From an uncultured Erythrobacter sp. (lineage in GTDB: Bacteria; Pseudomonadota; Alphaproteobacteria; Sphingomonadales; Sphingomonadaceae): 64,000 nucleotides of DNA. The position numbers and the translations under genes were made by a program. How positions within the stretch are numbered: position 1 is the first letter of the stretch; each line of letters begins with the position of its first letter. This document shows positions 1 to 64,000 of the stretch, piece by piece. The DNA lies in contig CANKYI010000001.1 in the NCBI GenBank assembly GCA_947488085.1, forward strand, positions 1,116,001-1,180,000, given 5' to 3'. The notes under the pieces are model-generated. The model did no database searches. It saw only the letters and a program-made list of their open reading frames with translations, and was not told the DNA's origin.

Positions 1-579
1 ATGATGATGAGCACTGAAGACCAACGTGACGAGCTGCGCGCGAAGATCGAAGCCAGCGAACGCCGGATGGCGGAACGCACTCTTGCCGACAGCGCGCAGG
101 AAGTCGCGGGCGTGGCGACCGATTACGTGAAGAAAAATCCTCTCACAGTGCTGGGAGGCGCGGTTGCGGTTGGACTGTTGCTGGGCGCAATGTCCAAACC
201 GGGGCGGCGGGCGGTTAAAACTGCGGCAACTGGTGCGGCAACCACCGTGAGCGGGGCTGTCGGAGGCGTAGCATCCGGTGCGGCGAGCAGCGTCGGCACG
301 GCGGCTAAGAAGCGCGGCACCGCGTTTGGCGGACTGTTGGCTGATGCAATAATCGCCTATGGCGTAAAGCTGATCGATGAAGCGATGGACGGAGCGCGCT
401 CGAGCAAGGACGCAGCTGAAGATATTGGAGACAGCGCTACCGCAAAAGCGCGCGAATTGCGGCGTGATGCAAGCTATGCTGCAGGCACCGCCGCCGATAA
501 AGGACGCGCCGTCACAAAACGCACACGCAGACGAGCAACGCGCGCAGTACGGGATTTGACCAAGCGGATCAGCAATTAG
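1..579 (+). CDS. DUF883/YqjD-like membrane-associated small protein (may extend upstream of the window)
   Basis: ORF 192 aa; N-terminal coiled region, 'KKNPLTVLGGAVAVGLLLGAM' TM segment, basic Ala-rich tail. Confidence 0.5.
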   Translation: MMMSTEDQRDELRAKIEASERRMAERTLADSAQEVAGVATDYVKKNPLTVLGGAVAVGLLLGAMSKPGRRAVKTAATGAATTVSGAVGGVASGAASSVGTAAKKRGTAFGGLLADAIIAYGVKLIDEAMDGARSSKDAAEDIGDSATAKARELRRDASYAAGTAADKGRAVTKRTRRRATRAVRDLTKRISN

Positions 580-656
580 GGGAAAGCGCCCGGCTTGCTA
601 AGACGAGCGAGCACGGTAAAGGGTCGCTAACAGGCACTTTTTCAGGATCCGATCAA

Positions 657-887
657 ATGGAAGAAACCACCCCAACCCAGCGTCTTCACCTCGTTATGGG
701 CGGGCGCGTCACCGATCCGCGCGGACATGAATTTGCCGATCCAGAAAGCTTGCACGTCGTCGGCGTGTTCAGCTCTTACGAAGCCGCCGAGTCCGCATGG
801 CGCGGTCAAGCGCAGCGCACGGTCGACGATGCAGAGATGAAATATGTGATCGTGCATATTCACCAGCTGCTGACCCCCGGCGAATAA
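657..887 (+). CDS. DUF4170-like small protein
   Basis: 76 aa; 'LHLVMGGRVTDPRG...VGVFSSYEAAESAWRGQAQRTVDDAEMKYVIVHIHQL'. Confidence 0.65.
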   Translation: MEETTPTQRLHLVMGGRVTDPRGHEFADPESLHVVGVFSSYEAAESAWRGQAQRTVDDAEMKYVIVHIHQLLTPGE

Positions 888-905
888 GTCGTTAAACTGG
901 GCAAT

Positions 906-1394
906 ATGCCCTACACAATCCGACCCTTTGTTGAGAGCGACGCGGATGGTCTTGCGGCGCTTACACTGAGCGCTATCCATGCGATCGGCGGGTTGCGCTA
1001 TTCACATGTCCAGATTGACGCATGGGCTGCGAGGCATCCTGGGCCCGACCGATTTGTCGCCCGCCATGCCAAGGGTGATCTGATTTTCGTAGCCGTTGAT
1101 GCGCATGACATATCCGTCGCCTATTCCCTCTTGGAATTGGGCGATGGAGCAAGCGGACATCTCGACATGCTCTATTGCCATCCCGATCACAGCGGCAAGG
1201 GTTTAGCTGACAGACTGCTTGAAGCGGCAGAGGAATCGGCCCGTAGAAACGCAATCACGCGCCTCTTCACAGAAGCAAGCGAATTGGCCCGCCCCGCTTT
1301 CAAACGTGCAGGCTATGAAGTGCTACACCGCCGAAACTTCGAAATCGAAGGTGTCGCGATACACAATTATGCGATGGAAAAACACCTTACTTAG
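906..1394 (+). CDS. GNAT family N-acetyltransferase
   Basis: GNAT pattern 'LDMLYCHPDHSGKGLADRLLEAAEESAR'. Confidence 0.85.
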   Translation: MPYTIRPFVESDADGLAALTLSAIHAIGGLRYSHVQIDAWAARHPGPDRFVARHAKGDLIFVAVDAHDISVAYSLLELGDGASGHLDMLYCHPDHSGKGLADRLLEAAEESARRNAITRLFTEASELARPAFKRAGYEVLHRRNFEIEGVAIHNYAMEKHLT

Positions 1395-1413
1395 GTGACT
1401 TGTCGCACAAAGC

Positions 1414-1890
1414 TCAGATGAATTCGATCTTTTCGACGAGGTAGAACTTGTCACCTGACGGGACGGTCACCTCGATCTCTTCTTCGACCTCTTTGCCAAT
1501 CATCGCGCGGGCTAGCGGTGATGAATACGAAATGCGGCCTTTGGCTGCATCCGCTTCAGTTTGACCGACAATCTGATACTTGATCGGCTTGTCGTCTTCA
1601 TCGAGCAAAGTGACGGTCGCGCCAAAGATGATCTTATCACCCGACAATGTTGTGGGATCGATGATCTGTGCACGACTAACCTTGTCCTCCAGATCAGAGA
1701 TATGCGCCTCAACCTGGCCCTGGCGTTCCTTGGCAGCGTGATATTCGGCATTTTCCGACAAATCGCCGTGCGCGCGCGCTTCTTCGATTGCATCGACAAT
1801 AATTGGGCGTTCCTCGCGTAGCGCTTTGAGGTCGGCCATGAGCAGCTCATACCCCTCTGCCAGCATCGGAACCTTTTCCATCGTTGCCAT
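1414..1890 (-). CDS. greA: Transcription elongation factor GreA
   Basis: '[22 protein letters not shown]' GreA signature, 158 aa. Confidence 0.97.
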
Positions 1891-2012
1891 TCCCGTTTCT
1901 TTCTCTGTCTAAACCCTGCCCCCGTCCCTATTTTACCGAAATTTCGACTGTGGCCGCTCCGGTAGAAAGCGGCATCTAACCATCGAAATGTCGGGAAAGA
2001 CGGCGTGAATGC

Positions 2013-5000
2013 TCAGTTATAATAGTCCTGCAATGACCGGACTTCAAGCTGTGAGGGTTGAATCGCCTGAATCGCCGCCGCTGCCGCGCATGATGCAGCA
2101 GCGGTTGTGTAATACGGAACCTTCTTTTCAAGCGCGGTTGCACGGATCGATTTGGAGTCCAAAAGTGACTGCCAGCCTTCTGTAGAATTAAAGATCAACG
2201 CGACCTCACCATCAATAATCCGATCAACAATATGCGGCTGCCCCTCCGCGACCTTGTTTACCTTTTTAACCGCTAGGCCTTGTTCAGCAAGATAGCTTTG
2301 GGTGCCCGAAGTGGCGATAATCGTGAAACCGGCGTCGATCAGGTTTTTAACAGCCGCGACGATCACCGGCTTGTCCGAATTCTTGACCGAGACGAACACC
2401 GTGCCTTCCCGCGGTAAGGTCATGCCCGCACCCATTTGCGATTTTAGGAATGCCGCTTCGAACGTGGTGTCGATCCCCATAACCTCGCCTGTCGACTTCA
2501 TTTCGGGGGTCAGCACCGGATCGGCGCCGGGGAAGCGGGCAAAGGGGAACACAGCCTCTTTGATCGCCATGTAATCGAACTCGCGCTTAAACGCTTCGAA
2601 AGTCGAGAGCTTCTCGCCTGCCATCACGCGCGCTGCGATCTTGGCGACGGGTTGACCGATGGCCTTTGCGACGAAGGGGACGGTGCGACTGGCGCGCGGA
2701 TTAACTTCGATCAGGTAAACTTCGCCATTCTTAACTGCGAACTGCACATTCATCAGACCGCGCACACCCAAAGCTATTGCTAGCGCCTCAGCCTGACGCT
2801 CCATTTCAGCGATAATGTCCTCATCGAGCGAATAGGCCGGTAACGTGCAAGCGCTGTCGCCAGAGTGGACACCAGCCTCTTCGATATGCTGCATTACGCC
2901 CGCAATACGGACCTCGTCGCCATCGCAAAGCGCGTCGACATCGCACTCAATCGCATCACGGAGGTATTGGTCGACCAGCACCGGACTGTCGCCTGACACG
3001 TTCACAGCGGTTTTGATGTAGTCGTCCAGCTGCGCTTCGGAATCGACAATTTCCATCGCTCGCCCGCCAAGCACAAATGACGGGCGCAGAAGAACCGGAT
3101 AGCCGATGCGTGCAGCTACAGCCGCAGCCTCATCGCGCGTATAGGCAATGCCATTGTCAGGTTGCTTCAGGCCAAGTTTGTCGACCAGCTTCGCAAACCG
3201 CTCACGGTCCTCGGCGTGATCAATGGCATCAGGCGACGTGCCAAGGATAGGGATACCCGCATCTTCAAGCGCCTGAGCGAGCTTCAACGGGGTCTGACCG
3301 CCAAATTGCACAATCACCCCAACCAGCTCGCCCGATTGCTGTTCCACGCGCAGAATCTCTAGCACGTCTTCGGCGGTCAAAGGCTCAAAATACAGGCGAT
3401 CTGACGTATCGTAGTCAGTTGAAACGGTCTCCGGATTGCAATTGACCATGATCGTTTCATAGGCCGGGCCATTCCATTCCTCGCCCAATGCAAAACAAGC
3501 ATGGACACAGCAATAGTCAAACTCGATCCCCTGACCAATACGGTTGGGCCCACCGCCAAGTATGACGATCTTTTTACGTTCGCTTGGCGCAGCCTCGCAT
3601 TCCGCCTCACCAAAACTGGGCGCTTCATAAGTCGAGTACATGTACGGCGTAATCGCCTCGAACTCGGCCGCGCAGCTGTCGATCCGTTTGAACACCGGCA
3701 ACACACCAAGCTTCTGGCGCAACTCTCGGACTTCCTCCTCGCTGGTAGCCCCTGCCATGGCTTGCAAGGCATCATGCAACAGCCCAGAGCGCCGTGCCTG
3801 AGTTTCGGCCATCCCGCCTGCAACACCGACAGAACGAACCGCTAGGGTCGCCAATCGTTTGTCGGAAAAGCCCATCGATTTCAGTCGCCGCAAGCCCGCC
3901 GCGTCTTGGGGAAGACCTTCGGTGGAGACCTCGCGCTCTGCATCAATGATCGCTTCAATTTGGCGCAGGAACCACGGGTCGTATCCGGTGACGGCCTGAA
4001 TATCTTCTAGTGCCAACCCTTCGCGAAACGCCTGTCCCACTTGCAGCAATCGGTCCGGTGTCCGGCGAGAGATCGCAGCGTTGATCACATCGCGCGACAC
4101 CCCTTCCAATGCAGGCATGCGGTTAAATCCATCGAGGCCCGTCTCCAGCCCGCGCAGTGCCTTCTGCATCGATTCTGCGAAATTGCGGCCAATCGCCATC
4201 ACTTCGCCCACGGATTTCATCGCCGTGGAAAGCGCCGGTTGCGCGCCCTTGAATTTCTCAAAAGCAAAGCGCGGAATCTTGGTCACGACATAGTCAATGG
4301 TCGGCTCAAAGCTGGCAGGGGTCGCTCCGGTGATCTCATTCGTGATCTCATCCAGAGTGTATCCCACAGCCAATTTCGCCGCGACGCGTGCAATGGGAAA
4401 CCCGGTGGCTTTGGAGGCGAGAGCAGAGGAACGCGACACACGCGGGTTCATCTCGATCACGATCAAGCGGCCATCGGCGGGGTTCACCGCGAATTGAACA
4501 TTCGAGCCGCCGGTCTCAACGCCAATCTCACGCAGCACATTAATGCTGGCGGTGCGCATGATTTGATATTCTTTGTCGGTCAGCGTGAGTGCCGGGGCGA
4601 CGGTAATCGAGTCGCCGGTATGCACGCCCATTGGATCGACATTCTCGATGGAGCAAATGATGATGCAATTGTCCGCGCGGTCGCGCACAACCTCCATCTC
4701 ATATTCTTTCCAGCCGAGCAGCGATTCCTCGATTAGAACTTCGGTAGTCGGAGAGGCATCGAGCCCCTCGCGTACGATCTTTTCAAACTCCGCCTTGTTA
4801 TAGGCAATGCCGCCGCCAGTGCCGCCAAGGGTGAAGCTGGGGCGGATAATCGCTGGAAGGCCTGTCCGCTCCAACACTTCGCGCGCTTCATCGACTGTGT
4901 TTGCGACGCCCGAACGCGCGCTTTCCAACCCGATGGAATCCATTGCATCGCGGAAACGTTGGCGATTCTCCGCCTTGTCGATCGCATCCGCCTTCGCCCC

Positions 5001-5348
5001 GATCATCTCGACGCCGTGTTTTTCCAGTGTGCCGTCGGCGTCCAATGCAAGCGCACAATTCAACGCTGTCTGCCCGCCCATTGTCGGAAGCAACGCGTCC
5101 GGCTTTTCCTTAGCGATAATCTTAGCGACGATCTCCGGCGTGATCGGTTCGACATAGGTGCTGTCCGCGAAATCCGGATCGGTCATAATCGTCGCGGGGT
5201 TCGAATTGACGAGAATGACGCGGTAGCCCTCCTCCTTCAACGCCTTGATCGCCTGCGTGCCCGAATAGTCGAACTCACACGCCTGACCGATAATGATCGG
5301 ACCAGCGCCAATAACGAGGATGGAAGAAATGTCGGTGCGTTTAGGCAT
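2013..5348 (-). CDS. carB: Carbamoyl-phosphate synthase large subunit
   Basis: 1111 aa; '[33 protein letters not shown]', duplicated ATP-grasp halves, C-terminal MGS domain. Confidence 0.98.
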
Positions 5349-5390
5349 TCGGGCGGAGACCTTGGTTGGAGTAAATGTGCAGAGTCATGA

Positions 5391-5783
5391 TCAGGCGCCT
5401 CTATCGGTGAGGCGCAGGCCGTTGGCTTCGGCTGAACGTATGCAGGTGACTTGTTCTTCGCTGAGCATGTCATTGACAATGGTGAGGACAGACACGCCAT
5501 CTGTGGCAGTTAAATATATTGTCCGGCCGAGTTCACATGTATCGACGATGGATTGCAGGACGCGTTTTGGTTCACGGTAATAGTCGCCTGCGCCCGGTGT
5601 TCCGGGGATGCCTGCGCCAGAGTGGATCACAATTTGGAACCGCGCGTCTCTGATGACCTCTTCATCGGTTTGTGCGTCATAATCGGCAATTGGGACACTG
5701 ACGGGCGCGGTATCTATTGCACAGGCGGTCAAAGCCAATGCGCAAAAGGCAATGACGAAGGATCGGGACAAGGCTAAAATCAT
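5391..5783 (-). CDS. Putative lipoprotein of unknown function
   Basis: Signal peptide with lipobox 'LALTAC'; ATG overlaps the upstream stop (ATGA). Confidence 0.65.
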   Translation of the reverse strand: MILALSRSFVIAFCALALTACAIDTAPVSVPIADYDAQTDEEVIRDARFQIVIHSGAGIPGTPGAGDYYREPKRVLQSIVDTCELGRTIYLTATDGVSVLTIVNDMLSEEQVTCIRSAEANGLRLTDRGA

Positions 5784-6340
5784 TCCACAACCTCCACATT
5801 TTCGCGCGCAGGCTGCGGTCCAGGGAGGTCCAAAGACACATCGATCAAACGCATTCCTGCTAACTGCGCTTCACACCCACCAGCGATCACTCGCTCTACT
5901 GGCATACGCTGCCCCCGCACCCGGTACAGCGCAGGGTCCGTCGCCATAAAGAAGGCGCCCCTTTCATCAACCGACTGAGCTTTGAAACGGGCAACTGCAG
6001 TCGAAATTTCATTAGTCGAGGCAATCAACCGAGCACCAGCAGTCTCATCACTGCCTGGCACGGTCAGCGTTTGCAGCCCTTCAAGGCCAAGTTTTGTAAT
6101 GTCATATGTATATGTCGGCGTCAGCTGCCTGCCCTCAGAACCAAGCAACGCGTCGACCTCATCACTTAATCCAGCCGTAACACGCTGAACACACGCATCA
6201 GCTGCCTCTACACCTTCTCGCGGGTCGGTATCGTCGAACAGCGAGCATGCAGGGAGGAACAGCGCCAGAGAAACCAAAGCGGCGGAGCGCGACGAAAGTG
6301 CCGCGCGCAAACGCCTCGGTTGCTGAGCGTTCGGCCTCAT
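5780..6340 (-). CDS. Putative lipoprotein of unknown function
   Basis: Signal peptide with lipobox 'LFLPAC'; ATG overlaps the carA stop (ATGA). Confidence 0.65.
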   Translation of the reverse strand: MRPNAQQPRRLRAALSSRSAALVSLALFLPACSLFDDTDPREGVEAADACVQRVTAGLSDEVDALLGSEGRQLTPTYTYDITKLGLEGLQTLTVPGSDETAGARLIASTNEISTAVARFKAQSVDERGAFFMATDPALYRVRGQRMPVERVIAGGCEAQLAGMRLIDVSLDLPGPQPARENVEVVE

Positions 6341-7566
6341 GTCAGCCCGCCAACAAACTTCTCAAACAGGTAGAAGCTATCCTGGGGACCCGGTGATGCC
6401 TCCGGATGATATTGCACTCCGAATGCGCGCTTACCCTTAACCGCAATCCCGCAATTGGAACCGTCGAACAAGCTCACATGAGTCTGCTCCAACGTGTCTG
6501 GTAGTGTGTCGCCATCCACCGCAAAACCGTGGTTCATGCTTGTGATCTCTACCAACCCACTGGTGTCGCCCCAATCATCACCAACACGCTGAACCGGGTG
6601 GTTTGCACCTCGGTGACCTTGGTGCATCTTTACTGTCGTCGCCCCAGCGGCAAGCGCCAACATTTGATGGCCCAGACATATGCCGAACAGGGGCATGTCC
6701 GCATCAAGCAGCGCTTTGATCACTGGTACCGCATATTCCCCGGTCGCGGCTGGGTCACCGGGGCCGTTTGACAGGAATACACCGTCAGGTTTTAGGGCCA
6801 TAATCGCTTCAACATCGGTCTTGGCAGGGACGACCGTTACCTTTGCCCCAGCGCGCACCAGATTGCGGAAGATGTTGTCCTTTGCCCCGTAATCAATCGC
6901 AACGACATGGGGGGCACCCTCGCCCGCGCCTCCGCCATAGCCGTGGCCGAGCTGCCAAAAGCCGCCTTCCCAGCTTTGCTGAGCCTCTCGGGTAACTCGC
7001 TTAGCCAGATCCATCCCTTCGAGCCCGGCCCATTCCTGAGCGCGCACAATCAGAGTTGGAAGATCGAATTTACCGTCCGGCGCATAAGCGATCACCGCAT
7101 TGGGCGCGCCCGACATACGGATGCGGCGGGTCAGAGCGCGAGTATCCACACCAGACAGGCCAATCTTGCCTTGACGCTCCATCCATGTCGTGAAGTTTTC
7201 TAAGCTGCGAAAGTTAGATGGCACCGTCACGTCTTCGCGCACGATACAGCCGACCGCGCCTTCAACGACGGACTCGATATCCTCTCCATTCGCGCCGACA
7301 TTGCCGATATGGGGAAACGTGAAAGTGACAATCTGCGCGGCGTAAGAGGGATCGGTCATCACCTCCTGATAACCGGTCATCGATGTGTTAAAGCACACCT
7401 CTCCAACAGCCGATCCGGCATAGCCGAAGCCTGTCCCCCAAATCACCGTTCCATCGGCCAAAACACAGCAACCGGTCGCATCTTTGGGTTGCGCAGGGAT
7501 ATTCGCGGATGGGGCCATGGGGCGCTCCGTTTCGTTCAAATTTCCAGCAATGTCGCTAAGTCTCAT
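6337..7566 (-). CDS. carA: Carbamoyl-phosphate synthase small subunit (start may be the internal MAPSANIP Met)
   Basis: GATase motif 'LFGICLGHQMLALAAGA', 'FGVQYHPEASPGPQDS'. Confidence 0.98.
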   Translation of the reverse strand: MRLSDIAGNLNETERPMAPSANIPAQPKDATGCCVLADGTVIWGTGFGYAGSAVGEVCFNTSMTGYQEVMTDPSYAAQIVTFTFPHIGNVGANGEDIESVVEGAVGCIVREDVTVPSNFRSLENFTTWMERQGKIGLSGVDTRALTRRIRMSGAPNAVIAYAPDGKFDLPTLIVRAQEWAGLEGMDLAKRVTREAQQSWEGGFWQLGHGYGGGAGEGAPHVVAIDYGAKDNIFRNLVRAGAKVTVVPAKTDVEAIMALKPDGVFLSNGPGDPAATGEYAVPVIKALLDADMPLFGICLGHQMLALAAGATTVKMHQGHRGANHPVQRVGDDWGDTSGLVEITSMNHGFAVDGDTLPDTLEQTHVSLFDGSNCGIAVKGKRAFGVQYHPEASPGPQDSFYLFEKFVGGLT

Positions 7567-7666
7567 CGGCTAGACAGACCCTGACCCCGCGTCAACCTAG
7601 GCGAGGCGGTCTGTATGCGTTAGAGGTCGCGCCGACCCATTCCATCCACAGCAAAGTTCAAATCAC

Positions 7667-8119
7667 ATGATCAGAGACGATATCAAGGCCGCCACCATAA
7701 CCGCGATGAAAGCCAAGGAAAAAGAGCGCACCGCGACACTTCGCCAGATTTCGGCCAAGATCAAGGACCGCGATATTGAAGAGCGCACGTCGTCCAAGGA
7801 AATCGACGATGATGTTCTGGTCACCAGCGTATTGCAGAAAATGGCGAAGCAGCGCCGCGAATCGATCACCATGTACCGCGATGGTGGGCGCGAGGAGTTG
7901 GCCGCGAAAGAAGAAGCCGAGCTTGCCGTAATCGATGAATTCCTGCCGCAAATGATGAGCGAGGTAGAAACCGCCGCTGCAATCGCCGCGATCAAGGAAG
8001 AGACGGGTGCGTCTGGCATGCAGGATATGGGCAAAGTAATGGGCGAATTGAAAGCGCGGCATGGAGCAGTGCTCGACGGCAAAATGGCCAGTGGGCTGGT
8101 GAAAGCGGCACTGAGTTAA
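7667..8119 (+). CDS. GatB/YqeY domain protein
   Basis: 'MIRDDIKAATITAMKAKEKERTATLRQISAKIKDRDIE', 'MGKVMGELKARHGAVLDGKMASGLVKAAL'. Confidence 0.92.
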   Translation: MIRDDIKAATITAMKAKEKERTATLRQISAKIKDRDIEERTSSKEIDDDVLVTSVLQKMAKQRRESITMYRDGGREELAAKEEAELAVIDEFLPQMMSEVETAAAIAAIKEETGASGMQDMGKVMGELKARHGAVLDGKMASGLVKAALS

Positions 8120-8202
8120 TTTTGGGTTTTCGCACAGGCTAGTCCACACACTCGTTTCGCAACAAGGTTGAACCGGAATGCGTTCGCGCGCATTTTACGA
8201 GG

Positions 8203-10059
8203 ATGGCTATCACCCCGCAATGGAAGGACGAACTGCGCGCGCGTATCACGCTGTCGACGGTGATCCTGCGCACAGATAAGCTGACGCGTGCGGGGCGCGA
8301 ATGGAAAGGGTGCTGTCCGTTCCATGACGAGAAAACGCCGAGCTTCTACGTCAATGATCAAAAGCAGTTCTACCATTGCTTTGGGTGCGGCGCGCACGGC
8401 GATGTCATCAGTTGGATGACGGAACAGCGCGGCCTATCTTTTATAGATGCGGTAAAGGAACTAGCGGCAGAGGCCGGGATGGAAGTCCCCGCGCCCGATC
8501 CGATTGCAGCAAAGAAGGCCGAGAAACGAGCCGAGCTGGTGGACGTCACCACTGAGGCTCAGGAATGGTTCGTCAACAATTTACGCAGCGCCGACGGGCG
8601 CAAAGCGATGCAATATCTGACTGGGCGCGGATTAAAGCCGGAAATCTTGCGAGAGTTTGGCTTTGGCTATGCCCCACCGAGCAAGCAGGCCTTGAACCGC
8701 GCGCTGGCCCGATATGAGGATGCGATGCTGGTTGAGACCGGCATGCGGATCAAGACCGATGATGGCACCACATATGACCGCTTTCGAGAGCGAATCATGT
8801 TGCCGATTCAGGATGCACGCGGGCGCGTGATCGCCTTTGGCGGGCGGATTATGGATAAACGCGATGGTGTCGCAAAATATCTGAATTCACCCGACACGCC
8901 GCTGTTTGACAAAGGCCGCACGCTCTACAACCTCCACCGAGCAGCCCCCGCATCACGCCAATCGGGCCGAGTTTTAGTGGTCGAAGGCTATATGGATGTG
9001 ATCGCGCTGGCTCAGGCGGGATTTGATGATGCAGTCGCACCGCTTGGCACTGCGCTCACCGAAATGCAGCTGGAGATGCTGTGGCGCATGGTTGAGCTGC
9101 CGATACTTTGCTTTGACGGAGACACGGCGGGTCGGCGCGCGGCCATGCGGGCGATCACGCGCGCGCTGCCGATGCTGGCTCCGATGCGTTCGCTCAACAT
9201 CGTGCGGCTGCCCACAGGGCTCGATCCCGATGATCTGATCAAAGAGCACGGTCCGGGAGCGATGGAAAAGCTTTTGGCCGAACCCAAAAGCCTGCTCGAC
9301 ACTTTGTGGGAATTTGAACGCGACGCCAAACCGCTCGCCAGCCCAGAGGCAAAGGCCGGGTTGAAAGCGCGACTGATGGAGCATGTCGATACGATCGAGG
9401 ACAGCGATATCCGCGCGCTTTATCGCCGCGAATTGCTCGACCGGTTCTCCGCCTTTGCTTATCCGCCGCGCACTCCTCGTGCGCAGCGTCCCATGACGAA
9501 AAGCGGACCGTGGCGTGGATCATCCCCTACCCCGCCAGGCCTGTCACAGGGCGCCCGCGATGTACTCAGTCGCGCCATGTCGGGTGGTCAACGCGCAACA
9601 TTTCTGTCCGCAGTAATCGCCGGATTGGTGCGTCATCCAGCAGAGATCGCACGCCATTCCGAAGCGCTCAGCCGCCTTGCCCAGCTCAACCCGAATGTCG
9701 CGCCTGAAATTGAATCGTTGATTGAACTGTCAGAAACGCTTGATTCGCAGCCCACAAACGCCATATCGCATAAGCAAGGCTATCCCGCCCCACCGGAAGA
9801 CCAACGTTACGCCTTCCTCAGAGAAGGCACATCCCCCGGTGAAGCGCGCGAGGAATTGGCTGAAGCTGTGTCGTTGCTGGCCCAAAAACCAGCGCTCGAA
9901 TCCGCTATGGCGGCAACGATCGCTCGGTTTGACGAAGATCCGGAAGGGTCCTTTGCCGAACAGGCCCGCTTACGCGCACAGCTCACCGAAGTGGATGAAA
10001 GTCTGAAAGCATTCGGACGAAAGAAAGCCGGTCCGCCGGCTGATGACGAAGCTGCATGA
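8203..10059 (+). CDS. dnaG: DNA primase
   Basis: CHC2 zinc finger 'CCPFHDEKTPSFYVNDQKQFYHCFGCGAHGD', TOPRIM 'VVEGYMDVIAL'. Confidence 0.98.
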   Translation: MAITPQWKDELRARITLSTVILRTDKLTRAGREWKGCCPFHDEKTPSFYVNDQKQFYHCFGCGAHGDVISWMTEQRGLSFIDAVKELAAEAGMEVPAPDPIAAKKAEKRAELVDVTTEAQEWFVNNLRSADGRKAMQYLTGRGLKPEILREFGFGYAPPSKQALNRALARYEDAMLVETGMRIKTDDGTTYDRFRERIMLPIQDARGRVIAFGGRIMDKRDGVAKYLNSPDTPLFDKGRTLYNLHRAAPASRQSGRVLVVEGYMDVIALAQAGFDDAVAPLGTALTEMQLEMLWRMVELPILCFDGDTAGRRAAMRAITRALPMLAPMRSLNIVRLPTGLDPDDLIKEHGPGAMEKLLAEPKSLLDTLWEFERDAKPLASPEAKAGLKARLMEHVDTIEDSDIRALYRRELLDRFSAFAYPPRTPRAQRPMTKSGPWRGSSPTPPGLSQGARDVLSRAMSGGQRATFLSAVIAGLVRHPAEIARHSEALSRLAQLNPNVAPEIESLIELSETLDSQPTNAISHKQGYPAPPEDQRYAFLREGTSPGEAREELAEAVSLLAQKPALESAMAATIARFDEDPEGSFAEQARLRAQLTEVDESLKAFGRKKAGPPADDEAA

Positions 10060-10155
10060 TAGCAGCGCGACGGGATTAACATTGCTGGCTTTATCAAGGG
10101 CGCTGGACGCAGCACTTGTTTGATAAAGTCACCAGAAACGGAACGACCGACAACC

Positions 10156-12183
10156 ATGGCCTCGACCGCAAAAACACAAGATAAAGACGACGCACCGCTG
10201 ATCGATCTCAATGAAGCATCGGTCAAAAAGCTGATAAGCAAGGGCAAGAAAAAGGGCTACATCACCTATGATGAGCTCAATGCCGCGTTGCCATCCGGTG
10301 AAATGAGCCCCGACCAGATCGAGGACATTCAAACCGGCCTTTCCGAAATGGGTGTGCAGATCGTCGAAAACGACGAAGAAGCTGAAGCCGAAGCGGAAGT
10401 GGATGCCGAAGTCGAAGAAATGGCCGTCGATGAAGATGGCAAGAAACCGGCTGCCAAAAAAGAGACTAAGGCTGCGGCGGCCAAGAAGACCGGTGCCGGT
10501 GATCGGACCGATGACCCTGTGCGCATGTATCTGCGCGAAATGGGCGCGGTCGAATTGCTCAGCCGCGAGGGCGAGATTGCGATTGCGAAACGGATCGAAT
10601 CCGGTCGTGATATGATGATCATGGGCCTTTGCCAAAGCCCGATCACCTTCCACGCCATCATCCAATGGTCCGAAGCACTAAACTCGGAAGACATGCAGCT
10701 GCGTGAGATCCTTGATCTTGATGCGATGCTTTCAAAGGAGCCTCCACCTGACAAGATGGAGGAAGAGAACGAGGAAGACGACGGCGAGATCTCGGAAGAG
10801 ACCGCTGGCCCGACAATCCGCGACGAAGATGAAGTCGAGGATCACAAGGAAGAGGGCGAAGGCGACGACGGCGAAGAAGGCGAAACCAAAAAGGAAGAAG
10901 AGGAAGAGGAGGACAACACCCTCTCCCTCGCTCAGATGGAAGCCGCGCTTAAACCGGATGCAATTGACCGTTTTGCTCGCATCACCAAGCTCTTCAAAAC
11001 CTTTGAGAAGTTGCAGGCCGAGCGGGTAGAGACACTGGCTGCTGGCGATGAGTTCCCCAAGGCGAAAGAGAAGAAGTACGAAACGCTTGGCGATGAGCTG
11101 ACCGCTGAAGTGGAAAGCATGCAGTTCCACGCGACCAAGATCGAGTTTCTGGTCGACAACCTCTACGCCTTTAACCGCCGCCTGACAGCGCTTGGCGGGC
11201 AAATGCTGCGTCTGGCGGAGCGTCACAAGATTAAGCGGATCGATTTCCTCAAAAGTTATGTCGGCAATGAGCTCGACGATGGCTGGATCGCGGCGAATGC
11301 GAAGAAGGACAAGAAATGGGCCGCTTTCGCTGACAAAGAAGAGGGCGCGATTGATCGCATCCGCACGGAAATCACTGATATTGCTGCGAATACCGGCATG
11401 GCGCTGCCCGAATTCCGCCGCATCGTGAACATGGTGCAAAAAGGTGAGCGTGAAGCGCGCATCGCGAAAAAGGAAATGGTGGAGGCGAACCTGCGTCTCG
11501 TGATTTCCATTGCCAAGAAATACACCAATCGCGGCCTGCAATTCCTTGATCTGATTCAAGAGGGCAATATCGGCCTGATGAAGGCGGTTGATAAGTTTGA
11601 ATATCGCCGCGGTTACAAATTCTCGACCTATGCGACATGGTGGATCAGGCAGGCGATTACGCGGTCTATCGCAGACCAAGCGCGCACGATCCGTATTCCT
11701 GTGCACATGATCGAGACGATCAACAAACTGGTGCGCACGTCGCGCCAGTTCCTGCACGAAGAAGGTCGCGAGCCAACTCCCGAAGAAATGGCAGCGCGTC
11801 TGTCCATGCCTTTGGAAAAGGTCCGCAAGGTGATGAAAATCGCTAAGGAGCCAATCAGCCTCGAAACACCAATCGGTGATGAGGAAGATTCGCACCTAGG
11901 CGACTTTATTGAGGACAAAAACGCTGTGATCCCGGTTGATGCCGCGATCCAAGCGAACCTCAAAGAGACTGTCACCCGCGTCCTCGCATCGCTAACCCCA
12001 CGTGAAGAACGTGTGCTGCGTATGCGGTTCGGCATCGGCATGAATACTGACCACACGTTGGAAGAAGTTGGCCAACAGTTCAGCGTGACGCGCGAACGTA
12101 TTCGTCAAATTGAGGCTAAGGCGCTTCGCAAGCTGAAGCACCCAAGCCGTAGTCGGAAGATGCGGTCGTTCTTGGATCAGTAG
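10156..12183 (+). CDS. rpoD: RNA polymerase primary sigma factor RpoD
   Basis: Sigma-70 regions 2-4 ('[31 protein letters not shown]', '[22 protein letters not shown]'); ATG at 10156 preferred over the longer ORF from 10120. Confidence 0.97.
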
Positions 12184-12200
12184 GGAGACTAGGGTAGACG

Positions 12201-12211
12201 TCGCACTTGCA
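12201..12211. repeat. 11-bp direct repeat copy matching 12822-12832
   Basis: TCGCACTTGCA at both sites, bracketing the ORF 12214..12678. Confidence 0.7.
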
Positions 12212-12213
12212 CT

Positions 12214-12678
12214 TTATGAGCCGCTTCTAACAAGCTGGCCAAGAGTGACATCGCTCGAGACTCCTGCCTTCTCGAACTCCACTAAAGCCAATTGTAGCGG
12301 ACTCGCGTTTTGGGCCGCCTGTCGCGCTTTCTGCTCTTTTGCGGCCAGCGCACCTATTTGCTCGCCAGTGAGGTCTTCGAGCCGCTTCTTTTCGCCATTT
12401 TTGAGCGTGTAAATGACCGGTAGATTTTCCTCATCAGCTATCAGATCGAGAAGCGAGGCTCCACGACCCACGCGCCTCGTTGAGCCAATTACACTTCCCA
12501 CATACCGCGTCAGCTGCTGGTCTACGAGCTGATCAGTAAGCTCCTTGATCAAGGTTTGGTGACCGCCACGAAGAGCCGCAATGATGTCCTCTGTCTTGAT
12601 GGACACAATTTCTTCTGAACTTATCATTTCACGGACGATTTGCTGAATTGCGGTCTTAATTCTCGATTTTTCATTCAT
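12214..12678 (-). CDS. Hypothetical protein, 154 aa
   Basis: ATG at 12678 preceded on the minus strand by strong SD AAGGAGGTGACGGAG. Confidence 0.6.
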   Translation of the reverse strand: MNEKSRIKTAIQQIVREMISSEEIVSIKTEDIIAALRGGHQTLIKELTDQLVDQQLTRYVGSVIGSTRRVGRGASLLDLIADEENLPVIYTLKNGEKKRLEDLTGEQIGALAAKEQKARQAAQNASPLQLALVEFEKAGVSSDVTLGQLVRSGS

Positions 12679-12821
12679 CTCCGTCACCTCCTTAAATCCG
12701 ACTATCAGCTGGCTAGGGTGGAATGAAACAAGAACAAATTCCAGAGTACAGCTCATTTCCTCCACATTTATCAACCATTAGGTTGCAAACCCTGCACATT
12801 ACTTGACACTCTACGGCAACT

Positions 12822-12858
12822 TCGCACTTGCAAAATCGCACTAGCAAAATCGCACTCG
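12822..12858. repeat. 2.5 tandem copies of a 14-bp unit upstream of parA
   Basis: TCGCACTTGCAAAA | TCGCACTAGCAAAA | TCGCACTCG. Confidence 0.85.
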
Positions 12859-12887
12859 ATCAAAGAAAGCTAGATTGGATTCCCAAC

Positions 12888-13535
12888 ATGCCCAATGATA
12901 TCCCCACCATCATCGCTATCGTCAGCCAAAAAGGCGGCTCAGGCAAAACCACGCTTGCGGTGAACCTCGCCACGCGCGCGGCTCAGGCTAAGCATGAAAG
13001 CTGTGTGATCGATACCGATCCTCAGGCGACGGCAGCTGCGTGGAGCGATTGGCGTGGCGATTTCCTGCCCGTTGTGGTGACTGCGCCCCCGGCCCGGCTC
13101 GGTCGCACGATTGCCAGTGCGCAAAAGAACGGCGTCGACTTTATCGTGATCGACACCCCTCCCCATGCCGATGCCGCCGCACGTGAAGCGATCAAGGCGG
13201 CGGATATTGTGCTGGTCCCGACCAAGCCGCGCGCATTTGATCTTGCGGCTCTTGAACCGATTGCTGATCTGGTGAGTTTTGCCAAAACACCCGCCTTTGT
13301 GGTTCTGAACGCGGTGCCGTCAGGTGCGACCAAACTCGCCGACGAAGCGCGTAAAGCCGCCCGCGCGATGGGCTTAGATTTGTGCCCAGTTGAGTTGGGT
13401 GACCGCGCCGCCTTTCACCGCTCCAGCGCCAAGGGTGAAACGGCAGGCGAAATGGATCCCGAGGGCAAAGCTGCCAAAGAGATAGAGGCGCTTTGGAAAT
13501 GGGCGCGCAAGGCGGTCAAAAAAGCGAAGAAATAG
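12888..13535 (+). CDS. ParA/MinD-family ATPase (orphan, no adjacent parB)
   Basis: Deviant Walker A 'SQKGGSGKTTLAVNLA', 'IDTDPQATAAAW', 'IDTPPHAD'. Confidence 0.92.
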   Translation: MPNDIPTIIAIVSQKGGSGKTTLAVNLATRAAQAKHESCVIDTDPQATAAAWSDWRGDFLPVVVTAPPARLGRTIASAQKNGVDFIVIDTPPHADAAAREAIKAADIVLVPTKPRAFDLAALEPIADLVSFAKTPAFVVLNAVPSGATKLADEARKAARAMGLDLCPVELGDRAAFHRSSAKGETAGEMDPEGKAAKEIEALWKWARKAVKKAKK

Positions 13536-13540
13536 CGCCT

Positions 13541-14218
13541 CTAGTACCGGCGGTTTTTGTCATCTTCATATGATCGGGGATTCAAACCGAACCGAAGGCG
13601 AAATTCCCCTGGAATGATTGGCTCCGGCATCACCGCCATACCAGAAAACCGGCCGTGCATACGGTTCATTTCCTCATAAGGTATTTCAGACCATTCAATG
13701 GTGTTACGCGCAGTCAGTGCAAAGTCGCCCGCATAGGTTATCTTACCGGCCTCAATTTCAAACCTTGGCGCAATCGCGCCATAGCCTCGACTGGGCCGCG
13801 ACAATTGCTCGCCTCCGGTCAGTCCTTGCACATCGATTAAGCAGCGTTCGTCCTCGGCCGGAACATTGGGACAATTCATGCCATGCGCGACCAAGCGGTA
13901 GCTTCCCGGCCGCAATTGAAACGCCCGAATTTTGTATTCGACCGTGTCATTGCCAAACGCAAAAAAGCCCTGTCGCCGCTCAAACCGAACGACATCGGCA
14001 TCGTTTGCGATGTTTCCGCCTTCGCGCAGAAAATAGACATGCAGCGGATCATCGAGGTACAGTTCACTGCGGATAGAAATCACCACTGCGCCGTGACCAC
14101 CCTCTACCGCCGAACCACGCGAGACACGCTCCGCCTCTGTTCCCGGTTCGGCCAAAACTGCGCTCCATCCGGGAAGGGCAATGATGGCGAGGAAAAAAGC
14201 AGAAAGAACGGAACGCAT
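13541..14218 (-). CDS. Hypothetical exported protein
   Basis: Signal peptide 'MRSVLSAFFLAIIALPGWSAVLA'; start at 14218 preferred. Confidence 0.6.
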   Translation of the reverse strand: MRSVLSAFFLAIIALPGWSAVLAEPGTEAERVSRGSAVEGGHGAVVISIRSELYLDDPLHVYFLREGGNIANDADVVRFERRQGFFAFGNDTVEYKIRAFQLRPGSYRLVAHGMNCPNVPAEDERCLIDVQGLTGGEQLSRPSRGYGAIAPRFEIEAGKITYAGDFALTARNTIEWSEIPYEEMNRMHGRFSGMAVMPEPIIPGEFRLRFGLNPRSYEDDKNRRY

Positions 14219-14388
14219 CGCGGACTGACCCTGAGTGATTTTGCGTGGGGTGGAGCCTCGAAATGAAACATGCACAAGCTCAGCACAAGGGGCCAATTGC
14301 ATAGCTCACAGCGAAATTCGTTCTAACACGAGGAAAAGCGCAAGACTTGGGGTGGAGTCCGACCGATGCGCGCACTATGTAGCCCTCC

Positions 14389-14868
14389 ATGCGCATTGCA
14401 ATAGCCTCCGATCACGCCGCCACCGACATGAAGGCAGAGATTGCCGAATGGTTGATGGATGAAGGCCACGAAGTAGCCGATCTTGGCCCTGATGCCGGGG
14501 AGAGCGTCGATTATCCCGACTACGGATACAAATTGGCCGAAGTCATCGCCGATGGCACCGTGGAATATGGCATCGCGCTGTGCGGATCCGGCGTCGGCAT
14601 CTCCATCAGCGTCAATCGCCACCCAGCCCTGCGTTGTGCGTTAGTATCCGAGCCCTTGTCAGCCGCTCTCGCGCGCGAACACAATAACGCGAACTGCATT
14701 GCCCTTGGTGCGCGACTGACAGGCATCGAAATGGCCAAGTCTTGCGTAGCTACTTTCCTAAGCACCGAATTTGCTGATGCAGATGACCCGGCTGGCCGTC
14801 ACCAGCGCCGCGTCGCCAAACTTGGCGTTCCTCCCATTTTGCCTGACCATATTGAGACCCATCAATGA
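14389..14868 (+). CDS. rpiB: Ribose-5-phosphate isomerase B
   Basis: '[18 protein letters not shown]', '[24 protein letters not shown]'. Confidence 0.95.
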
Positions 14869-16175
14869 GCACCCAGCCCAACGACGTAGTGAACCCAATG
14901 CACGGTTTTTGGAATGATGACCTCGCCACCGCGGATCCCGAAATCGCGGCTGCCATCGGTAATGAGCTGAAACGTCAACAGGACAAGATCGAGCTGATCG
15001 CGAGCGAGAACATTGCGTCCAAAGCAGTGCTTGAAGCGACCGGCAGCGTGTTCACCAACAAATACGCAGAAGGCTATCCGGGCAAGCGGTACTATGGCGG
15101 CTGTGACTATGCGGACGTGGTCGAAACCCTGGCCATTGAGCGCGCTAAGCAATTGTTTGGATGCAACTTTGCCAACGTTCAGCCAAACAGCGGCAGTCAA
15201 ATGAACCAAGCGGTGTTCCTTGCGCTCTTGCAGCCGGGCGACACATTTATGGGTCTTGACCTCAATTCAGGCGGGCACCTGACTCATGGTTCACCGGTCA
15301 ATATGTCGGGTAAGTGGTTCAACCCTGTCAGCTATGGCGTGACCGAAGGCGATGAACTGATCGATATGGATGCAGTCGCCGCCACGGCGCGCGAGCATAA
15401 GCCCAAGATCATCATCTGTGGCGGTACCGCCTATTCGCGGATCTGGGACTTTGCCGCGTTCCGCAAGATTGCCGATGAAGTGGGCGCGGTCCTGCTTTGC
15501 GATATGAGCCACATCTCCGGATTGGTCGCTGGCGGCGCGCACCCGTCGCCCTTCCCGCATTGTGATATCGTGACCTCAACCACGCACAAAAGTCTGCGCG
15601 GCCCGCGTTCAGGCATCATGCTGTGGAACAATGAGAAGTTCACCAAGCCATTGAACATGGCGGTTTTCCCCGGCCTCCAAGGCGGCCCGCTAATGCATGT
15701 CGTTGCGGCCAAGGCTGTGGCGTTTCTTGAGGCGTTACAACCCGAATTCAAAACCTATGCGCACCGCATCGTTGAAAATGCGCGCGCATTGGCGGCTAGC
15801 CTTGAAGAGAACGGTCTGCGGATTGTTTCGGGTGGGACGGATAACCATTCGATGCTGGTTGATCTCACCGCAAAAGACGTGACGGGCAAAGCTGCCGAGG
15901 CTGGGCTAGATCGCGCTTGGCTGACCTGTAACAAGAACGGAATCCCCTTCGACACACGCTCTCCATTTGTGACCAGCGGCATCCGCCTTGGCACCCCGGC
16001 GGGCACGACGCGCGGCTTTGGTCCTGCCGAATTCCGTATCGTGGGCAAGCTAATCGCCGAAGTGGTCGATGGTCTGTCGAAGAATGGTCCAGAAGGCGAT
16101 GCTCAGATCGAGGAAAGCGTGCGCTCGCGCGTTGCCGATTTGTGCGCGGCCTTCCCGGTCTATCCTGACGCGTAA
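14865..16175 (+). CDS. glyA: Serine hydroxymethyltransferase
   Basis: '[37 protein letters not shown]', PLP site '[15 protein letters not shown]'. Confidence 0.98.
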
Positions 16176-16636
16176 TGCGCTGTCCGTTTTGTGCCAATGA
16201 CGACACGCAAGTAAAGGATTCGCGTCCAACCGAGGATGCCAATGCGATCCGGCGGCGGCGTCAATGTGGATCATGCGGAGCGCGTTTCACCACTTTTGAA
16301 CGCGTGCAACTGCGCGAGGTTACGATTGTAAAATCGGGTGATCGTCGCGAGGCGTTTGACCGTTCAAAGATCGAGCAATCCGTATCGCTCGCCTGCCGCA
16401 AACGCGGCGTCAGCGAAGAGGCCATCGATCAGCTAATATCCGGTATTCAACGCCAGGTTGAAACCGCAGGCGAACCCGAAGTACCATCCCATCGCATCGG
16501 CGAGATGGTGATGGACGGGCTGAAGCAAATCGACAGCGTTGCCTATATTCGCTTTGCCAGTGTCTATCGCGATTTCTCCGAAGCGAAAGACTTTGAAGAA
16601 TTCGCGAGCACCGTCGCAGACGCTGCAAAAGACTAA
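16175..16636 (+). CDS. nrdR: Transcriptional repressor NrdR
   Basis: '[45 protein letters not shown]'; overlaps the glyA stop. Confidence 0.98.
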
Positions 16637-16637
16637 A

Positions 16638-17381
16638 GTGGCGGGCAAACCCATCATTGTTCTGGTCCGCCCGCAACTGGGCGAGAATATCGGCAAGGCC
16701 GCGCGCGCAATGCTCAACTTTGGCCTGACAGAAATGCGCATCGTCAATCCGCGCGATGGCTGGCCCAATCCCTCTGCTGGCCCGGCCGCATCGGGCGCGG
16801 ATATCGTGCTGGATCAAGCTAAGGTCTACGCCTCCACAGCCGAAGCAGTTGCCGATTGCGAACATGTCTATGCCACCACAGTGCGCAAGCGCGGCGTTAC
16901 GAAACCGGTGGTCGGGCCCGATGGGGCTGCGCGGCTGGTGCATAAAGACCCCGGTCGTCATGCCGTGTTGTTCGGGCGCGAAGCGTCGGGTTTGGAGACC
17001 GAGGATGTGGCGCTTGCCCGACATATTCTGACCGTCCCGATCAACCCGGAATTCGGCTCGCTTAACTTGGCGCAGGCGGTGATCCTCGTCGCATATGAAT
17101 GGTCGCGAATTGGCAGCGAGTTGGCGGGTTCTGAAACGGAGCTCGTTCAGCCCACGAACGAAGAAGATATCCTCCCTCCCGCACCGCAGGATCAGCTCGA
17201 AGGTTTGATCGCCCATTTTGAAAAGCTGCTCGATCTGCGCGGCTATTTCCTGCCCGAGGCAAGGCGCGAAGCCACCGCACGCACTTTGCGGACTGTTCTG
17301 ACTAAGCCTGCATGGAATCACTTGGAAGTGCGCACTCTAAGAGGCGTTTTGAGCACACTGGAGAAGCCACCACGCCGATAG
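16638..17381 (+). CDS. tRNA/rRNA methyltransferase, TrmJ/SpoU family (GTG start)
   Basis: 'PIIVLVRPQLGENIGKAARAMLNFGLTEMRIVNPRDGWPN', 'LFGREASGLETEDVALA'. Confidence 0.9.
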   Translation: MAGKPIIVLVRPQLGENIGKAARAMLNFGLTEMRIVNPRDGWPNPSAGPAASGADIVLDQAKVYASTAEAVADCEHVYATTVRKRGVTKPVVGPDGAARLVHKDPGRHAVLFGREASGLETEDVALARHILTVPINPEFGSLNLAQAVILVAYEWSRIGSELAGSETELVQPTNEEDILPPAPQDQLEGLIAHFEKLLDLRGYFLPEARREATARTLRTVLTKPAWNHLEVRTLRGVLSTLEKPPRR

Positions 17382-17457
17382 GTTCCTTGGCCGTGGACAT
17401 TGCCAATGCCGCTCGTTAGCAATGGCGAACTCTCATTTACCCCTATTTGCGAGAATA

Positions 17458-17805
17458 ATGATGAAATCGACCTTTGTGCGTGTCGCGGCTGCGGCAACTT
17501 TTGCGTGTGCTGCCCCTCTCCTCGCCGTTTCCGCTTTGGCAGATGAGCCAGGTGAAGGCGTTGAGAGCCAACCCGTCGTCGAAGGCGCTGAGCCTGCTGG
17601 CGAGCGGCCCGTCCAACCAGCACAGTCGGCAGATACTGCTCCTGAGGTACCTGCCGCACCGGCACAGGAGGCTCCTGCTGTCGAAGAAGAAGCTGAAGAA
17701 GAGCGAGTAATCTGTCGTAGCATTCGCCTCGACGCATCAAGCCGCCGCAAAACGCGTGTGTGCCGCACTGCAGAAGGCTGGCGGGAACTCAACCAGCGGC
17801 GCTAG
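17458..17805 (+). CDS. Small exported protein with C-terminal Cys-pair motif
   Basis: Signal peptide; Pro/Glu-rich middle; 'VICRSIRLDASSRRKTRVCRTAEGWRELNQRR'. Confidence 0.6.
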   Translation: MMKSTFVRVAAAATFACAAPLLAVSALADEPGEGVESQPVVEGAEPAGERPVQPAQSADTAPEVPAAPAQEAPAVEEEAEEERVICRSIRLDASSRRKTRVCRTAEGWRELNQRR

Positions 17806-17880
17806 GGTCCAAGAAGTGCATGATTCAGTTGCGGTAAATTAGGCTATCGCCAATTTCTTTGAGTTGTTGGGAGAACTGTT

Positions 17881-18165
17881 ATGAGCCTCGTCTTGATTTC
17901 CGTTGCATTGCCACTGTTTGCAGTGAGTCCTGATGATGCGCTTTTATCCAGCCATCGCACATTTGTGTCAGCGAACGCGCAAAATGCAGCCAGCGAAAAC
18001 GGCGCAAACGTGCTTTGTCTGGAGCGCTCTCGGCTCAATGGAATTCGGCATATCTGTTTGACAGAACAGGAATGGCGCGACGCCGTTGAGCATGCCGAAA
18101 CTCAGGCCGCTGGTAATCAACGTCAGAGGCTCATTGATCGCGCTCAATTCTACGCAGGGCTTTAA
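17881..18165 (+). CDS. Small exported protein with the same Cys-pair motif
   Basis: 'VLCLERSRLNGIRHICLTEQEWRDAVEHAE', resembling the preceding ORF. Confidence 0.5.
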   Translation: MSLVLISVALPLFAVSPDDALLSSHRTFVSANAQNAASENGANVLCLERSRLNGIRHICLTEQEWRDAVEHAETQAAGNQRQRLIDRAQFYAGL

Positions 18166-18312
18166 ACTAAGCATCTTGCGCAATTGGCGAGCGAAATGCT
18201 TGACTTCCACAGGCGTGCAGCTATTTGCGCCATTCACAATTTGGCTCCGCACCCCGGTGAAGCGGCGGCCGCGTATGACAAAGCGCTCATACGGTGTGAT
18301 GCCGGGTTCAAT

Positions 18313-18339
18313 GACCGCCATTTGGGCGGTCCTGCAAAT
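18313..18339 (+). promoter_or_regulatory. Two mutually exclusive hairpins in the rpsD leader
   Basis: GACCGCC-ATTTG-GGCGGTC (18313-18331) versus ATTTG-GGCGGTCCTG-CAAAT (18320-18339), just before SD GAAGGA. Confidence 0.4.
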
Positions 18340-18354
18340 TTGAAGGATATTCGT

Positions 18355-18969
18355 ATGACGAAGCGTACCAGCTCGAAGCATAAACTCGACCGTCGGATGG
18401 GCGAAAACATCTGGGGTCGTCCAAATTCCCCGGTAAACAAGCGTTCCTATGGTCCTGGCCAACACGGTCAGCGTCGTAAGAGCAAGATGAGCGATTTCGG
18501 CCTGCAACTGCGTGCCAAGCAAAAGCTCAAAGGCTATTATGGCGACGTGACGGAAAAGCAGTTCCGTTCAACCTATAAAGACGCAACCAAGATGAAGGGT
18601 GACACGAGCCAGAACCTGATTGGTTTGCTCGAACGCCGTCTCGACATGATCGTTTACCGCGCGAAATTCGCACCCACGATCTTCGCAGCGCGTCAGATCG
18701 TGAGCCACGGTCACATTTATGTGAACGGAGTAAAGTGCAACATCGCAAGCCGCCGCATCGATCTCGGCGATGTCATCAGCCTCGGCTCGAAAGCCAAGGA
18801 AATGGCATTGGTTATCGAAGCGCAAAGCCTGCCCGAGCGTGAAATTCCCGATTATGTTGTGCCAGAAGGCAACGACAAGGTCGCTTTCACCCGCGTGCCA
18901 AAACTTGACGAAGTGCCTTACCCGGTCACCATGGAACCCAACCTCGTGGTTGAATTCTACTCGCGCTAA
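18355..18969 (+). CDS. rpsD: 30S ribosomal protein S4
   Basis: '[41 protein letters not shown]', S4 domain '[35 protein letters not shown]'. Confidence 0.98.
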
Positions 18970-18996
18970 TCCGCGATATGCCGAAAGAAAGAATTG

Positions 18997-19027
18997 GGGC
19001 GGTCCTGCGGGGCCGCCCTTTTCTTTT
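18997..19027 (+). terminator. Intrinsic terminator after rpsD
   Basis: GGGCGGTCC-TGCG-GGGCCGCCC stem followed by TTTTCTTTT. Confidence 0.85.
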
Positions 19028-19074
19028 GTGCAACACCCGCCCATGCTGCCCATCTATGGGATAGGGGAAATGCT

Positions 19075-19701
19075 GTGGATGTGCTGCTGATCGATGCTCA
19101 CCCGGATGAAGGGCGCTACTGCTCGCACTTACTAGATATTTATGAGAGCGCCCTGCCCGCCGCATACACCGTGAGCCGTGTTGCTGTGCGCGACTTCTCG
19201 TTCGCTACCAATCTAAAGCACGGGTATCGCAAGCGTACCGAATGGGAGCCTGATCTCGCCGCCTTTGCGCAGCAACTCGATAATTGCGATCACGTCGTCT
19301 TCGTTTTCCCCATGTGGTGGGGCGCGGAGCCAGCTGAATTAAAAGGATTGCTTGACCGAGTGTTCCTGCCTGGTTTCACCTTTGCCTATCATGAGAATGA
19401 CACTTGGTGGGACAGACATATGGTTGGTCGATCCGCCGATGTAATCATCACCATGGACACCCCACCGATTTATCACCGCATCGCGCATGGTAACGCGATT
19501 ATCAATCGCTGGAAAAAGCAGATCTTGGAATTTGCTGGGTTCAAACCGGTGCGCATTCTGCCGCTTGGGCAGGTGAAATTTGGCGGAGCAGAGAAGCACG
19601 CGGCAAAGTGGAATGCCAAGGTCGAAAAGCTAGCGCACACCGTTAAACAAGCGAAACCAAGCGAGAAAGAGCCTAGATTAGAGCGGTTTCTTAATCCCTG
19701 A
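19075..19701 (+). CDS. NAD(P)H-dependent oxidoreductase / flavodoxin-fold (MdaB/Kef-regulator type), GTG start
   Basis: 'VDVLLIDAHPDEGRYCSHL', 'DHVVFVFPMWWGAEPAELKGLLDRVFLPGFTFAY'. Confidence 0.85.
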   Translation: MDVLLIDAHPDEGRYCSHLLDIYESALPAAYTVSRVAVRDFSFATNLKHGYRKRTEWEPDLAAFAQQLDNCDHVVFVFPMWWGAEPAELKGLLDRVFLPGFTFAYHENDTWWDRHMVGRSADVIITMDTPPIYHRIAHGNAIINRWKKQILEFAGFKPVRILPLGQVKFGGAEKHAAKWNAKVEKLAHTVKQAKPSEKEPRLERFLNP

Positions 19702-19993
19702 TCCGGTCCCATTCGGTGAATTCGTATGCGATTGACCCCTCGACCAAACGCTCCCAAATATCGCCGATCACATCGCCGGGAATACCGCGCGCCTCAGCAT
19801 CATCGACCGCAGCATTGATCACCGCTGACTTGCGAGGTTCATCCCGCACCGCATCGCGCGTGCCCTTTATCCGGGCAGCTGCGCGCATATAACCAAACCG
19901 GGTCTCTAACAGCGCAACCAACTCTCGGTCAGTCGCATCGACCCCTTCGCGCACTTGCGACATATCCTGACAGTCTTCGGGAGCTTTGGGCAT
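19691..19993 (-). CDS. Chorismate mutase
   Basis: 'MSQVREGVDATDRELVALLETRFGYMRAAARIKGTRDAVRDEPRK'. Confidence 0.9.
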   Translation of the reverse strand: MPKAPEDCQDMSQVREGVDATDRELVALLETRFGYMRAAARIKGTRDAVRDEPRKSAVINAAVDDAEARGIPGDVIGDIWERLVEGSIAYEFTEWDRIRD

Positions 19994-22269
<2,276 letters not shown>

Positions 22270-22351
22270 ACTCGCCTCCCTAAAGAACCGGTATGGCACT
22301 AGAGATCAAAACCTAATCAAACCCTTAGTCAGGCGAACCACGTCGAACGCG

Positions 22352-23122
22352 TCACTCTCTCAACCGCCAGCCAGTTTTGAATATGAAGGCAATCACAGCA
22401 GTGCATAGGGCCAGAAAGCCGAGCGTCAGTCCCAGCGAAACCCAGATCGACACGTCTGATGTGCCGTAAAATGTCCAACGCAACCCGCTCACCAAAAACG
22501 CAATAGGATTGGCTAGTGCGATGGTGCTCCATGGCTCTGGCAATTGGTCGATGGAATAGAATGTTCCGCCCAAAAATGTGAGCGGTGTCAGAATCAGCAG
22601 TGGAATAATTCCAAGTTTTTCAAAACCATCTGCCCACACACCAAGGATAAAACCGAAGAGTGAAAAGCTGGCCGCGACGAGCATGATATACCCTATGGCG
22701 AGCACTGGATATTTGATCTCGTAGTCGACAAACAAGGTCGCCGTAGCAAGGATGATGGCGGCTAAAACCAAGCCCTTGGTCGCAGCTGCTCCCACAAATC
22801 CGATCAAGGTCTCTGCCACACCAACAGGCGCGGAAAGCAGTTCATAAATTGTGCCCGTAAAGCGCGGCATATAGATGCCGAAACTCGAATTGCTGGTGGT
22901 CTCGCCCAATAAAGTCAGCATCAAGAGACCCGGGATGATAAATGCGCCATAGGGCACCCCATCAACCGGTTCCATTCGCGCGCCGATCACAGTGCCGAAC
23001 ACCACAAAATAGAGCGAGGTCGTAAGGACAGGCGAGAGAATTGACTGAAATGCGGTGCGCATCGCACGCATCAATTCGCGGGTATATATTGACCAAGCGC
23101 CGCGTGCATTGAACCCCATCAC
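22352..23122 (-). CDS. ABC-2 type transporter permease
   Basis: 'GVPYGAFIIPGLLMLTLL', 'LTFLGGTFYSIDQLPEPWSTIALANPIAFLVSGLRW'. Confidence 0.93.
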   Translation of the reverse strand: MMGFNARGAWSIYTRELMRAMRTAFQSILSPVLTTSLYFVVFGTVIGARMEPVDGVPYGAFIIPGLLMLTLLGETTSNSSFGIYMPRFTGTIYELLSAPVGVAETLIGFVGAAATKGLVLAAIILATATLFVDYEIKYPVLAIGYIMLVAASFSLFGFILGVWADGFEKLGIIPLLILTPLTFLGGTFYSIDQLPEPWSTIALANPIAFLVSGLRWTFYGTSDVSIWVSLGLTLGFLALCTAVIAFIFKTGWRLRE

Positions 23123-24069
23123 GCTGCCTCCTCTGCGCTAACAAGATCGATGAAAATGTCCTCTAGTGAGGAGTCATGCACATCAATGCCGCGATAATCG
23201 ACACCTGCTGCGATCAAAGCCTTGGTCAACGCCGCCACTTCTTCGCTGCCACTTCCTGACCCGTCTCCACCGCGGTAACAGAGTTCAAGGCCATCCTCGC
23301 TGAGCGTGACGGGAAATTGTGCGATTGGCTCAGGCAACTGCGATAGAGGCTCGCTTAAGGTGATGACCGCCTCTGTCGTGCCCATGCGTTGCATGATCGC
23401 GTCTTTGTCATCCACCATCAGGATGCGCCCGCCGCGAATGATCCCGACGCGATCCGCCATCAATTCGGCCTCTTCGATATAATGCGTGGTGAGGATGATC
23501 GTCGTGCCGCGCTCACGCAGAGCCGCGATCTGCTCCCACATGCCCTTGCGCAGTTCCACGTCGACCCCGGCGGTTGGTTCATCGAGGAACAACAACTCCG
23601 GCTCGTGCGCCAGGGCTTTTGCAATCAACACCCGTCGCTTCATCCCACCGGATAGCTCACGAATTTGGCTTGAACGCTTTTCGTAGAGCGACAGGCTTTT
23701 GAGAATTTCGTGAATGCGGGCTTTGTCTGGGGCATGACCAAACAGCCCGCGTGAATAAGCAACCGCACGCTCGACCGTTTCGAACATGTCTGTGCTAAGC
23801 TCTTGAGGAACCAAACCAATCCGTGCTCTCGCTGCACGCCAATTGCGCGCCAGATCATGCCCAAATGCGGTGATTGTGCCGTCAGTGGGACGCACCAAGC
23901 CGCAGACCGCGCCGATCAAAGTCGTCTTACCCGCACCATTGGGACCAAGCAGCGCAAAAATTTCACCTTTGCGAATGGTCAAATCAACGCCATCCAGCGC
24001 TCTCACACCGCCAGAATAGACCTTTTTCAGGCCTTCGATTTCAAGGATTGTTTCGTTCACCACCAGCAT
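23119..24069 (-). CDS. ABC transporter ATP-binding protein
   Basis: Walker A 'LLGPNGAGKTTLIG', signature 'RELSGGMKRRVLIAKAL', Walker B 'LLFLDEPTAG'; overlaps the permease. Confidence 0.96.
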   Translation of the reverse strand: MLVVNETILEIEGLKKVYSGGVRALDGVDLTIRKGEIFALLGPNGAGKTTLIGAVCGLVRPTDGTITAFGHDLARNWRAARARIGLVPQELSTDMFETVERAVAYSRGLFGHAPDKARIHEILKSLSLYEKRSSQIRELSGGMKRRVLIAKALAHEPELLFLDEPTAGVDVELRKGMWEQIAALRERGTTIILTTHYIEEAELMADRVGIIRGGRILMVDDKDAIMQRMGTTEAVITLSEPLSQLPEPIAQFPVTLSEDGLELCYRGGDGSGSGSEEVAALTKALIAAGVDYRGIDVHDSSLEDIFIDLVSAEEAA

Positions 24070-24111
24070 TTGGCATAGCGCGGCGCGATTACAAGCGTCA
24101 GGCAGCGAAAC

Positions 24112-25146
24112 TCAAGGCAAGAGCAGCGAGGAATCGCCGTAAGAATAGAAACGGTAGTCATTGGCGATTGCATGATCATAGGCTGCCATCATGCGATCCC
24201 GCCCCATGATCGCACTGACGAGCATCATCAGGGTCGATTTGGGAAGGTGAAAGTTGGTCATCAGCCCATCGACGACCTTAAAGCGATAACCTGGCGTGAT
24301 GAATATGTCGGTGTCTGCGGCAAACTCACACACCCGTCCGCTTTCGTCGCTCGCACTTTCGAGCAGGCGCAGTGACGTGGTACCCACGGCAATGATCCGG
24401 CCGCCCGCAGCCTTTGCCGCATTGATACGACCGGCTGTTCCGGCATCGATCCGCCCGAACTCCGAATGCATGACGTGGTCATCTGTGTCATCAGCCTTCA
24501 CCGGCAGAAACGTGCCCGCGCCGACATGCAACGTGAGCATTTCGCGCTTAATCCCGCGCATATCCAGCGCCGCGATCAACTTTGTCGTGAAATGCAAGGA
24601 AGCCGTTGGAGCAGCTACCGCGCCCGGTTCGTTTGCAAACATCGTTTGGTAGTCGGCAAGGTCTTGCTCATCCACGCCGCGCTTTTGCGCGATATATGGT
24701 GGCAAAGGCATCGTGCCTGCACGATCAAGCAGCACTTCGACAGGCTCGGCCCCTTCAAACCGCAATGTGATGGAGCCATCACTATGTCGCGCCTCTGCGA
24801 TAGCAGTGACACCGCCGCCAAAGATCAGCTGGTCGCCTTCCTTCACTCGTTTGGCATTGCGGATGAAGGCCTGCCAGCGCCTGAGATCGATCCGCTTGTG
24901 CAAAGTCGCACCAATCCGCGCTTCGCCTCCGGCGCGGCGGCCTTCCAACTGGGCTGGGATAACGCGGGTGTCGTTGAAGACCAGCATGTCGCCCGGCTCC
25001 AGCAGATCGGGCAGATCAAGCACACCGTGATCTTCAAAGTCGCCCTTCCCGCGCACAACCAAAAGGCGCGCGGCATCGCGTGGCCGCGCAGGACGCAGGG
25101 CTATTCGGTCCTGTGGTAGGTCAAAATCGAAAAGGTCAACACGCAT
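24112..25146 (-). CDS. queA: S-adenosylmethionine:tRNA ribosyltransferase-isomerase
   Basis: '[30 protein letters not shown]', '[16 protein letters not shown]'. Confidence 0.97.
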
Positions 25147-25190
25147 GCGGTGCGCCTAACCGGTAAAGTGATCGCCGAAAAGCGCGAAAC

Positions 25191-25928
25191 TTACTGAAGC
25201 GGTGCGTTGAGCAAGTCTGCGGTAATATCAATCTCTGGCTCAGGCGCAGTAGTGCCGGGTACAGGTTTTGGACGATTATCGCTGGCGAGCGACGCCTGCA
25301 AAATGCGGGTTGGGTCCTGAGGTGGTTCACCGCGATTGATTGCATCCACCGCTGCCATATTCTCGATCACGCGACCAAAGTTGGTGTAACGTTTGTCGAG
25401 ATTAAAGCGCGGATAAAACACGATAAAGAACTGGCTGTTCGCACTGTCGTCTTCCGTGGCGCGCGCCATAGAGACCGATCCGCGAACATGCGGCATCGGA
25501 TTGAATTCTTCGGAAAGGTCGGGAAATTCTGAACCTCCCTGACCCGTGCCGGTTGGGTCACCACTTTGCGCCATAAAGCCGTCAATCACACGGTGAAAAA
25601 TAACACCGTCATAGAATCCTTGCGCGGTCAGAGTTTTGACCCGTTCAACATGGGTTGGTGCCCATTCCTCCATCAGACGAATTTTCACCCGCTCACCGTT
25701 TGACAGGTCGAGCACCCAGATATTCTCTGGCTCTACCGACTGATCAAACTCAATATTGGGATAGGTCCGCGTATCGACTGGCTCCGGCGCCAGCTCCGCA
25801 TCACCAGAACTATCCTGATCGCCTTCATCAGTTTGCGCGAATGCGGCGGCAGGAACGGACAGCATCGCAAGCGCAGCAAGCGCGCCAAAAGTGTGTTTGA
25901 GCATGGGGGTCTTCATTTGATTTCGCAT
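25191..25928 (-). CDS. Exported peptidylprolyl isomerase, cyclophilin type
   Basis: 'FYDGVIFHRVIDGFMAQSGDPTGTGQGG', 'SMARATEDDSANSQFFIVF'. Confidence 0.93.
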   Translation of the reverse strand: MRNQMKTPMLKHTFGALAALAMLSVPAAAFAQTDEGDQDSSGDAELAPEPVDTRTYPNIEFDQSVEPENIWVLDLSNGERVKIRLMEEWAPTHVERVKTLTAQGFYDGVIFHRVIDGFMAQSGDPTGTGQGGSEFPDLSEEFNPMPHVRGSVSMARATEDDSANSQFFIVFYPRFNLDKRYTNFGRVIENMAAVDAINRGEPPQDPTRILQASLASDNRPKPVPGTTAPEPEIDITADLLNAPLQ

Positions 25929-25994
25929 ATTGGGGTCAGCGTTTAACGACGCGCGCCTGACACTTCAATGAATGAGTGCGCACTCGTCACCGGT

Positions 25995-26507
25995 TCAATA
26001 ATCACCCTTGCGGCCGATTTCCTCAACCCGCGCATTTACCTCACCACAGACAGGCGCGCTAACGAAGGGCGTAATGTCTCCACCATAAAGCGCGATTTCC
26101 TTGACCAGTTTCGAGGCGATGGGCTGCAGAGAGACATCGGCCATCAGGAATACGGTCTCAATCGATTCATCAAGCTGCTGGTTCATGCCTGCCATTTGGT
26201 ACTCATATTCAAAGTCGGCGACTGCGCGCAGTCCGCGGATAATCACGTTCGCACCTTGTTTCTGAGCGAATTTCACGAGCAGCGCGTTGAACCCGACGAC
26301 TTCGACATTCGTCAGGCCAAGCTGCTTCACCTCACGTTCCACCATGGCAAAACGTTCTTCGGTCGAGAACATCGGGTTTTTCGAAGGGTTAGTGGTCACC
26401 CCAATGATGAGGTGATCAACCAGCTTGGACCCCCGCCGAATAATGTCGGCATGGCCCAAAGTGATCGGATCAAATGTTCCAGGGTAAATCCCGATGCGGC
26501 GTGTCAT
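25995..26507 (-). CDS. coaD: Phosphopantetheine adenylyltransferase
   Basis: 'RIGIYPGTFDPITLGHADIIRRGSKLVDHLIIGV'. Confidence 0.97.
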   Translation of the reverse strand: MTRRIGIYPGTFDPITLGHADIIRRGSKLVDHLIIGVTTNPSKNPMFSTEERFAMVEREVKQLGLTNVEVVGFNALLVKFAQKQGANVIIRGLRAVADFEYEYQMAGMNQQLDESIETVFLMADVSLQPIASKLVKEIALYGGDITPFVSAPVCGEVNARVEEIGRKGDY

Positions 26508-26923
26508 TCTAATCCGACCTCCCAACTTATAGCCCCGAAGTCTTGGCCCTCACCAATCTCAATCCTGATACGATCTTGGCTGTCAGATGACAGCGCACCC
26601 TCATACATATCTTCGGATATTCGCGAAAAACCGAGCGCCTCGACACGCTCTTTCAATTGATCAACGCATACTCTTGGCGCGATGAAGTCTCGCGCGTGAA
26701 ACAACCCATCGGGCCCCGTTTTTCGACCAGCATATCGAATCCCAGCATCCAAACATGCAGGTGCGTCAAAACTATCAACCAAGGCATTCACAAGCTCATG
26801 CTTTTCAGGGGTCGGTCGGGCGACGGATTGTGAACCGTCCGCGTTAGAGACCACGTCAGGTTCGTCCGAACAACCGAGCAACGTGCATGCAATTGCGAGA
26901 GCCGAGACAAATCCGGCTTTCAT
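26504..26923 (-). CDS. Putative lipoprotein of unknown function
   Basis: Lipobox 'CTLLGC'; overlaps coaD (ATGA) and the prenyl synthase gene. Confidence 0.6.
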   Translation of the reverse strand: MKAGFVSALAIACTLLGCSDEPDVVSNADGSQSVARPTPEKHELVNALVDSFDAPACLDAGIRYAGRKTGPDGLFHARDFIAPRVCVDQLKERVEALGFSRISEDMYEGALSSDSQDRIRIEIGEGQDFGAISWEVGLE

Positions 26924-27834
26924 CGGTCCCGCTCAACAATAAACCGGGCAAGCGCTCGCAAGGTGTCGGCTTCTGCGCCGTGGCTGCCCAGATGGGCGAC
27001 CGCTTGATCGACCAATGCGCGGGCCTGTTCGCGGGCCTTATCGACACCCATCAAGGTCACGAATGTCTGCTTGCCTTGCTGTTCATCCTTGCGCAGCGCT
27101 TTGCCGGCCAAGGCGGCATCGCCCTCTACATCGAGCAAGTCGTCGGCGATCTGGAATGCGAGGCCAATATCGCGCGAATAGGCCCGCAAGTGATTGCGTC
27201 CCTCCGGTGGGATCTTGCCAAGGATTGCTCCCATTTCGACGCTGGCAGCGAGCAATGCGCCGGTCTTTAGCTGTTGCAGGCGTGTGATGGTGGGCAAATC
27301 GTATTCTACGCCCTCTTCATCCGCGACCATATCCATCATTTGGCCGCCTGCCATGCCATGCATGCCGCTGGCCATCCCAAGCGTCGCGATCAATTCGCTG
27401 CGCACGAACGGATCAGAACTTGTTCCGTGATCGGCGAGTATTTCAAAAGCCAGCGCATGCAAGGCATCACCGGCTAGAACCGCGGTCGCTTCATCGAATT
27501 TGTGATGCAAGGTCGGCTTACCATGGCGCAAATCATCATCGTCCATGCAAGGCAGGTCGTCATGGATCAACGAGTAGACATGAATCGCTTCCACCGCAGC
27601 GCCTGCGCGCAAGGCGGATGTGCGATCCACACTGAACAATTCAGCCGTGCTTGCCACTAACAAGGGCCGCACTCGTTTACCGCCGCCAATCGCGGCATAA
27701 CGCATTGCCTCAACCAGCCGAGCGCGTGTGTCACCGGGCACGGGCAGAAACGCATCAAAAACCGAGTCGATTTCGCCTTGCACCCGCTTCAATGCGGGTC
27801 CGAGCGTATCGCCATCTATGCCGACAACGCTCAC
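26920..27834 (-). CDS. ispA: Polyprenyl (farnesyl/geranyl) diphosphate synthase, GTG start
   Basis: 'GGGKRVRPLL', FARM 'LIHDDLPCMDDDDLRHGKPT', SARM 'AFQIADDLLDVEGD'. Confidence 0.93.
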   Translation of the reverse strand: MSVVGIDGDTLGPALKRVQGEIDSVFDAFLPVPGDTRARLVEAMRYAAIGGGKRVRPLLVASTAELFSVDRTSALRAGAAVEAIHVYSLIHDDLPCMDDDDLRHGKPTLHHKFDEATAVLAGDALHALAFEILADHGTSSDPFVRSELIATLGMASGMHGMAGGQMMDMVADEEGVEYDLPTITRLQQLKTGALLAASVEMGAILGKIPPEGRNHLRAYSRDIGLAFQIADDLLDVEGDAALAGKALRKDEQQGKQTFVTLMGVDKAREQARALVDQAVAHLGSHGAEADTLRALARFIVERDR

Positions 27835-28104
27835 TCAGCGTGCCCCATCAAGGGGAGCCGTGCCGGAAGGTTTGCCATCGGCACCAGCAACGATTTTCTC
27901 AATCCGGGCTTGCGCTGTATCCAGCCGCTCCTGACACGCAGCGCGTAACGTCTCACCGCGCTCATACAAGGTGATCGATTGGTCGAGCGGTACATCGCCG
28001 CGCTCCAATTGCTGCACAATCTCCTCAAGCGCGACGAGCGCCTGTTCGAAGGTCATTTGCGCGATTGCCTGTTTGTCGTCTTGAGAAGTGTTTGCCTCAT
28101 CCAT
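27835..28104 (-). CDS. xseB: Exodeoxyribonuclease VII small subunit
   Basis: 'MTFEQALVALEEIVQQLERGDVPLDQSITLYERGETLRAACQERLDTAQARIEKI'. Confidence 0.96.
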   Translation of the reverse strand: MDEANTSQDDKQAIAQMTFEQALVALEEIVQQLERGDVPLDQSITLYERGETLRAACQERLDTAQARIEKIVAGADGKPSGTAPLDGAR

Positions 28105-28179
28105 GCCGCAAAGCATTGGCGAGCCGCATCTGCCCGGTCAAGGCTCTCACCTCTTGTCAGGCAGGGAAAAGCCGGTGGC

Positions 28180-28476
28180 TTACTGTTTAGACCAGCAATA
28201 GATGAAGTAGAAAAACTCAACCAAAAGCGTGATCGAGGCGATGCCGAGATACCATAGCAACAGGGTGAAGTTGAATGTCACGATCCCCAATAGGATAGTG
28301 ATGGTGAACGTCGCCATATAGGCAAAACCCGCCTTGATATCGTTGAGGAAAAAGCGGTGCAGTCCAACAAAGCCAAAGAAGAATAGGAGAATGAGCGCGA
28401 TCGGGTAATTGCGGTCATCTTGCCGTTGATAGACATTGCCGACCCGATACATGAGATCACCGTGATATTCCGCCAT
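28180..28476 (-). CDS. TM2-domain-like membrane protein
   Basis: 'ALILLFFFGFVGLHRFFLNDIKAGFAYM'. Confidence 0.75.
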   Translation of the reverse strand: MAEYHGDLMYRVGNVYQRQDDRNYPIALILLFFFGFVGLHRFFLNDIKAGFAYMATFTITILLGIVTFNFTLLLWYLGIASITLLVEFFYFIYCWSKQ

Positions 28477-28667
28477 CCAACCCTCCTATCTGTTGGAAAG
28501 CGAATAGGTCCCTTGCGTTAAACACCCGTAAAAAAGCAGCACATTGCCCAGGATATTCAACGCCCTGTATTGAACCGTGCACAGCTCCATTATTCCGCTT
28601 CACGCAGGGCCTTAGAGCGCCTAACCGTGCAAAGTGTGAGGCCAATCGTTGCAAGGAGCATGACGAC

Positions 28668-29069
28668 ATGAGGTGGACAATTGCGACACTTTGCGCAGCT
28701 GTCGTCTTTGGCGCACTTGATGCGATGTGGCTGCAATGGGCCGGCCCCAACCTTTATGAACCCAATATCGGCGAGATCATGGCTGAGGACATCAACATTG
28801 GCGCTGCGGGCGTATTTTACCTGCTCTATATCGCCGGGATGATATGGTTTGCGATCCGCCCGGGTTTGGAGGCGGGATCTGCCAAAGTGGCGCTAATCAA
28901 CGGCGCGCTGTTGGGTGGCCTTTGTTATGCCACTTTCGATTTAACCAGCCAGGCGGTGTTCAAGGTGTGGGCAACCCAAGTCACCGTCTTTGATATAGCA
29001 TGGGGCGCATTTGCCACAGGCTTGACTAGCTCAGTGGCGACATGGGTCACTCTGCGCTTTTCCAACTGA
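28668..29069 (+). CDS. DUF2177-family membrane protein
   Basis: 'RPGLEAGSAKVALINGALLGGLCYATFDLTSQAVFKVW'. Confidence 0.75.
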   Translation: MRWTIATLCAAVVFGALDAMWLQWAGPNLYEPNIGEIMAEDINIGAAGVFYLLYIAGMIWFAIRPGLEAGSAKVALINGALLGGLCYATFDLTSQAVFKVWATQVTVFDIAWGAFATGLTSSVATWVTLRFSN

Positions 29070-29091
29070 GCGAAAACAGGGGTTCGCGTTC

Positions 29092-29766
29092 ATGTTCATT
29101 GGTCACTTTGCACCGGCCTTTATAGCCGCAGCCGCCTATTCGCGCGGGCCGAAGCTGGGCACCTATTTCATCGCTGCACAATTGGTTGACTGGGCATTCT
29201 TCACTCTCGCTATGGTGGGTATCGAAAAGATGCGGGTTGACCCCAATGCGACCGCTATGGTGCCGCTCGACCTCTATTTCATGCCCTATACTCATTCCTT
29301 GGCAGGCGCCGCCGTTTGGGCGGTGATGATGGGGATTATCGTGGCGATCTGGCACCGCGATAAAATGGGCGGGTTTTTGGCGGCTTTGGTTGTTGTGTCG
29401 CATTGGGCGTTAGACTGGCTGACCCATAAGCCCGACCTAACGATGGCAGGCGGTGAGCAGACCTATGGTCTTGGCCTGTGGAATTATCCTGAGATTGCCA
29501 TGCCGTTGGAGATCGGGATCACAATTGGCGCATTTGTCTATTACGTCACCCGGTCGCGCGGCCCGGCGATCCAGCCGATGATCCTCATCACCGTGCTGAT
29601 GGCATTCCAAATGCTCAATTGGTTTGGGCCAGAGCCGGAAGAGGCCAACATGTTTATGTACGGCCAGGCATTGTTCGCATTCGGAATTGTGACCGCAATT
29701 GCTGTGTGGGTCGGGGAGAACCGCTATTTCACTCAGCGAGGCGGGTTGGCGGCGGCGAGCCTGTAA
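29092..29766 (+). CDS. Membrane protein of unknown function
   Basis: '[37 protein letters not shown]', multi-pass. Confidence 0.65.
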
Positions 29767-29782
29767 TTTAAGGGGTGCTCGC

Positions 29783-32007
<2,225 letters not shown>

Positions 32008-32023
<16 letters not shown>

Positions 32024-32355
32024 AACTGCTTCAGCCAGCGTTGCATTATGGCGGGCATTGGTTGGTGCCCTTTGGCATTGCTTGGCTGATATGGCGAAAC
32101 AATTGGCTAAGCGCAGGAATTGTCATTGCAGCTGCGAACCTGATCGACCTTGATCATCTGCTCGCTACGCCAATCTTTGACCCCGGCCGGTGCAGTGTTG
32201 GTTTTCACTTGCTGCATGGCTGGGAAGCGGGGCTGATTTATGTGCTGATGCTGATCGTTCCGCGCTGGTGGGTGCGAGCGCTGGGCCTTGGCGCTTTGTG
32301 GCACCTTTTGGTTGACGCGGGCGATTGCATGGCGATGACTGGCAGTCTCCTATGA
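32008..32355 (+). CDS. DUF6122-like membrane protein
   Basis: '[22 protein letters not shown]', '[26 protein letters not shown]'; overlaps purL and the MFS gene. Confidence 0.65.
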
Positions 32356-33581
32356 CACAGCTAGCAACCGAGAAAAAGGCGACCAAAGCGACGCTGGGCT
32401 TTGTCGCCTTCATCATCTTCATCGATATGATGGGGATTGGTTTGATCGTACCCGTGATGCCTTCACTGCTGGAGAATATGACCGGGCTGAGCGAAGATCA
32501 AACCGCCGGGATTGGCGGGTGGTTGCTGTTTGCTTATGCGATGATGCAGTTCCTGTTCGCGCCCATCATCGGCGGATTGTCCGACCAATATGGGCGACGA
32601 CCAGTCCTGCTAATCACCCTGTTCCTGCTTGGCGTTGACTATATCATTATGGCTTTCGCACCCGACCTGTGGTGGTTATTTGTCGGGCGATTAATCTCTG
32701 GCATGATGGGCGCGAGTTGGGCCGCGGCCAATTCCTGCGTCGCCGATGTTGCCAGTCCGGAAGAACGCGGCAAGCTGTTCGGTATTTTGGGCGGAGCAGG
32801 CGCGTTTGGTTTTGTCGTGGGGCCAGCGATTGGGGGAGTACTGGGCGAGTATTCGGTGCGAATGCCCTTCGCTGTGTCTGCGGTGCTTGCCATCGGCGGC
32901 GCCATCTTAGGCTTCTTCCTGCTGCGCGAAACCTTGCCAAAAGATCGTCGCCGCAGCTTCGCACTGAACCGCGCAAACCCGCTGGGCACACTCATTCAAA
33001 TGGCCAACACGCCGATCGTTCTAGGCTTTCTTGGCGTGATCTTCCTGCTGCAGATGGCCGCTCAGGCTACCATGGCGGTATGGTCCTACTACACGAGGCT
33101 CCAATTCAATTGGAGCGAGCTTGATATCGGCCTCGGCGCTACGCTTTATGGGGCATTGCTGGTCGTTAGCCAGGCGGGATTGACCGGCATTTTCATTAAG
33201 CGTTTCGGCGCCAAACGCACTGCCATCATTGGCCTGATTATCGGGCTGCCATCATACTTCCTCATCGCTTTTGCTCAAACCAGCGCGATAATCATCGTGG
33301 CAATTGTCGTCGGTACGCTGGCCGGCATCACGTTTCCTGCAATGCAGCAAATGATGAGCGAGCGTATTTCAGAGGATGCACAAGGCGAGCTGCAAGGGGC
33401 GATCGCTTCGACAATGAGCATAACCAGCATCATCGGGCCAGTGATAATGACGATGACCTTTGGCTATTTCGCCGATGATAAGGGGCTATATTTCCCTGGC
33501 GCACCGTTCATTCTTGCGGCGTTGCTCGGATATGCCTCGCTGGTGCTGCTCTGGCGGGTAACAAAGCGGATAGAGAATTAA
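32352..33581 (+). CDS. MFS transporter, TetA/TCR-like
   Basis: 'GGLSDQYGRRPVLLITLFLLGVDYIIMAFAP'; ATG at 32352 overlaps the upstream stop. Confidence 0.92.
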   Translation: MTQLATEKKATKATLGFVAFIIFIDMMGIGLIVPVMPSLLENMTGLSEDQTAGIGGWLLFAYAMMQFLFAPIIGGLSDQYGRRPVLLITLFLLGVDYIIMAFAPDLWWLFVGRLISGMMGASWAAANSCVADVASPEERGKLFGILGGAGAFGFVVGPAIGGVLGEYSVRMPFAVSAVLAIGGAILGFFLLRETLPKDRRRSFALNRANPLGTLIQMANTPIVLGFLGVIFLLQMAAQATMAVWSYYTRLQFNWSELDIGLGATLYGALLVVSQAGLTGIFIKRFGAKRTAIIGLIIGLPSYFLIAFAQTSAIIIVAIVVGTLAGITFPAMQQMMSERISEDAQGELQGAIASTMSITSIIGPVIMTMTFGYFADDKGLYFPGAPFILAALLGYASLVLLWRVTKRIEN

Positions 33582-33586
33582 CGAAC

Positions 33587-34384
33587 TTAGGCCGCTTGCG
33601 GCTCTTGCAGTGCCAAGGCTTCTTGCGCATGACCTTCGGCATTCAACTGCGCCAAGCATTCGCGATAAATCACCGGCTTGCCAATGCCCATCCGCATGCG
33701 CGCCGCATCAATGTCTTCGCGCATCACCGCTTCAACGTCCATATGGGCCAACTTGACCGCCGCTTTGCCCAATGCGCGGCCTTCTTTGATCGCGAGATAG
33801 AGAGGGGCCGATGTGCCTGTCGTTTTCTTGATCTGGCGTGCGGCTGCGTAGGCGATAAATTTCACACCCAAATTGTGGTTCTGTTCATAAGAAAAGCCAA
33901 GCAATGCGGCCTCGCCCAGCGCGTCCCGCCCGTATCCGGTCAAGATGTGAAACAGATCGTGCGTGTCGCGTAGGCGATTAAGATACCATTCCGCCTGATC
34001 GGCGGGGCGGTCCTCACGCGGACGCCAAGCATAGCTCTCTTCGACCAGACCGTTCGCGGTTAACCCCTCGCGCTTCATAAAACGGATGTAATTCTGCGCA
34101 ACACTATCGGGACCGCAACCGGCCCAGCGGGCATGGTCATCCAACATATCAGCCAGCGCCAGGCCATCTTCACGGCGGATAAAATCGCGAGCGGTCTCAG
34201 TGGATAAGAATGCGTCGATTTGCCTCTGAATCTTGCGGCCCTTCAGCGCTTCAATAATGAAAAACACCTGTTTGGTGTCCTCTTTGTCGGCAACAAGATT
34301 GCGGAAATGGCGCAGCGCCTTGATCGGGCGAAACCCGGTGATGTCGCGGTCATCAGCAACAAGCGGAAGATCAAGGGTCGACAT
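33587..34384 (-). CDS. Coq4-family protein, paralog 1
   Basis: HDxxHx11E motif 'HDLFHILTGYGRDALGE'. Confidence 0.85.
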   Translation of the reverse strand: MSTLDLPLVADDRDITGFRPIKALRHFRNLVADKEDTKQVFFIIEALKGRKIQRQIDAFLSTETARDFIRREDGLALADMLDDHARWAGCGPDSVAQNYIRFMKREGLTANGLVEESYAWRPREDRPADQAEWYLNRLRDTHDLFHILTGYGRDALGEAALLGFSYEQNHNLGVKFIAYAAARQIKKTTGTSAPLYLAIKEGRALGKAAVKLAHMDVEAVMREDIDAARMRMGIGKPVIYRECLAQLNAEGHAQEALALQEPQAA

Positions 34385-34515
34385 ATTACGCTCCAATCCA
34401 CACAGAGGATTTCAGTTCATAATTTGCAACCTACATTGATGTTAATAAGCCGTCAATACCTGTTTGACGTAACGGCACTCTTGCACTCAGCGAGCGATAT
34501 GCAAAGAGGAACGCT

Positions 34516-35202
34516 ATGCAAGAACACGACACCGTCCCCTATGCGCTGAAGACCCTTCCCGACCAAGAGAGCATCGAGCGCGCCCGCGCATTGCGCGACA
34601 CACTGCAACAACGCCGCACTTGCCGATATTTCAGCGACGCCGATGTACCGCGCGAAGTGATTGAGGCTGCGATCGAAGCAGCGGGCACTGCGCCCAATGG
34701 TGCCAACCATCAACCCTGGCACTTTGCCGTAATCGCCTCTCCTGAGAAAAAGCGCGCTATTCGCGAAGCGGCAGAAGCCGAGGAACGCCGTTTCTATGGC
34801 GAGGATGGCGACAATCCCAAAGCGAGTGAGGAATGGCTCGGTGCGCTAAAAGAACTGGGCACCGACGCAGACAAACCGTTCCTTGAAACAGCGCCGTACC
34901 TGATCGTCGTTTTTGCTCAGCGCAAAGGTGGGATCGAAGAGGATGGCAAGACACAGAATTATTATGTCAGTGAGAGCGTCGGCATCGCCTGTGGGATGTT
35001 GATCACATGCTTGCACGAAGCGGGACTGGCAACATTAACGCACACGCCTTCGCCCATGGGGTTTCTGCGTGAGGCGTGCGAACGGCCCGAATGGGAAAAG
35101 CCGTTGATGATCGTAGTCGTTGGCCGGCCAAGCGAGGACGCCACCGTCCCCGCCCATGCGCTGAACAAAAAGCCATTGAGCCAGATTGCAAGCTGGTTGT
35201 AG
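34516..35202 (+). CDS. Nitroreductase family protein
   Basis: 'RRTCRYFSDADVPREVIEAAIEAAGTAPNGANHQPWHFAVI'. Confidence 0.92.
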   Translation: MQEHDTVPYALKTLPDQESIERARALRDTLQQRRTCRYFSDADVPREVIEAAIEAAGTAPNGANHQPWHFAVIASPEKKRAIREAAEAEERRFYGEDGDNPKASEEWLGALKELGTDADKPFLETAPYLIVVFAQRKGGIEEDGKTQNYYVSESVGIACGMLITCLHEAGLATLTHTPSPMGFLREACERPEWEKPLMIVVVGRPSEDATVPAHALNKKPLSQIASWL

Positions 35203-35210
35203 CGACCCGG

Positions 35211-36122
35211 TTAGGCAGCTTTCTGCGTTGCTTGGACCGCGCCCTCATCCACTTCGCCCTCGCCAAAAATATCCGCAAAGGTCGCATCGGGATGCGGGTA
35301 GTGGAACGCATTGGCCGATAGCGGGATCACCATTCCCTCTGCCACATTGGCAGTGAAGTAATTGCCGAAATACCGGTCGGGATTGGTGTTTGGATGGTGG
35401 TCGGGAAAGACCTTTCCAATCGGCGCATAATTCATCTCTTTGCCAAACACGGCAGTCAGCGCCAGATCGACAAAGTTCATATATTTCAGCGCGCCGCGCA
35501 GATGCGTGTCTTGAGCAATGATTGAGTGAATCTGGTCGCGCGCAAAAGACAATGCGGTGAGGTCGCGCACCACTTGGTTGAAACTGTGCGCTCCGTCATG
35601 TTGGATGATCGCTTTGCTTGGGCGTTTCGAAGGGTCCTGTGCCCCCTCGCCTGCGCCCGACAACATGGTATCGCGCACATAATCGGCAACTTCGCCCTGA
35701 TACAGGCGCACTCGGCCTGCCGCCTCGGGAAAGGTGCGGCGGATGCGTTCATAGCTAAATCGCAGGAAGCCAGCGTTGAGATCCACCAGATCCAAGTCAA
35801 AATCGAACTGCTCGGCGCATCCCGCCAACATCACTGACGCGCCGCCCATGTAAACGCCAACCTCAACCACCCGGTCATACTCGCCATTCAGGTCGCGCAA
35901 TGTGCGGACAAGATCGAAATAATATTCGGATGAACATTGATCTTCGTAGGGCACATCAAATGTAGCCGCCTGCTCCACAATCTCATCAAAGACACGAAAG
36001 GGTCCGCAAAACTGGCGCATCGATTGGATCGCCTTGTGCCCCGAAAATATCGGGATGTTCAGCGCCTCATGCGGTTCATCAAGTGTTTCAAGCGATGGAT
36101 CAGGCTGAATGAATTGCCCCAT
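35211..36122 (-). CDS. Class I SAM methyltransferase-like / cephalosporin hydroxylase-like protein
   Basis: 'DRVVEVGVYMGGASVMLAGCAEQFDFDLDLVDLNAGF' Rossmann-type motif. Confidence 0.5.
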   Translation of the reverse strand: MGQFIQPDPSLETLDEPHEALNIPIFSGHKAIQSMRQFCGPFRVFDEIVEQAATFDVPYEDQCSSEYYFDLVRTLRDLNGEYDRVVEVGVYMGGASVMLAGCAEQFDFDLDLVDLNAGFLRFSYERIRRTFPEAAGRVRLYQGEVADYVRDTMLSGAGEGAQDPSKRPSKAIIQHDGAHSFNQVVRDLTALSFARDQIHSIIAQDTHLRGALKYMNFVDLALTAVFGKEMNYAPIGKVFPDHHPNTNPDRYFGNYFTANVAEGMVIPLSANAFHYPHPDATFADIFGEGEVDEGAVQATQKAA

Positions 36123-36238
36123 AGAACTGTGCCCCTTTGACGGCTGGCTGCGATGCGCGATTGCGCGGTGCCAGCGGCGTAAACAGGCTTAGTTCTCAGG
36201 GCGTTTTGGCGGTCATAGGTAAAGCGCCGCAGCGCGTA

Positions 36239-37063
36239 TCAAGCCGAAACAAGATCGCCTGCTTCGCTGCCACCTGCCAACAAGTTGTAAGGATCAATCC
36301 CTTCACTCGCCCAAATCCGGTGGCATTCGCGATATTGCGTCGGCTCGGGAATATTGAGCGCGTCGCGAACGGTCTCAAAGGGCTGTTTCAGAAGCTCATG
36401 GATCGGTTGTTCGATCAACCTGCGCGCGCCTTTGCCAGTGCGTTTGGCCTGCTGCGCTGCCCCAATAACTGGAGCTTTGCTGCCGCGTACCATCATCTTG
36501 ATATTCGCCGAACCCGCATATCCGATTAGCAAGTGCCCCTGACTGGGCGATTGGCCATAGGTGAAGAGCAAGACGCACTGCTCACCCAAAGCATCGCGGC
36601 CATATCCCGTCAGCACGTGAAACAGATCATGCGTGTCGCGTGAACGGTCACCAAACCACTGCACCAGATCGTTATATTTCGGCCTACCAAGGCTCTCCGC
36701 CTCTGCGACCAAACCCGCAGCGGTGAGCCCTTCACTTTCCATGAAATCGCAATAGGCATGCGCGAGGCTGCCCTTTGGTGTGCGGCGCAACGCTGCATGA
36801 TCGTCAAGGATTTCAGGCAGGCTCGGCTCTGTCCGACGCAGATATTCGCCATGTTCGGACAATGCCAGCGCCTCCACCCGAGGCATAAACGCCTTTGAAG
36901 GAAGCGATTCGTAGATTTTGAAGACCAGCGAAGTGTCTTCCTTATCCTTCATCAACAGGCGAAAATTCTTGATCGCGCGCGGCATCGAATAACGCGGCGC
37001 CGGGCGATCAGGGTGGCGCAAAACGGTGCCATCTTTGGCGAAGAGTTCGGTAGGATCGGTCAT
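36239..37063 (-). CDS. Coq4-family protein, paralog 2
   Basis: HDxxHx11E motif 'HDLFHVLTGYGRDALGE'. Confidence 0.85.
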   Translation of the reverse strand: MTDPTELFAKDGTVLRHPDRPAPRYSMPRAIKNFRLLMKDKEDTSLVFKIYESLPSKAFMPRVEALALSEHGEYLRRTEPSLPEILDDHAALRRTPKGSLAHAYCDFMESEGLTAAGLVAEAESLGRPKYNDLVQWFGDRSRDTHDLFHVLTGYGRDALGEQCVLLFTYGQSPSQGHLLIGYAGSANIKMMVRGSKAPVIGAAQQAKRTGKGARRLIEQPIHELLKQPFETVRDALNIPEPTQYRECHRIWASEGIDPYNLLAGGSEAGDLVSA

Positions 37064-37109
37064 CTTTGGTCTCGAAGCGAATTGATCTGTGAGTGATGCG
37101 TTATCACTC

Positions 37110-37133
37110 GTTACTTACATTTGTGTAAATAAC
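37110..37133. promoter_or_regulatory. Candidate TetR-type operator upstream of Coq4 paralog 2
   Basis: GTTACTTACA-TTTG-TGTAAATAAC; 9/10 arm match. Confidence 0.45.
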
Positions 37134-37168
37134 ATATTTGAGTTCGAAATCAAAACCTGTCTTTCGCG

Positions 37169-38053
37169 CTAGTCTTCAACCCACTCGGATTTGGGTATGC
37201 CAAGCAAGGTCAGCACCGAGGTCAGATCGCCGCTATCAATCCGACCATTGGCGGCCGTACGCGCCTTCGGTTTTGCCCGATACGCAAAGCCATAAGTCGC
37301 AGCCTGCAGCATCGGAATATCGTTTGCGCCATCGCCCGTCGCGAGAACAGCACCCTGCCCCAATTTCGCAGCCTCTTCGCGCAACACGGCTTCTTTGGTG
37401 CTCGCATCGGTGATTGGCCCATCCAGAGCGCCAGTGAGCTTACCATCAGCCACTGCGAGACGATTGCCGACCACACGCTCAAATCCCAACCAGCGCGCTA
37501 CCTCGTCGGCAAAATGGTGAAATCCGCCTGTGACAAGGACGGTGCGCGTGCCTTTAGCTTTGAGTGTTTCGGTCAGCACTTTTGCGCCGGGCGTTGGCGA
37601 AATGCGCTCAGTCAGGCAGCGATCAATTGCACCCTCATCCAACCCTTTGAGCAGTGAAACGCGTTCAAGCAGCGCGCTTTCAAAGTCCAATTCACCCTGC
37701 ATTGCGCGCTCGGTGATGTCAGAAATCTGAGCCTTCAATCCCGCAAAGTCGGCAAGCTCATCGATGCATTCCTGCCCGATCATGGTGGAGTCCATATCGG
37801 AGATGAAGAGGCCGGGAACGGTGATTTCCCCGGTCGTCACAAGCGTGTCGCACTCGGGGAAATGGGCATCCACGATATTGCCGAGAAGCCGAAGCTCATC
37901 ACCATAGATCCTCAGTTCCAAAACCGGTTTATCTGGATCAATTATATCAACCGAGGGGAGTTCCACACCATCGGTGTGAATCAAGCTCCGCTTCATTTCC
38001 TTTAGCCGTGTTTCCCAATCCACATTGTCTGCTATCAGACGCGCGATGAGCAC
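37169..38053 (-). CDS. serB: Phosphoserine phosphatase (GTG start proposed at 38053)
   Basis: 'LFISDMDSTMIGQECIDELADFAGLK', 'VLATGDGANDIPMLQAA'. Confidence 0.95.
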   Translation of the reverse strand: MLIARLIADNVDWETRLKEMKRSLIHTDGVELPSVDIIDPDKPVLELRIYGDELRLLGNIVDAHFPECDTLVTTGEITVPGLFISDMDSTMIGQECIDELADFAGLKAQISDITERAMQGELDFESALLERVSLLKGLDEGAIDRCLTERISPTPGAKVLTETLKAKGTRTVLVTGGFHHFADEVARWLGFERVVGNRLAVADGKLTGALDGPITDASTKEAVLREEAAKLGQGAVLATGDGANDIPMLQAATYGFAYRAKPKARTAANGRIDSGDLTSVLTLLGIPKSEWVED

Positions 38054-39017
38054 TAAAAATTCTCCCAGATCGACCGCATCAGCGGGGCCGCGTTCACAAT
38101 CAGTGGCGCTCATTGCAGGGCCAACCGCCAGCGGCAAGAGCGCAGCTGCATTGGACCTTGCAAAGGCGCTGGAAAAAGCGGGCAGCACACCTGTCATTAT
38201 CAACGCTGATTCGATGCAGGTCTATGCCGACATCCCCGTGCTCTCTGCCGCGCCGAGCGAGGATGAGCGCGGGCAATGTGAACACCGGCTCTATGGCGCA
38301 TGGGATGGAGCAGACGCCTGTTCCGCCGCCGATTGGGCCGCGCGTGCCAAGGTCGAAATCGAAGAATGCCATGCGAGCGGCGCTTTCCCGATCCTCGTCG
38401 GTGGAACAGGCATGTATCTCAAGGTCCTGATCGAAGGGATCGCGCCCATCCCCGACATCGACCCCGAAATCCGGGAAGTTGTGCGCGCCATGGCAACCGA
38501 GACCGCTTACGCCTCGCTCCAGATAGAGGACCCGGTGCGCGCAGCCAGTTTGGAGCCAGGCGACACACAACGCATTGCCCGCGCGCTGGAAGTGAAGCGG
38601 TCGACGGGGGTTACGCTGGGTGATTGGCAACAGGCCAAGACCGGCGGAATTGGCGATGAGGTTACGCTGCACGCCGCCGTAATGATGCCACCGCGCCAGT
38701 GGATCTATGATCGCTGTGACACGCGCTTTGCCGCTATGGTGGATGGCGACGCGGTTGCAGAGGTCGAGGCGTTGATGGCCCGTGATCTACGCCCCGACCT
38801 GCCCGTAATGCGCGCCATCGGTGTGCCAGAGATCGCCGCTTTGGTGCGTGGGGACAGCTCAAAAGAAGACGCCATTGCTGCGGGCAGTCAGTCCACTCGG
38901 CAATATGCAAAACGCCAGTTCACATGGCTGCGCAACCAGTCCCCCGCTGAATGGCCTCGGATTGAATCTGAAAATATCGACATCGAGAGTGTTTTTGCAT
39001 CATTATTACAAGATTAA
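38046..39017 (+). CDS. miaA: tRNA dimethylallyltransferase
   Basis: 'ALIAGPTASGKSAAALDLAKAL', 'VIINADSMQVYADIPVLSAAP', 'LVGGTGMYLKVLIEGI'. Confidence 0.96.
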   Translation: MSTKNSPRSTASAGPRSQSVALIAGPTASGKSAAALDLAKALEKAGSTPVIINADSMQVYADIPVLSAAPSEDERGQCEHRLYGAWDGADACSAADWAARAKVEIEECHASGAFPILVGGTGMYLKVLIEGIAPIPDIDPEIREVVRAMATETAYASLQIEDPVRAASLEPGDTQRIARALEVKRSTGVTLGDWQQAKTGGIGDEVTLHAAVMMPPRQWIYDRCDTRFAAMVDGDAVAEVEALMARDLRPDLPVMRAIGVPEIAALVRGDSSKEDAIAAGSQSTRQYAKRQFTWLRNQSPAEWPRIESENIDIESVFASLLQD

Positions 39018-39066
39018 TGGTTGACGTGTTAGATTCAAACCACTAGCGGACAGACCAAGGCGCTTG

Positions 39067-39138
39067 ATGTTACAAGCTCGCGTGCCCTTGGTTTTGCCAC
39101 TCAATGCCGGTATATCCGGCCTCGTATTAAACAGGTGA
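39067..39138 (+). CDS. Candidate first ilv leader peptide MLQARVPLVLPLNAGISGLVLNR*
   Basis: AAGG 6 nt before ATG; 10/23 residues are Leu/Val/Ile. Confidence 0.5.
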   Translation: MLQARVPLVLPLNAGISGLVLNR

Positions 39139-39152
39139 AGGACAGGCAGATC

Positions 39153-39188
39153 ATGACGGTTGTAGTTATTCTAGGCAAAACCGGCTGA
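39153..39188 (+). CDS. ilv leader peptide MTVVVILGKTG*
   Basis: Five consecutive branched-chain codons (GTT GTA GTT ATT CTA) shortly before an intrinsic terminator and ilvB. Confidence 0.85.
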   Translation: MTVVVILGKTG

Positions 39189-39217
39189 TCTGGGTTCTTT
39201 TGACGAACATCCTGACC

Positions 39218-39251
39218 GGCCCGACGCGAATATCCGCTTCGGGCTTTTTTT
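39218..39251 (+). terminator. Attenuator terminator of the ilvB leader
   Basis: GCCCGACGCG-AATATC-CGCTTCGGGC (9/10 pairs) followed by T7. Confidence 0.88.
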
Positions 39252-39293
39252 ATGGGTCAATTTGGTGGCGCGTCTATTTTTGGAGAAGGTAAA

Positions 39294-41048
39294 GTGGCGA
39301 AGCGTTCTGGAGCCGCCTTGTTGATGGAATGTCTGATCGACCAAGGTGTCGATTATGTCTTCGGCTATCCCGGCGGCGCGGTTCTGCCGATTTACGACGA
39401 ATTGTTCGGCGATGAACGCATTCGCCACATCCTCGTCCGCCACGAAGCGGGCGCAGCGCACGCCGCTGAAGGGTATGCGCGCGCAACCGGCAAGCCCGGC
39501 GTGGTGCTGGTTACATCCGGCCCTGGTGCGACAAATGCAGTGACCGGCATTGCTGATGCTTTTCTCGACTCCATCCCATTGGTAGTAATCACGGGGCAGG
39601 TTCCTACCGGTCTGATCGGGACTGATGCGTTTCAGGAGGCTGACACTGTCGGCATCACGCGCCACTGCACAAAGCACAATTATCTCGTCAAAGACCCCGC
39701 TGATCTGGTCGCGACAGTCGAAGAGGCGTTTCGCATTGCAACAACAGGTCGTCCCGGACCGGTTGTGATCGATATCCCAAAAGATGTGCAGATCGCGGTC
39801 CCCTCGAAAAGCCGCGCGTCCAAATTGACGGCGCCGCATCGCTATTCCCCGCAAATGGCTGCCCCACCAGAGGCTGTCACCGAAGCGATTGAGATGATCG
39901 CGAATGCAGAGCGTCCAATCCTTTACACCGGCGGCGGCATTATCAATTCGGGACCGCGAGCAAGCGAACTGCTTCGTCAGTTTCAGGATCTGACCGGCGC
40001 GCCCCTGACCTCAACTCTTATGGGCCTTGGCGCGTTTCCTAGCGAGCATCCCGATTGGCTCGGCATGTTGGGCATGCATGGCACGTTTGAGGCCAACATG
40101 GCGATGAACCGCGCCGATGTCATGGTGTGCATCGGCGCACGCTTTGATGACCGGGTAACCGGACGCCTTGATGCATTTTCGCCCGATTCCAAGAAAATCC
40201 ACATTGATATCGACCGCAGTTCCATCAACAAAACGGTGCATGTTGATCTGGGCATTGTCGGCGATTGCGGGACTGTTCTGGAGCAATTGATCGAAGGCTG
40301 GGGCACTCGCAAACCCCAAGATTTGGGCGAATGGAAGGCCCGCATCGCTGGTTGGCGTGCGCGCGAATGCCTTGCCTATCCTGAGCGCTCCAAGAAAGAC
40401 CCATCGGCGATCATGCCACAAAAGGCAGTGGAACGGCTGCACGCCCTTACCCACCGCCAAAAGCCGATCATCACCACGGAAGTTGGCCAACACCAGATGT
40501 GGGCTGCGCAATATTTCGGCTTCGAAGACCCGAACAAATGGCTGACCTCTGGTGGGCTTGGCACGATGGGTTACGGCCTCCCTGCCGCGATTGGCGCGCA
40601 ATTGGGCCACCCCGATGCGCTGGTGATCGATATTGCTGGCGAAGCATCAATTCAGATGAATATTCAAGAACTTGGTACAGCGAGCCAATACCGTCTGCCG
40701 GTCAAAATCTTCATCCTCAACAACGAATATATGGGCATGGTCCGCCAATGGCAGGAACTGACCTATGAAAGCCGCTACTCCAATTCCTACTCTGACAGCC
40801 TGCCCGACTTTGTCGCGCTCGCAGAGGCGTATGGATGGAAGGGAATTCGCATTCAGGCGGAGGAAGATTTGGACGCCGGGATCATGAGCATGATCGAACA
40901 TGACGGTCCCGTCATTGTCGATTGCTGCGTGGCCAAGGACGCCAATTGCCTGCCGATGATCCCATCGGGTGCGGCGCATACTGAAATGATGCTGTATGGC
41001 GATGAGGTCGACGGCACGATGGATGACGAAGCGAAGGCGCTGGTTTAA
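39294..41048 (+). CDS. ilvB: Acetolactate synthase large subunit (GTG start proposed)
   Basis: '[16 protein letters not shown]', '[33 protein letters not shown]'; GGAGAAGG SD before GTG 39294. Confidence 0.97.
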
Positions 41049-41075
41049 GCCTGGCTGCGAAGGAACACCGACCCC

Positions 41076-41591
41076 ATGAAAATTCAATCCGCCGCCAGTG
41101 AACGGCATGTCCTCACGGTCACTGTCGATAATGAGCCCGGCATTCTGGCCAAGATCACCGGCCTATTCACCGCGCGAGGCTACAATATCGACAGCTTAAC
41201 CGTGGCCGATATCTCCGATGATCACGCGATCAGCCGCATCACCATCGTCACCAATGGCCCGCCAGAGGTGATCGATCAGATTGAGTCGCAGCTGGAGCGG
41301 CTTGTGCCCGTGCACAAAGTCACCGACCTTACCGCCGCTGGCCCACATGTTGAACGCGAACTGGCGTTGATCAAGGTCGCGGGTAAAGGCGAAGCGCGGG
41401 TCGAAGCATTGCGCATCGCACAGCATTTCCGCGCCAATGTGGTCGACACCACCACCTCCAGCTTCGTATTCGAACTAACCGGCGCACCGGACAAGATTGA
41501 CAGTTTTATCGCTTTGATGCGCGAACTTGGTCTGGTGTCAGTTGGCCGCTCTGGCGTGGTTGGCATGATGCGCGGCGCAGATGGCGCTTAA
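41076..41591 (+). CDS. ilvN: Acetolactate synthase small subunit
   Basis: ACT domain 'HVLTVTVDNEPGILAKITGLFTARGYNIDSLTV'. Confidence 0.97.
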   Translation: MKIQSAASERHVLTVTVDNEPGILAKITGLFTARGYNIDSLTVADISDDHAISRITIVTNGPPEVIDQIESQLERLVPVHKVTDLTAAGPHVERELALIKVAGKGEARVEALRIAQHFRANVVDTTTSSFVFELTGAPDKIDSFIALMRELGLVSVGRSGVVGMMRGADGA

Positions 41592-41630
41592 GTGATTTCA
41601 GGGCGCAAACCCTCAAACGAATTCAGATAG

Positions 41631-42665
<1,035 letters not shown>

Positions 42666-42672
42666 ACCCAAA

Positions 42673-42703
42673 GGGTTGTGGACCATGAACAAGTCCACAA
42701 CCC
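42673..42703 (+). promoter_or_regulatory. Perfect 11-bp hairpin enclosing the start codon of the DUF4329 gene
   Basis: GGGTTGTGGAC-CATGAACAA-GTCCACAACCC; ATG in the loop. Confidence 0.65.
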
Positions 42704-43341
42704 CCAATGGTTCAGGCCCCAACGCTTCGGGCCCCTTCGGCTCCGGCCCGCTAGGCTCAACCAAGATCATCTTCATCATCATCGCCATCGCGTGGGTGGT
42801 GATCGTCGCGCGTGCTTACATGAATGTGAAAGGCACCGACGCTCTCGTCGCGGTCGTGCCGCAATCAGAGGTTCAAGCCTTCGCCCGAAACGAGCTGGAC
42901 GCGTTGCAAAATCCCAGTTTTACCGGCGATAAAGAGCTGTGCGGGATCATCTTTGAAACCAGCGAAGGCGAGTTGGGCGTATCTCGACCCACTAGCGGCG
43001 ACGAAGCGAGCTGCGACATCAGTTTCTTTGATGAGCCCGGCATGGTGCCCGTCGCCAGCTTTCACACCCACGGCAAACATTCGGTTCAATATGACGGCGA
43101 AGTGCCGTCATTAGTCGATATTCAAAGCGATGTAGCGACCGGTATGGATGGCTATGTTGCGACACCGGGCGGGCGGTTTTGGCATATCGACCATAAGCGG
43201 GCGACCGCGCGCATGGTCTGCGGACCGGGCTGCATCACCCAAGATCCGAATTATCAGCCCTGCAATGATGAAGCGATTGCACAAAACTACACAATCGCCG
43301 AACTGCGCCAGCGCTTTAATGGCGATGACGCTTTTTGCTGA
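42685..43341 (+). CDS. DUF4329 (JAB-like) membrane-anchored protein
   Basis: Gly/Ser/Pro-rich N-terminus, one TM segment, 'ELCGIIFETSEGELGVSRPTSG...VASFHTHGKHS'. Confidence 0.7.
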   Translation: MNKSTTPNGSGPNASGPFGSGPLGSTKIIFIIIAIAWVVIVARAYMNVKGTDALVAVVPQSEVQAFARNELDALQNPSFTGDKELCGIIFETSEGELGVSRPTSGDEASCDISFFDEPGMVPVASFHTHGKHSVQYDGEVPSLVDIQSDVATGMDGYVATPGGRFWHIDHKRATARMVCGPGCITQDPNYQPCNDEAIAQNYTIAELRQRFNGDDAFC

Positions 43342-43345
43342 ACGC

Positions 43346-43386
43346 AAAAAATTGCCCGCAAGGAGGTCTTCTCTCCTTGCGGGCAA
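43346..43386 (-). terminator. Intrinsic terminator ending the minus-strand YHS/Cys-repeat unit
   Basis: Perfect 14-bp stem TTGCCCGCAAGGAG/CTCCTTGCGGGCAA followed on the minus strand by T6. Confidence 0.9.
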
Positions 43387-43399
43387 GTCTATGAAATGG

Positions 43400-43424
43400 T
43401 GATCATCAGGGGGGAGAGTGATCA
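43400..43424 (-). promoter_or_regulatory. C-loop hairpin 1 (3' UTR of the Cys-repeat gene)
   Basis: Minus strand TGATCA-CTCTCCCCCCTGA-TGATCA. Confidence 0.45.
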
Positions 43425-43538
43425 ATGAATTTGCCTGTTCGCGAATGCTGCAAGGGGGACAGCGAACCCGCGAAAAAATGGGCGTGACCGAGGGCACTAG
43501 GAGGAACGGTCCCCGGCCACACCCAAAATGCACACCCG

Positions 43539-43955
43539 TCAGGCAGCGGGCGCACAAGCTGAAGCTGAACAATCGCTTGCGGCGCAGCACGCAGCGGCAC
43601 AGGCCGATGCAGAACAAGCTGATGCGTCACATGCGGCGGCACAGGCTGATGAAGAGCAAGCTGATGCGTCACAGGCAGCGGCACAAGCCGACGCAGCACA
43701 TGCATTGGCAGCACAAGCCGCTGCTGCACACGCAGCCGCTTGACGCTCAGCGCGCGCCTGACGGCGGGCTTCACGAGCTGCACGGCGTTCGGCTGCACTC
43801 GTGGTGCTAGCGCTGCTGCGGCTGCTGCTGGAGAAGCCGCTTGGGCCGCAAGGCGCATCTGCCAGCGCTGGTGCGCCGGCGCTTGCTGCGGCAAGGCCGC
43901 CTGCAACCATAAGCATCTTCGCAAGGTTCATCGGGGTCTTTGAAGTCTGTGTCAT
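43539..43955 (-). CDS. Exported Ala/Cys-repeat protein, unknown function
   Basis: Signal peptide '...MLMVAGGLAAASAGAPALA', then Cys every 4-5 residues ('ACAAACDASACSSSACAAACDASACSAS'); SD AGAGAGG before ATG 43955. Confidence 0.7.
   Translation of the reverse strand: MTQTSKTPMNLAKMLMVAGGLAAASAGAPALADAPCGPSGFSSSSRSSASTTSAAERRAAREARRQARAERQAAACAAAACAANACAASACAAACDASACSSSACAAACDASACSASACAAACCAASDCSASACAPAA
43573..43698. repeat. Three in-frame tandem ~42-bp units within the Cys-repeat gene
   Basis: Two clear units CAAGCTGATGCGTCACAxGCxGCGGCACA... start at 43615 and 43657, preceded by a more diverged one. Confidence 0.7.
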
Positions 43956-44007
43956 CGGGTAATCCTCTCTCAAAATTGTCGTCAGTTAGGGGGTAATGGT
44001 TTGGGGT

Positions 44008-44057
44008 ATTGGCACCCCAGTCATAGGGGGGTCAGGGGGGACGACCGGGGTGCCAAT
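44008..44057 (-). promoter_or_regulatory. C-loop hairpin 2 (between the YHS and Cys-repeat genes)
   Basis: Minus strand ATTGGCACCCCGGTC-GTCCCCCCTGACCCCCCTAT-GACTGGGGTGCCAAT; 15-bp stem with one G.U. Confidence 0.65.
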
Positions 44058-44071
44058 TCGGGGGTTAGATT

Positions 44072-44551
44072 CTAATCGCCGAAACGTTTGCCATCGGGAA
44101 TTTGGGTCCAGGCAGCGTTTGCCTTTTCAATGAAGCCGGGAATGTCTTCGAACCACATGCGTTGAACCTGACGGTTCACGTTGAGGTAGAGTTTGCCATC
44201 CACGATCTTGTAAACTTGCGGATCTCCCGGTGCGAGCGAACCGCGGCTCATCGCCCAGGCGCAGTGGCCACCATATTGGGGGGCATAGGCATCGGGGTCA
44301 GCCTGAAACGCATCGGCATTTTCTTGGCTTGCGAAATGGAATTCTGCGCCGTCATGTTCGACGGTGAAACGCGCGCTGCCCATTACCGGAACACCGTCGC
44401 CGCGAAAGTAGCTGACGCTGTCATATCCGCCGAGAGCCACGTTGCCTTGGTTCACGCCAACATAGACGCCGCCATCGGCCTGGGCTGGTGCAGTCATCGC
44501 AAGTGGCGCTGCGAATGCTGCGGCTGCAATGAGGAAATATTTGAGTTTCAT
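44072..44551 (-). CDS. Exported YHS-domain-like protein
   Basis: Signal peptide; 'ALGGYDSVSYFRGDGVPVMGSARFTVEHDGAEFHFASQENADAFQADPDAYAPQYGGHCAWAMS'. Confidence 0.85.
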   Translation of the reverse strand: MKLKYFLIAAAAFAAPLAMTAPAQADGGVYVGVNQGNVALGGYDSVSYFRGDGVPVMGSARFTVEHDGAEFHFASQENADAFQADPDAYAPQYGGHCAWAMSRGSLAPGDPQVYKIVDGKLYLNVNRQVQRMWFEDIPGFIEKANAAWTQIPDGKRFGD

Positions 44552-44638
44552 CGGGGGTCTCCTAAGTACTCTTGCCTGATCAATTCTGTTTCGTGCGGCG
44601 GGCCACCCGGCCCTCTCAAAGGAGGGGTAAGGGGGTAA

Positions 44639-44665
44639 CCAACCGAATAGGGGGACTTCGGTTGG
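44639..44665 (-). promoter_or_regulatory. C-loop hairpin 3 (upstream of the YHS gene)
   Basis: Minus strand CCAACCGAA-GTCCCCCTA-TTCGGTTGG; perfect 9-bp stem. Confidence 0.55.
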
Positions 44666-44844
44666 GGGTCCTTGAGAGCTGCCAAGTGGCCGCGCACATC
44701 TGTCAGTTCGCGGCGATCACTGAATTGGTGACAGGTCGGTCAAAAAAAATTGAAAAAAGTTCTGTTATGCCCGTGTGATCCGCGCACTCTCGACACTTCG
44801 GGCGCAATCGGTCACAGCGATTTGACGCAATAAAGCAGGGGCAT

Positions 44845-46002
44845 ATGCGGCTTTCCGATTGTCACAATATCGATGATTTTCGCACGCTGGCAAAAGCTCG
44901 CCTGCCCTTCCCCGTGTTCGATTACATTGATGGTGCTGCGGATGATGAGCTGACCAAAGCGCGCAACACATCCGCATATGACACCGTTGACTTGGTGCCT
45001 GATGTATTGGCGGGAGTGGAGGATATCGACACATCCTGCATGATCCTTGGCCGCAAAAGCGCCCTCCCCTTGATATTGTCACCCACGGCCGTGCAGCGCG
45101 CATTTCATTGGCAGGGAGAAACTGCGGTTGCGAAAGCAGCGGAGAAATTCGGCCTGTGGTTTGGCATTTCCAGCCTTGCCACGCGCAGCATCGAAGAGAT
45201 CGCCGCGCTCACCAGCGGGCCCAAGCTGTTTCAGCTTTACGTGCATAAGGATAAAGGGCTGAACACCAGCATGATCGAACGGTGTCAGGCATCCGGATTT
45301 GATGCGCTGGCACTGACCGTCGACACGATTGTTTCGGGCAAACGAGAGCGGTGCCTCCGTTCCGGATTTACCACCCCGCCTCGTTTTACCGCAGCCAGCA
45401 TGTGGAGTTACGCCACGAGACCGCGCTGGACGCTCGACTATCTCCTGCGCGAAAAATTCAGCCTGCCCAATCTCGACACCCATGTTGCCGAGGGGTCCAG
45501 CCAAGCAGTGAGCATTGCGGAGTATTTCAACACGATGCTCGACACCTCAATGGATTGGGACACCGCCGCTGCGATCCGACAGCAATGGGGCGGGACCTTC
45601 GTTTTGAAAGGCGTGATGAGCGCCAATGATGCCCGCCGCGCGGTTGAAATCGGAGCGGACGCGATCATGATATCTAATCATGGTGGTCGCCAATTGGATG
45701 GTAGCCGCGCTCCCTTTGACCAATTGCCCGAGATTTTGGATGCGGTGGGCGGCAAAATAGAGATCATCTGCGATGGAGGCGTGCGGCGCGGGACTCATGC
45801 GTTAAAAGCGCTTTGCAGCGGAGCGACAGCAGCATCTGGCGGCAGGCTCTACCTTTATGCCTTGGCGGCAGCGGGCCAAGAGGGCGTCGAGCGAGCACTC
45901 AGCATATTAAAGGACGAGATTGAGCGCGGCATGCGGCTTATGGGTGTAAAACAGGTCGAACAATTGACACAGAATAGGCTGCGAAGGCGCTCTGTGTCAT
46001 GA
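44845..46002 (+). CDS. FMN-dependent alpha-hydroxy-acid oxidase/dehydrogenase
   Basis: 'FDYIDGAADDELTKARN', 'MISNHGGRQLDGSRAPFDQLPEI'. Confidence 0.93.
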   Translation: MRLSDCHNIDDFRTLAKARLPFPVFDYIDGAADDELTKARNTSAYDTVDLVPDVLAGVEDIDTSCMILGRKSALPLILSPTAVQRAFHWQGETAVAKAAEKFGLWFGISSLATRSIEEIAALTSGPKLFQLYVHKDKGLNTSMIERCQASGFDALALTVDTIVSGKRERCLRSGFTTPPRFTAASMWSYATRPRWTLDYLLREKFSLPNLDTHVAEGSSQAVSIAEYFNTMLDTSMDWDTAAAIRQQWGGTFVLKGVMSANDARRAVEIGADAIMISNHGGRQLDGSRAPFDQLPEILDAVGGKIEIICDGGVRRGTHALKALCSGATAASGGRLYLYALAAAGQEGVERALSILKDEIERGMRLMGVKQVEQLTQNRLRRRSVS

Positions 46003-46060
46003 AAGCGCAACCCTCTTGCCGCCTTAGCGATCACACGAAATGCAAAATACGGGGCATTCG

Positions 46061-46495
46061 ATGAGAAAATTCGCAACCGCCTTTTCTATCACAGCGCTAT
46101 TGGTCCTTGCCGGGTGCGGCGCATCCGAAACGCCCGATACGACGAGCGAGATTGATGATTTCGCTGCCCGCATCAATGGCAACGATCCTTCACCCGCAGG
46201 CTCAGTCGCACCAACTGTGGTCCCACCCCGGGAAAACGCTGCACCGGGGGCTTACGCGCCTGGCACAGCGACCGATCCTCAGGCACGAACTTGCAATGCC
46301 AACAAGATGGGGCCGTTCATGGGGCGAGTGGCCGATGATGCCACCCGTTTGGAAGTCATTAGTGCCTCGGCGGGTGCCGCTGACGTGCGTTTCATAACGC
46401 CGGGCAGTGACTTTATCCGCCCCGACCCCACCCATCCGCGTCTCAACATTATGCTGGATAATCAGGGTATCATTCGCGACGCACGCTGCGGGTAG
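46061..46495 (+). CDS. Lipoprotein with I78-type peptidase inhibitor-like C-terminus
   Basis: Lipobox 'LLVLAGC'; 'IRPDPTHPRLNIMLDNQGIIRDARCG'. Confidence 0.75.
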   Translation: MRKFATAFSITALLVLAGCGASETPDTTSEIDDFAARINGNDPSPAGSVAPTVVPPRENAAPGAYAPGTATDPQARTCNANKMGPFMGRVADDATRLEVISASAGAADVRFITPGSDFIRPDPTHPRLNIMLDNQGIIRDARCG

Positions 46496-46505
46496 ACACA
46501 GCAAA

Positions 46506-46531
46506 CCCCGCCGCCATTGCTGGCAGCGGGG
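46506..46531. terminator. Hairpin between convergent genes (candidate bidirectional terminator)
   Basis: CCCCGCCGCC-ATTGCT-GGCAGCGGGG, 9/10 pairs. Confidence 0.6.
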
Positions 46532-46554
46532 CTCGAATTGGGTTTTAGACCCGA

Positions 46555-47121
46555 TTAGTCCTGAAAATGCTCATCAGGTGAGTGGGTTGGGTAGTTGGTG
46601 TCACCGCTGGCGATGAAGCCGGGGATGTCTTTTTCCCAGTTTTCCTGAACCGCTTCGTTGAAGTTCAAGTAAAGCGTGCCGTCGACGATCTCGTAAACTT
46701 CTGGATCGCCTGGTGCCAGCGCATCATTCGCGCCGATGGCCCATGCGCAGTATCCGCCGTAAGCTGGTGCATACTTGCTTGGATCTTCGACGAATGCGTC
46801 TGCATTCTCTGCATTTGCAAAGCGATAATCGAACCCGGCATAACGCACGGTGAATTCTTCTGCGCCTTCAACAGGTACGCCGTCGCCAGTGAAGTAGCTA
46901 ACGACGTCAAAACCCGAAACGGCCAGCGTGTCGCCTTTGGTTGCGGTGTGAACAGGCCCAGTCGCTTCGCCGCCGAGATCGGCGTACAATACGGTGCCTT
47001 CAACTTGTTCAGTAGCAACCATGCTGTCGCCTTCGGGAGCGGTTTCAGCTGGTGTGCCGCAAGCAGCAAGCGTGGCGACAAGGGCGATTGCAGTCAGGGG
47101 TGCAAAAATTGACTTTTTCAT
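46555..47121 (-). CDS. Lipoprotein YHS-domain-like paralog
   Basis: Lipobox 'TLAAC'; 'VSGFDVVSYFTGDGVPVEGAEEFTVRYAGFDYRFANAENADAFVEDPSKYAPAYGGYCAWAIG'. Confidence 0.85.
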   Translation of the reverse strand: MKKSIFAPLTAIALVATLAACGTPAETAPEGDSMVATEQVEGTVLYADLGGEATGPVHTATKGDTLAVSGFDVVSYFTGDGVPVEGAEEFTVRYAGFDYRFANAENADAFVEDPSKYAPAYGGYCAWAIGANDALAPGDPEVYEIVDGTLYLNFNEAVQENWEKDIPGFIASGDTNYPTHSPDEHFQD

Positions 47122-47306
47122 AGGGGTATCCTCCTTAAGTAAAACATTCTCACCAGCGGCCTGAGTGCCGGTGACATGACGCAGTTCGCAAGCGCGCGCT
47201 CACAAGTTACAGCTTTTTTTGCGAAGAGTGAGATTTTATTCGATTTTGTCCGATCGAGTGGTTTACCCCGCTTGCAAGCCTGCGGGTTTTCGGCAAAGAC
47301 GACATC

Positions 47307-47360
47307 ATGACTTTGCACACCGCGCTCCTACTACGACTTACGCGCCCTTGGGCGGCATAG
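47307..47360 (+). CDS. Candidate leu leader peptide MTLHTALLLRLTRPWAA*
   Basis: 17-codon ORF with CTC CTA CTA CGA CTT, 93 nt before leuA ATG; nested stem follows the stop. Confidence 0.65.
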   Translation: MTLHTALLLRLTRPWAA

Positions 47361-47452
47361 GTCAGCGCGTGTGATTGCGGCGTGGACCACCGTTCAAGGG
47401 TTCCGCCGACACCACTGACAAGCATCTTAATTGTAAAGCGACCAGCAAAGCC

Positions 47453-49120
47453 ATGTTGAAGCATCCTTCGACCAAATATCGCCCTTTTCCCGCTATCAAT
47501 CTGCCCGATCGCCAATGGCCGGGCCGCATCATCGACAAAGCACCACGCTGGCTTTCAACCGATCTGCGCGATGGCAACCAATCGATTATCGACCCGATGG
47601 ATGCGGTGAAAAAGCGCCGGTTCTTTGACCTGCTCGTCGAAATCGGCGTGAAAGAGATCGAAGTCGGTTTTCCCAGCGCCGGTGCCACTGAATTCGACTT
47701 TATCTCTGGCCTCGTGAAATCGGGCGCAATCCCTGATGATGTCACTGTTCAAGTGCTTACGCAGTCACGTGAGGACTTGATCCGCACATCATTTGAAAGC
47801 CTCGATGGCGCGCGCGTAGCCATTGTGCATCTCTATAATGCGGTCAGCCCGGCATGGCGCGACATCGTGTTCCGTATGAGCAAGGATGAAGTGCGCGAAA
47901 TCGCCGCTACCGGTGCCAAGGTCATGCGCGATGAAGCCGCCAAGCGTCCGGACACTGATTGGCATTTCCAATACAGTCCAGAAACATTCTCCACCGCGGA
48001 GATCGATTTCAGCATTGAGGTATGTGCAGCGGTGATGGAGGTGCTTGAACCCTCTCAAGAAAAACCCATCATCTTGAATCTGCCCGCCACAGTTGAGGCA
48101 GCGACGCCCAATATCTACGCCGATCAGATCGAATATTTCTGTCGCAATCTGCCCAATCGCGACTGCGCGATCATCTCTCTCCATACCCACAATGATCGCG
48201 GCACTGGCGTTGCAGCGGCAGAGTTGGGGTTGATGGCCGGTGCAGACCGGGTTGAGGGATGCCTGTTTGGCAATGGAGAGCGAACGGGCAATTGTTGCCT
48301 CGTGACGATGGGCCTGAACCTTTACACCCAAGGGGTCGATCCCGGCCTCGACTTCTCCGACATTGATCGGGTGATCGAGACGGTCGAATATTGCAACGAC
48401 TTACCTGTGCACCAACGCCACCCCTATGGTGGTGAGCTGGTCTACACCGCATTTTCCGGCAGTCATCAGGATGCGATCAAGAAGGGTTTCGAAGCGCGTA
48501 GCACGCAGAATGACGAGGCATGGCGCGTTCCCTATCTTCCCATCGACCCTGCCGATCTGGGCCGCAATTACGAAGCCGTCATCCGCGTTAACTCGCAAAG
48601 CGGCAAAGGCGGATTTGCATGGGTTCTGGAACAGGATCAGGGGCTAAAACTGCCAAAGGCAATGCAGGCCAATTTCTCTGCCCATGTCCAACATCTCGCC
48701 GACGAGCTGGGCCGCGAATTGAACGCTGCCGATATCTGGGATGCATTCAAAGCAGCCTATCATGTGCAAACGACCGACAAGCATTTCCAATTGGTCGACT
48801 ACGAAGAAAGCCGTGCATCCGATGGCACCCGCATGTTCGCAGGCAAAATTGCAGTCGCAGGCGGCGAACAAAGCGTTTCAGGCCGCGGCAATGGGCTTAT
48901 CTCCAGCGTCGTCAGCACGTTAGAGGGAGCATTCGACCTCGATATCAAAGTGCTCGATTATACCGAACACGCGCTGGGTTCTGGTCGTGATGCGCGCGCT
49001 GCTGCCTATCTTAAGTGCGAAAGCGGCGGGCGCGTCATCTGGGGCTGCGGCATTGACGAAGACGTGGCGACCGCAAGTGTTCGGGCAGTGTTGAGCGCAG
49101 CGAATTCCGCGGTGGGATAA
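47453..49120 (+). CDS. leuA: 2-isopropylmalate synthase
   Basis: '[44 protein letters not shown]', '[39 protein letters not shown]'. Confidence 0.98.
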
Positions 49121-49143
49121 GCGGCTAAGAGGGGGAACATCAC

Positions 49144-50298
49144 ATGCTGAAGAGAATGAGCAAAGGCATCGTTTGTGCGGGGCTTTTCGCATTTATCTCC
49201 GCATGTTCTGACCCGATGGTCGGAGCCGAAGTTCGCGAACAGCTCGAAACCGCCGCCTCTGCTGACATATCGCGCATCATTGGCGACGAAGCTGAGCGCC
49301 TTGGCGTTACAGCGATGAGCGTGACCGTTCTTGAAGCCGACGCCGAACCGCAGAGCCTGTATTTCGGACGCGCGGCAGAGGGTGGCCTGTTCCAAGCTGC
49401 GAGCCTTTCCAAAGCGGTCGCAGCGGCAGTGATCCTAACTCTGGCGGAGCGCGAGGACGTAGCGCTGGATGATGACATTCGCGGCCAGATCACGTCAGTG
49501 GATATCGCGTCTCTATCTGGCGGCGACCGGGCCATCACATTGCGTCAATTGCTGTCCCACACAACCGGCGCATCGCAAAGCGGCTACCCCGGTTATCCTC
49601 GCGACTCTGACCTGCCGACCACAGCCGACATCATCTCAGCCCCGCCTCGTATCTTTGAAAGCACGCTCGCCTTTGATGGGACACCGGGCGAGTTTCTGTA
49701 TTCGGGCGGCGGGTATATGATTGCGCAATTGTGGGCTGAGGATGTTTCGGGCATGCCATTTGAGGCGCTCGCAGATGAGCTTTTGTTCGACCCGCTTTCG
49801 CTGGAGCAAAGCACCTTTAGCCAGCCCATTGATGAAGCCGCAATTGCGCCCCTGACATTGGTTGGAGCGGATGCGAGCTTCGACGCGTTGGACGGGGTTT
49901 TCACAAGCGTTGAGGACAGCTGGCACGATTACCCCGAACAGGCGGCCGCCGGCCTATGGACCACATCACATGACTACGCCCGTTTTGCCGCAGCACTTCT
50001 GGATGCAGCCGATGGCGCGGACAATGCCATTTCGAGCGATGTGGCAAAGGCCATGATCGCACCACAAGTGGCCCTAGAAGAAGGGCAGCACTATGGTCTG
50101 GGCACGCAATTGGTGATGAAGGATGATGGCAGCATCCGCTTCGTGTCGCACAGCGGCGCAAACACCGGCTATAGAGCGCTATTCTCCGCCCGCCCCCGCA
50201 CCGACGACAAGCCGCACCGAGTAGTCGTATCGTTCACAAACACCACAAGCGGCGCCAGCCTGAACGAGGCAGTGGTGTTCGCGCTTACGGGGAAATAG
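49144..50298 (+). CDS. Serine hydrolase (class C beta-lactamase-like)
   Basis: SxxK 'FQAASLSKAVAAA', 'LRQLLSHTTGASQSGYPGYP'. Confidence 0.88.
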   Translation: MLKRMSKGIVCAGLFAFISACSDPMVGAEVREQLETAASADISRIIGDEAERLGVTAMSVTVLEADAEPQSLYFGRAAEGGLFQAASLSKAVAAAVILTLAEREDVALDDDIRGQITSVDIASLSGGDRAITLRQLLSHTTGASQSGYPGYPRDSDLPTTADIISAPPRIFESTLAFDGTPGEFLYSGGGYMIAQLWAEDVSGMPFEALADELLFDPLSLEQSTFSQPIDEAAIAPLTLVGADASFDALDGVFTSVEDSWHDYPEQAAAGLWTTSHDYARFAAALLDAADGADNAISSDVAKAMIAPQVALEEGQHYGLGTQLVMKDDGSIRFVSHSGANTGYRALFSARPRTDDKPHRVVVSFTNTTSGASLNEAVVFALTGK

Positions 50299-50350
50299 CA
50301 ACGTCATGCGCCCGATCGGCTGCGCCGGCGGAGAAACTGTCGCTTACAAC

Positions 50351-50731
50351 CTAGGTCCTTGCGCCATTTGCGAGGGCCGGTGGGCTGATGATCAACCATC
50401 CTCCTGCAATCAGGTGAAGTAATGTGGCCGCATGATAGAACAGCGTTTGTGCTTCGGCTGCATGGATGGAGACGCTGGGATCAAACGCCAACGCTATGCT
50501 GAGCGCAGTGCGAGCCAAGCCAGCGAGCAACATGATCACGCCCCACAAACGCACAGCGACGCGCCATCCACGCCCGGTCACGATGGCTCCCAACGACAAC
50601 ACAACCAACCCAAACGCCAACACGCCAAGCGGTGCGAAACTGCCGATCAGCGCGTAATCCACTGCGCGCCATGCCCACATTACAACAGTGAGCGTCAGCA
50701 AGACGTGCCCTCCGCCGATCCCGCTGTTCAT
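50351..50731 (-). CDS. Small membrane protein of unknown function
   Basis: 126 aa, four hydrophobic segments; overlaps the M28 gene. Confidence 0.6.
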   Translation of the reverse strand: MNSGIGGGHVLLTLTVVMWAWRAVDYALIGSFAPLGVLAFGLVVLSLGAIVTGRGWRVAVRLWGVIMLLAGLARTALSIALAFDPSVSIHAAEAQTLFYHAATLLHLIAGGWLIISPPALANGART

Positions 50732-51576
50732 GGTGTCACCAACATCTCTATCGCCGCGGCGGCCAGGTCGATACCGCTCTCCAAATAGGCGCGGTCGATC
50801 TCGGTGTCCTCGGATGAGTGATAGGCGGCGTTGAAGTCCCCATCACTCAAATTTTCAGTCAGGAACGCAGCCGTAAAACCGCGCCTGCGAAAACTCACAT
50901 GGTCAGAGCTGTTGAAGTCGGCTCGCACCAATCGGATGCCGCGTTCCTCTGCCGCCGCGATATAGGCGTCTGCCACAGGGCCATCGGGCGCATCCAAGTC
51001 GAACACACCGTCCCCATTGCCGTCATAGCCCAGCATATCGAAATTATGCATCGAGTGCAGCGACCGGCCAGAGGCAAGCCATTGCGCTGCAAACACATCA
51101 CTGCCGACTTTGCCATCTTCCTCAGCATCAAACAGGACAAAGGTGATATTCGCATTGCGGATCGGCAACGCAGATAGACGTTCAACCAAAGCAATGACCG
51201 CATAGGTCCCGCTGGCATTGTCATCGGCGCCCGGACTACCCGGGACGGTGTCATAATGCGCGCCGATGATGATGTTGCGTTCGCTCGGGGTGCTAGCAGG
51301 CAATTGTGCGACGACATTGATCCCGGTTTGCGGCGGCATAATCAGGTCAAGCGCCCAGTGGATATTGGGCACACGGTAAGCGCGCTGTTCGCTCTCCACA
51401 CCAGCCGCAATCAAAGCTTGCTCAATCTTCATGGCGGCATCGGCGCGCTGTAACTTGGTAGCGCGTTCCCCGCTAAAAGCAGGCATATTGCCGCCAACTT
51501 CCACTGAATTCGCGCCGACTGCCAAAAACGCCGCGAGGGCGATGACGCACATCTTACTTGCCAAATTCCCCCGCAT
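50728..51576 (-). CDS. Exported M28-family metallopeptidase
   Basis: 'IIIGAHYDTVPGSPGADDNASGTYAVIALVERL', 'FVLFDAEEDGKVGS'; SD AGGAGGG. Confidence 0.92.
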   Translation of the reverse strand: MRGNLASKMCVIALAAFLAVGANSVEVGGNMPAFSGERATKLQRADAAMKIEQALIAAGVESEQRAYRVPNIHWALDLIMPPQTGINVVAQLPASTPSERNIIIGAHYDTVPGSPGADDNASGTYAVIALVERLSALPIRNANITFVLFDAEEDGKVGSDVFAAQWLASGRSLHSMHNFDMLGYDGNGDGVFDLDAPDGPVADAYIAAAEERGIRLVRADFNSSDHVSFRRRGFTAAFLTENLSDGDFNAAYHSSEDTEIDRAYLESGIDLAAAAIEMLVTP

Positions 51577-51697
51577 TCACCCTCCTATCGATTACAGTTG
51601 TAAACATGTAAGGTAATTGCGCAAGTGCGGCTTAACTTGCCCCGCTACTGCGATGTTCCTACACATCACAGCAACACGGGATTTGAGGTGAGAGACT

Positions 51698-53959
51698 ATG
51701 CAGATTTGGACAGGCACGATCGCCACGGCGACACTTTTGGGCACTGCACAACTCGCAGCTCAACCAACCTATGAAGCAACCATCACGCGTACCGACTACA
51801 ACATCCCGCATATCACCTCCGAAACGTGGTCCGGCATCGGATACGGTGTGGCCTATGCCTATGCGCAGGACAATTTCTGCATGTTGGCAGAGGAGTTTGC
51901 GACCGTCGCGGGTGAACGCTCAATGCATTTCGGACCTGAAGCCACATCAGTGCTGGGCTTTTCTGACGTCGACAATTTGACCTCGGACACATTTTTTCGC
52001 GGATCGATAGACCTCCCGACTTTGCGCGATGGTTGGTCCAGTCAAAGCGCCGAGGCGCAGCAGATCGTCGATGGCTATGTCGTGGGTTACAATCGCTACC
52101 TTACGGACACAGGGCCGGATGCGCTCCCAGAGGAATGCCGTAATGCAAGCTGGGTGCGGCGCATCACGCGCGATGATATGCTGCGCCTCAATGAAAAACA
52201 GATGTTGCTGGCCAGCTCGCTCGCGCTGGCACCCGGAATTGCTACCGCTGCGCCTCCCGGAGCAGAACAACCCGCTGACACCGCGCATATCGTCCTGCCC
52301 GACAATGAAGACCTGCGATTTGGCAGCAACGGGTGGGCGTTTGGCGGCGATGCGACTGGTGAACAGGGCGGCCTGTTAATCGGCAACCCGCATTTCCCGT
52401 GGGAAGGCCCATCGCGCTTTTGGCAATTGCACGTGACAAAACCCGGCGAATATGACGCAATGGGCGTTGGGCTGGCCGGCACGCCGTTCGTGACACTTGG
52501 TTTTAACAAGGATGTCGCGTGGACTCATACAGTCACCGCCGCGCGCCATTTCACTCTCTATGCCCTGACCCTCTCTGCCGATGATCCCACAATCTATATG
52601 GTCGATGGAGAGCCGGTGGCGATGACGACACGCCAAGTGAGCATCCCGATGCCCGACGGCGCACCCGCAGTCGAGCGCACATTGTATTCCACCCGTTTTG
52701 GCGCGGTTGTGACCATTCCCGGCACACCGATTGGGTGGAGTGAGACATCCGCCTTTGCCATTCAGGATGCAAATAGCGGCAATCAGCGCGCAATCGACAC
52801 GTGGCTGCGCATCGGACAGGCCGCCAATGTCGGCGAGATTGAAAGCGTCGTGAGTGAGACGCTCGGCATTCCGTGGGTCAACACCATTGCCGCTGATCGT
52901 GAAGGCAATGCTTTGCACGCCGATATCACTGCGGTTCCCGGTGTCTCACCCGAATTTATCGAACAATGTTCAACGCCGTTTTCCGGCCTTGTCGCAGGGA
53001 TGGTCACACTGCTCGACGGGACACGGGGCGAATGCGATTGGCGCACAACCTCCGAGGACCCACTTGCTGGATTGCTACCCGCCAGCGACCAAGCGGCGCG
53101 CACACGGCGTGACTATGTGACGAATTCCAACGACAGCTACTGGATCAGCAATCCACGCGCCCCCTATCGCCAACTTTCGCCAATTCTCGGTGATTTTGAG
53201 GATGAGTTGAGCCTGCGAACGCGGTCGAACTTTATTGAAACAGAGGCTGCGATTGCCAGCGGCCCGTTTGACCGCGATGATGCAAAGATCCTCGTCTTTG
53301 CCAATCGCAGTTTAGCCGCAGAGATGGTGGTCGAGCCGCTGCTGGCACTGTGTCCACAGCACCCGCAATATGCCGAAGCGTGTGAAGCGCTTTCCGGATG
53401 GGACCGCCGCTTTGATATCGACAGTCGCGGTGCGTATCTATTCGCCGCATTCTGGGAAAAGGCCCGGAGCAACAGCAACCTTTGGCAAGTGGCATTTGAC
53501 GGCAGCGATCCGATTAATACACCGCGCGACCTCAACGAAACTGATGGTGAAGCGCTGCTCATGGCATTGGGGTCAGCAGCAGACGAGATCACCGCAGCAG
53601 GCATCGCATTGGATGCCCAATGGGGTGAAGTGCAGACCCGTCGTGCGCCCGGTGGCGAAGCCATCGCGATCCATGGCGGCCCGGGCACTGCCGGTGTGCT
53701 GAACATGCAAATCGGACGAGAAGTTGACGGCGGCCTGACCCCGCGTCACGGATCGAGCTACATCCAAATTGTGACTTTCGATGAAGATGGGCCGGTGGCC
53801 GATGCTATCCTTAGCTATTCGCAATCGACCAACCCGGCCTCACCTCATTATGCCGATCAAACACAGCTCTATTCACGCAAGGAATGGCACCGCCTGCCCT
53901 TTACGCCTGAAGAAGTCGCCGCGGCGCAACAGGGTGAGGTGACGCGAATTTCGGAATAG
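51698..53959 (+). CDS. Penicillin acylase-family (Ntn hydrolase) protein
   Basis: 'ITRTDYNIPHITSETWSGIGYGVAYAYAQDNFCML'; predicted self-cleavage site G-S in 'RFGSNGWAFGG'. Confidence 0.93.
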   Translation: MQIWTGTIATATLLGTAQLAAQPTYEATITRTDYNIPHITSETWSGIGYGVAYAYAQDNFCMLAEEFATVAGERSMHFGPEATSVLGFSDVDNLTSDTFFRGSIDLPTLRDGWSSQSAEAQQIVDGYVVGYNRYLTDTGPDALPEECRNASWVRRITRDDMLRLNEKQMLLASSLALAPGIATAAPPGAEQPADTAHIVLPDNEDLRFGSNGWAFGGDATGEQGGLLIGNPHFPWEGPSRFWQLHVTKPGEYDAMGVGLAGTPFVTLGFNKDVAWTHTVTAARHFTLYALTLSADDPTIYMVDGEPVAMTTRQVSIPMPDGAPAVERTLYSTRFGAVVTIPGTPIGWSETSAFAIQDANSGNQRAIDTWLRIGQAANVGEIESVVSETLGIPWVNTIAADREGNALHADITAVPGVSPEFIEQCSTPFSGLVAGMVTLLDGTRGECDWRTTSEDPLAGLLPASDQAARTRRDYVTNSNDSYWISNPRAPYRQLSPILGDFEDELSLRTRSNFIETEAAIASGPFDRDDAKILVFANRSLAAEMVVEPLLALCPQHPQYAEACEALSGWDRRFDIDSRGAYLFAAFWEKARSNSNLWQVAFDGSDPINTPRDLNETDGEALLMALGSAADEITAAGIALDAQWGEVQTRRAPGGEAIAIHGGPGTAGVLNMQIGREVDGGLTPRHGSSYIQIVTFDEDGPVADAILSYSQSTNPASPHYADQTQLYSRKEWHRLPFTPEEVAAAQQGEVTRISE

Positions 53960-53968
53960 GTCGCACCA

Positions 53969-54376
53969 CTACGCTGCCTTGAGTTGAGCGTTAACCAAGG
54001 TCCGGTGGACCAATTGCGCCAGTTCACTTGGCCCGGCGGGCTTCTCAAGCATTGGTGCCTCAATCCCCCCCATATCCACGTCGCCGCCTCCGGGATATCC
54101 CGAACTATAGATCACCGGCATGGTAGGAAATTGATCTCGCACCAATTGTGCAAGTTCGAACCCGCAAACATCACCAGGCAAAACGATATCGGTTAGTAAC
54201 AGATCAAATCGCGCGCCATCATCGATCATGGCCAGAGCCTGCGCTCCAGATTGAGCCAGTAACACTTTGTAATTTAGGCCTTCCATTACGTCAGCTATCA
54301 TCATGCGCAAGAGGACTTCATCCTCCACCACCAATAATGTCTGTCCGTTGCCCATTGGAAAATCGTCGTTCTGCAT
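53969..54376 (-). CDS. Stand-alone response-regulator receiver protein
   Basis: 'LLVVEDEVLLRMMIADVMEG', 'FDLLLTDIVLPGDVCGFELA', 'MLEKP'. Confidence 0.9.
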   Translation of the reverse strand: MQNDDFPMGNGQTLLVVEDEVLLRMMIADVMEGLNYKVLLAQSGAQALAMIDDGARFDLLLTDIVLPGDVCGFELAQLVRDQFPTMPVIYSSGYPGGGDVDMGGIEAPMLEKPAGPSELAQLVHRTLVNAQLKAA

Positions 54377-55000
54377 TTGAAACTATGACCCCTGTCAAAC
54401 ACCGGTAAACGGTATCATTCACGTTTATGCACCTCGAATTTATCCAAGTTTCAACCAACAGGGCCCTAAGAACCAATACCGCGAAGCAAAGCTTGATCGC
54501 GGAACCCCCTGATAATTGTGTTCAAGCGACTGACTAATCAAAAAATTGATCGCCCCGCCAATCACTCGAATAAACGCAAGCATCTCGACACGCTTTTACG
54601 TATTCATGATGTTTGCTTACATCTAACAAAAAACACAAGTTTCAATTGTTAACTTTGGTTCCTAAAAAAATTGTATCATAGATATTGATGTTTTATTCCA
54701 TTGATGTCTTGCAAATTTTTATCGGTTGAAAACTCTTTTGGATTCAAAGTACTTTCAAGATTGACGATAGGTGTAGCTTATCGGTCTGCGCGCTTTCCTA
54801 CTATTGGGTCCATGGCTAACACGTGCAGCCGATGCAGTACGTTCCCGCTCACAATTCCCTTGCATTCGCCGCCCCACAGAACCGTTATGCAGTGACGCAG
54901 TTTTTCCCTACAAGAGCGTGTAACATGCGGTCCAAGTGCCTCTCAGCAGCGATGAGTTGAGAGTGCACATGAGATCGGATGAACAGGAGAGAGCACCACA

Positions 55001-56053
55001 ATGAGCATCACACCGGTTGAACCCATCCTCGAACCCGACTTGCCGATCATCGACCCGCATCATCATCTGTGGGATCTGCGCGCGATGATGCCGATGTTCC
55101 CGGAACCCCGGCATCGCTTCATCGATACGCTTGTGCCCGTTGCCCATTACACATTCGATCAGTTCAACGATGAGATCGCGCAAAGCGGCCACAACGTCAT
55201 CGCTACGGTCTTCATGGAATGCGGTGCATTCTACAATGGCGCCTATGGCGAGGCACTGAAGACAGTCGGCGAAGTCGAGTTCGTAAACGGCGTTGCTGCG
55301 CAATCAGCGAGCGGAATGTATGGCAATGCGCGCGCTTGCGCTGGGATAGTGGGCCATGCTGATCTGACCAGAGGCGCGGCGGCAGGCGACGTGCTCGATG
55401 CGCTCAAAGCGGCGGCTCCTGCACGCTTCAAAGGGGTCCGGCATCAGGGTGCATGGGATGCCGATCCCGACGTGTTAGGCCCTCCCTTCCATGCCCCGCC
55501 CCAGCTCTATCGGGATGCGACCTTCCGCGAAGGCTTTGCCGAGATTGGCAAACGCGGCATGAGCTTTGATGCATGGATATTGGAGCCTCAGATCAGCGAT
55601 GTGATCGACCTCGCCCGCGCCTTCCCTGACACGCCCATCTGCCTTGACCACTGCGGCACGCCGCTGGGCATGGCGAGCTATACGGGCAAGCTGGAGGAAC
55701 GCTTTGGTATCTGGCGTGATGCGATCACTGAGCTGTCGCAGTGCGAGAATGTAATGGTAAAGCTGGGCGGGCTGGCGATGCACAATTGCGCTTTGCCAGA
55801 CAATGGCCCCGCGGCAGGCGTTGGCTCAGAGGAATTGGCGCGACTGTGGAAGCCCTATATCGACACCTGTATCGAAGCGTTCGGGACTAACCGTGCGATG
55901 TTCGAATCGAACTATCCAGTTGATCGCTGGGGCGCGAGCTACCCGGTCTTGTGGAATGCGTTCAAACGGATCACGGCGGATGCGAGCGATGATGAGAAAG
56001 CGGCACTCTATGCCGGGAACGCTGCGCGCTTCTATGCGCTTGAAGGACTGTAA
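55001..56053 (+). CDS. Amidohydrolase-family TIM-barrel hydrolase
   Basis: 'LPIIDPHHHLWDLRAMMPMF', 'FESNYPVDRWGASYPVLWNAFKRI'. Confidence 0.88.
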   Translation: MSITPVEPILEPDLPIIDPHHHLWDLRAMMPMFPEPRHRFIDTLVPVAHYTFDQFNDEIAQSGHNVIATVFMECGAFYNGAYGEALKTVGEVEFVNGVAAQSASGMYGNARACAGIVGHADLTRGAAAGDVLDALKAAAPARFKGVRHQGAWDADPDVLGPPFHAPPQLYRDATFREGFAEIGKRGMSFDAWILEPQISDVIDLARAFPDTPICLDHCGTPLGMASYTGKLEERFGIWRDAITELSQCENVMVKLGGLAMHNCALPDNGPAAGVGSEELARLWKPYIDTCIEAFGTNRAMFESNYPVDRWGASYPVLWNAFKRITADASDDEKAALYAGNAARFYALEGL

Positions 56054-56122
56054 AAGGTGACACTTGCGTAGTTGCGATACGCAACCTACCGCACGTCAAA
56101 AGCCCTTCTAGGAGAGACCACA

Positions 56123-57127
56123 ATGCCCCTTCCCGCCCCGTTTGATCGCCTTCGTATCCCGCTGATCGGCTCACCGCTGTTCATCGTATCGGGACCAGAG
56201 CTGGTGATCGCGCAATGCAAGGCAGGGATCATCGGCAGCTTCCCCGCTCTCAATGCGCGTCCCCAATCACTGCTGGATGAATGGCTGCATCAGATCACGG
56301 AGGAACTCGCCAAACACAACCGTGAGAACCCGGACCGTCCCGCGGCCCCTTATGCTGTGAACCAGATCGTGCACAAGTCGAACGACCGTGTGATGGCGGA
56401 TATGGCGACGTGTGAGAAATGGCAGGTCCCTATGGTCATCACCTCGCTGGGTGCGCGTACGGAGATCTTCGATGCAGTGCGCGGATGGGGCGGCGTGACG
56501 ATGCATGACGTCATCAACAATCGCTTTGCGAACAAGGCGATAGAGAAAGGCGCAGATGGCCTGATCCCGGTTGCTGCGGGAGCTGGTGGGCATGCGGGCA
56601 CACAGTCGCCCTTTGCTCTAATGCAGGAAATACGCGAGTGGTTTGACGGGCTAGTCGCCCTTTCCGGCTCCATCGCAAACGGCGCTTCTGTGCTTGCTGC
56701 TCAGGCGATGGGTGCAGACTTTGGCTATGCGGGCAGTGCCTTTATCGCCACCGAAGAAGCCAATGCGGACCAAGCCTACAAGGATGGGATCGTTGATGGC
56801 TCTGCTGAAGGGATCGTCTATTCGAACCTCTTCACTGGCGTTCACGGCAACTACTTGCGCTCCTCGATTGAAAAAGCGGGATTGGACCCAGACGATCTGC
56901 CCACAAGCGATCCGTCGAAGATGAATTTCGGATCAGGCGGCAACACAAAAGCCAAGGCTTGGAAAGACATCTGGGGATCGGGTCAGGGCGTCGGCGCGAT
57001 CAAGTCGGTCGGTTCGGTCGAGGATCTAGTGGCGCGGATGGAACGTGAATACCACGCAGCCAAGGCTCAGATGTTGGCGAATTCCGACTACACTTCATGG
57101 GCTGCGATGGCGGAAGCCGCAGAGTAA
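56123..57127 (+). CDS. Nitronate monooxygenase family flavoprotein
   Basis: 'PLIGSPLFIVSGPELVIAQCKAGIIGSFPALNARP', 'GADGLIPVAAGAGGHAGTQSPFAL'. Confidence 0.9.
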   Translation: MPLPAPFDRLRIPLIGSPLFIVSGPELVIAQCKAGIIGSFPALNARPQSLLDEWLHQITEELAKHNRENPDRPAAPYAVNQIVHKSNDRVMADMATCEKWQVPMVITSLGARTEIFDAVRGWGGVTMHDVINNRFANKAIEKGADGLIPVAAGAGGHAGTQSPFALMQEIREWFDGLVALSGSIANGASVLAAQAMGADFGYAGSAFIATEEANADQAYKDGIVDGSAEGIVYSNLFTGVHGNYLRSSIEKAGLDPDDLPTSDPSKMNFGSGGNTKAKAWKDIWGSGQGVGAIKSVGSVEDLVARMEREYHAAKAQMLANSDYTSWAAMAEAAE

Positions 57128-57134
57128 AAAGCGC

Positions 57135-57722
57135 TTAAGTCGCCTCCCAAAGGACCTCTGCCATGGCATCGAGTTCGGCAAAGTCGAACCCGGTGCCAAG
57201 CGGGTCCTTACGATTGAGGACCATTCGCCGATCTTCGCTAAGCAGTCGGCGACGCAGCGCCGACTTCAACAGCGCGAGCCGGGTCAGCGCATCAACCAAA
57301 GCGGTTTCCGCATCCTTAGCGCGCGCCTTGGACCAGCTTTCCTCGATCCGACCAACGCGTTCAATCACCAGCTCGTTGTACTGACGATGCGGTCCGCGGT
57401 GAAGCGGCATACCAGTGCGGAACGTCGCATCTTCAGTGGCTGGCAACAGCAGGCCATTTGTGCGGAAATCTTCAAACCCGACCGGCTCACTGCCAATGGC
57501 ATCGAACATCGTCCCGAAGCATTTGTACCCTAGCAATTGACGGGGGAGCAAATGATGTCGCTGCATCCCTGGATCATGCCCAGGCTGTCCGCGACGATTG
57601 ACGGATCGGAATGAAATTGTGGTGCGCGAATGGGAGGCTAAACCGTGCCCGTCAAGTCCCCCATTTGTTGTTACGCCCCTATTCGCCAAACTATTCTCGC
57701 GACACCCTGATAAACTTGCCAT
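57135..57722 (-). CDS. AHH/HNH-like nuclease domain protein (start uncertain)
   Basis: 'MQRHHLLPRQLLGYKCFGTMFDAIGSEPVGFEDFRTNGLLLPATEDATFRTGMPLHRGPHRQYNELVIERVGRIEE'. Confidence 0.65.
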   Translation of the reverse strand: MASLSGCRENSLANRGVTTNGGLDGHGLASHSRTTISFRSVNRRGQPGHDPGMQRHHLLPRQLLGYKCFGTMFDAIGSEPVGFEDFRTNGLLLPATEDATFRTGMPLHRGPHRQYNELVIERVGRIEESWSKARAKDAETALVDALTRLALLKSALRRRLLSEDRRMVLNRKDPLGTGFDFAELDAMAEVLWEAT

Positions 57723-58491
57723 TGCGCGAAACGCTCAACAAAAGACGGCTGCCATCTGGAGCAATAATGCGTTCGCTTTGTTCAATCCCACCGACAATAA
57801 CCATCTGATTGATCAACCGCACACCCAACCGCGTCGCCGCGACTTTGTCAGAAGAGAGCGGCGGTTCGATACGCAATTCTTGATCAATCCAAAACTCGAG
57901 ACCGACGCTTTGCAATGCGCCATCGACCGTTTCGCGAAAGGCAGTAAGACCGAGGGCGGGAAACGCGCCACCATCCAACCAAGCTGTCGAAACAGATTCG
58001 AAAAATCGCCTCCCAATTGCGCTACCGGATGGCGGCCATACCACCGCCTCTAGCTCTTCGAAGTGATGCACGAGATCGCGTGCCAGGGCCATGAGCGCCT
58101 TAGCAACAGGCAGCGTCCGCTCCCCACCGACAAGATGATGGCCCGGCAACAGATGCATCGCCTCAAACCGCGCAGGTCCTGGCATATCGGGCAAATCAAA
58201 GCGGTGTTCGATCGAAGGGAAAGCAACAGCGTCACGAGGTTGAAGCCCGCGCAAATCGAAAGCCAAGCCATCACGCAACAATTCCAACCAGGCCAAATCA
58301 GTCGCAACCGGGCTCGCCAAAGTATCACCGCCAACTGGCTGACCATTGGCGGTAACCAATTGCAAAGGACTGCCCTCAGACGGGTCATGAGTTACGGTAA
58401 CGGCGCGCTGGCTTGTGATGAAATCGCGAATATCAGAACGGTCCGGCCGTTTGCCAGCCGCAAACAGCAGATAGAGCCCTTTGGCTTCCAT
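57691..58491 (-). CDS. Uncharacterised protein overlapping the AHH-like gene
   Basis: 266 aa ORF on the same strand; 3' end overlaps 57135..57722. Confidence 0.6.
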   Translation of the reverse strand: MEAKGLYLLFAAGKRPDRSDIRDFITSQRAVTVTHDPSEGSPLQLVTANGQPVGGDTLASPVATDLAWLELLRDGLAFDLRGLQPRDAVAFPSIEHRFDLPDMPGPARFEAMHLLPGHHLVGGERTLPVAKALMALARDLVHHFEELEAVVWPPSGSAIGRRFFESVSTAWLDGGAFPALGLTAFRETVDGALQSVGLEFWIDQELRIEPPLSSDKVAATRLGVRLINQMVIVGGIEQSERIIAPDGSRLLLSVSRNGKFIRVSRE

Positions 58492-58625
58492 ATTTGCTGG
58501 TTCTGTTATTTTGCCAGACCTCTCTGTGTCACAGGCTCATGCTGTATACAGTCCGATACCTGACCTGATTTCGAACAACCGTCGAGTCCTGAATAACAGT
58601 AAATCACCAGATTGTCCCGAAAAGT

Positions 58626-59108
58626 TCAGTATACGCCTAAGACAAGCCCTTCCGCCAAGGCTGTGCCAAGTTCGCGGCATTGATCCAAGACTGTTTCGCT
58701 GGGAGATTTACGGCTGAGAATTTCTTGTGGAGTCTGCGCAGAAAAGTTGACAATCATCGGATCGGCTACGCGTTTTAACCGCCATCCTTTTGCGATCCGA
58801 TCAAGCTGCCGTTGCGCTCCCTCCCCGTCTGAACCCGCTGCGATGATACTCGCAAAAGGACGGCCTTCCACCTCGCCAAGGACGGGATAATATTGAGTGT
58901 CGAACATCTCTTTCATAGCCCCGCTCATGCTCGCCAAATTCTCTGGGCAAACGAACAAGTAGCCTTGCGATGACAAGATGTCCGCGGTCTTTACATCCTG
59001 CGCCCGGATCAAGCGCGCTGCATCATGTCCAGCAGCAGCCTGCGCCATCGCCTCGCTTGCGCCAGTGCGGCTGTGCCAAATTACCAGCAGGATGGGATTA
59101 TCGTTCAT
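58626..59108 (-). CDS. Flavodoxin / NAD(P)H oxidoreductase-like protein
   Basis: 'PILLVIWHSRTGASEAMAQAAAGHDAARLIRAQDV', 'GYLFVCPENLASMSGAMKEMFDTQYY'. Confidence 0.82.
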   Translation of the reverse strand: MNDNPILLVIWHSRTGASEAMAQAAAGHDAARLIRAQDVKTADILSSQGYLFVCPENLASMSGAMKEMFDTQYYPVLGEVEGRPFASIIAAGSDGEGAQRQLDRIAKGWRLKRVADPMIVNFSAQTPQEILSRKSPSETVLDQCRELGTALAEGLVLGVY

Positions 59109-59191
59109 CGAAAACGCTTCGCTGCACTGCCTGTCGATTGTCAATGCCCACGCACTGTCACCGTCATCACCAATCGTTTAGGCATGCATAC

Positions 59192-60979
59192 ATGGTCACA
59201 CCTTCACATTCGCATGTTCTTGGCGTTTCGCAGTCGCTCGCCGGTCAATCATGGCATTGGCGTGGCGGCAATATGGAGCTTGGCGACGGAGTGGTCTCAC
59301 TGGATACTGACATCTTGTCGCAATTGATGATGACTCGCGGTGTCGCAGCCGAAGAGGTTGCCAAACACGCCAGACCGACCATGCGCGAATTCCTGCCAGA
59401 CCCATCCGAGTTCCGAGATATGGATCGCGCAGCAGAGCGGATCGCGAGCGCCGTATTGAGCGGTGAGAATATCACCATTTACGGCGACTACGATGTTGAT
59501 GGTGCGACGAGCGCTGCCTTGTTGGTTGAGCTATTGCGCAGTCTTGGCGTCGAGTCAGGCTATTACATCCCCGACCGGCTATTAGAAGGATATGGTCCGA
59601 CTGGCGAAGCACTAGTCCAACTGGCCAAAGATGGCTCAGACCTCATCGTAACGGTCGATTGTGGAGCGATGGCGCATGAGGCGCTTGGAATGGCGCGTGA
59701 TGTCGGCGTCGATGTCATCGTGGTAGACCATCACAAATGTTCAGCAGAGCTTCCTCCTACCGCTGCACTCGTCAATCCCAATAGGCTGGATGAAAACGAT
59801 CTTGCGGCCAGTCATGGCCACCTCGCCGCGGTTGGAGTCGCCTTTTTGCTCGGGATTGCATTGGTGCGTAATCTTCGAGCCAAAGGCTATTTCAAGGGTC
59901 GCGCTGAGCCTGATTTGATGAGCTTACTCGATTTGGTGGCTTTGGGGACTGTGGCGGATGTGGCCGCTCTGCATGGCCTGAACCGCGCCTTTGTCGCACA
60001 GGGTCTCAAAGTGCTCGCCCGGCGTGAACGTATCGGCATGGCCGCTTTGATGGATGCAAGCCGGTTGAAGCGCGCACCAATAGCCTCCGACCTTGGCTTT
60101 GCGCTGGGTCCCCGAATCAATGCTGGCGGCAGGATCGGCGAATCAACATTGGGAGTACGGCTGCTGACCACGCGCGATCCCGAAGAAGCGCGTGCGATTT
60201 CCGAACAACTATCCGCGCTCAACGAAGAACGCCGCGCTATCGAGGCTGAGGTGCAAGAGGCCGCTGAAGAGCAATTGGAAGGCCAGCACAACATGGCGGT
60301 GCATGTGTTGGCCGGCTCTGGTTGGCATCCGGGCGTGATTGGTATTGTCGCAGGGCGGATCAAAGAGAAAACCGGCAAACCCTCGATCATCATTGCCCTC
60401 GATGAGACGGAAGGTACAGGTAAAGGGTCAGGCCGATCAATCAGCGGCGTAGACATTGGCGCCGCAATCATTGCCGCGCGGGAACAAGGCTTGCTGGTGG
60501 CTGGCGGCGGGCACGCAATGGCCGCTGGATTGACCATACCAAGCGATAAGCTCGCAGACTTCACCGAATTCCTCGACACACGGTTGGCCCGCGATGTTGA
60601 GAAAGCTCGCTTTGCACAGGTCATGCAGCTTGACCTGGCCCTTGCTCCGGGCGGGCTGACCCCGGAATTGGTCACTACACTGGACGCAGCAGGCCCTTAC
60701 GGTGTGGGCTGGCCAGCGCCGCGTGTGGCTGTTGGACCCGTCCAGATAATCAAAGCCGATATCGTCGGAAAAGATCATCTGCGCATTATCGCTAGCGGCG
60801 GTGATGGGCGATCATTCAAAGCGATCGCATTTCGCGCGGCCGAGACCGAAATGGCGCAAACTCTGCTCCATCGCAGCAAGGGTAGACGGTTCCATCTAGC
60901 CGGTCGGGTAAAGATCGATGATTGGGGTCATCGCCCCGCTGCAGAACTGCACCTCGAAGACGCGGCTTTCGCCGATTGA
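59192..60979 (+). CDS. recJ: Single-stranded-DNA-specific exonuclease RecJ
   Basis: 'ITIYGDYDVDGATSAALLVELLRSLG', 'VIVVDHHKCSAELPPTAALVNPNRLD'; ATG at 59192 preferred. Confidence 0.96.
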   Translation: MVTPSHSHVLGVSQSLAGQSWHWRGGNMELGDGVVSLDTDILSQLMMTRGVAAEEVAKHARPTMREFLPDPSEFRDMDRAAERIASAVLSGENITIYGDYDVDGATSAALLVELLRSLGVESGYYIPDRLLEGYGPTGEALVQLAKDGSDLIVTVDCGAMAHEALGMARDVGVDVIVVDHHKCSAELPPTAALVNPNRLDENDLAASHGHLAAVGVAFLLGIALVRNLRAKGYFKGRAEPDLMSLLDLVALGTVADVAALHGLNRAFVAQGLKVLARRERIGMAALMDASRLKRAPIASDLGFALGPRINAGGRIGESTLGVRLLTTRDPEEARAISEQLSALNEERRAIEAEVQEAAEEQLEGQHNMAVHVLAGSGWHPGVIGIVAGRIKEKTGKPSIIIALDETEGTGKGSGRSISGVDIGAAIIAAREQGLLVAGGGHAMAAGLTIPSDKLADFTEFLDTRLARDVEKARFAQVMQLDLALAPGGLTPELVTTLDAAGPYGVGWPAPRVAVGPVQIIKADIVGKDHLRIIASGGDGRSFKAIAFRAAETEMAQTLLHRSKGRRFHLAGRVKIDDWGHRPAAELHLEDAAFAD

Positions 60980-61085
60980 TAGAGAACGTTTTGCGCGCTG
61001 TGAGCAGAAATTCTTGAAACCGGAGCACACGGGGCTTGACCCGCTTAGCCTGCCCCCCTAGATGCGCGCTCTCGCAAATGAGCGT

Positions 61086-61160
61086 GGCCCCTTCGTCTAG
61101 CGGTTAGGACGCGGCCCTTTCACGGCTGAAACACGGGTTCGATTCCCGTAGGGGTCACCA
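61086..61160 (+). tRNA. tRNA-Glu (anticodon TTC), CCA encoded
   Basis: GGCCCCTTCGTCTAGCGGTTAGGACGCGGCCCTTTCACGGCTGAAACACGGGTTCGATTCCCGTAGGGGTCACCA folds as a cloverleaf. Confidence 0.96.
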
Positions 61161-61244
61161 CCTCTTCCACGCGCACTCTCCCCTACACACGCCTGACAAA
61201 CGGAAAGTTTGACCTCATTGCTGTGCAAGCTAGAGCGTTGATCC

Positions 61245-62510
61245 ATGGGTACGCGCCAGTCCATTCCCCTCGTCGGTATCTTGCTAGCGCTGGTGACCTT
61301 TGTCGCCATGCTGTTGCTCGACATTGACCCAATCATTGCGACATCCGCGCTGATCTTATGGGTTGGTTCGCTCTTGCTTGCTGCTGGTCGTCCACCTGAG
61401 CCAGCGCCCGTTGTGGTCAAACAGACCTTCAATCGCGATTCGATGGGCAACTTGATCGAGAATTCTTCGACCCCGCTTTTGGTGACGGAGAAAAACAACA
61501 TCGCCATCGCCAATCGCGCAGCCCGCCGGATGCTGGGTCAGCATATTATTGGCCAAGATGCACGCGTCGCCTTTCGCCAGCCTGAGGCGATTTCGCTGCT
61601 TGGCAAAAACCGTAATGGGCAAGCGATCGTTCGCGGTCTCGTGCGGCGGCAGGATATTTGGCAAATCAACCGTCAGGCAGTTGATGAGAACCTCGCGGTG
61701 ATTGAGCTGATCAATCAGACGGCAGAGGCCGATATCAGCCGTGCGCATACCGACTTCGTCGCCAATGCCAGCCATGAGCTACGCACACCGCTCTCCGCGA
61801 TTATTGGCTATGTCGAGACACTGAGCGAAAGCGGTGACAGTCTCGATTCGCCAACGTCGCAGAAGTTTCTTGGCACAATCGAGCGCGAGGCGTTGCGTCT
61901 TCAAAGCCTAATCAGTGATTTGATGAGCCTATCGCGGGTCGAGGCAGAAAAGCATGATCTACCGCAGCAATTGATCGAACTGAGCGACTTAACCGAGCGC
62001 GCAGTGTTTGATGCGGCAGGGTCGCAGCGTGAGGATCGGATTGAGCTTTCGCTGAATGCCGATCCCCGCGTGAAAGGTGATCGCCAACAGCTTGAGCAAG
62101 TGGTCCGCAATCTCGTTGATAACGCACTCAAATATGGCGCGGTTGATACGCCAGTCGCGGTCGAGCTGGATTTTGCACGTGATGGAATGGCACGCATTTC
62201 GGTTACTGATCAGGGAGAAGGGATAGCCCCTGAACAGTTGCCACATTTGACCCGCCGCTTTTACCGCACTGATCCGGGGCGTAGCCGTGCGTCAGGAGGG
62301 ACGGGTCTAGGCCTCGCAATCGTCAAACACATCGTTGAGCGGCATCGCGGACGTCTGAATATTGATAGCGATCTGGGCAAAGGGACGCGAGTCGTAGTCC
62401 GATTGCCGCTTGCCGAACCTGATGAAGGCCATGCAGTAAAAGTGCCACAAGCAGCCGACCAAGATGAGAAAAGTGACGACTGGCAAGATGAATCACCGGA
62501 TCTGTCTTAG
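61245..62510 (+). CDS. phoR: PhoR-like sensor histidine kinase
   Basis: H-box 'FVANASHELRTPLSAIIGYVETL', 'GGTGLGLAIVKHIVERHRGRL'; adjacent to pstC. Confidence 0.9.
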   Translation: MGTRQSIPLVGILLALVTFVAMLLLDIDPIIATSALILWVGSLLLAAGRPPEPAPVVVKQTFNRDSMGNLIENSSTPLLVTEKNNIAIANRAARRMLGQHIIGQDARVAFRQPEAISLLGKNRNGQAIVRGLVRRQDIWQINRQAVDENLAVIELINQTAEADISRAHTDFVANASHELRTPLSAIIGYVETLSESGDSLDSPTSQKFLGTIEREALRLQSLISDLMSLSRVEAEKHDLPQQLIELSDLTERAVFDAAGSQREDRIELSLNADPRVKGDRQQLEQVVRNLVDNALKYGAVDTPVAVELDFARDGMARISVTDQGEGIAPEQLPHLTRRFYRTDPGRSRASGGTGLGLAIVKHIVERHRGRLNIDSDLGKGTRVVVRLPLAEPDEGHAVKVPQAADQDEKSDDWQDESPDLS

Positions 62511-62640
62511 CTATGTCTTATTCTTTCAACATGGGCTGTTGGATTGTGCCCGCACTGGCTTGACCACGGGATAGCAAGAGATCAAGCCGCTTCTCGCCAA
62601 CAAGCGAACGCGAGCAAACAGGGGAATACGGGCTTACTAC

Positions 62641-64000
62641 ATGTCGCCGATTACGCTCATCTTGATTGCCATTGGGCTAGGCCTTGCCGGGTGGCTGGCG
62701 GGCCGGGCGAAGGCATGGAGCTTTCAGAAAGCCGATCCCGCCATGCGCCCCGTTGCACGGCCGATCTATCACGCGTGGTATGTTGCCGTATGGGTGTTGC
62801 TGCCACTGCTCGCCTTTGTGGCCCTGTGGTCATTCATCGCCCCGCAATTGGTCACTCAAAGTGTGCTCGCGTCGCCGGGTGCAGCCAACCTGCCAACATT
62901 CGGGTTTGAGCGCGAAGCTTGGCTTGCCGAAGCGCGCGCAGTAGCGAACGGCAATGCACCGGGCGTCTTTAACGAAGGGGCAGAGGCTCTGGTTGAGCCG
63001 TTTCGTAAGGCGATTTCGCATTACAGCCTGATTGGCTTTGCCCTGACTGTCCTCATCGGATTTGGCGGCGGCGCATTCGCGTTCCTGCGTGTCCGTCCCG
63101 ATTTCCGCGCTCGCACCCGAGTGGAGCGCACAGTGATGATCGTGCTCTTGCTCGCCTCGCTAGTCGCGATCCTGACCACATTTGGCATCGTCGCCAGTCT
63201 TGTGTTTGAGACGGTCCGGTTCTTCGGGATGGTATCTCCTACCGACTTTCTGTTCGGAACGTTCTGGGGCCCGGACCCGATGAGTAATCCTGACAATCCG
63301 GACGAATCGCGTTTCGGCGCAATCCCGCTATTCTGGGGCACTTTGTTTATCGGCGCGATTATCGCGATGATTGTCGCGATCCCGCTGGGTTTGATGAGCG
63401 CGATTTATCTAACGCAATATGCCGACCCCAAACTGCGCCAGTGGGTCAAACCTGCGCTGGAGATCCTCGCGGGCATTCCGACCGTCGTTTATGGCTACTT
63501 CGCGGCACTGACGATCGCTCCTGCCGTCCGTGATCTGGCAGTGTCTGTTGGCATCACCAGCGCATCGAGCGAGAGCGCTTTGGCCGCAGGTGTCGTGATG
63601 GGAGTAATGATTATCCCGTTCGTATCCTCCATGGCCGACGATTCCATGGCCGCTGTGCCCAGCGCGATGCGCGATGGCAGTCTTGCTATGGGCGCCACTC
63701 AGTCGGAGACGATCAAGCGGGTCCTTTTCCCCGCCGCCCTGCCAGGCATTGTCGCTGGGATCATGCTCGCTGTTAGCCGCGCGATTGGTGAGACGATGAT
63801 TGTGGTGATGGCAGCGGGTGCTTCGTCCAACCTGACAGCAAATCCGCTCGATACAATGACCACGGTGACTTATCAGATCGTCGCCATGCTCACTGGCGAA
63901 GGTAGCTTTGACCACCCCGCCACTTTGAGCGCCTTTGCGCTCGGTTTTGTCCTGTTCCTCGTGACGCTGGTGTTGAACATCATTGCTCTGCGCGTCGTTA
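62641..64000 (+). CDS. pstC: Phosphate ABC transporter permease PstC (truncated by window end)
   Basis: Open frame from ATG 62641 (MSPITLILIAIGLGLAGWLAG...) to the window end; C-terminal permease motif region '...AVSRAIGETMIVVMAAGASSNLTANPL'. Confidence 0.9.
   Translation, partial: MSPITLILIAIGLGLAGWLAGRAKAWSFQKADPAMRPVARPIYHAWYVAVWVLLPLLAFVALWSFIAPQLVTQSVLASPGAANLPTFGFEREAWLAEARAVANGNAPGVFNEGAEALVEPFRKAISHYSLIGFALTVLIGFGGGAFAFLRVRPDFRARTRVERTVMIVLLLASLVAILTTFGIVASLVFETVRFFGMVSPTDFLFGTFWGPDPMSNPDNPDESRFGAIPLFWGTLFIGAIIAMIVAIPLGLMSAIYLTQYADPKLRQWVKPALEILAGIPTVVYGYFAALTIAPAVRDLAVSVGITSASSESALAAGVVMGVMIIPFVSSMADDSMAAVPSAMRDGSLAMGATQSETIKRVLFPAALPGIVAGIMLAVSRAIGETMIVVMAAGASSNLTANPLDTMTTVTYQIVAMLTGEGSFDHPATLSAFALGFVLFLVTLVLNIIALRVV

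What the first reader, a model, noticed from the sequence alone, without database searches (positions are those of the whole stretch)
43346..44680. YHS / Cys-repeat unit whose genes are separated by hairpins with C5-C6 loops
On the minus strand the order is: hairpin 3 (CCAACCGAA-GTCCCCCTA-TTCGGTTGG), YHS gene, hairpin 2 (15-bp stem, loop GTCCCCCCTGACCCCCCTAT), Cys-repeat gene, hairpin 1 (TGATCA-CTCTCCCCCCTGA-TGATCA), then a 14-bp-stem terminator with T6. The loops share UCCCCC(C)UGA or CCCCC(C)UAU. In hairpin 2 the one non-Watson-Crick pair is G.U on the minus strand but A.C on the plus strand, which favours a functional minus-strand RNA. C-rich loops are typical of sRNAs that act like anti-Shine-Dalgarno sequences (for example the CcsR/cuckoo type in Rhodobacter). 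Extending that here is inference; the elements could instead be protein-binding sites or mRNA-stabilising elements.
Basis: partly seen in the sequence, partly recalled or inferred. Interest (0 to 1): 0.7.

Follow-up and report, generated by a model that had tools for sequence, protein, structure and literature searches.

The report
Stress RNA with anti-Shine-Dalgarno hairpin loop
A small bacterial operon carries a set of RNA hairpins, one of which shows in its loop the sequence ribosomes use to find genes; related species that lost the operon's protein genes still keep that hairpin behind the same stress-type promoter, so the RNA itself is probably a regulator.

Summary
Directly after the Cys-repeat gene is a 17-bp hairpin (E3, 43479-43525) with loop UUCCUCCUAG. 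It recurs in 35 of 114 genomes of the genus. CCUCC, the 16S anti-Shine-Dalgarno core, is invariant in 35/35, while 14 of 17 stem pairs change on both sides. Hairpin 2 (E2) is conserved (9/13 covary). Hairpin 1 is seen only in the closest relative.

All 36 loci examined have a promoter of sigma-F form, GTCACC/GAAACC-N16-CGAA. In eight genomes both protein genes are missing from the locus, scattered over the tree, yet promoter + hairpin H0 + E3 remain, five with the leader. Best reading: a sigma-F-type stress operon that doubles as precursor of an sRNA pairing through CCUCC with Shine-Dalgarno sites. The neighbouring second YHS gene is a candidate target (6-10 nt pairing in E3+ genomes, 4-6 in E3- genomes). 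There are no expression data; targets and sigma-F control are inferred. New variant of a known kind.

The parts
44707..44732 (-). Promoter-like site GTCACC-N16-CGAA (sigma-F/ECF form), with a T-rich tract upstream
   Evidence: Found in 36/36 loci at the expected place, including loci without the protein genes. Same form as the GTAACC-N16-CGAA upstream of this genome's own sigF operon and as the published Caulobacter sigma-F site (PMC3511200).
44593..44697 (-).
   Evidence: z -5.1. 11 of 16 outer pairs have changes on both sides, 95% of cells paired, 25 sequences. Kept in 5 loci that lack both protein genes.
44072..44551 (-). YHS1: YHS domain (seleno)protein family, predicted exported, 159 aa
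   Evidence: PF04945 2.9e-9; NF041384 3.7e-43.
44008..44057 (-).
   Evidence: z -6.3. 9 of 13 pairs have changes on both sides, 95.6% of cells paired, 16 sequences. Absent in some relatives.
43539..43955 (-). Cys-repeat gene: signal peptide-like N-terminus (KMLMVAGGLA) then Cys every four or five residues
   Evidence: No Pfam or NCBIfam match; orthologues with the same start and repeats of CAANP/CAASA type.
43529..43556 (-). H0: hairpin over the 3' end and stop codon of the Cys gene, loop GCCUGA
   Evidence: Folded. Stem changes compensated and loop GCCUGA kept also in loci without the gene, with one exception (GCCCGA in L084).
43479..43525 (-). E3: 17-bp hairpin with anti-Shine-Dalgarno loop UUCCUCCUAG (loop 43497-43506), followed by T6 (43473-43478), so also terminator-like
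   Evidence: 35 of 114 genus genomes (less one chance hit). CCUCC invariant 35/35. 14 of 17 pairs have changes on both sides. TTCCTCCTAG occurs once in the whole genome.
43438..43474 (-). Further hairpin with UCCCCCUUG loop
   Evidence: Read in the sequence; also in the nearest relative L003. Not seen elsewhere.
43400..43424 (-).
   Evidence: z -2.7; only in L003 besides the window.
43345..43393 (-). Terminator-like hairpin shared with the convergent DUF4329 gene
   Evidence: z -6.3; inverted repeat I1.
46555..47121 (-). YHS2: second YHS gene, lipoprotein-like; candidate target (SD AAGGAGGAUA)
   Evidence: NF041384 1.8e-40. Promoter GTAACT-N16-CGAA at 47185-47210. SD complementary to the E3 loop over 7 nt.

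Best explanation
The locus is a stress operon that is at the same time a regulatory-RNA gene. A sigma-F-type promoter drives one transcript: structured C-rich leader (E1), YHS1, hairpin E2, Cys-repeat gene, hairpins H0 and E3. E3 ends the transcript as an intrinsic terminator and presents the anti-Shine-Dalgarno sequence CCUCC in its loop. The 3' piece (H0+E3), released by cleavage or made directly where the genes are deleted, acts as an sRNA that pairs with AGGAGG-type ribosome-binding sites and lowers translation of such mRNAs under stress; the neighbouring YHS2 mRNA is a candidate target. E1 and E2 expose CCCC(C)UGA loops that would bind G-rich sequence or a protein in the same response. 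Shown: conserved, covarying minus-strand RNA structures, an invariant CCUCC loop, the promoter form, and persistence of promoter + RNA where both protein genes are absent. Inferred: transcription, processing, sigma-F control, pairing and its outcome.
For: E3 covariation and invariant loop; G-U against A-C cells 101:7. E1 and E2 covariation. Promoter form in 36/36 loci, and the same form before the genome's own DUF2282-DoxX-sigF-nrsF operon and before YHS2. RNA-only loci L072, L075, L078, L080, L082, L084, L085, L087: these genomes have a single YHS hit, YHS2, no clear Cys gene, 15-17 of 17 E3 pairs and an intact CCUCC. On a flank-gene tree the full/not-full label needs 8 changes, at least 5 of them forced by well-supported branches. 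YHS2 SD pairs with the E3 loop over 6-10 nt in E3+ genomes (27 of 35 at least 7 nt) against 4-6 nt in resolved E3- genomes; rough window baseline 4 of about 62 genes with at least 7 nt.
Against: No RNA data of any kind. CCUCC would fit any strong SD, so YHS2 complementarity may only mean a strong SD; the E3- genomes are mainly one clade, so the contrast is confounded by descent. E3 could be only a terminator. GTCACC-N15-17-CGAA is not enriched genome-wide (29 against 28 control hits), so sigma-F control rests on position and conservation. The tree is of one flanking gene.
Confidence: 0.55

Rival explanations
1. E3 is just the operon's intrinsic terminator and H0/E1/E2 are mRNA-stabilising hairpins; the RNA has no trans activity.
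For: GC-rich stem followed by T4-T7 in most loci. Strong hairpins on both sides of each gene are usual for mRNA protection (general knowledge).
Against: A terminator does not need a loop that stays CCUCC in 35/35 while the stem changes. Promoter and hairpins persist with no gene between them. TTCCTCCTAG is unique in the genome, so it is not a general terminator loop here.
Confidence: 0.2
2. Cis control: the loops are switches or protein-binding sites that control translation of YHS1 and Cys within the same mRNA, for example by pairing of CCUCC with their own SDs (UUAGGAGA, GAGAGGAU), or by export-coupled control like cutF-cutO.
For: YHS1 SD pairs with the E3 loop (-9.8 kcal/mol). All three start regions carry runs of C between SD and AUG. 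CutF precedent: a copper-binding nascent protein and an anti-SD stem-loop (PMC9973294).
Against: The RNA is kept where YHS1 and Cys are gone, so cis control of these genes cannot be its only role. E3 lies after both genes, not before one.
Confidence: 0.15
3. The hairpins act as a sponge or binding platform for an RNA-binding protein that recognises C-runs (CCCCUGA) in loops and in start regions, in the manner of CsrB with CsrA but with C instead of GGA.
For: Many C-run loops per transcript, up to six C4+ runs in one leader, and C-runs in the start regions of YHS1, YHS2 and many Cys genes.
Against: Shortest RNA-only loci (L075, L084, L087) have no C4+ run, only CCUCC. No candidate protein is known.
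Confidence: 0.1

Closest known systems
CcsR1-4 RNAs of Rhodobacter sphaeroides (cuckoo RNA / CIN1 locus with ccaF1)
   Same: Alternative-sigma-factor promoter, small-protein gene and hairpin RNAs in its 3' UTR, terminator at the end; UTR-derived sRNAs (PMC10253847, PMC8625941). The CCUCCUCCC loop motif is from general knowledge.
   Different: No DUF1127 gene; single CCUCC hairpin instead of tandem ones; different promoter class; YHS and Cys-repeat proteins; no Rfam match; proteins can be lost with the RNA kept.
RepG of Helicobacter pylori
   Same: Target pairing by a C/U-rich loop of the terminator hairpin (PMC8295292), the anatomy proposed for E3.
   Different: Independent sRNA gene, target is a G-repeat in tlpB; no operon, no sequence relation seen (Rfam scan without match).
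GsrN of Caulobacter crescentus
   Same: Alphaproteobacterial general-stress sRNA with a C-rich loop that pairs with G-rich mRNA leaders (PMC5869019).
   Different: Free-standing sigma-T-dependent gene; six-C loop rather than CCUCC; activates katG.
sX13 of Xanthomonas
   Same: Several stems with C-rich apical loops; represses mRNAs with G-rich motifs near start codons (PMC3771888).
   Different: Independent sRNA, different loops (4C/5C), other class of bacteria.
Caulobacter sigma-F (SigF-NrsF) regulon
   Same: Promoter form GTAACC-N16-CGAA and a DUF2282-DoxX-sigF-nrsF operon in this genome.
   Different: YHS and Cys-repeat genes and an RNA are not described members of that regulon in the paper read; -35 here is GTCACC or GAAACC.

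Membership tests
CcsR / cuckoo RNA (CIN1 locus) | Co-transcribed with a small DUF1127 protein | tested here: not met
   Neighbouring genes are YHS1, Cys-repeat, DUF4329, FMN_dh and inhibitor I78-like; no DUF1127.
CcsR / cuckoo RNA (CIN1 locus) | Tandem hairpins with CCUCCUCCC loops | tested here: not met
   One CCUCC hairpin with loop UUCCUCCUAG; the other loops are CCCC(C)UGA or GCCUGA.
CcsR / cuckoo RNA (CIN1 locus) | Match to a described RNA family | tested here: not met
   Only a tRNA matches Rfam 15 in the window; weak matches at 43300-44800 are far below gathering scores. Whether Rfam 15 covers every cuckoo RNA was not checked.
3' UTR-derived sRNA | Conserved RNA in the 3' UTR ending at an intrinsic terminator | tested here: met
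   H0+E3 follows the Cys gene; T4-T7 after the E3 stem in most loci; conservation.
3' UTR-derived sRNA | Stable processed transcript in cells | not testable with these tools
   Needs Northern blot or RNA-seq.
sRNA with C-rich / anti-SD target loop | Invariant C-rich sequence in an unpaired loop on a variable stem | tested here: met
   CCUCC 35/35; 14 of 17 stem pairs with changes on both sides.
sRNA with C-rich / anti-SD target loop | Pairs with G-rich or SD sequence of target mRNAs | tested here: inconclusive
   YHS2 SD complementarity 6-10 nt in E3+ genomes against 4-6 in E3-, but confounded by descent and by general SD strength.
Sigma-F (SigF-NrsF) regulon | GTAACC-N16-CGAA promoter | tested here: inconclusive
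   GTCACC/GAAACC-N16-CGAA in 36/36 loci; own sigF operon has GTAACC-N16-CGAA; genome-wide not enriched.
Sigma-F (SigF-NrsF) regulon | Genome encodes SigF and NrsF | tested here: met
   PF06532 1.7e-32 on G000:C2 next to an ECF sigma gene.
Sigma-F (SigF-NrsF) regulon | SigF-dependent expression | not testable with these tools
   Needs sigF deletion and RNA measurement.
Bufferin / MNIO-modified peptide (for the Cys-repeat protein) | Known precursor signature (DUF2282 and similar) or adjacent MNIO gene | tested here: not met
   No Pfam or NCBIfam match for the protein; the adjacent genes tested are not MNIO genes.

The most novel reading that the evidence does not exclude
A genus-specific family of sigma-F-controlled regulatory RNAs whose unit of selection is the RNA: an mRNA that is eroding, repeatedly and independently, into a free-standing sRNA gene by deletion of its coding genes, with an anti-Shine-Dalgarno terminator loop that imitates the 16S tail and lowers translation of stress-operon mRNAs such as YHS2.
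Probability: 0.4. Interest if true: 0.8.

Novelty: new variant of a known kind. Interest (0 to 1): 0.62.

Why it matters
Origins of sRNA genes from mRNA 3' ends are usually argued from single snapshots. Here one genus appears to hold the full series: operon with both genes, Cys gene only, leader plus 3' hairpins, and promoter plus 3' hairpins only, at the same genomic site. That makes the question 'is the 3' UTR sRNA selected independently of its mRNA?' directly testable. It would also add a sigma-F-linked anti-SD RNA to a metal-stress response known so far only for its proteins.

Tried and rejected
Rfam at gathering and permissive thresholds: nothing relevant. Hairpin 1 as a conserved element: rejected, only in L003. 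E3 outside the genus: 386 class genomes gave no hit from any other genus, and 401 family genomes only weak ones; the four weak family hits L091-L094 are, or look like, ordinary terminators or coding sequence without CCUCC in a conserved context; the weak genus hit G042/L090 was set aside as a chance terminator. These large scans used stricter filters that lose weak matches. Promoter as a genome-wide regulon marker: not enriched; the look-alike L114 lies inside a coding frame. SD + C-run + ATG pattern: 27 hits against 5 in the backwards control, but the control also destroys the SD-ATG order, so this says little; apart from YHS1 and YHS2 none has the promoter. Naming the organism: genome-contig searches failed three times, so the genus is unnamed here. 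Cys-gene search in RNA-only genomes is of limited sensitivity: the positive control G018 was also missed. The baseline is rough (best of several starts, one artefact at the window edge). Start codons of G134, G138, G139 were not resolved by script; one search shows UAGGAG there (6 nt). G043 and G098 (E3-) were not resolved either.

Full report
Observation. Fold energies exceed dinucleotide shuffles for the leader, hairpin 2, the 3' hairpins and the terminator, and only weakly for hairpin 1. The genome is 3.42 Mb; TCCCCCCTGA occurs twice in it, both here.

What was missed. Immediately after the Cys-repeat stop codon is hairpin E3 (43479-43525), whose loop UUCCUCCUAG contains CCUCC, the core of the 16S anti-Shine-Dalgarno sequence. 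TTCCTCCTAG occurs once in the genome. A hairpin H0 (43529-43556) overlaps the last codons and stop of the Cys gene, with loop GCCUGA.

Conservation. Orthologues of YHS1 with the same gene order were found in the same genus. A covariance model of E3 built from nine sequences (pair counts) found E3 in 36 of 114 genus genomes, one of which I judge a chance terminator (G042), leaving 35. Aligned, CCUCC is identical in 35/35; 91.4% of pair cells are standard (shuffles 79.6 +/- 1.0) and 14 of 17 pairs change on both sides. That alignment was fitted to the structure, but the independent MAFFT alignment of nine sequences shows the same. E1: 25 sequences, 95.2% paired, 11 of 16 pairs change on both sides. 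E2: 16 sequences, 95.6% paired, 9 of 13. Sliding controls collapse in every case. Over E3 there are 101 G-U cells and 7 A-C cells, so the minus strand is the RNA that folds. Outside the genus nothing convincing was found.

RNA without the proteins. In eight of the 35 genomes (L072, L075, L078, L080, L082, L084, L085, L087) the place between promoter and E3 holds neither YHS1 nor the Cys gene. These genomes have one YHS hit, YHS2, whereas genomes with the full operon have two. A ninth (L066) lost YHS1 only. Five of the eight keep E1, and three have promoter, H0 and E3 only. H0 keeps GCCUGA in its loop although no gene ends there, except GCCCGA in L084. E3 keeps CCUCC and 15-17 of 17 pairs in all eight. 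On a tree of the divergent flanking FMN-dehydrogenase gene the full/not-full label needs 8 changes, with at least 5 forced by well-supported branches. That these are losses rather than gains is inferred from remnants of the Cys gene's 3' end; one flanking gene is not a species tree.

Promoter. All 36 loci with a readable upstream region have GTCACC or GAAACC, 16 bases, CGAA at the same place. The motif letters were used to pick the site, but T at -1 (36/36), A at +6 and G at +21 (32/36 each) and an A/T tract upstream were not. Caulobacter sigma-F uses GTAACC-N16-CGAA and answers to chromium and cadmium (PMC3511200). This genome has a DUF2282-like - DoxX-like - ECF sigma - NrsF operon (NrsF: PF06532 1.7e-32; the other three read by eye from the translations) preceded by GTAACCAATGTCTTTGGTGACGCGAA, and YHS2 has GTAACT-N16-CGAA. 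Sigma-F control is therefore likely but inferred; the bare pattern is not enriched genome-wide.

How it may work. E3 is followed by T4-T7 in most loci, so it can end the transcript and carry the pairing loop at once, as in RepG (PMC8295292). CCUCC can pair with SD sequences. The neighbouring YHS2 is present in all 35 E3+ genomes and its SD is complementary to the E3 loop of the same genome over 6-10 nt (at least 7 in 27 of 35), against 4-6 nt in the resolved E3- genomes that have YHS2. A rough baseline in the window is 4 of about 62 genes with at least 7 nt. This is suggestive only: strong SDs fit CCUCC anyway, and the E3- genomes are mostly one group. E1 and E2 loops (CCCC(C)UGA) resemble the C-rich loops of GsrN and sX13 but their partner is unknown.

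Compared with known systems. The layout (stress-sigma promoter, small-protein genes, hairpin RNAs in UTRs, terminator) is closest to the ccaF1-CcsR locus of Rhodobacter, but DUF1127, the tandem CCUCCUCCC hairpins and any Rfam match are absent, so it is not filed as a member. It works, in my reading, like a UTR-derived anti-SD sRNA.

Certainty. Conserved functional minus-strand RNA: about 0.95. RNA function beyond cis effects on YHS1 and Cys: about 0.75. Trans pairing with SDs: about 0.55. YHS2 as a real target: about 0.35. Sigma-F control: about 0.75.

Noticed in passing
46555-47121 (-), promoter 47185-47210: Second YHS gene (lipoprotein-like) with its own GTAACT-N16-CGAA promoter and SD AAGGAGGAUACCCC; its orthologues occur in all E3+ genomes and in ten without E3.
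   Followed up: partly
43955-43539 (-) and orthologues in L003-L013, L065-L089: Unclassified exported-looking Cys-repeat protein with variable numbers of CAANP or CAASA-type units; no Pfam or NCBIfam family; a metal-binding role is a guess.
   Followed up: partly
L014, L015, L016, L018, just after the YHS stop: Relatives without the Cys gene have a strong hairpin with a C4-C7 loop (for example GGCGGGUUCCCCCCCUUUGCGGCCCGCC) directly after the YHS stop codon, possibly a degenerate or ancestral form of the C-loop element.
   Followed up: no
L006, L012, L068, L069, L071, L073, L076, L078, L081, 47-95 nt after the E3 loop: A GGAGG (for example UUAGGAGGAU) complementary to the E3 loop lies downstream on the same strand in about nine loci; it might sequester the loop or belong to the next terminator.
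   Followed up: no
start regions of YHS1, YHS2 and many Cys genes: A run of three to six C sits between SD and start codon (GGAGACCCCCGAUG, GGAUACCCCUAUG, GGAAUACCCCAAUG); meaning unknown.
   Followed up: partly
G000:C2:143950-146100 (L124, L125): DUF2282-like - DoxX-like - ECF sigma - NrsF operon with an exact sigma-F promoter; no DUF692 (MNIO) or DUF2063 gene seen between its members by eye.
   Followed up: partly

What the first reader, a model, noticed from the sequence alone, without database searches (positions are those of the whole stretch)
43539..43955. Exported Ala/Cys-repeat protein built from a 14-residue (42-bp) repeat
After a signal peptide and an Arg-rich linker the protein is almost only Ala, Cys, Ser and Asp, with Cys every 4-5 residues (ACAAACDASACSxS repeated). 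The 42-bp units are visible in the DNA. I recognise no family. Possible roles are metal binding, disulfide scaffold or peptide precursor; co-location with a YHS protein (a domain often linked to metals) makes metal handling worth testing. Function is inference.
Basis: partly seen in the sequence, partly recalled or inferred. Interest (0 to 1): 0.7.

Follow-up and report, generated by a model that had tools for sequence, protein, structure and literature searches.

The report
Exported Cys-every-fifth protein with YHS partner
This is a real bacterial gene for a small, apparently secreted protein carrying a cysteine at almost every fifth position; it is encoded together with a YHS-domain partner behind what looks like a metal- or oxidant-stress promoter, and it probably acts as a periplasmic thiol sponge, most likely for copper-like metals, although no binding has been shown.

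Summary
In detail: window 43539-43955 (-) encodes a 138-aa, apparently exported protein whose tail is almost only Ala, Cys, Ser and Asp. The true unit is not 14 residues but a pentad. Across 30 distinct Erythrobacter homologs, 79% of Cys gaps are exactly 5 (8% after shuffling). Relatives are built as (SACAA)n, (CAANP)n or (CNPCAAKK)n. Codon tests show strong purifying selection in this frame; CAANP repeats differ only at third codon positions.

The gene is second in a conserved operon with a YHS_seleno-domain protein (29 of 29 neighbourhoods read). The operon has an ECF16-like promoter (TGTCACC-N16-CGAA), a covarying 5' leader RNA, a covarying hairpin between the genes and a terminator. Six relatives that kept the promoter lack both genes. 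A second YHS gene nearby and the genome's bufferin operon carry canonical or near-canonical sigma-F promoters.

Nearest known kinds are 'Cys-every-fifth RiPP peptide CefA' (NF038108; one syntenic homolog passes its cut-off, the window protein does not) and MNIO-linked CxxxxC precursors. No maturase lies beside the operon, so membership is not claimed. Best reading: an exported thiolate-array metal buffer. Rivals: an oxidant sink, or a RiPP precursor modified in trans.

The parts
43539..43955 (-). CYS gene, 138 aa, exported Cys-every-fifth protein
   Evidence: ORF and ribosome site; pN/pS 0.04/0.38 against nearest homolog
43860..43955 (-). signal peptide (residues 1-32, MTQTSKTPMNLAKMLMVAGGLAAASAGAPALA), the most conserved part of the protein
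   Evidence: sequence; alignments A1 and A4; no SignalP available, so the cleavage site is inferred
43731..43787 (-). Arg-rich linker (residues 57-75); the only confidently modelled stretch, a helix
   Evidence: AlphaFold pLDDT 84-91 around residues 51-70; absent in several homologs
43554..43730 (-). Cys pentad-repeat domain (residues 76-134, 14 Cys)
   Evidence: spacing test; TRF 42-bp unit
43473..43524 (-). intrinsic terminator after CYS, GGGTGTGGCCGGGG...CCCTCGGTCACGCCC + T run; similar sequence left behind in relatives that lost the operon
44009..44056 (-). hairpin between YHS1 and CYS with conserved C-rich loop (CCCCTGACCCCC)
   Evidence: 14 pairs, 95.6% paired, 11 with compensatory changes, 0/500 shuffles
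44072..44551 (-). YHS1: exported YHS_seleno-domain protein (NF041384), first gene of the operon
   Evidence: NCBIfam 146 bits over cut-off 70; directly upstream of CYS in all neighbourhoods read
44549..44700 (-). structured 5' leader RNA of the operon, long closing stem with C-rich loops
   Evidence: 15 closing pairs, 95.8% paired, 0/500 shuffles; covariance model hit 85.6 bits, by construction for the window; no Rfam match
44707..44733 (-). ECF16-like promoter TGTCACC-N16-CGAA of the YHS1-CYS operon
   Evidence: same architecture in 20 of 20 distinct upstream regions; extended motif has one exact match in the genome
46555..47121 (-). YHS2: second YHS_seleno-domain protein, probable member of a related stress regulon (not part of the operon)
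   Evidence: NCBIfam NF041384, 137.7 bits
47185..47211 (-). near-canonical sigma-F/ECF16 type promoter of YHS2 (TGTAACT-N16-CGAA)
   Evidence: only two such sites in the 64-kb window, each upstream of a YHS gene

Best explanation
YHS1 and CYS form one stress operon. An ECF sigma factor of, or close to, the ECF16/sigma-F type starts a messenger whose 5' end folds into a long hairpin leader. CYS is exported by Sec; its pentad array then displays about 11-23 thiols at fixed spacing in the periplasm, where they bind soft metal ions (copper most likely) and keep them from doing harm. YHS1, with its invariant His-Cys pair, would load, unload or keep reduced the CYS thiols. Shown by sequence: coding, conservation of the Cys period, gene pairing, promoter type, RNA structures, joint absence. 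Inferred from established knowledge: export, co-transcription, stress induction. Not shown: metal binding, which metal, and what YHS1 does.
For: Cys is the one feature held while the rest of the mature domain drifts: 79% of 381 Cys gaps are 5, against 8% shuffled. CAANP units have zero differences at codon positions 1 and 2 and mostly about 0.6 at position 3. Mature regions have no Met and almost no His, so thiols carry the chemistry. The promoter has the sigma-F architecture (GTAACC-N16-CGAA, PMC3511200) except for one -35 base. YHS2 and the DUF2282 bufferin operon of the same genomes carry the canonical form. MNIO is present in 31 of 31 CYS+ genomes against 38 of 83 others. YHS1 and CYS lie together in all neighbourhoods read and are missing together in six relatives that kept the promoter. 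Bufferins are exported Cys peptides that sequester copper (PMC12452194).
Against: Fixed C-x4-C spacing is not a classical metallothionein motif (CxC, CxxC; my own knowledge). The -35 box is never the canonical GTAACC, and two genomes lacking NrsF carry TGTCACC before a YHS gene, so another sigma factor with another signal is possible. The MNIO link is confounded by descent: many genomes have MNIO without CYS, and CYS+ genomes are not one clade of the MNIO tree. YHS1 also occurs without CYS, with a YceI-like gene instead where read. AlphaFold gives no confident fold. Similar Cys repeats elsewhere are fused to cytochrome P460 or SoxA/TsdA cytochrome domains, which could point to redox or sulfur chemistry.
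Confidence: 0.42

Rival explanations
1. Sacrificial thiol sink: CYS is a periplasmic oxidant scavenger (HOCl, peroxide, reactive sulfur). Its Cys are oxidised in place of other proteins and re-reduced, perhaps with YHS1. This would be the Cys counterpart of the Met-rich BcrX/MrpX peptides under ECF16 control.
For: ECF16 in Brucella drives a Met-rich repeat peptide against HOCl (PMC8315932); related promoter architecture here. Cys number varies freely, 11 to 23. Related Cys repeats neighbour a MerA-like flavoenzyme or sulfur transport gene and are fused to heme domains in other bacteria.
Against: A mere sink should not need exact 5-residue spacing or invariant CAANP units. No Msr- or Dsb-like recycling gene was recognised among the conserved neighbours.
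Confidence: 0.22
2. RiPP precursor: the Cys pentads are modified before export, in trans by the MNIO-DUF2063 pair of the bufferin locus or by an unlinked radical SAM enzyme, giving a metallophore-like product.
For: NCBIfam NF038108 'Cys-every-fifth RiPP peptide CefA' hits 10 of the 12 homologs scanned, one over cut-off (33.7 vs 30 bits). A CxxxxC family of signal-peptide precursors is linked to MNIO (PMC12452194), and many bufferin precursors are encoded away from MNIO. All 31 CYS+ genomes have MNIO.
Against: No maturase recognised among the conserved genes of the 29 CYS neighbourhoods. The only MNIO in the genome is on another contig with its own DUF2282 precursor; the nearest radical SAM gene is about 30 kb away. 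The window protein itself gives no NF038108 hit. The match may reflect composition alone.
Confidence: 0.2
3. Disulfide-linked structural protein of the envelope: evenly spaced Cys cross-link CYS to itself or to other proteins, as in keratin-like or cornifin-like proteins.
For: Low-complexity Ala/Cys/Ser or Pro/Cys composition, even spacing, free change in repeat number; the only weak hits are to keratin, cornifin or sperm structural families.
Against: Those hits are far below cut-off and compositional. A stress-type promoter and YHS partner do not suggest a bulk structural role. The operon is missing in close relatives.
Confidence: 0.1
4. Low-complexity ORF without function, or the antisense frame is the true gene.
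For: The opposite strand is also open; low-complexity repeats often give spurious ORFs.
Against: pN/pS 0.04/0.38 and 41 of 53 changes at third positions in this frame; no antisense frame does better, and the one that comes closest (0.07/0.28) is the frame that shares the wobble position. Conserved signal peptide, ribosome site, synteny.
Confidence: 0.01

Closest known systems
NCBIfam NF038108, Cys-every-fifth RiPP peptide CefA
   Same: Cys at every fifth residue in low-complexity sequence; hits to 10 of 12 homologs scanned, one over cut-off.
   Different: Window protein gives no hit; no maturation enzyme beside the gene; the match may be largely compositional. The definition text of CefA was not available.
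MNIO-associated CxxxxC precursors (PMC12452194)
   Same: Signal peptide plus CxxxxC motifs; MNIO present in all CYS+ genomes.
   Different: Those genes sit next to MNIO, DUF2063 and DoxX genes; CYS sits next to YHS1 and far from MNIO. Their profile was not available for a test.
Bufferins (DUF2282, Buf1) of the sigma-F regulon
   Same: Small exported Cys protein, related promoter, same genomes.
   Different: No sequence similarity; different Cys pattern (KCYGxxxAGKNDC); canonical GTAACC promoter; MNIO operon.
MrpX/BcrX methionine-rich peptides under ECF16
   Same: Repeat protein rich in an oxidisable sulfur residue, related promoter.
   Different: Met, not Cys; methionine sulfoxide reductase genes in the operon (PMC8315932).
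Alphaproteobacterial (CNPCAAK)n proteins found here, alone or fused to cytochrome P460
   Same: Exported-looking low-complexity Cys repeats of Ala, Asn, Pro, Lys and Cys; L077 of the Erythrobacter family has the same CNPCAAKK unit.
   Different: Different signal peptide and neighbours (histidine kinase, DUF6969, sulfur transport, a cupredoxin-like protein by eye), no ECF16-like promoter found. Homology not shown.
YHS_seleno_dom proteins (NF041384)
   Same: YHS1 and YHS2 are members over cut-off.
   Different: No function is known to me for that family; the Sec/Cys position suggests redox or metal chemistry (inference).

Membership tests
NF038108 CefA | profile score over the curated cut-off (30 bits) | tested here: not met
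   Window protein: no hit. Homologs with a hit score 17-26 bits, one (L070) 33.7 bits
NF038108 CefA | Cys at every fifth residue | tested here: met
   9 of 13 gaps in the window repeat domain, 79% in the family
NF038108 CefA | maturation enzyme encoded alongside (expected of a RiPP precursor) | tested here: not met
   Conserved neighbours are IlvB, IlvC, DUF4329, YHS1, LldD, I78, YHS2, LeuA; nearest radical SAM about 30 kb away
MNIO-linked CxxxxC precursors | Sec signal peptide and CxxxxC motifs | tested here: met
   signal peptide by inspection only
MNIO-linked CxxxxC precursors | gene next to MNIO/DUF2063 | tested here: not met
   MNIO at G000:C2:146322, another contig
MNIO-linked CxxxxC precursors | match to the published CxxxxC profile | not testable with these tools
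   Profile not held
Bufferins DUF2282 | Pfam PF10048 match | tested here: not met
   Not among the hits
sigma-F/ECF16 regulon | GTAACC-N16-CGAA upstream | tested here: inconclusive
   -10 and spacing met; -35 always one base off, GTCACC or GAAACC
Metallothionein-like metal buffer | binds metal through thiolates | not testable with these tools
   Needs protein
YHS_seleno_dom (for YHS1) | NF041384 over cut-off | tested here: met
   146.3 bits vs 70

The most novel reading that the evidence does not exclude
A previously undescribed two-protein periplasmic system: a Cys-pentad array protein that works with a dedicated YHS_seleno-domain partner, made from one mRNA with two new structured RNA elements under an ECF16-like promoter. 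The array uses a C-x4-C geometry for metal or sulfur chemistry unlike metallothioneins, bufferins or copper storage proteins, and needs no post-translational modification.
Probability: 0.3. Interest if true: 0.8.

Novelty: new variant of a known kind. Interest (0 to 1): 0.62.

Why it matters
Exported Cys-repeat proteins appear in many bacteria but hardly any has a known job. This one comes with what the others lack: a fixed partner protein of a YHS family whose function is unknown, a promoter type that predicts the inducing stress, natural deletion relatives as controls, and RNA elements. It makes the role of both the Cys-every-fifth arrays and the YHS_seleno family directly testable with one operon deletion.

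Tried and rejected
Antisense gene: rejected by codon-position changes and synteny. Slippage as the reason for the repeats' sameness: rejected, since CAANP units are identical in protein but differ at about 60% of third positions in three of four homologs tested (34% in the fourth). Fold search: not run, because both AlphaFold models are of low confidence (CYS pLDDT 56, YHS1 42). PDB by sequence: nothing for CYS, only E about 0.4 to a phenol hydroxylase component for YHS1. Rfam: no match for the leader or hairpin. Relatives outside the genus by protein search: only doubtful weak hits. NF038108 in other genomes of the phylum: mostly low-complexity frames. ECF16-like promoters upstream of the CNPCAAK genes: none found. 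MNIO co-occurrence as proof of modification: rejected, as the association is confounded by descent. Literature on Cys-every-fifth, CefA, or YHS with Cys repeats: nothing relevant found.

Full report
What is there. The minus-strand ORF 43539-43955 encodes 138 residues with a ribosome site, a typical signal-peptide-like start (NLAKMLMVAGGLAAASAGAPALA), an Arg-rich linker and a 63-residue tail of Ala, Cys, Ser, Asp, Asn and Pro. TRF finds the 42-bp unit as 2.6 copies at 43591-43700. Pfam, NCBIfam and PDB give no match for it.

Relatives. Contig titles of the relatives name Erythrobacter for nearly all of them, so the host genus is Erythrobacter or what is classified with it. Homologs were found in 31 of 114 genomes of the genus by my reading of the hits (the raw tally of 42 includes weak, mostly signal-peptide-only hits), giving 30 distinct proteins. 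The signal peptide is nearly constant while the mature part is rebuilt: (SACAA)n in the window's group, (CAANP)n in another, CC-containing forms, and (CNPCAAKK)n in L077. What stays is the Cys period: 79% of 381 Cys gaps are exactly five, against 8% in shuffled sequences, and no shuffle of the window's tail reached its value in 20000.

It is a gene. Against its nearest homolog 41 of 53 nucleotide changes fall at third codon positions (pN 0.04, pS 0.38); other pairs agree, and no antisense frame does better, the nearest being the one that shares the wobble position. In CAANP homologs 8 to 15 units are identical in protein, with no difference at codon positions 1 and 2 and 0.34 to 0.64 at position 3. 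Selection, not slippage, keeps every residue of the pentad.

The operon. In all 29 neighbourhoods read (some are two records of one genome), a YHS_seleno-domain protein (YHS1, NF041384) lies directly upstream on the same strand, between ilvB-ilvC (usually with DUF4329) and, where present, the LldD-like gene, an I78-like lipoprotein gene, YHS2 and leuA. Of 114 genomes, 30 have both CYS and a YHS1; ten have a more distant YHS1 without CYS, and in the two of these that were read a YceI-like gene stands in its place (Pfam checked on one). One genome, G147, has lost only YHS1 and keeps a CYS with few Cys. Six relatives lacking CYS that were read at this place keep the promoter, some the leader, and in most of them the CYS tail or terminator sequence can be recognised, but neither gene: the two genes tend to be lost as a unit. 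Three further relatives read there (G024, G006, G044) also lack both genes; their scars were not examined.

Promoter. All 20 distinct upstream regions hold G(TC or AA)ACC-N16-CGAA followed by a block like ATGTGCGCGGCC; the extended motif has a single exact match in the genome. Caulobacter sigma-F uses GTAACC-N16-CGAA and answers chromium and cadmium (PMC3511200); Brucella ECF16 uses TGTAAC-N17-CGAA and answers HOCl (PMC8315932). In these same genomes the DUF2282 bufferin operon has the canonical form in nearly every locus, and so does YHS2 in most loci (the window has TGTAACT). In the 64-kb window the relaxed pattern occurs twice, each time upstream of a YHS gene. Because YHS1 never has the canonical -35, and two genomes without NrsF (G002, G113) carry TGTCACC before a YHS gene, a related but different ECF sigma factor may read it.

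RNA. The operon's leader (44549-44700) folds into a long stem that closes the 5' end: 15 pairs, 95.8% paired, 0 of 500 shuffles as good, while slid controls fall to 28-52%. A second hairpin with a conserved CCCCTGACCCCC loop sits before CYS: 14 pairs, 11 with compensatory changes, 0 of 500. G-U pairs on the operon strand favour RNA over DNA palindromes. Most CAANP-type loci lack the second hairpin. Neither is in Rfam. Their roles (stability, attenuation, translation control) are open. The stretches aligned were chosen by eye and the rows are related, so the shuffle counts are not probabilities.

Wider kin. A CNPCAAK pattern search hit 23 of 385 alphaproteobacterial genomes (17 genera; control pattern 0), giving short exported-looking repeats and long ones with a C-terminal cytochrome P460 domain. 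Neighbours include a histidine kinase, a MerA-like flavoprotein, DUF6969 and a sulfur transporter; a further bacterium of the same phylum has (NPCAA)n fused to a SoxA/TsdA cytochrome c domain. Whether these share ancestry with CYS is not shown.

Known kinds. NCBIfam holds 'Cys-every-fifth RiPP peptide CefA' (NF038108): it hits most homologs weakly and one, L070, over its cut-off, but not the window protein. A 2025 survey describes MNIO-linked CxxxxC precursors with signal peptides (PMC12452194). The window's genome has one MNIO, in a sigF-nrsF-DoxX-DUF2282 bufferin locus on another contig. MNIO occurs in 31 of 31 CYS+ genomes and 38 of 83 others, but the MNIO tree needs several changes of the CYS label, and many MNIO+ genomes lack CYS, so this is a hint only.

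Mechanism. The mature protein offers only thiols (no Met, almost no His). With export, a promoter related to metal and oxidant stress, and a YHS partner with an invariant His-Cys pair, the likeliest job is binding soft metals in the periplasm. An oxidant or sulfur sink and a RiPP modified in trans remain open. AlphaFold found no confident fold for the repeats, as expected of a domain that folds only on binding metal or forming disulfides, but equally of any low-complexity chain.

Noticed in passing
window 44549-44700 (-): Covarying structured leader RNA of the YHS1-CYS operon, absent from Rfam; candidate new RNA family in Erythrobacter.
   Followed up: partly
window 44009-44056 (-): Covarying hairpin with a conserved C-rich loop between YHS1 and CYS, missing in most CAANP-type loci.
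   Followed up: partly
window 46555-47211 (-): Second YHS_seleno protein (lipoprotein-like) with a canonical sigma-F type promoter in most relatives: YHS proteins as likely members of the ECF16 regulon.
   Followed up: partly
L127-L146, L147-L162: Alphaproteobacterial (CNPCAAK)n exported-looking proteins, often fused to a cytochrome P460 domain, near histidine kinase, DUF6969 or sulfur transport genes.
   Followed up: partly
L181:1381-2034: (NPCAA)n repeats fused to a SoxA/TsdA-type cytochrome c domain in another bacterium of the phylum.
   Followed up: no
L081:745-1404, L082: YceI-family gene in the place of CYS in genomes with a more distant YHS1.
   Followed up: partly
L280 about 3140-3230: Deletion scar: promoter followed directly by the CYS 3' end and terminator, apparently across a short TGTGCGC repeat.
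   Followed up: no
window 42685-43341 (+): DUF4329 protein (PF14220) convergent with the operon and conserved beside it in most loci.
   Followed up: no
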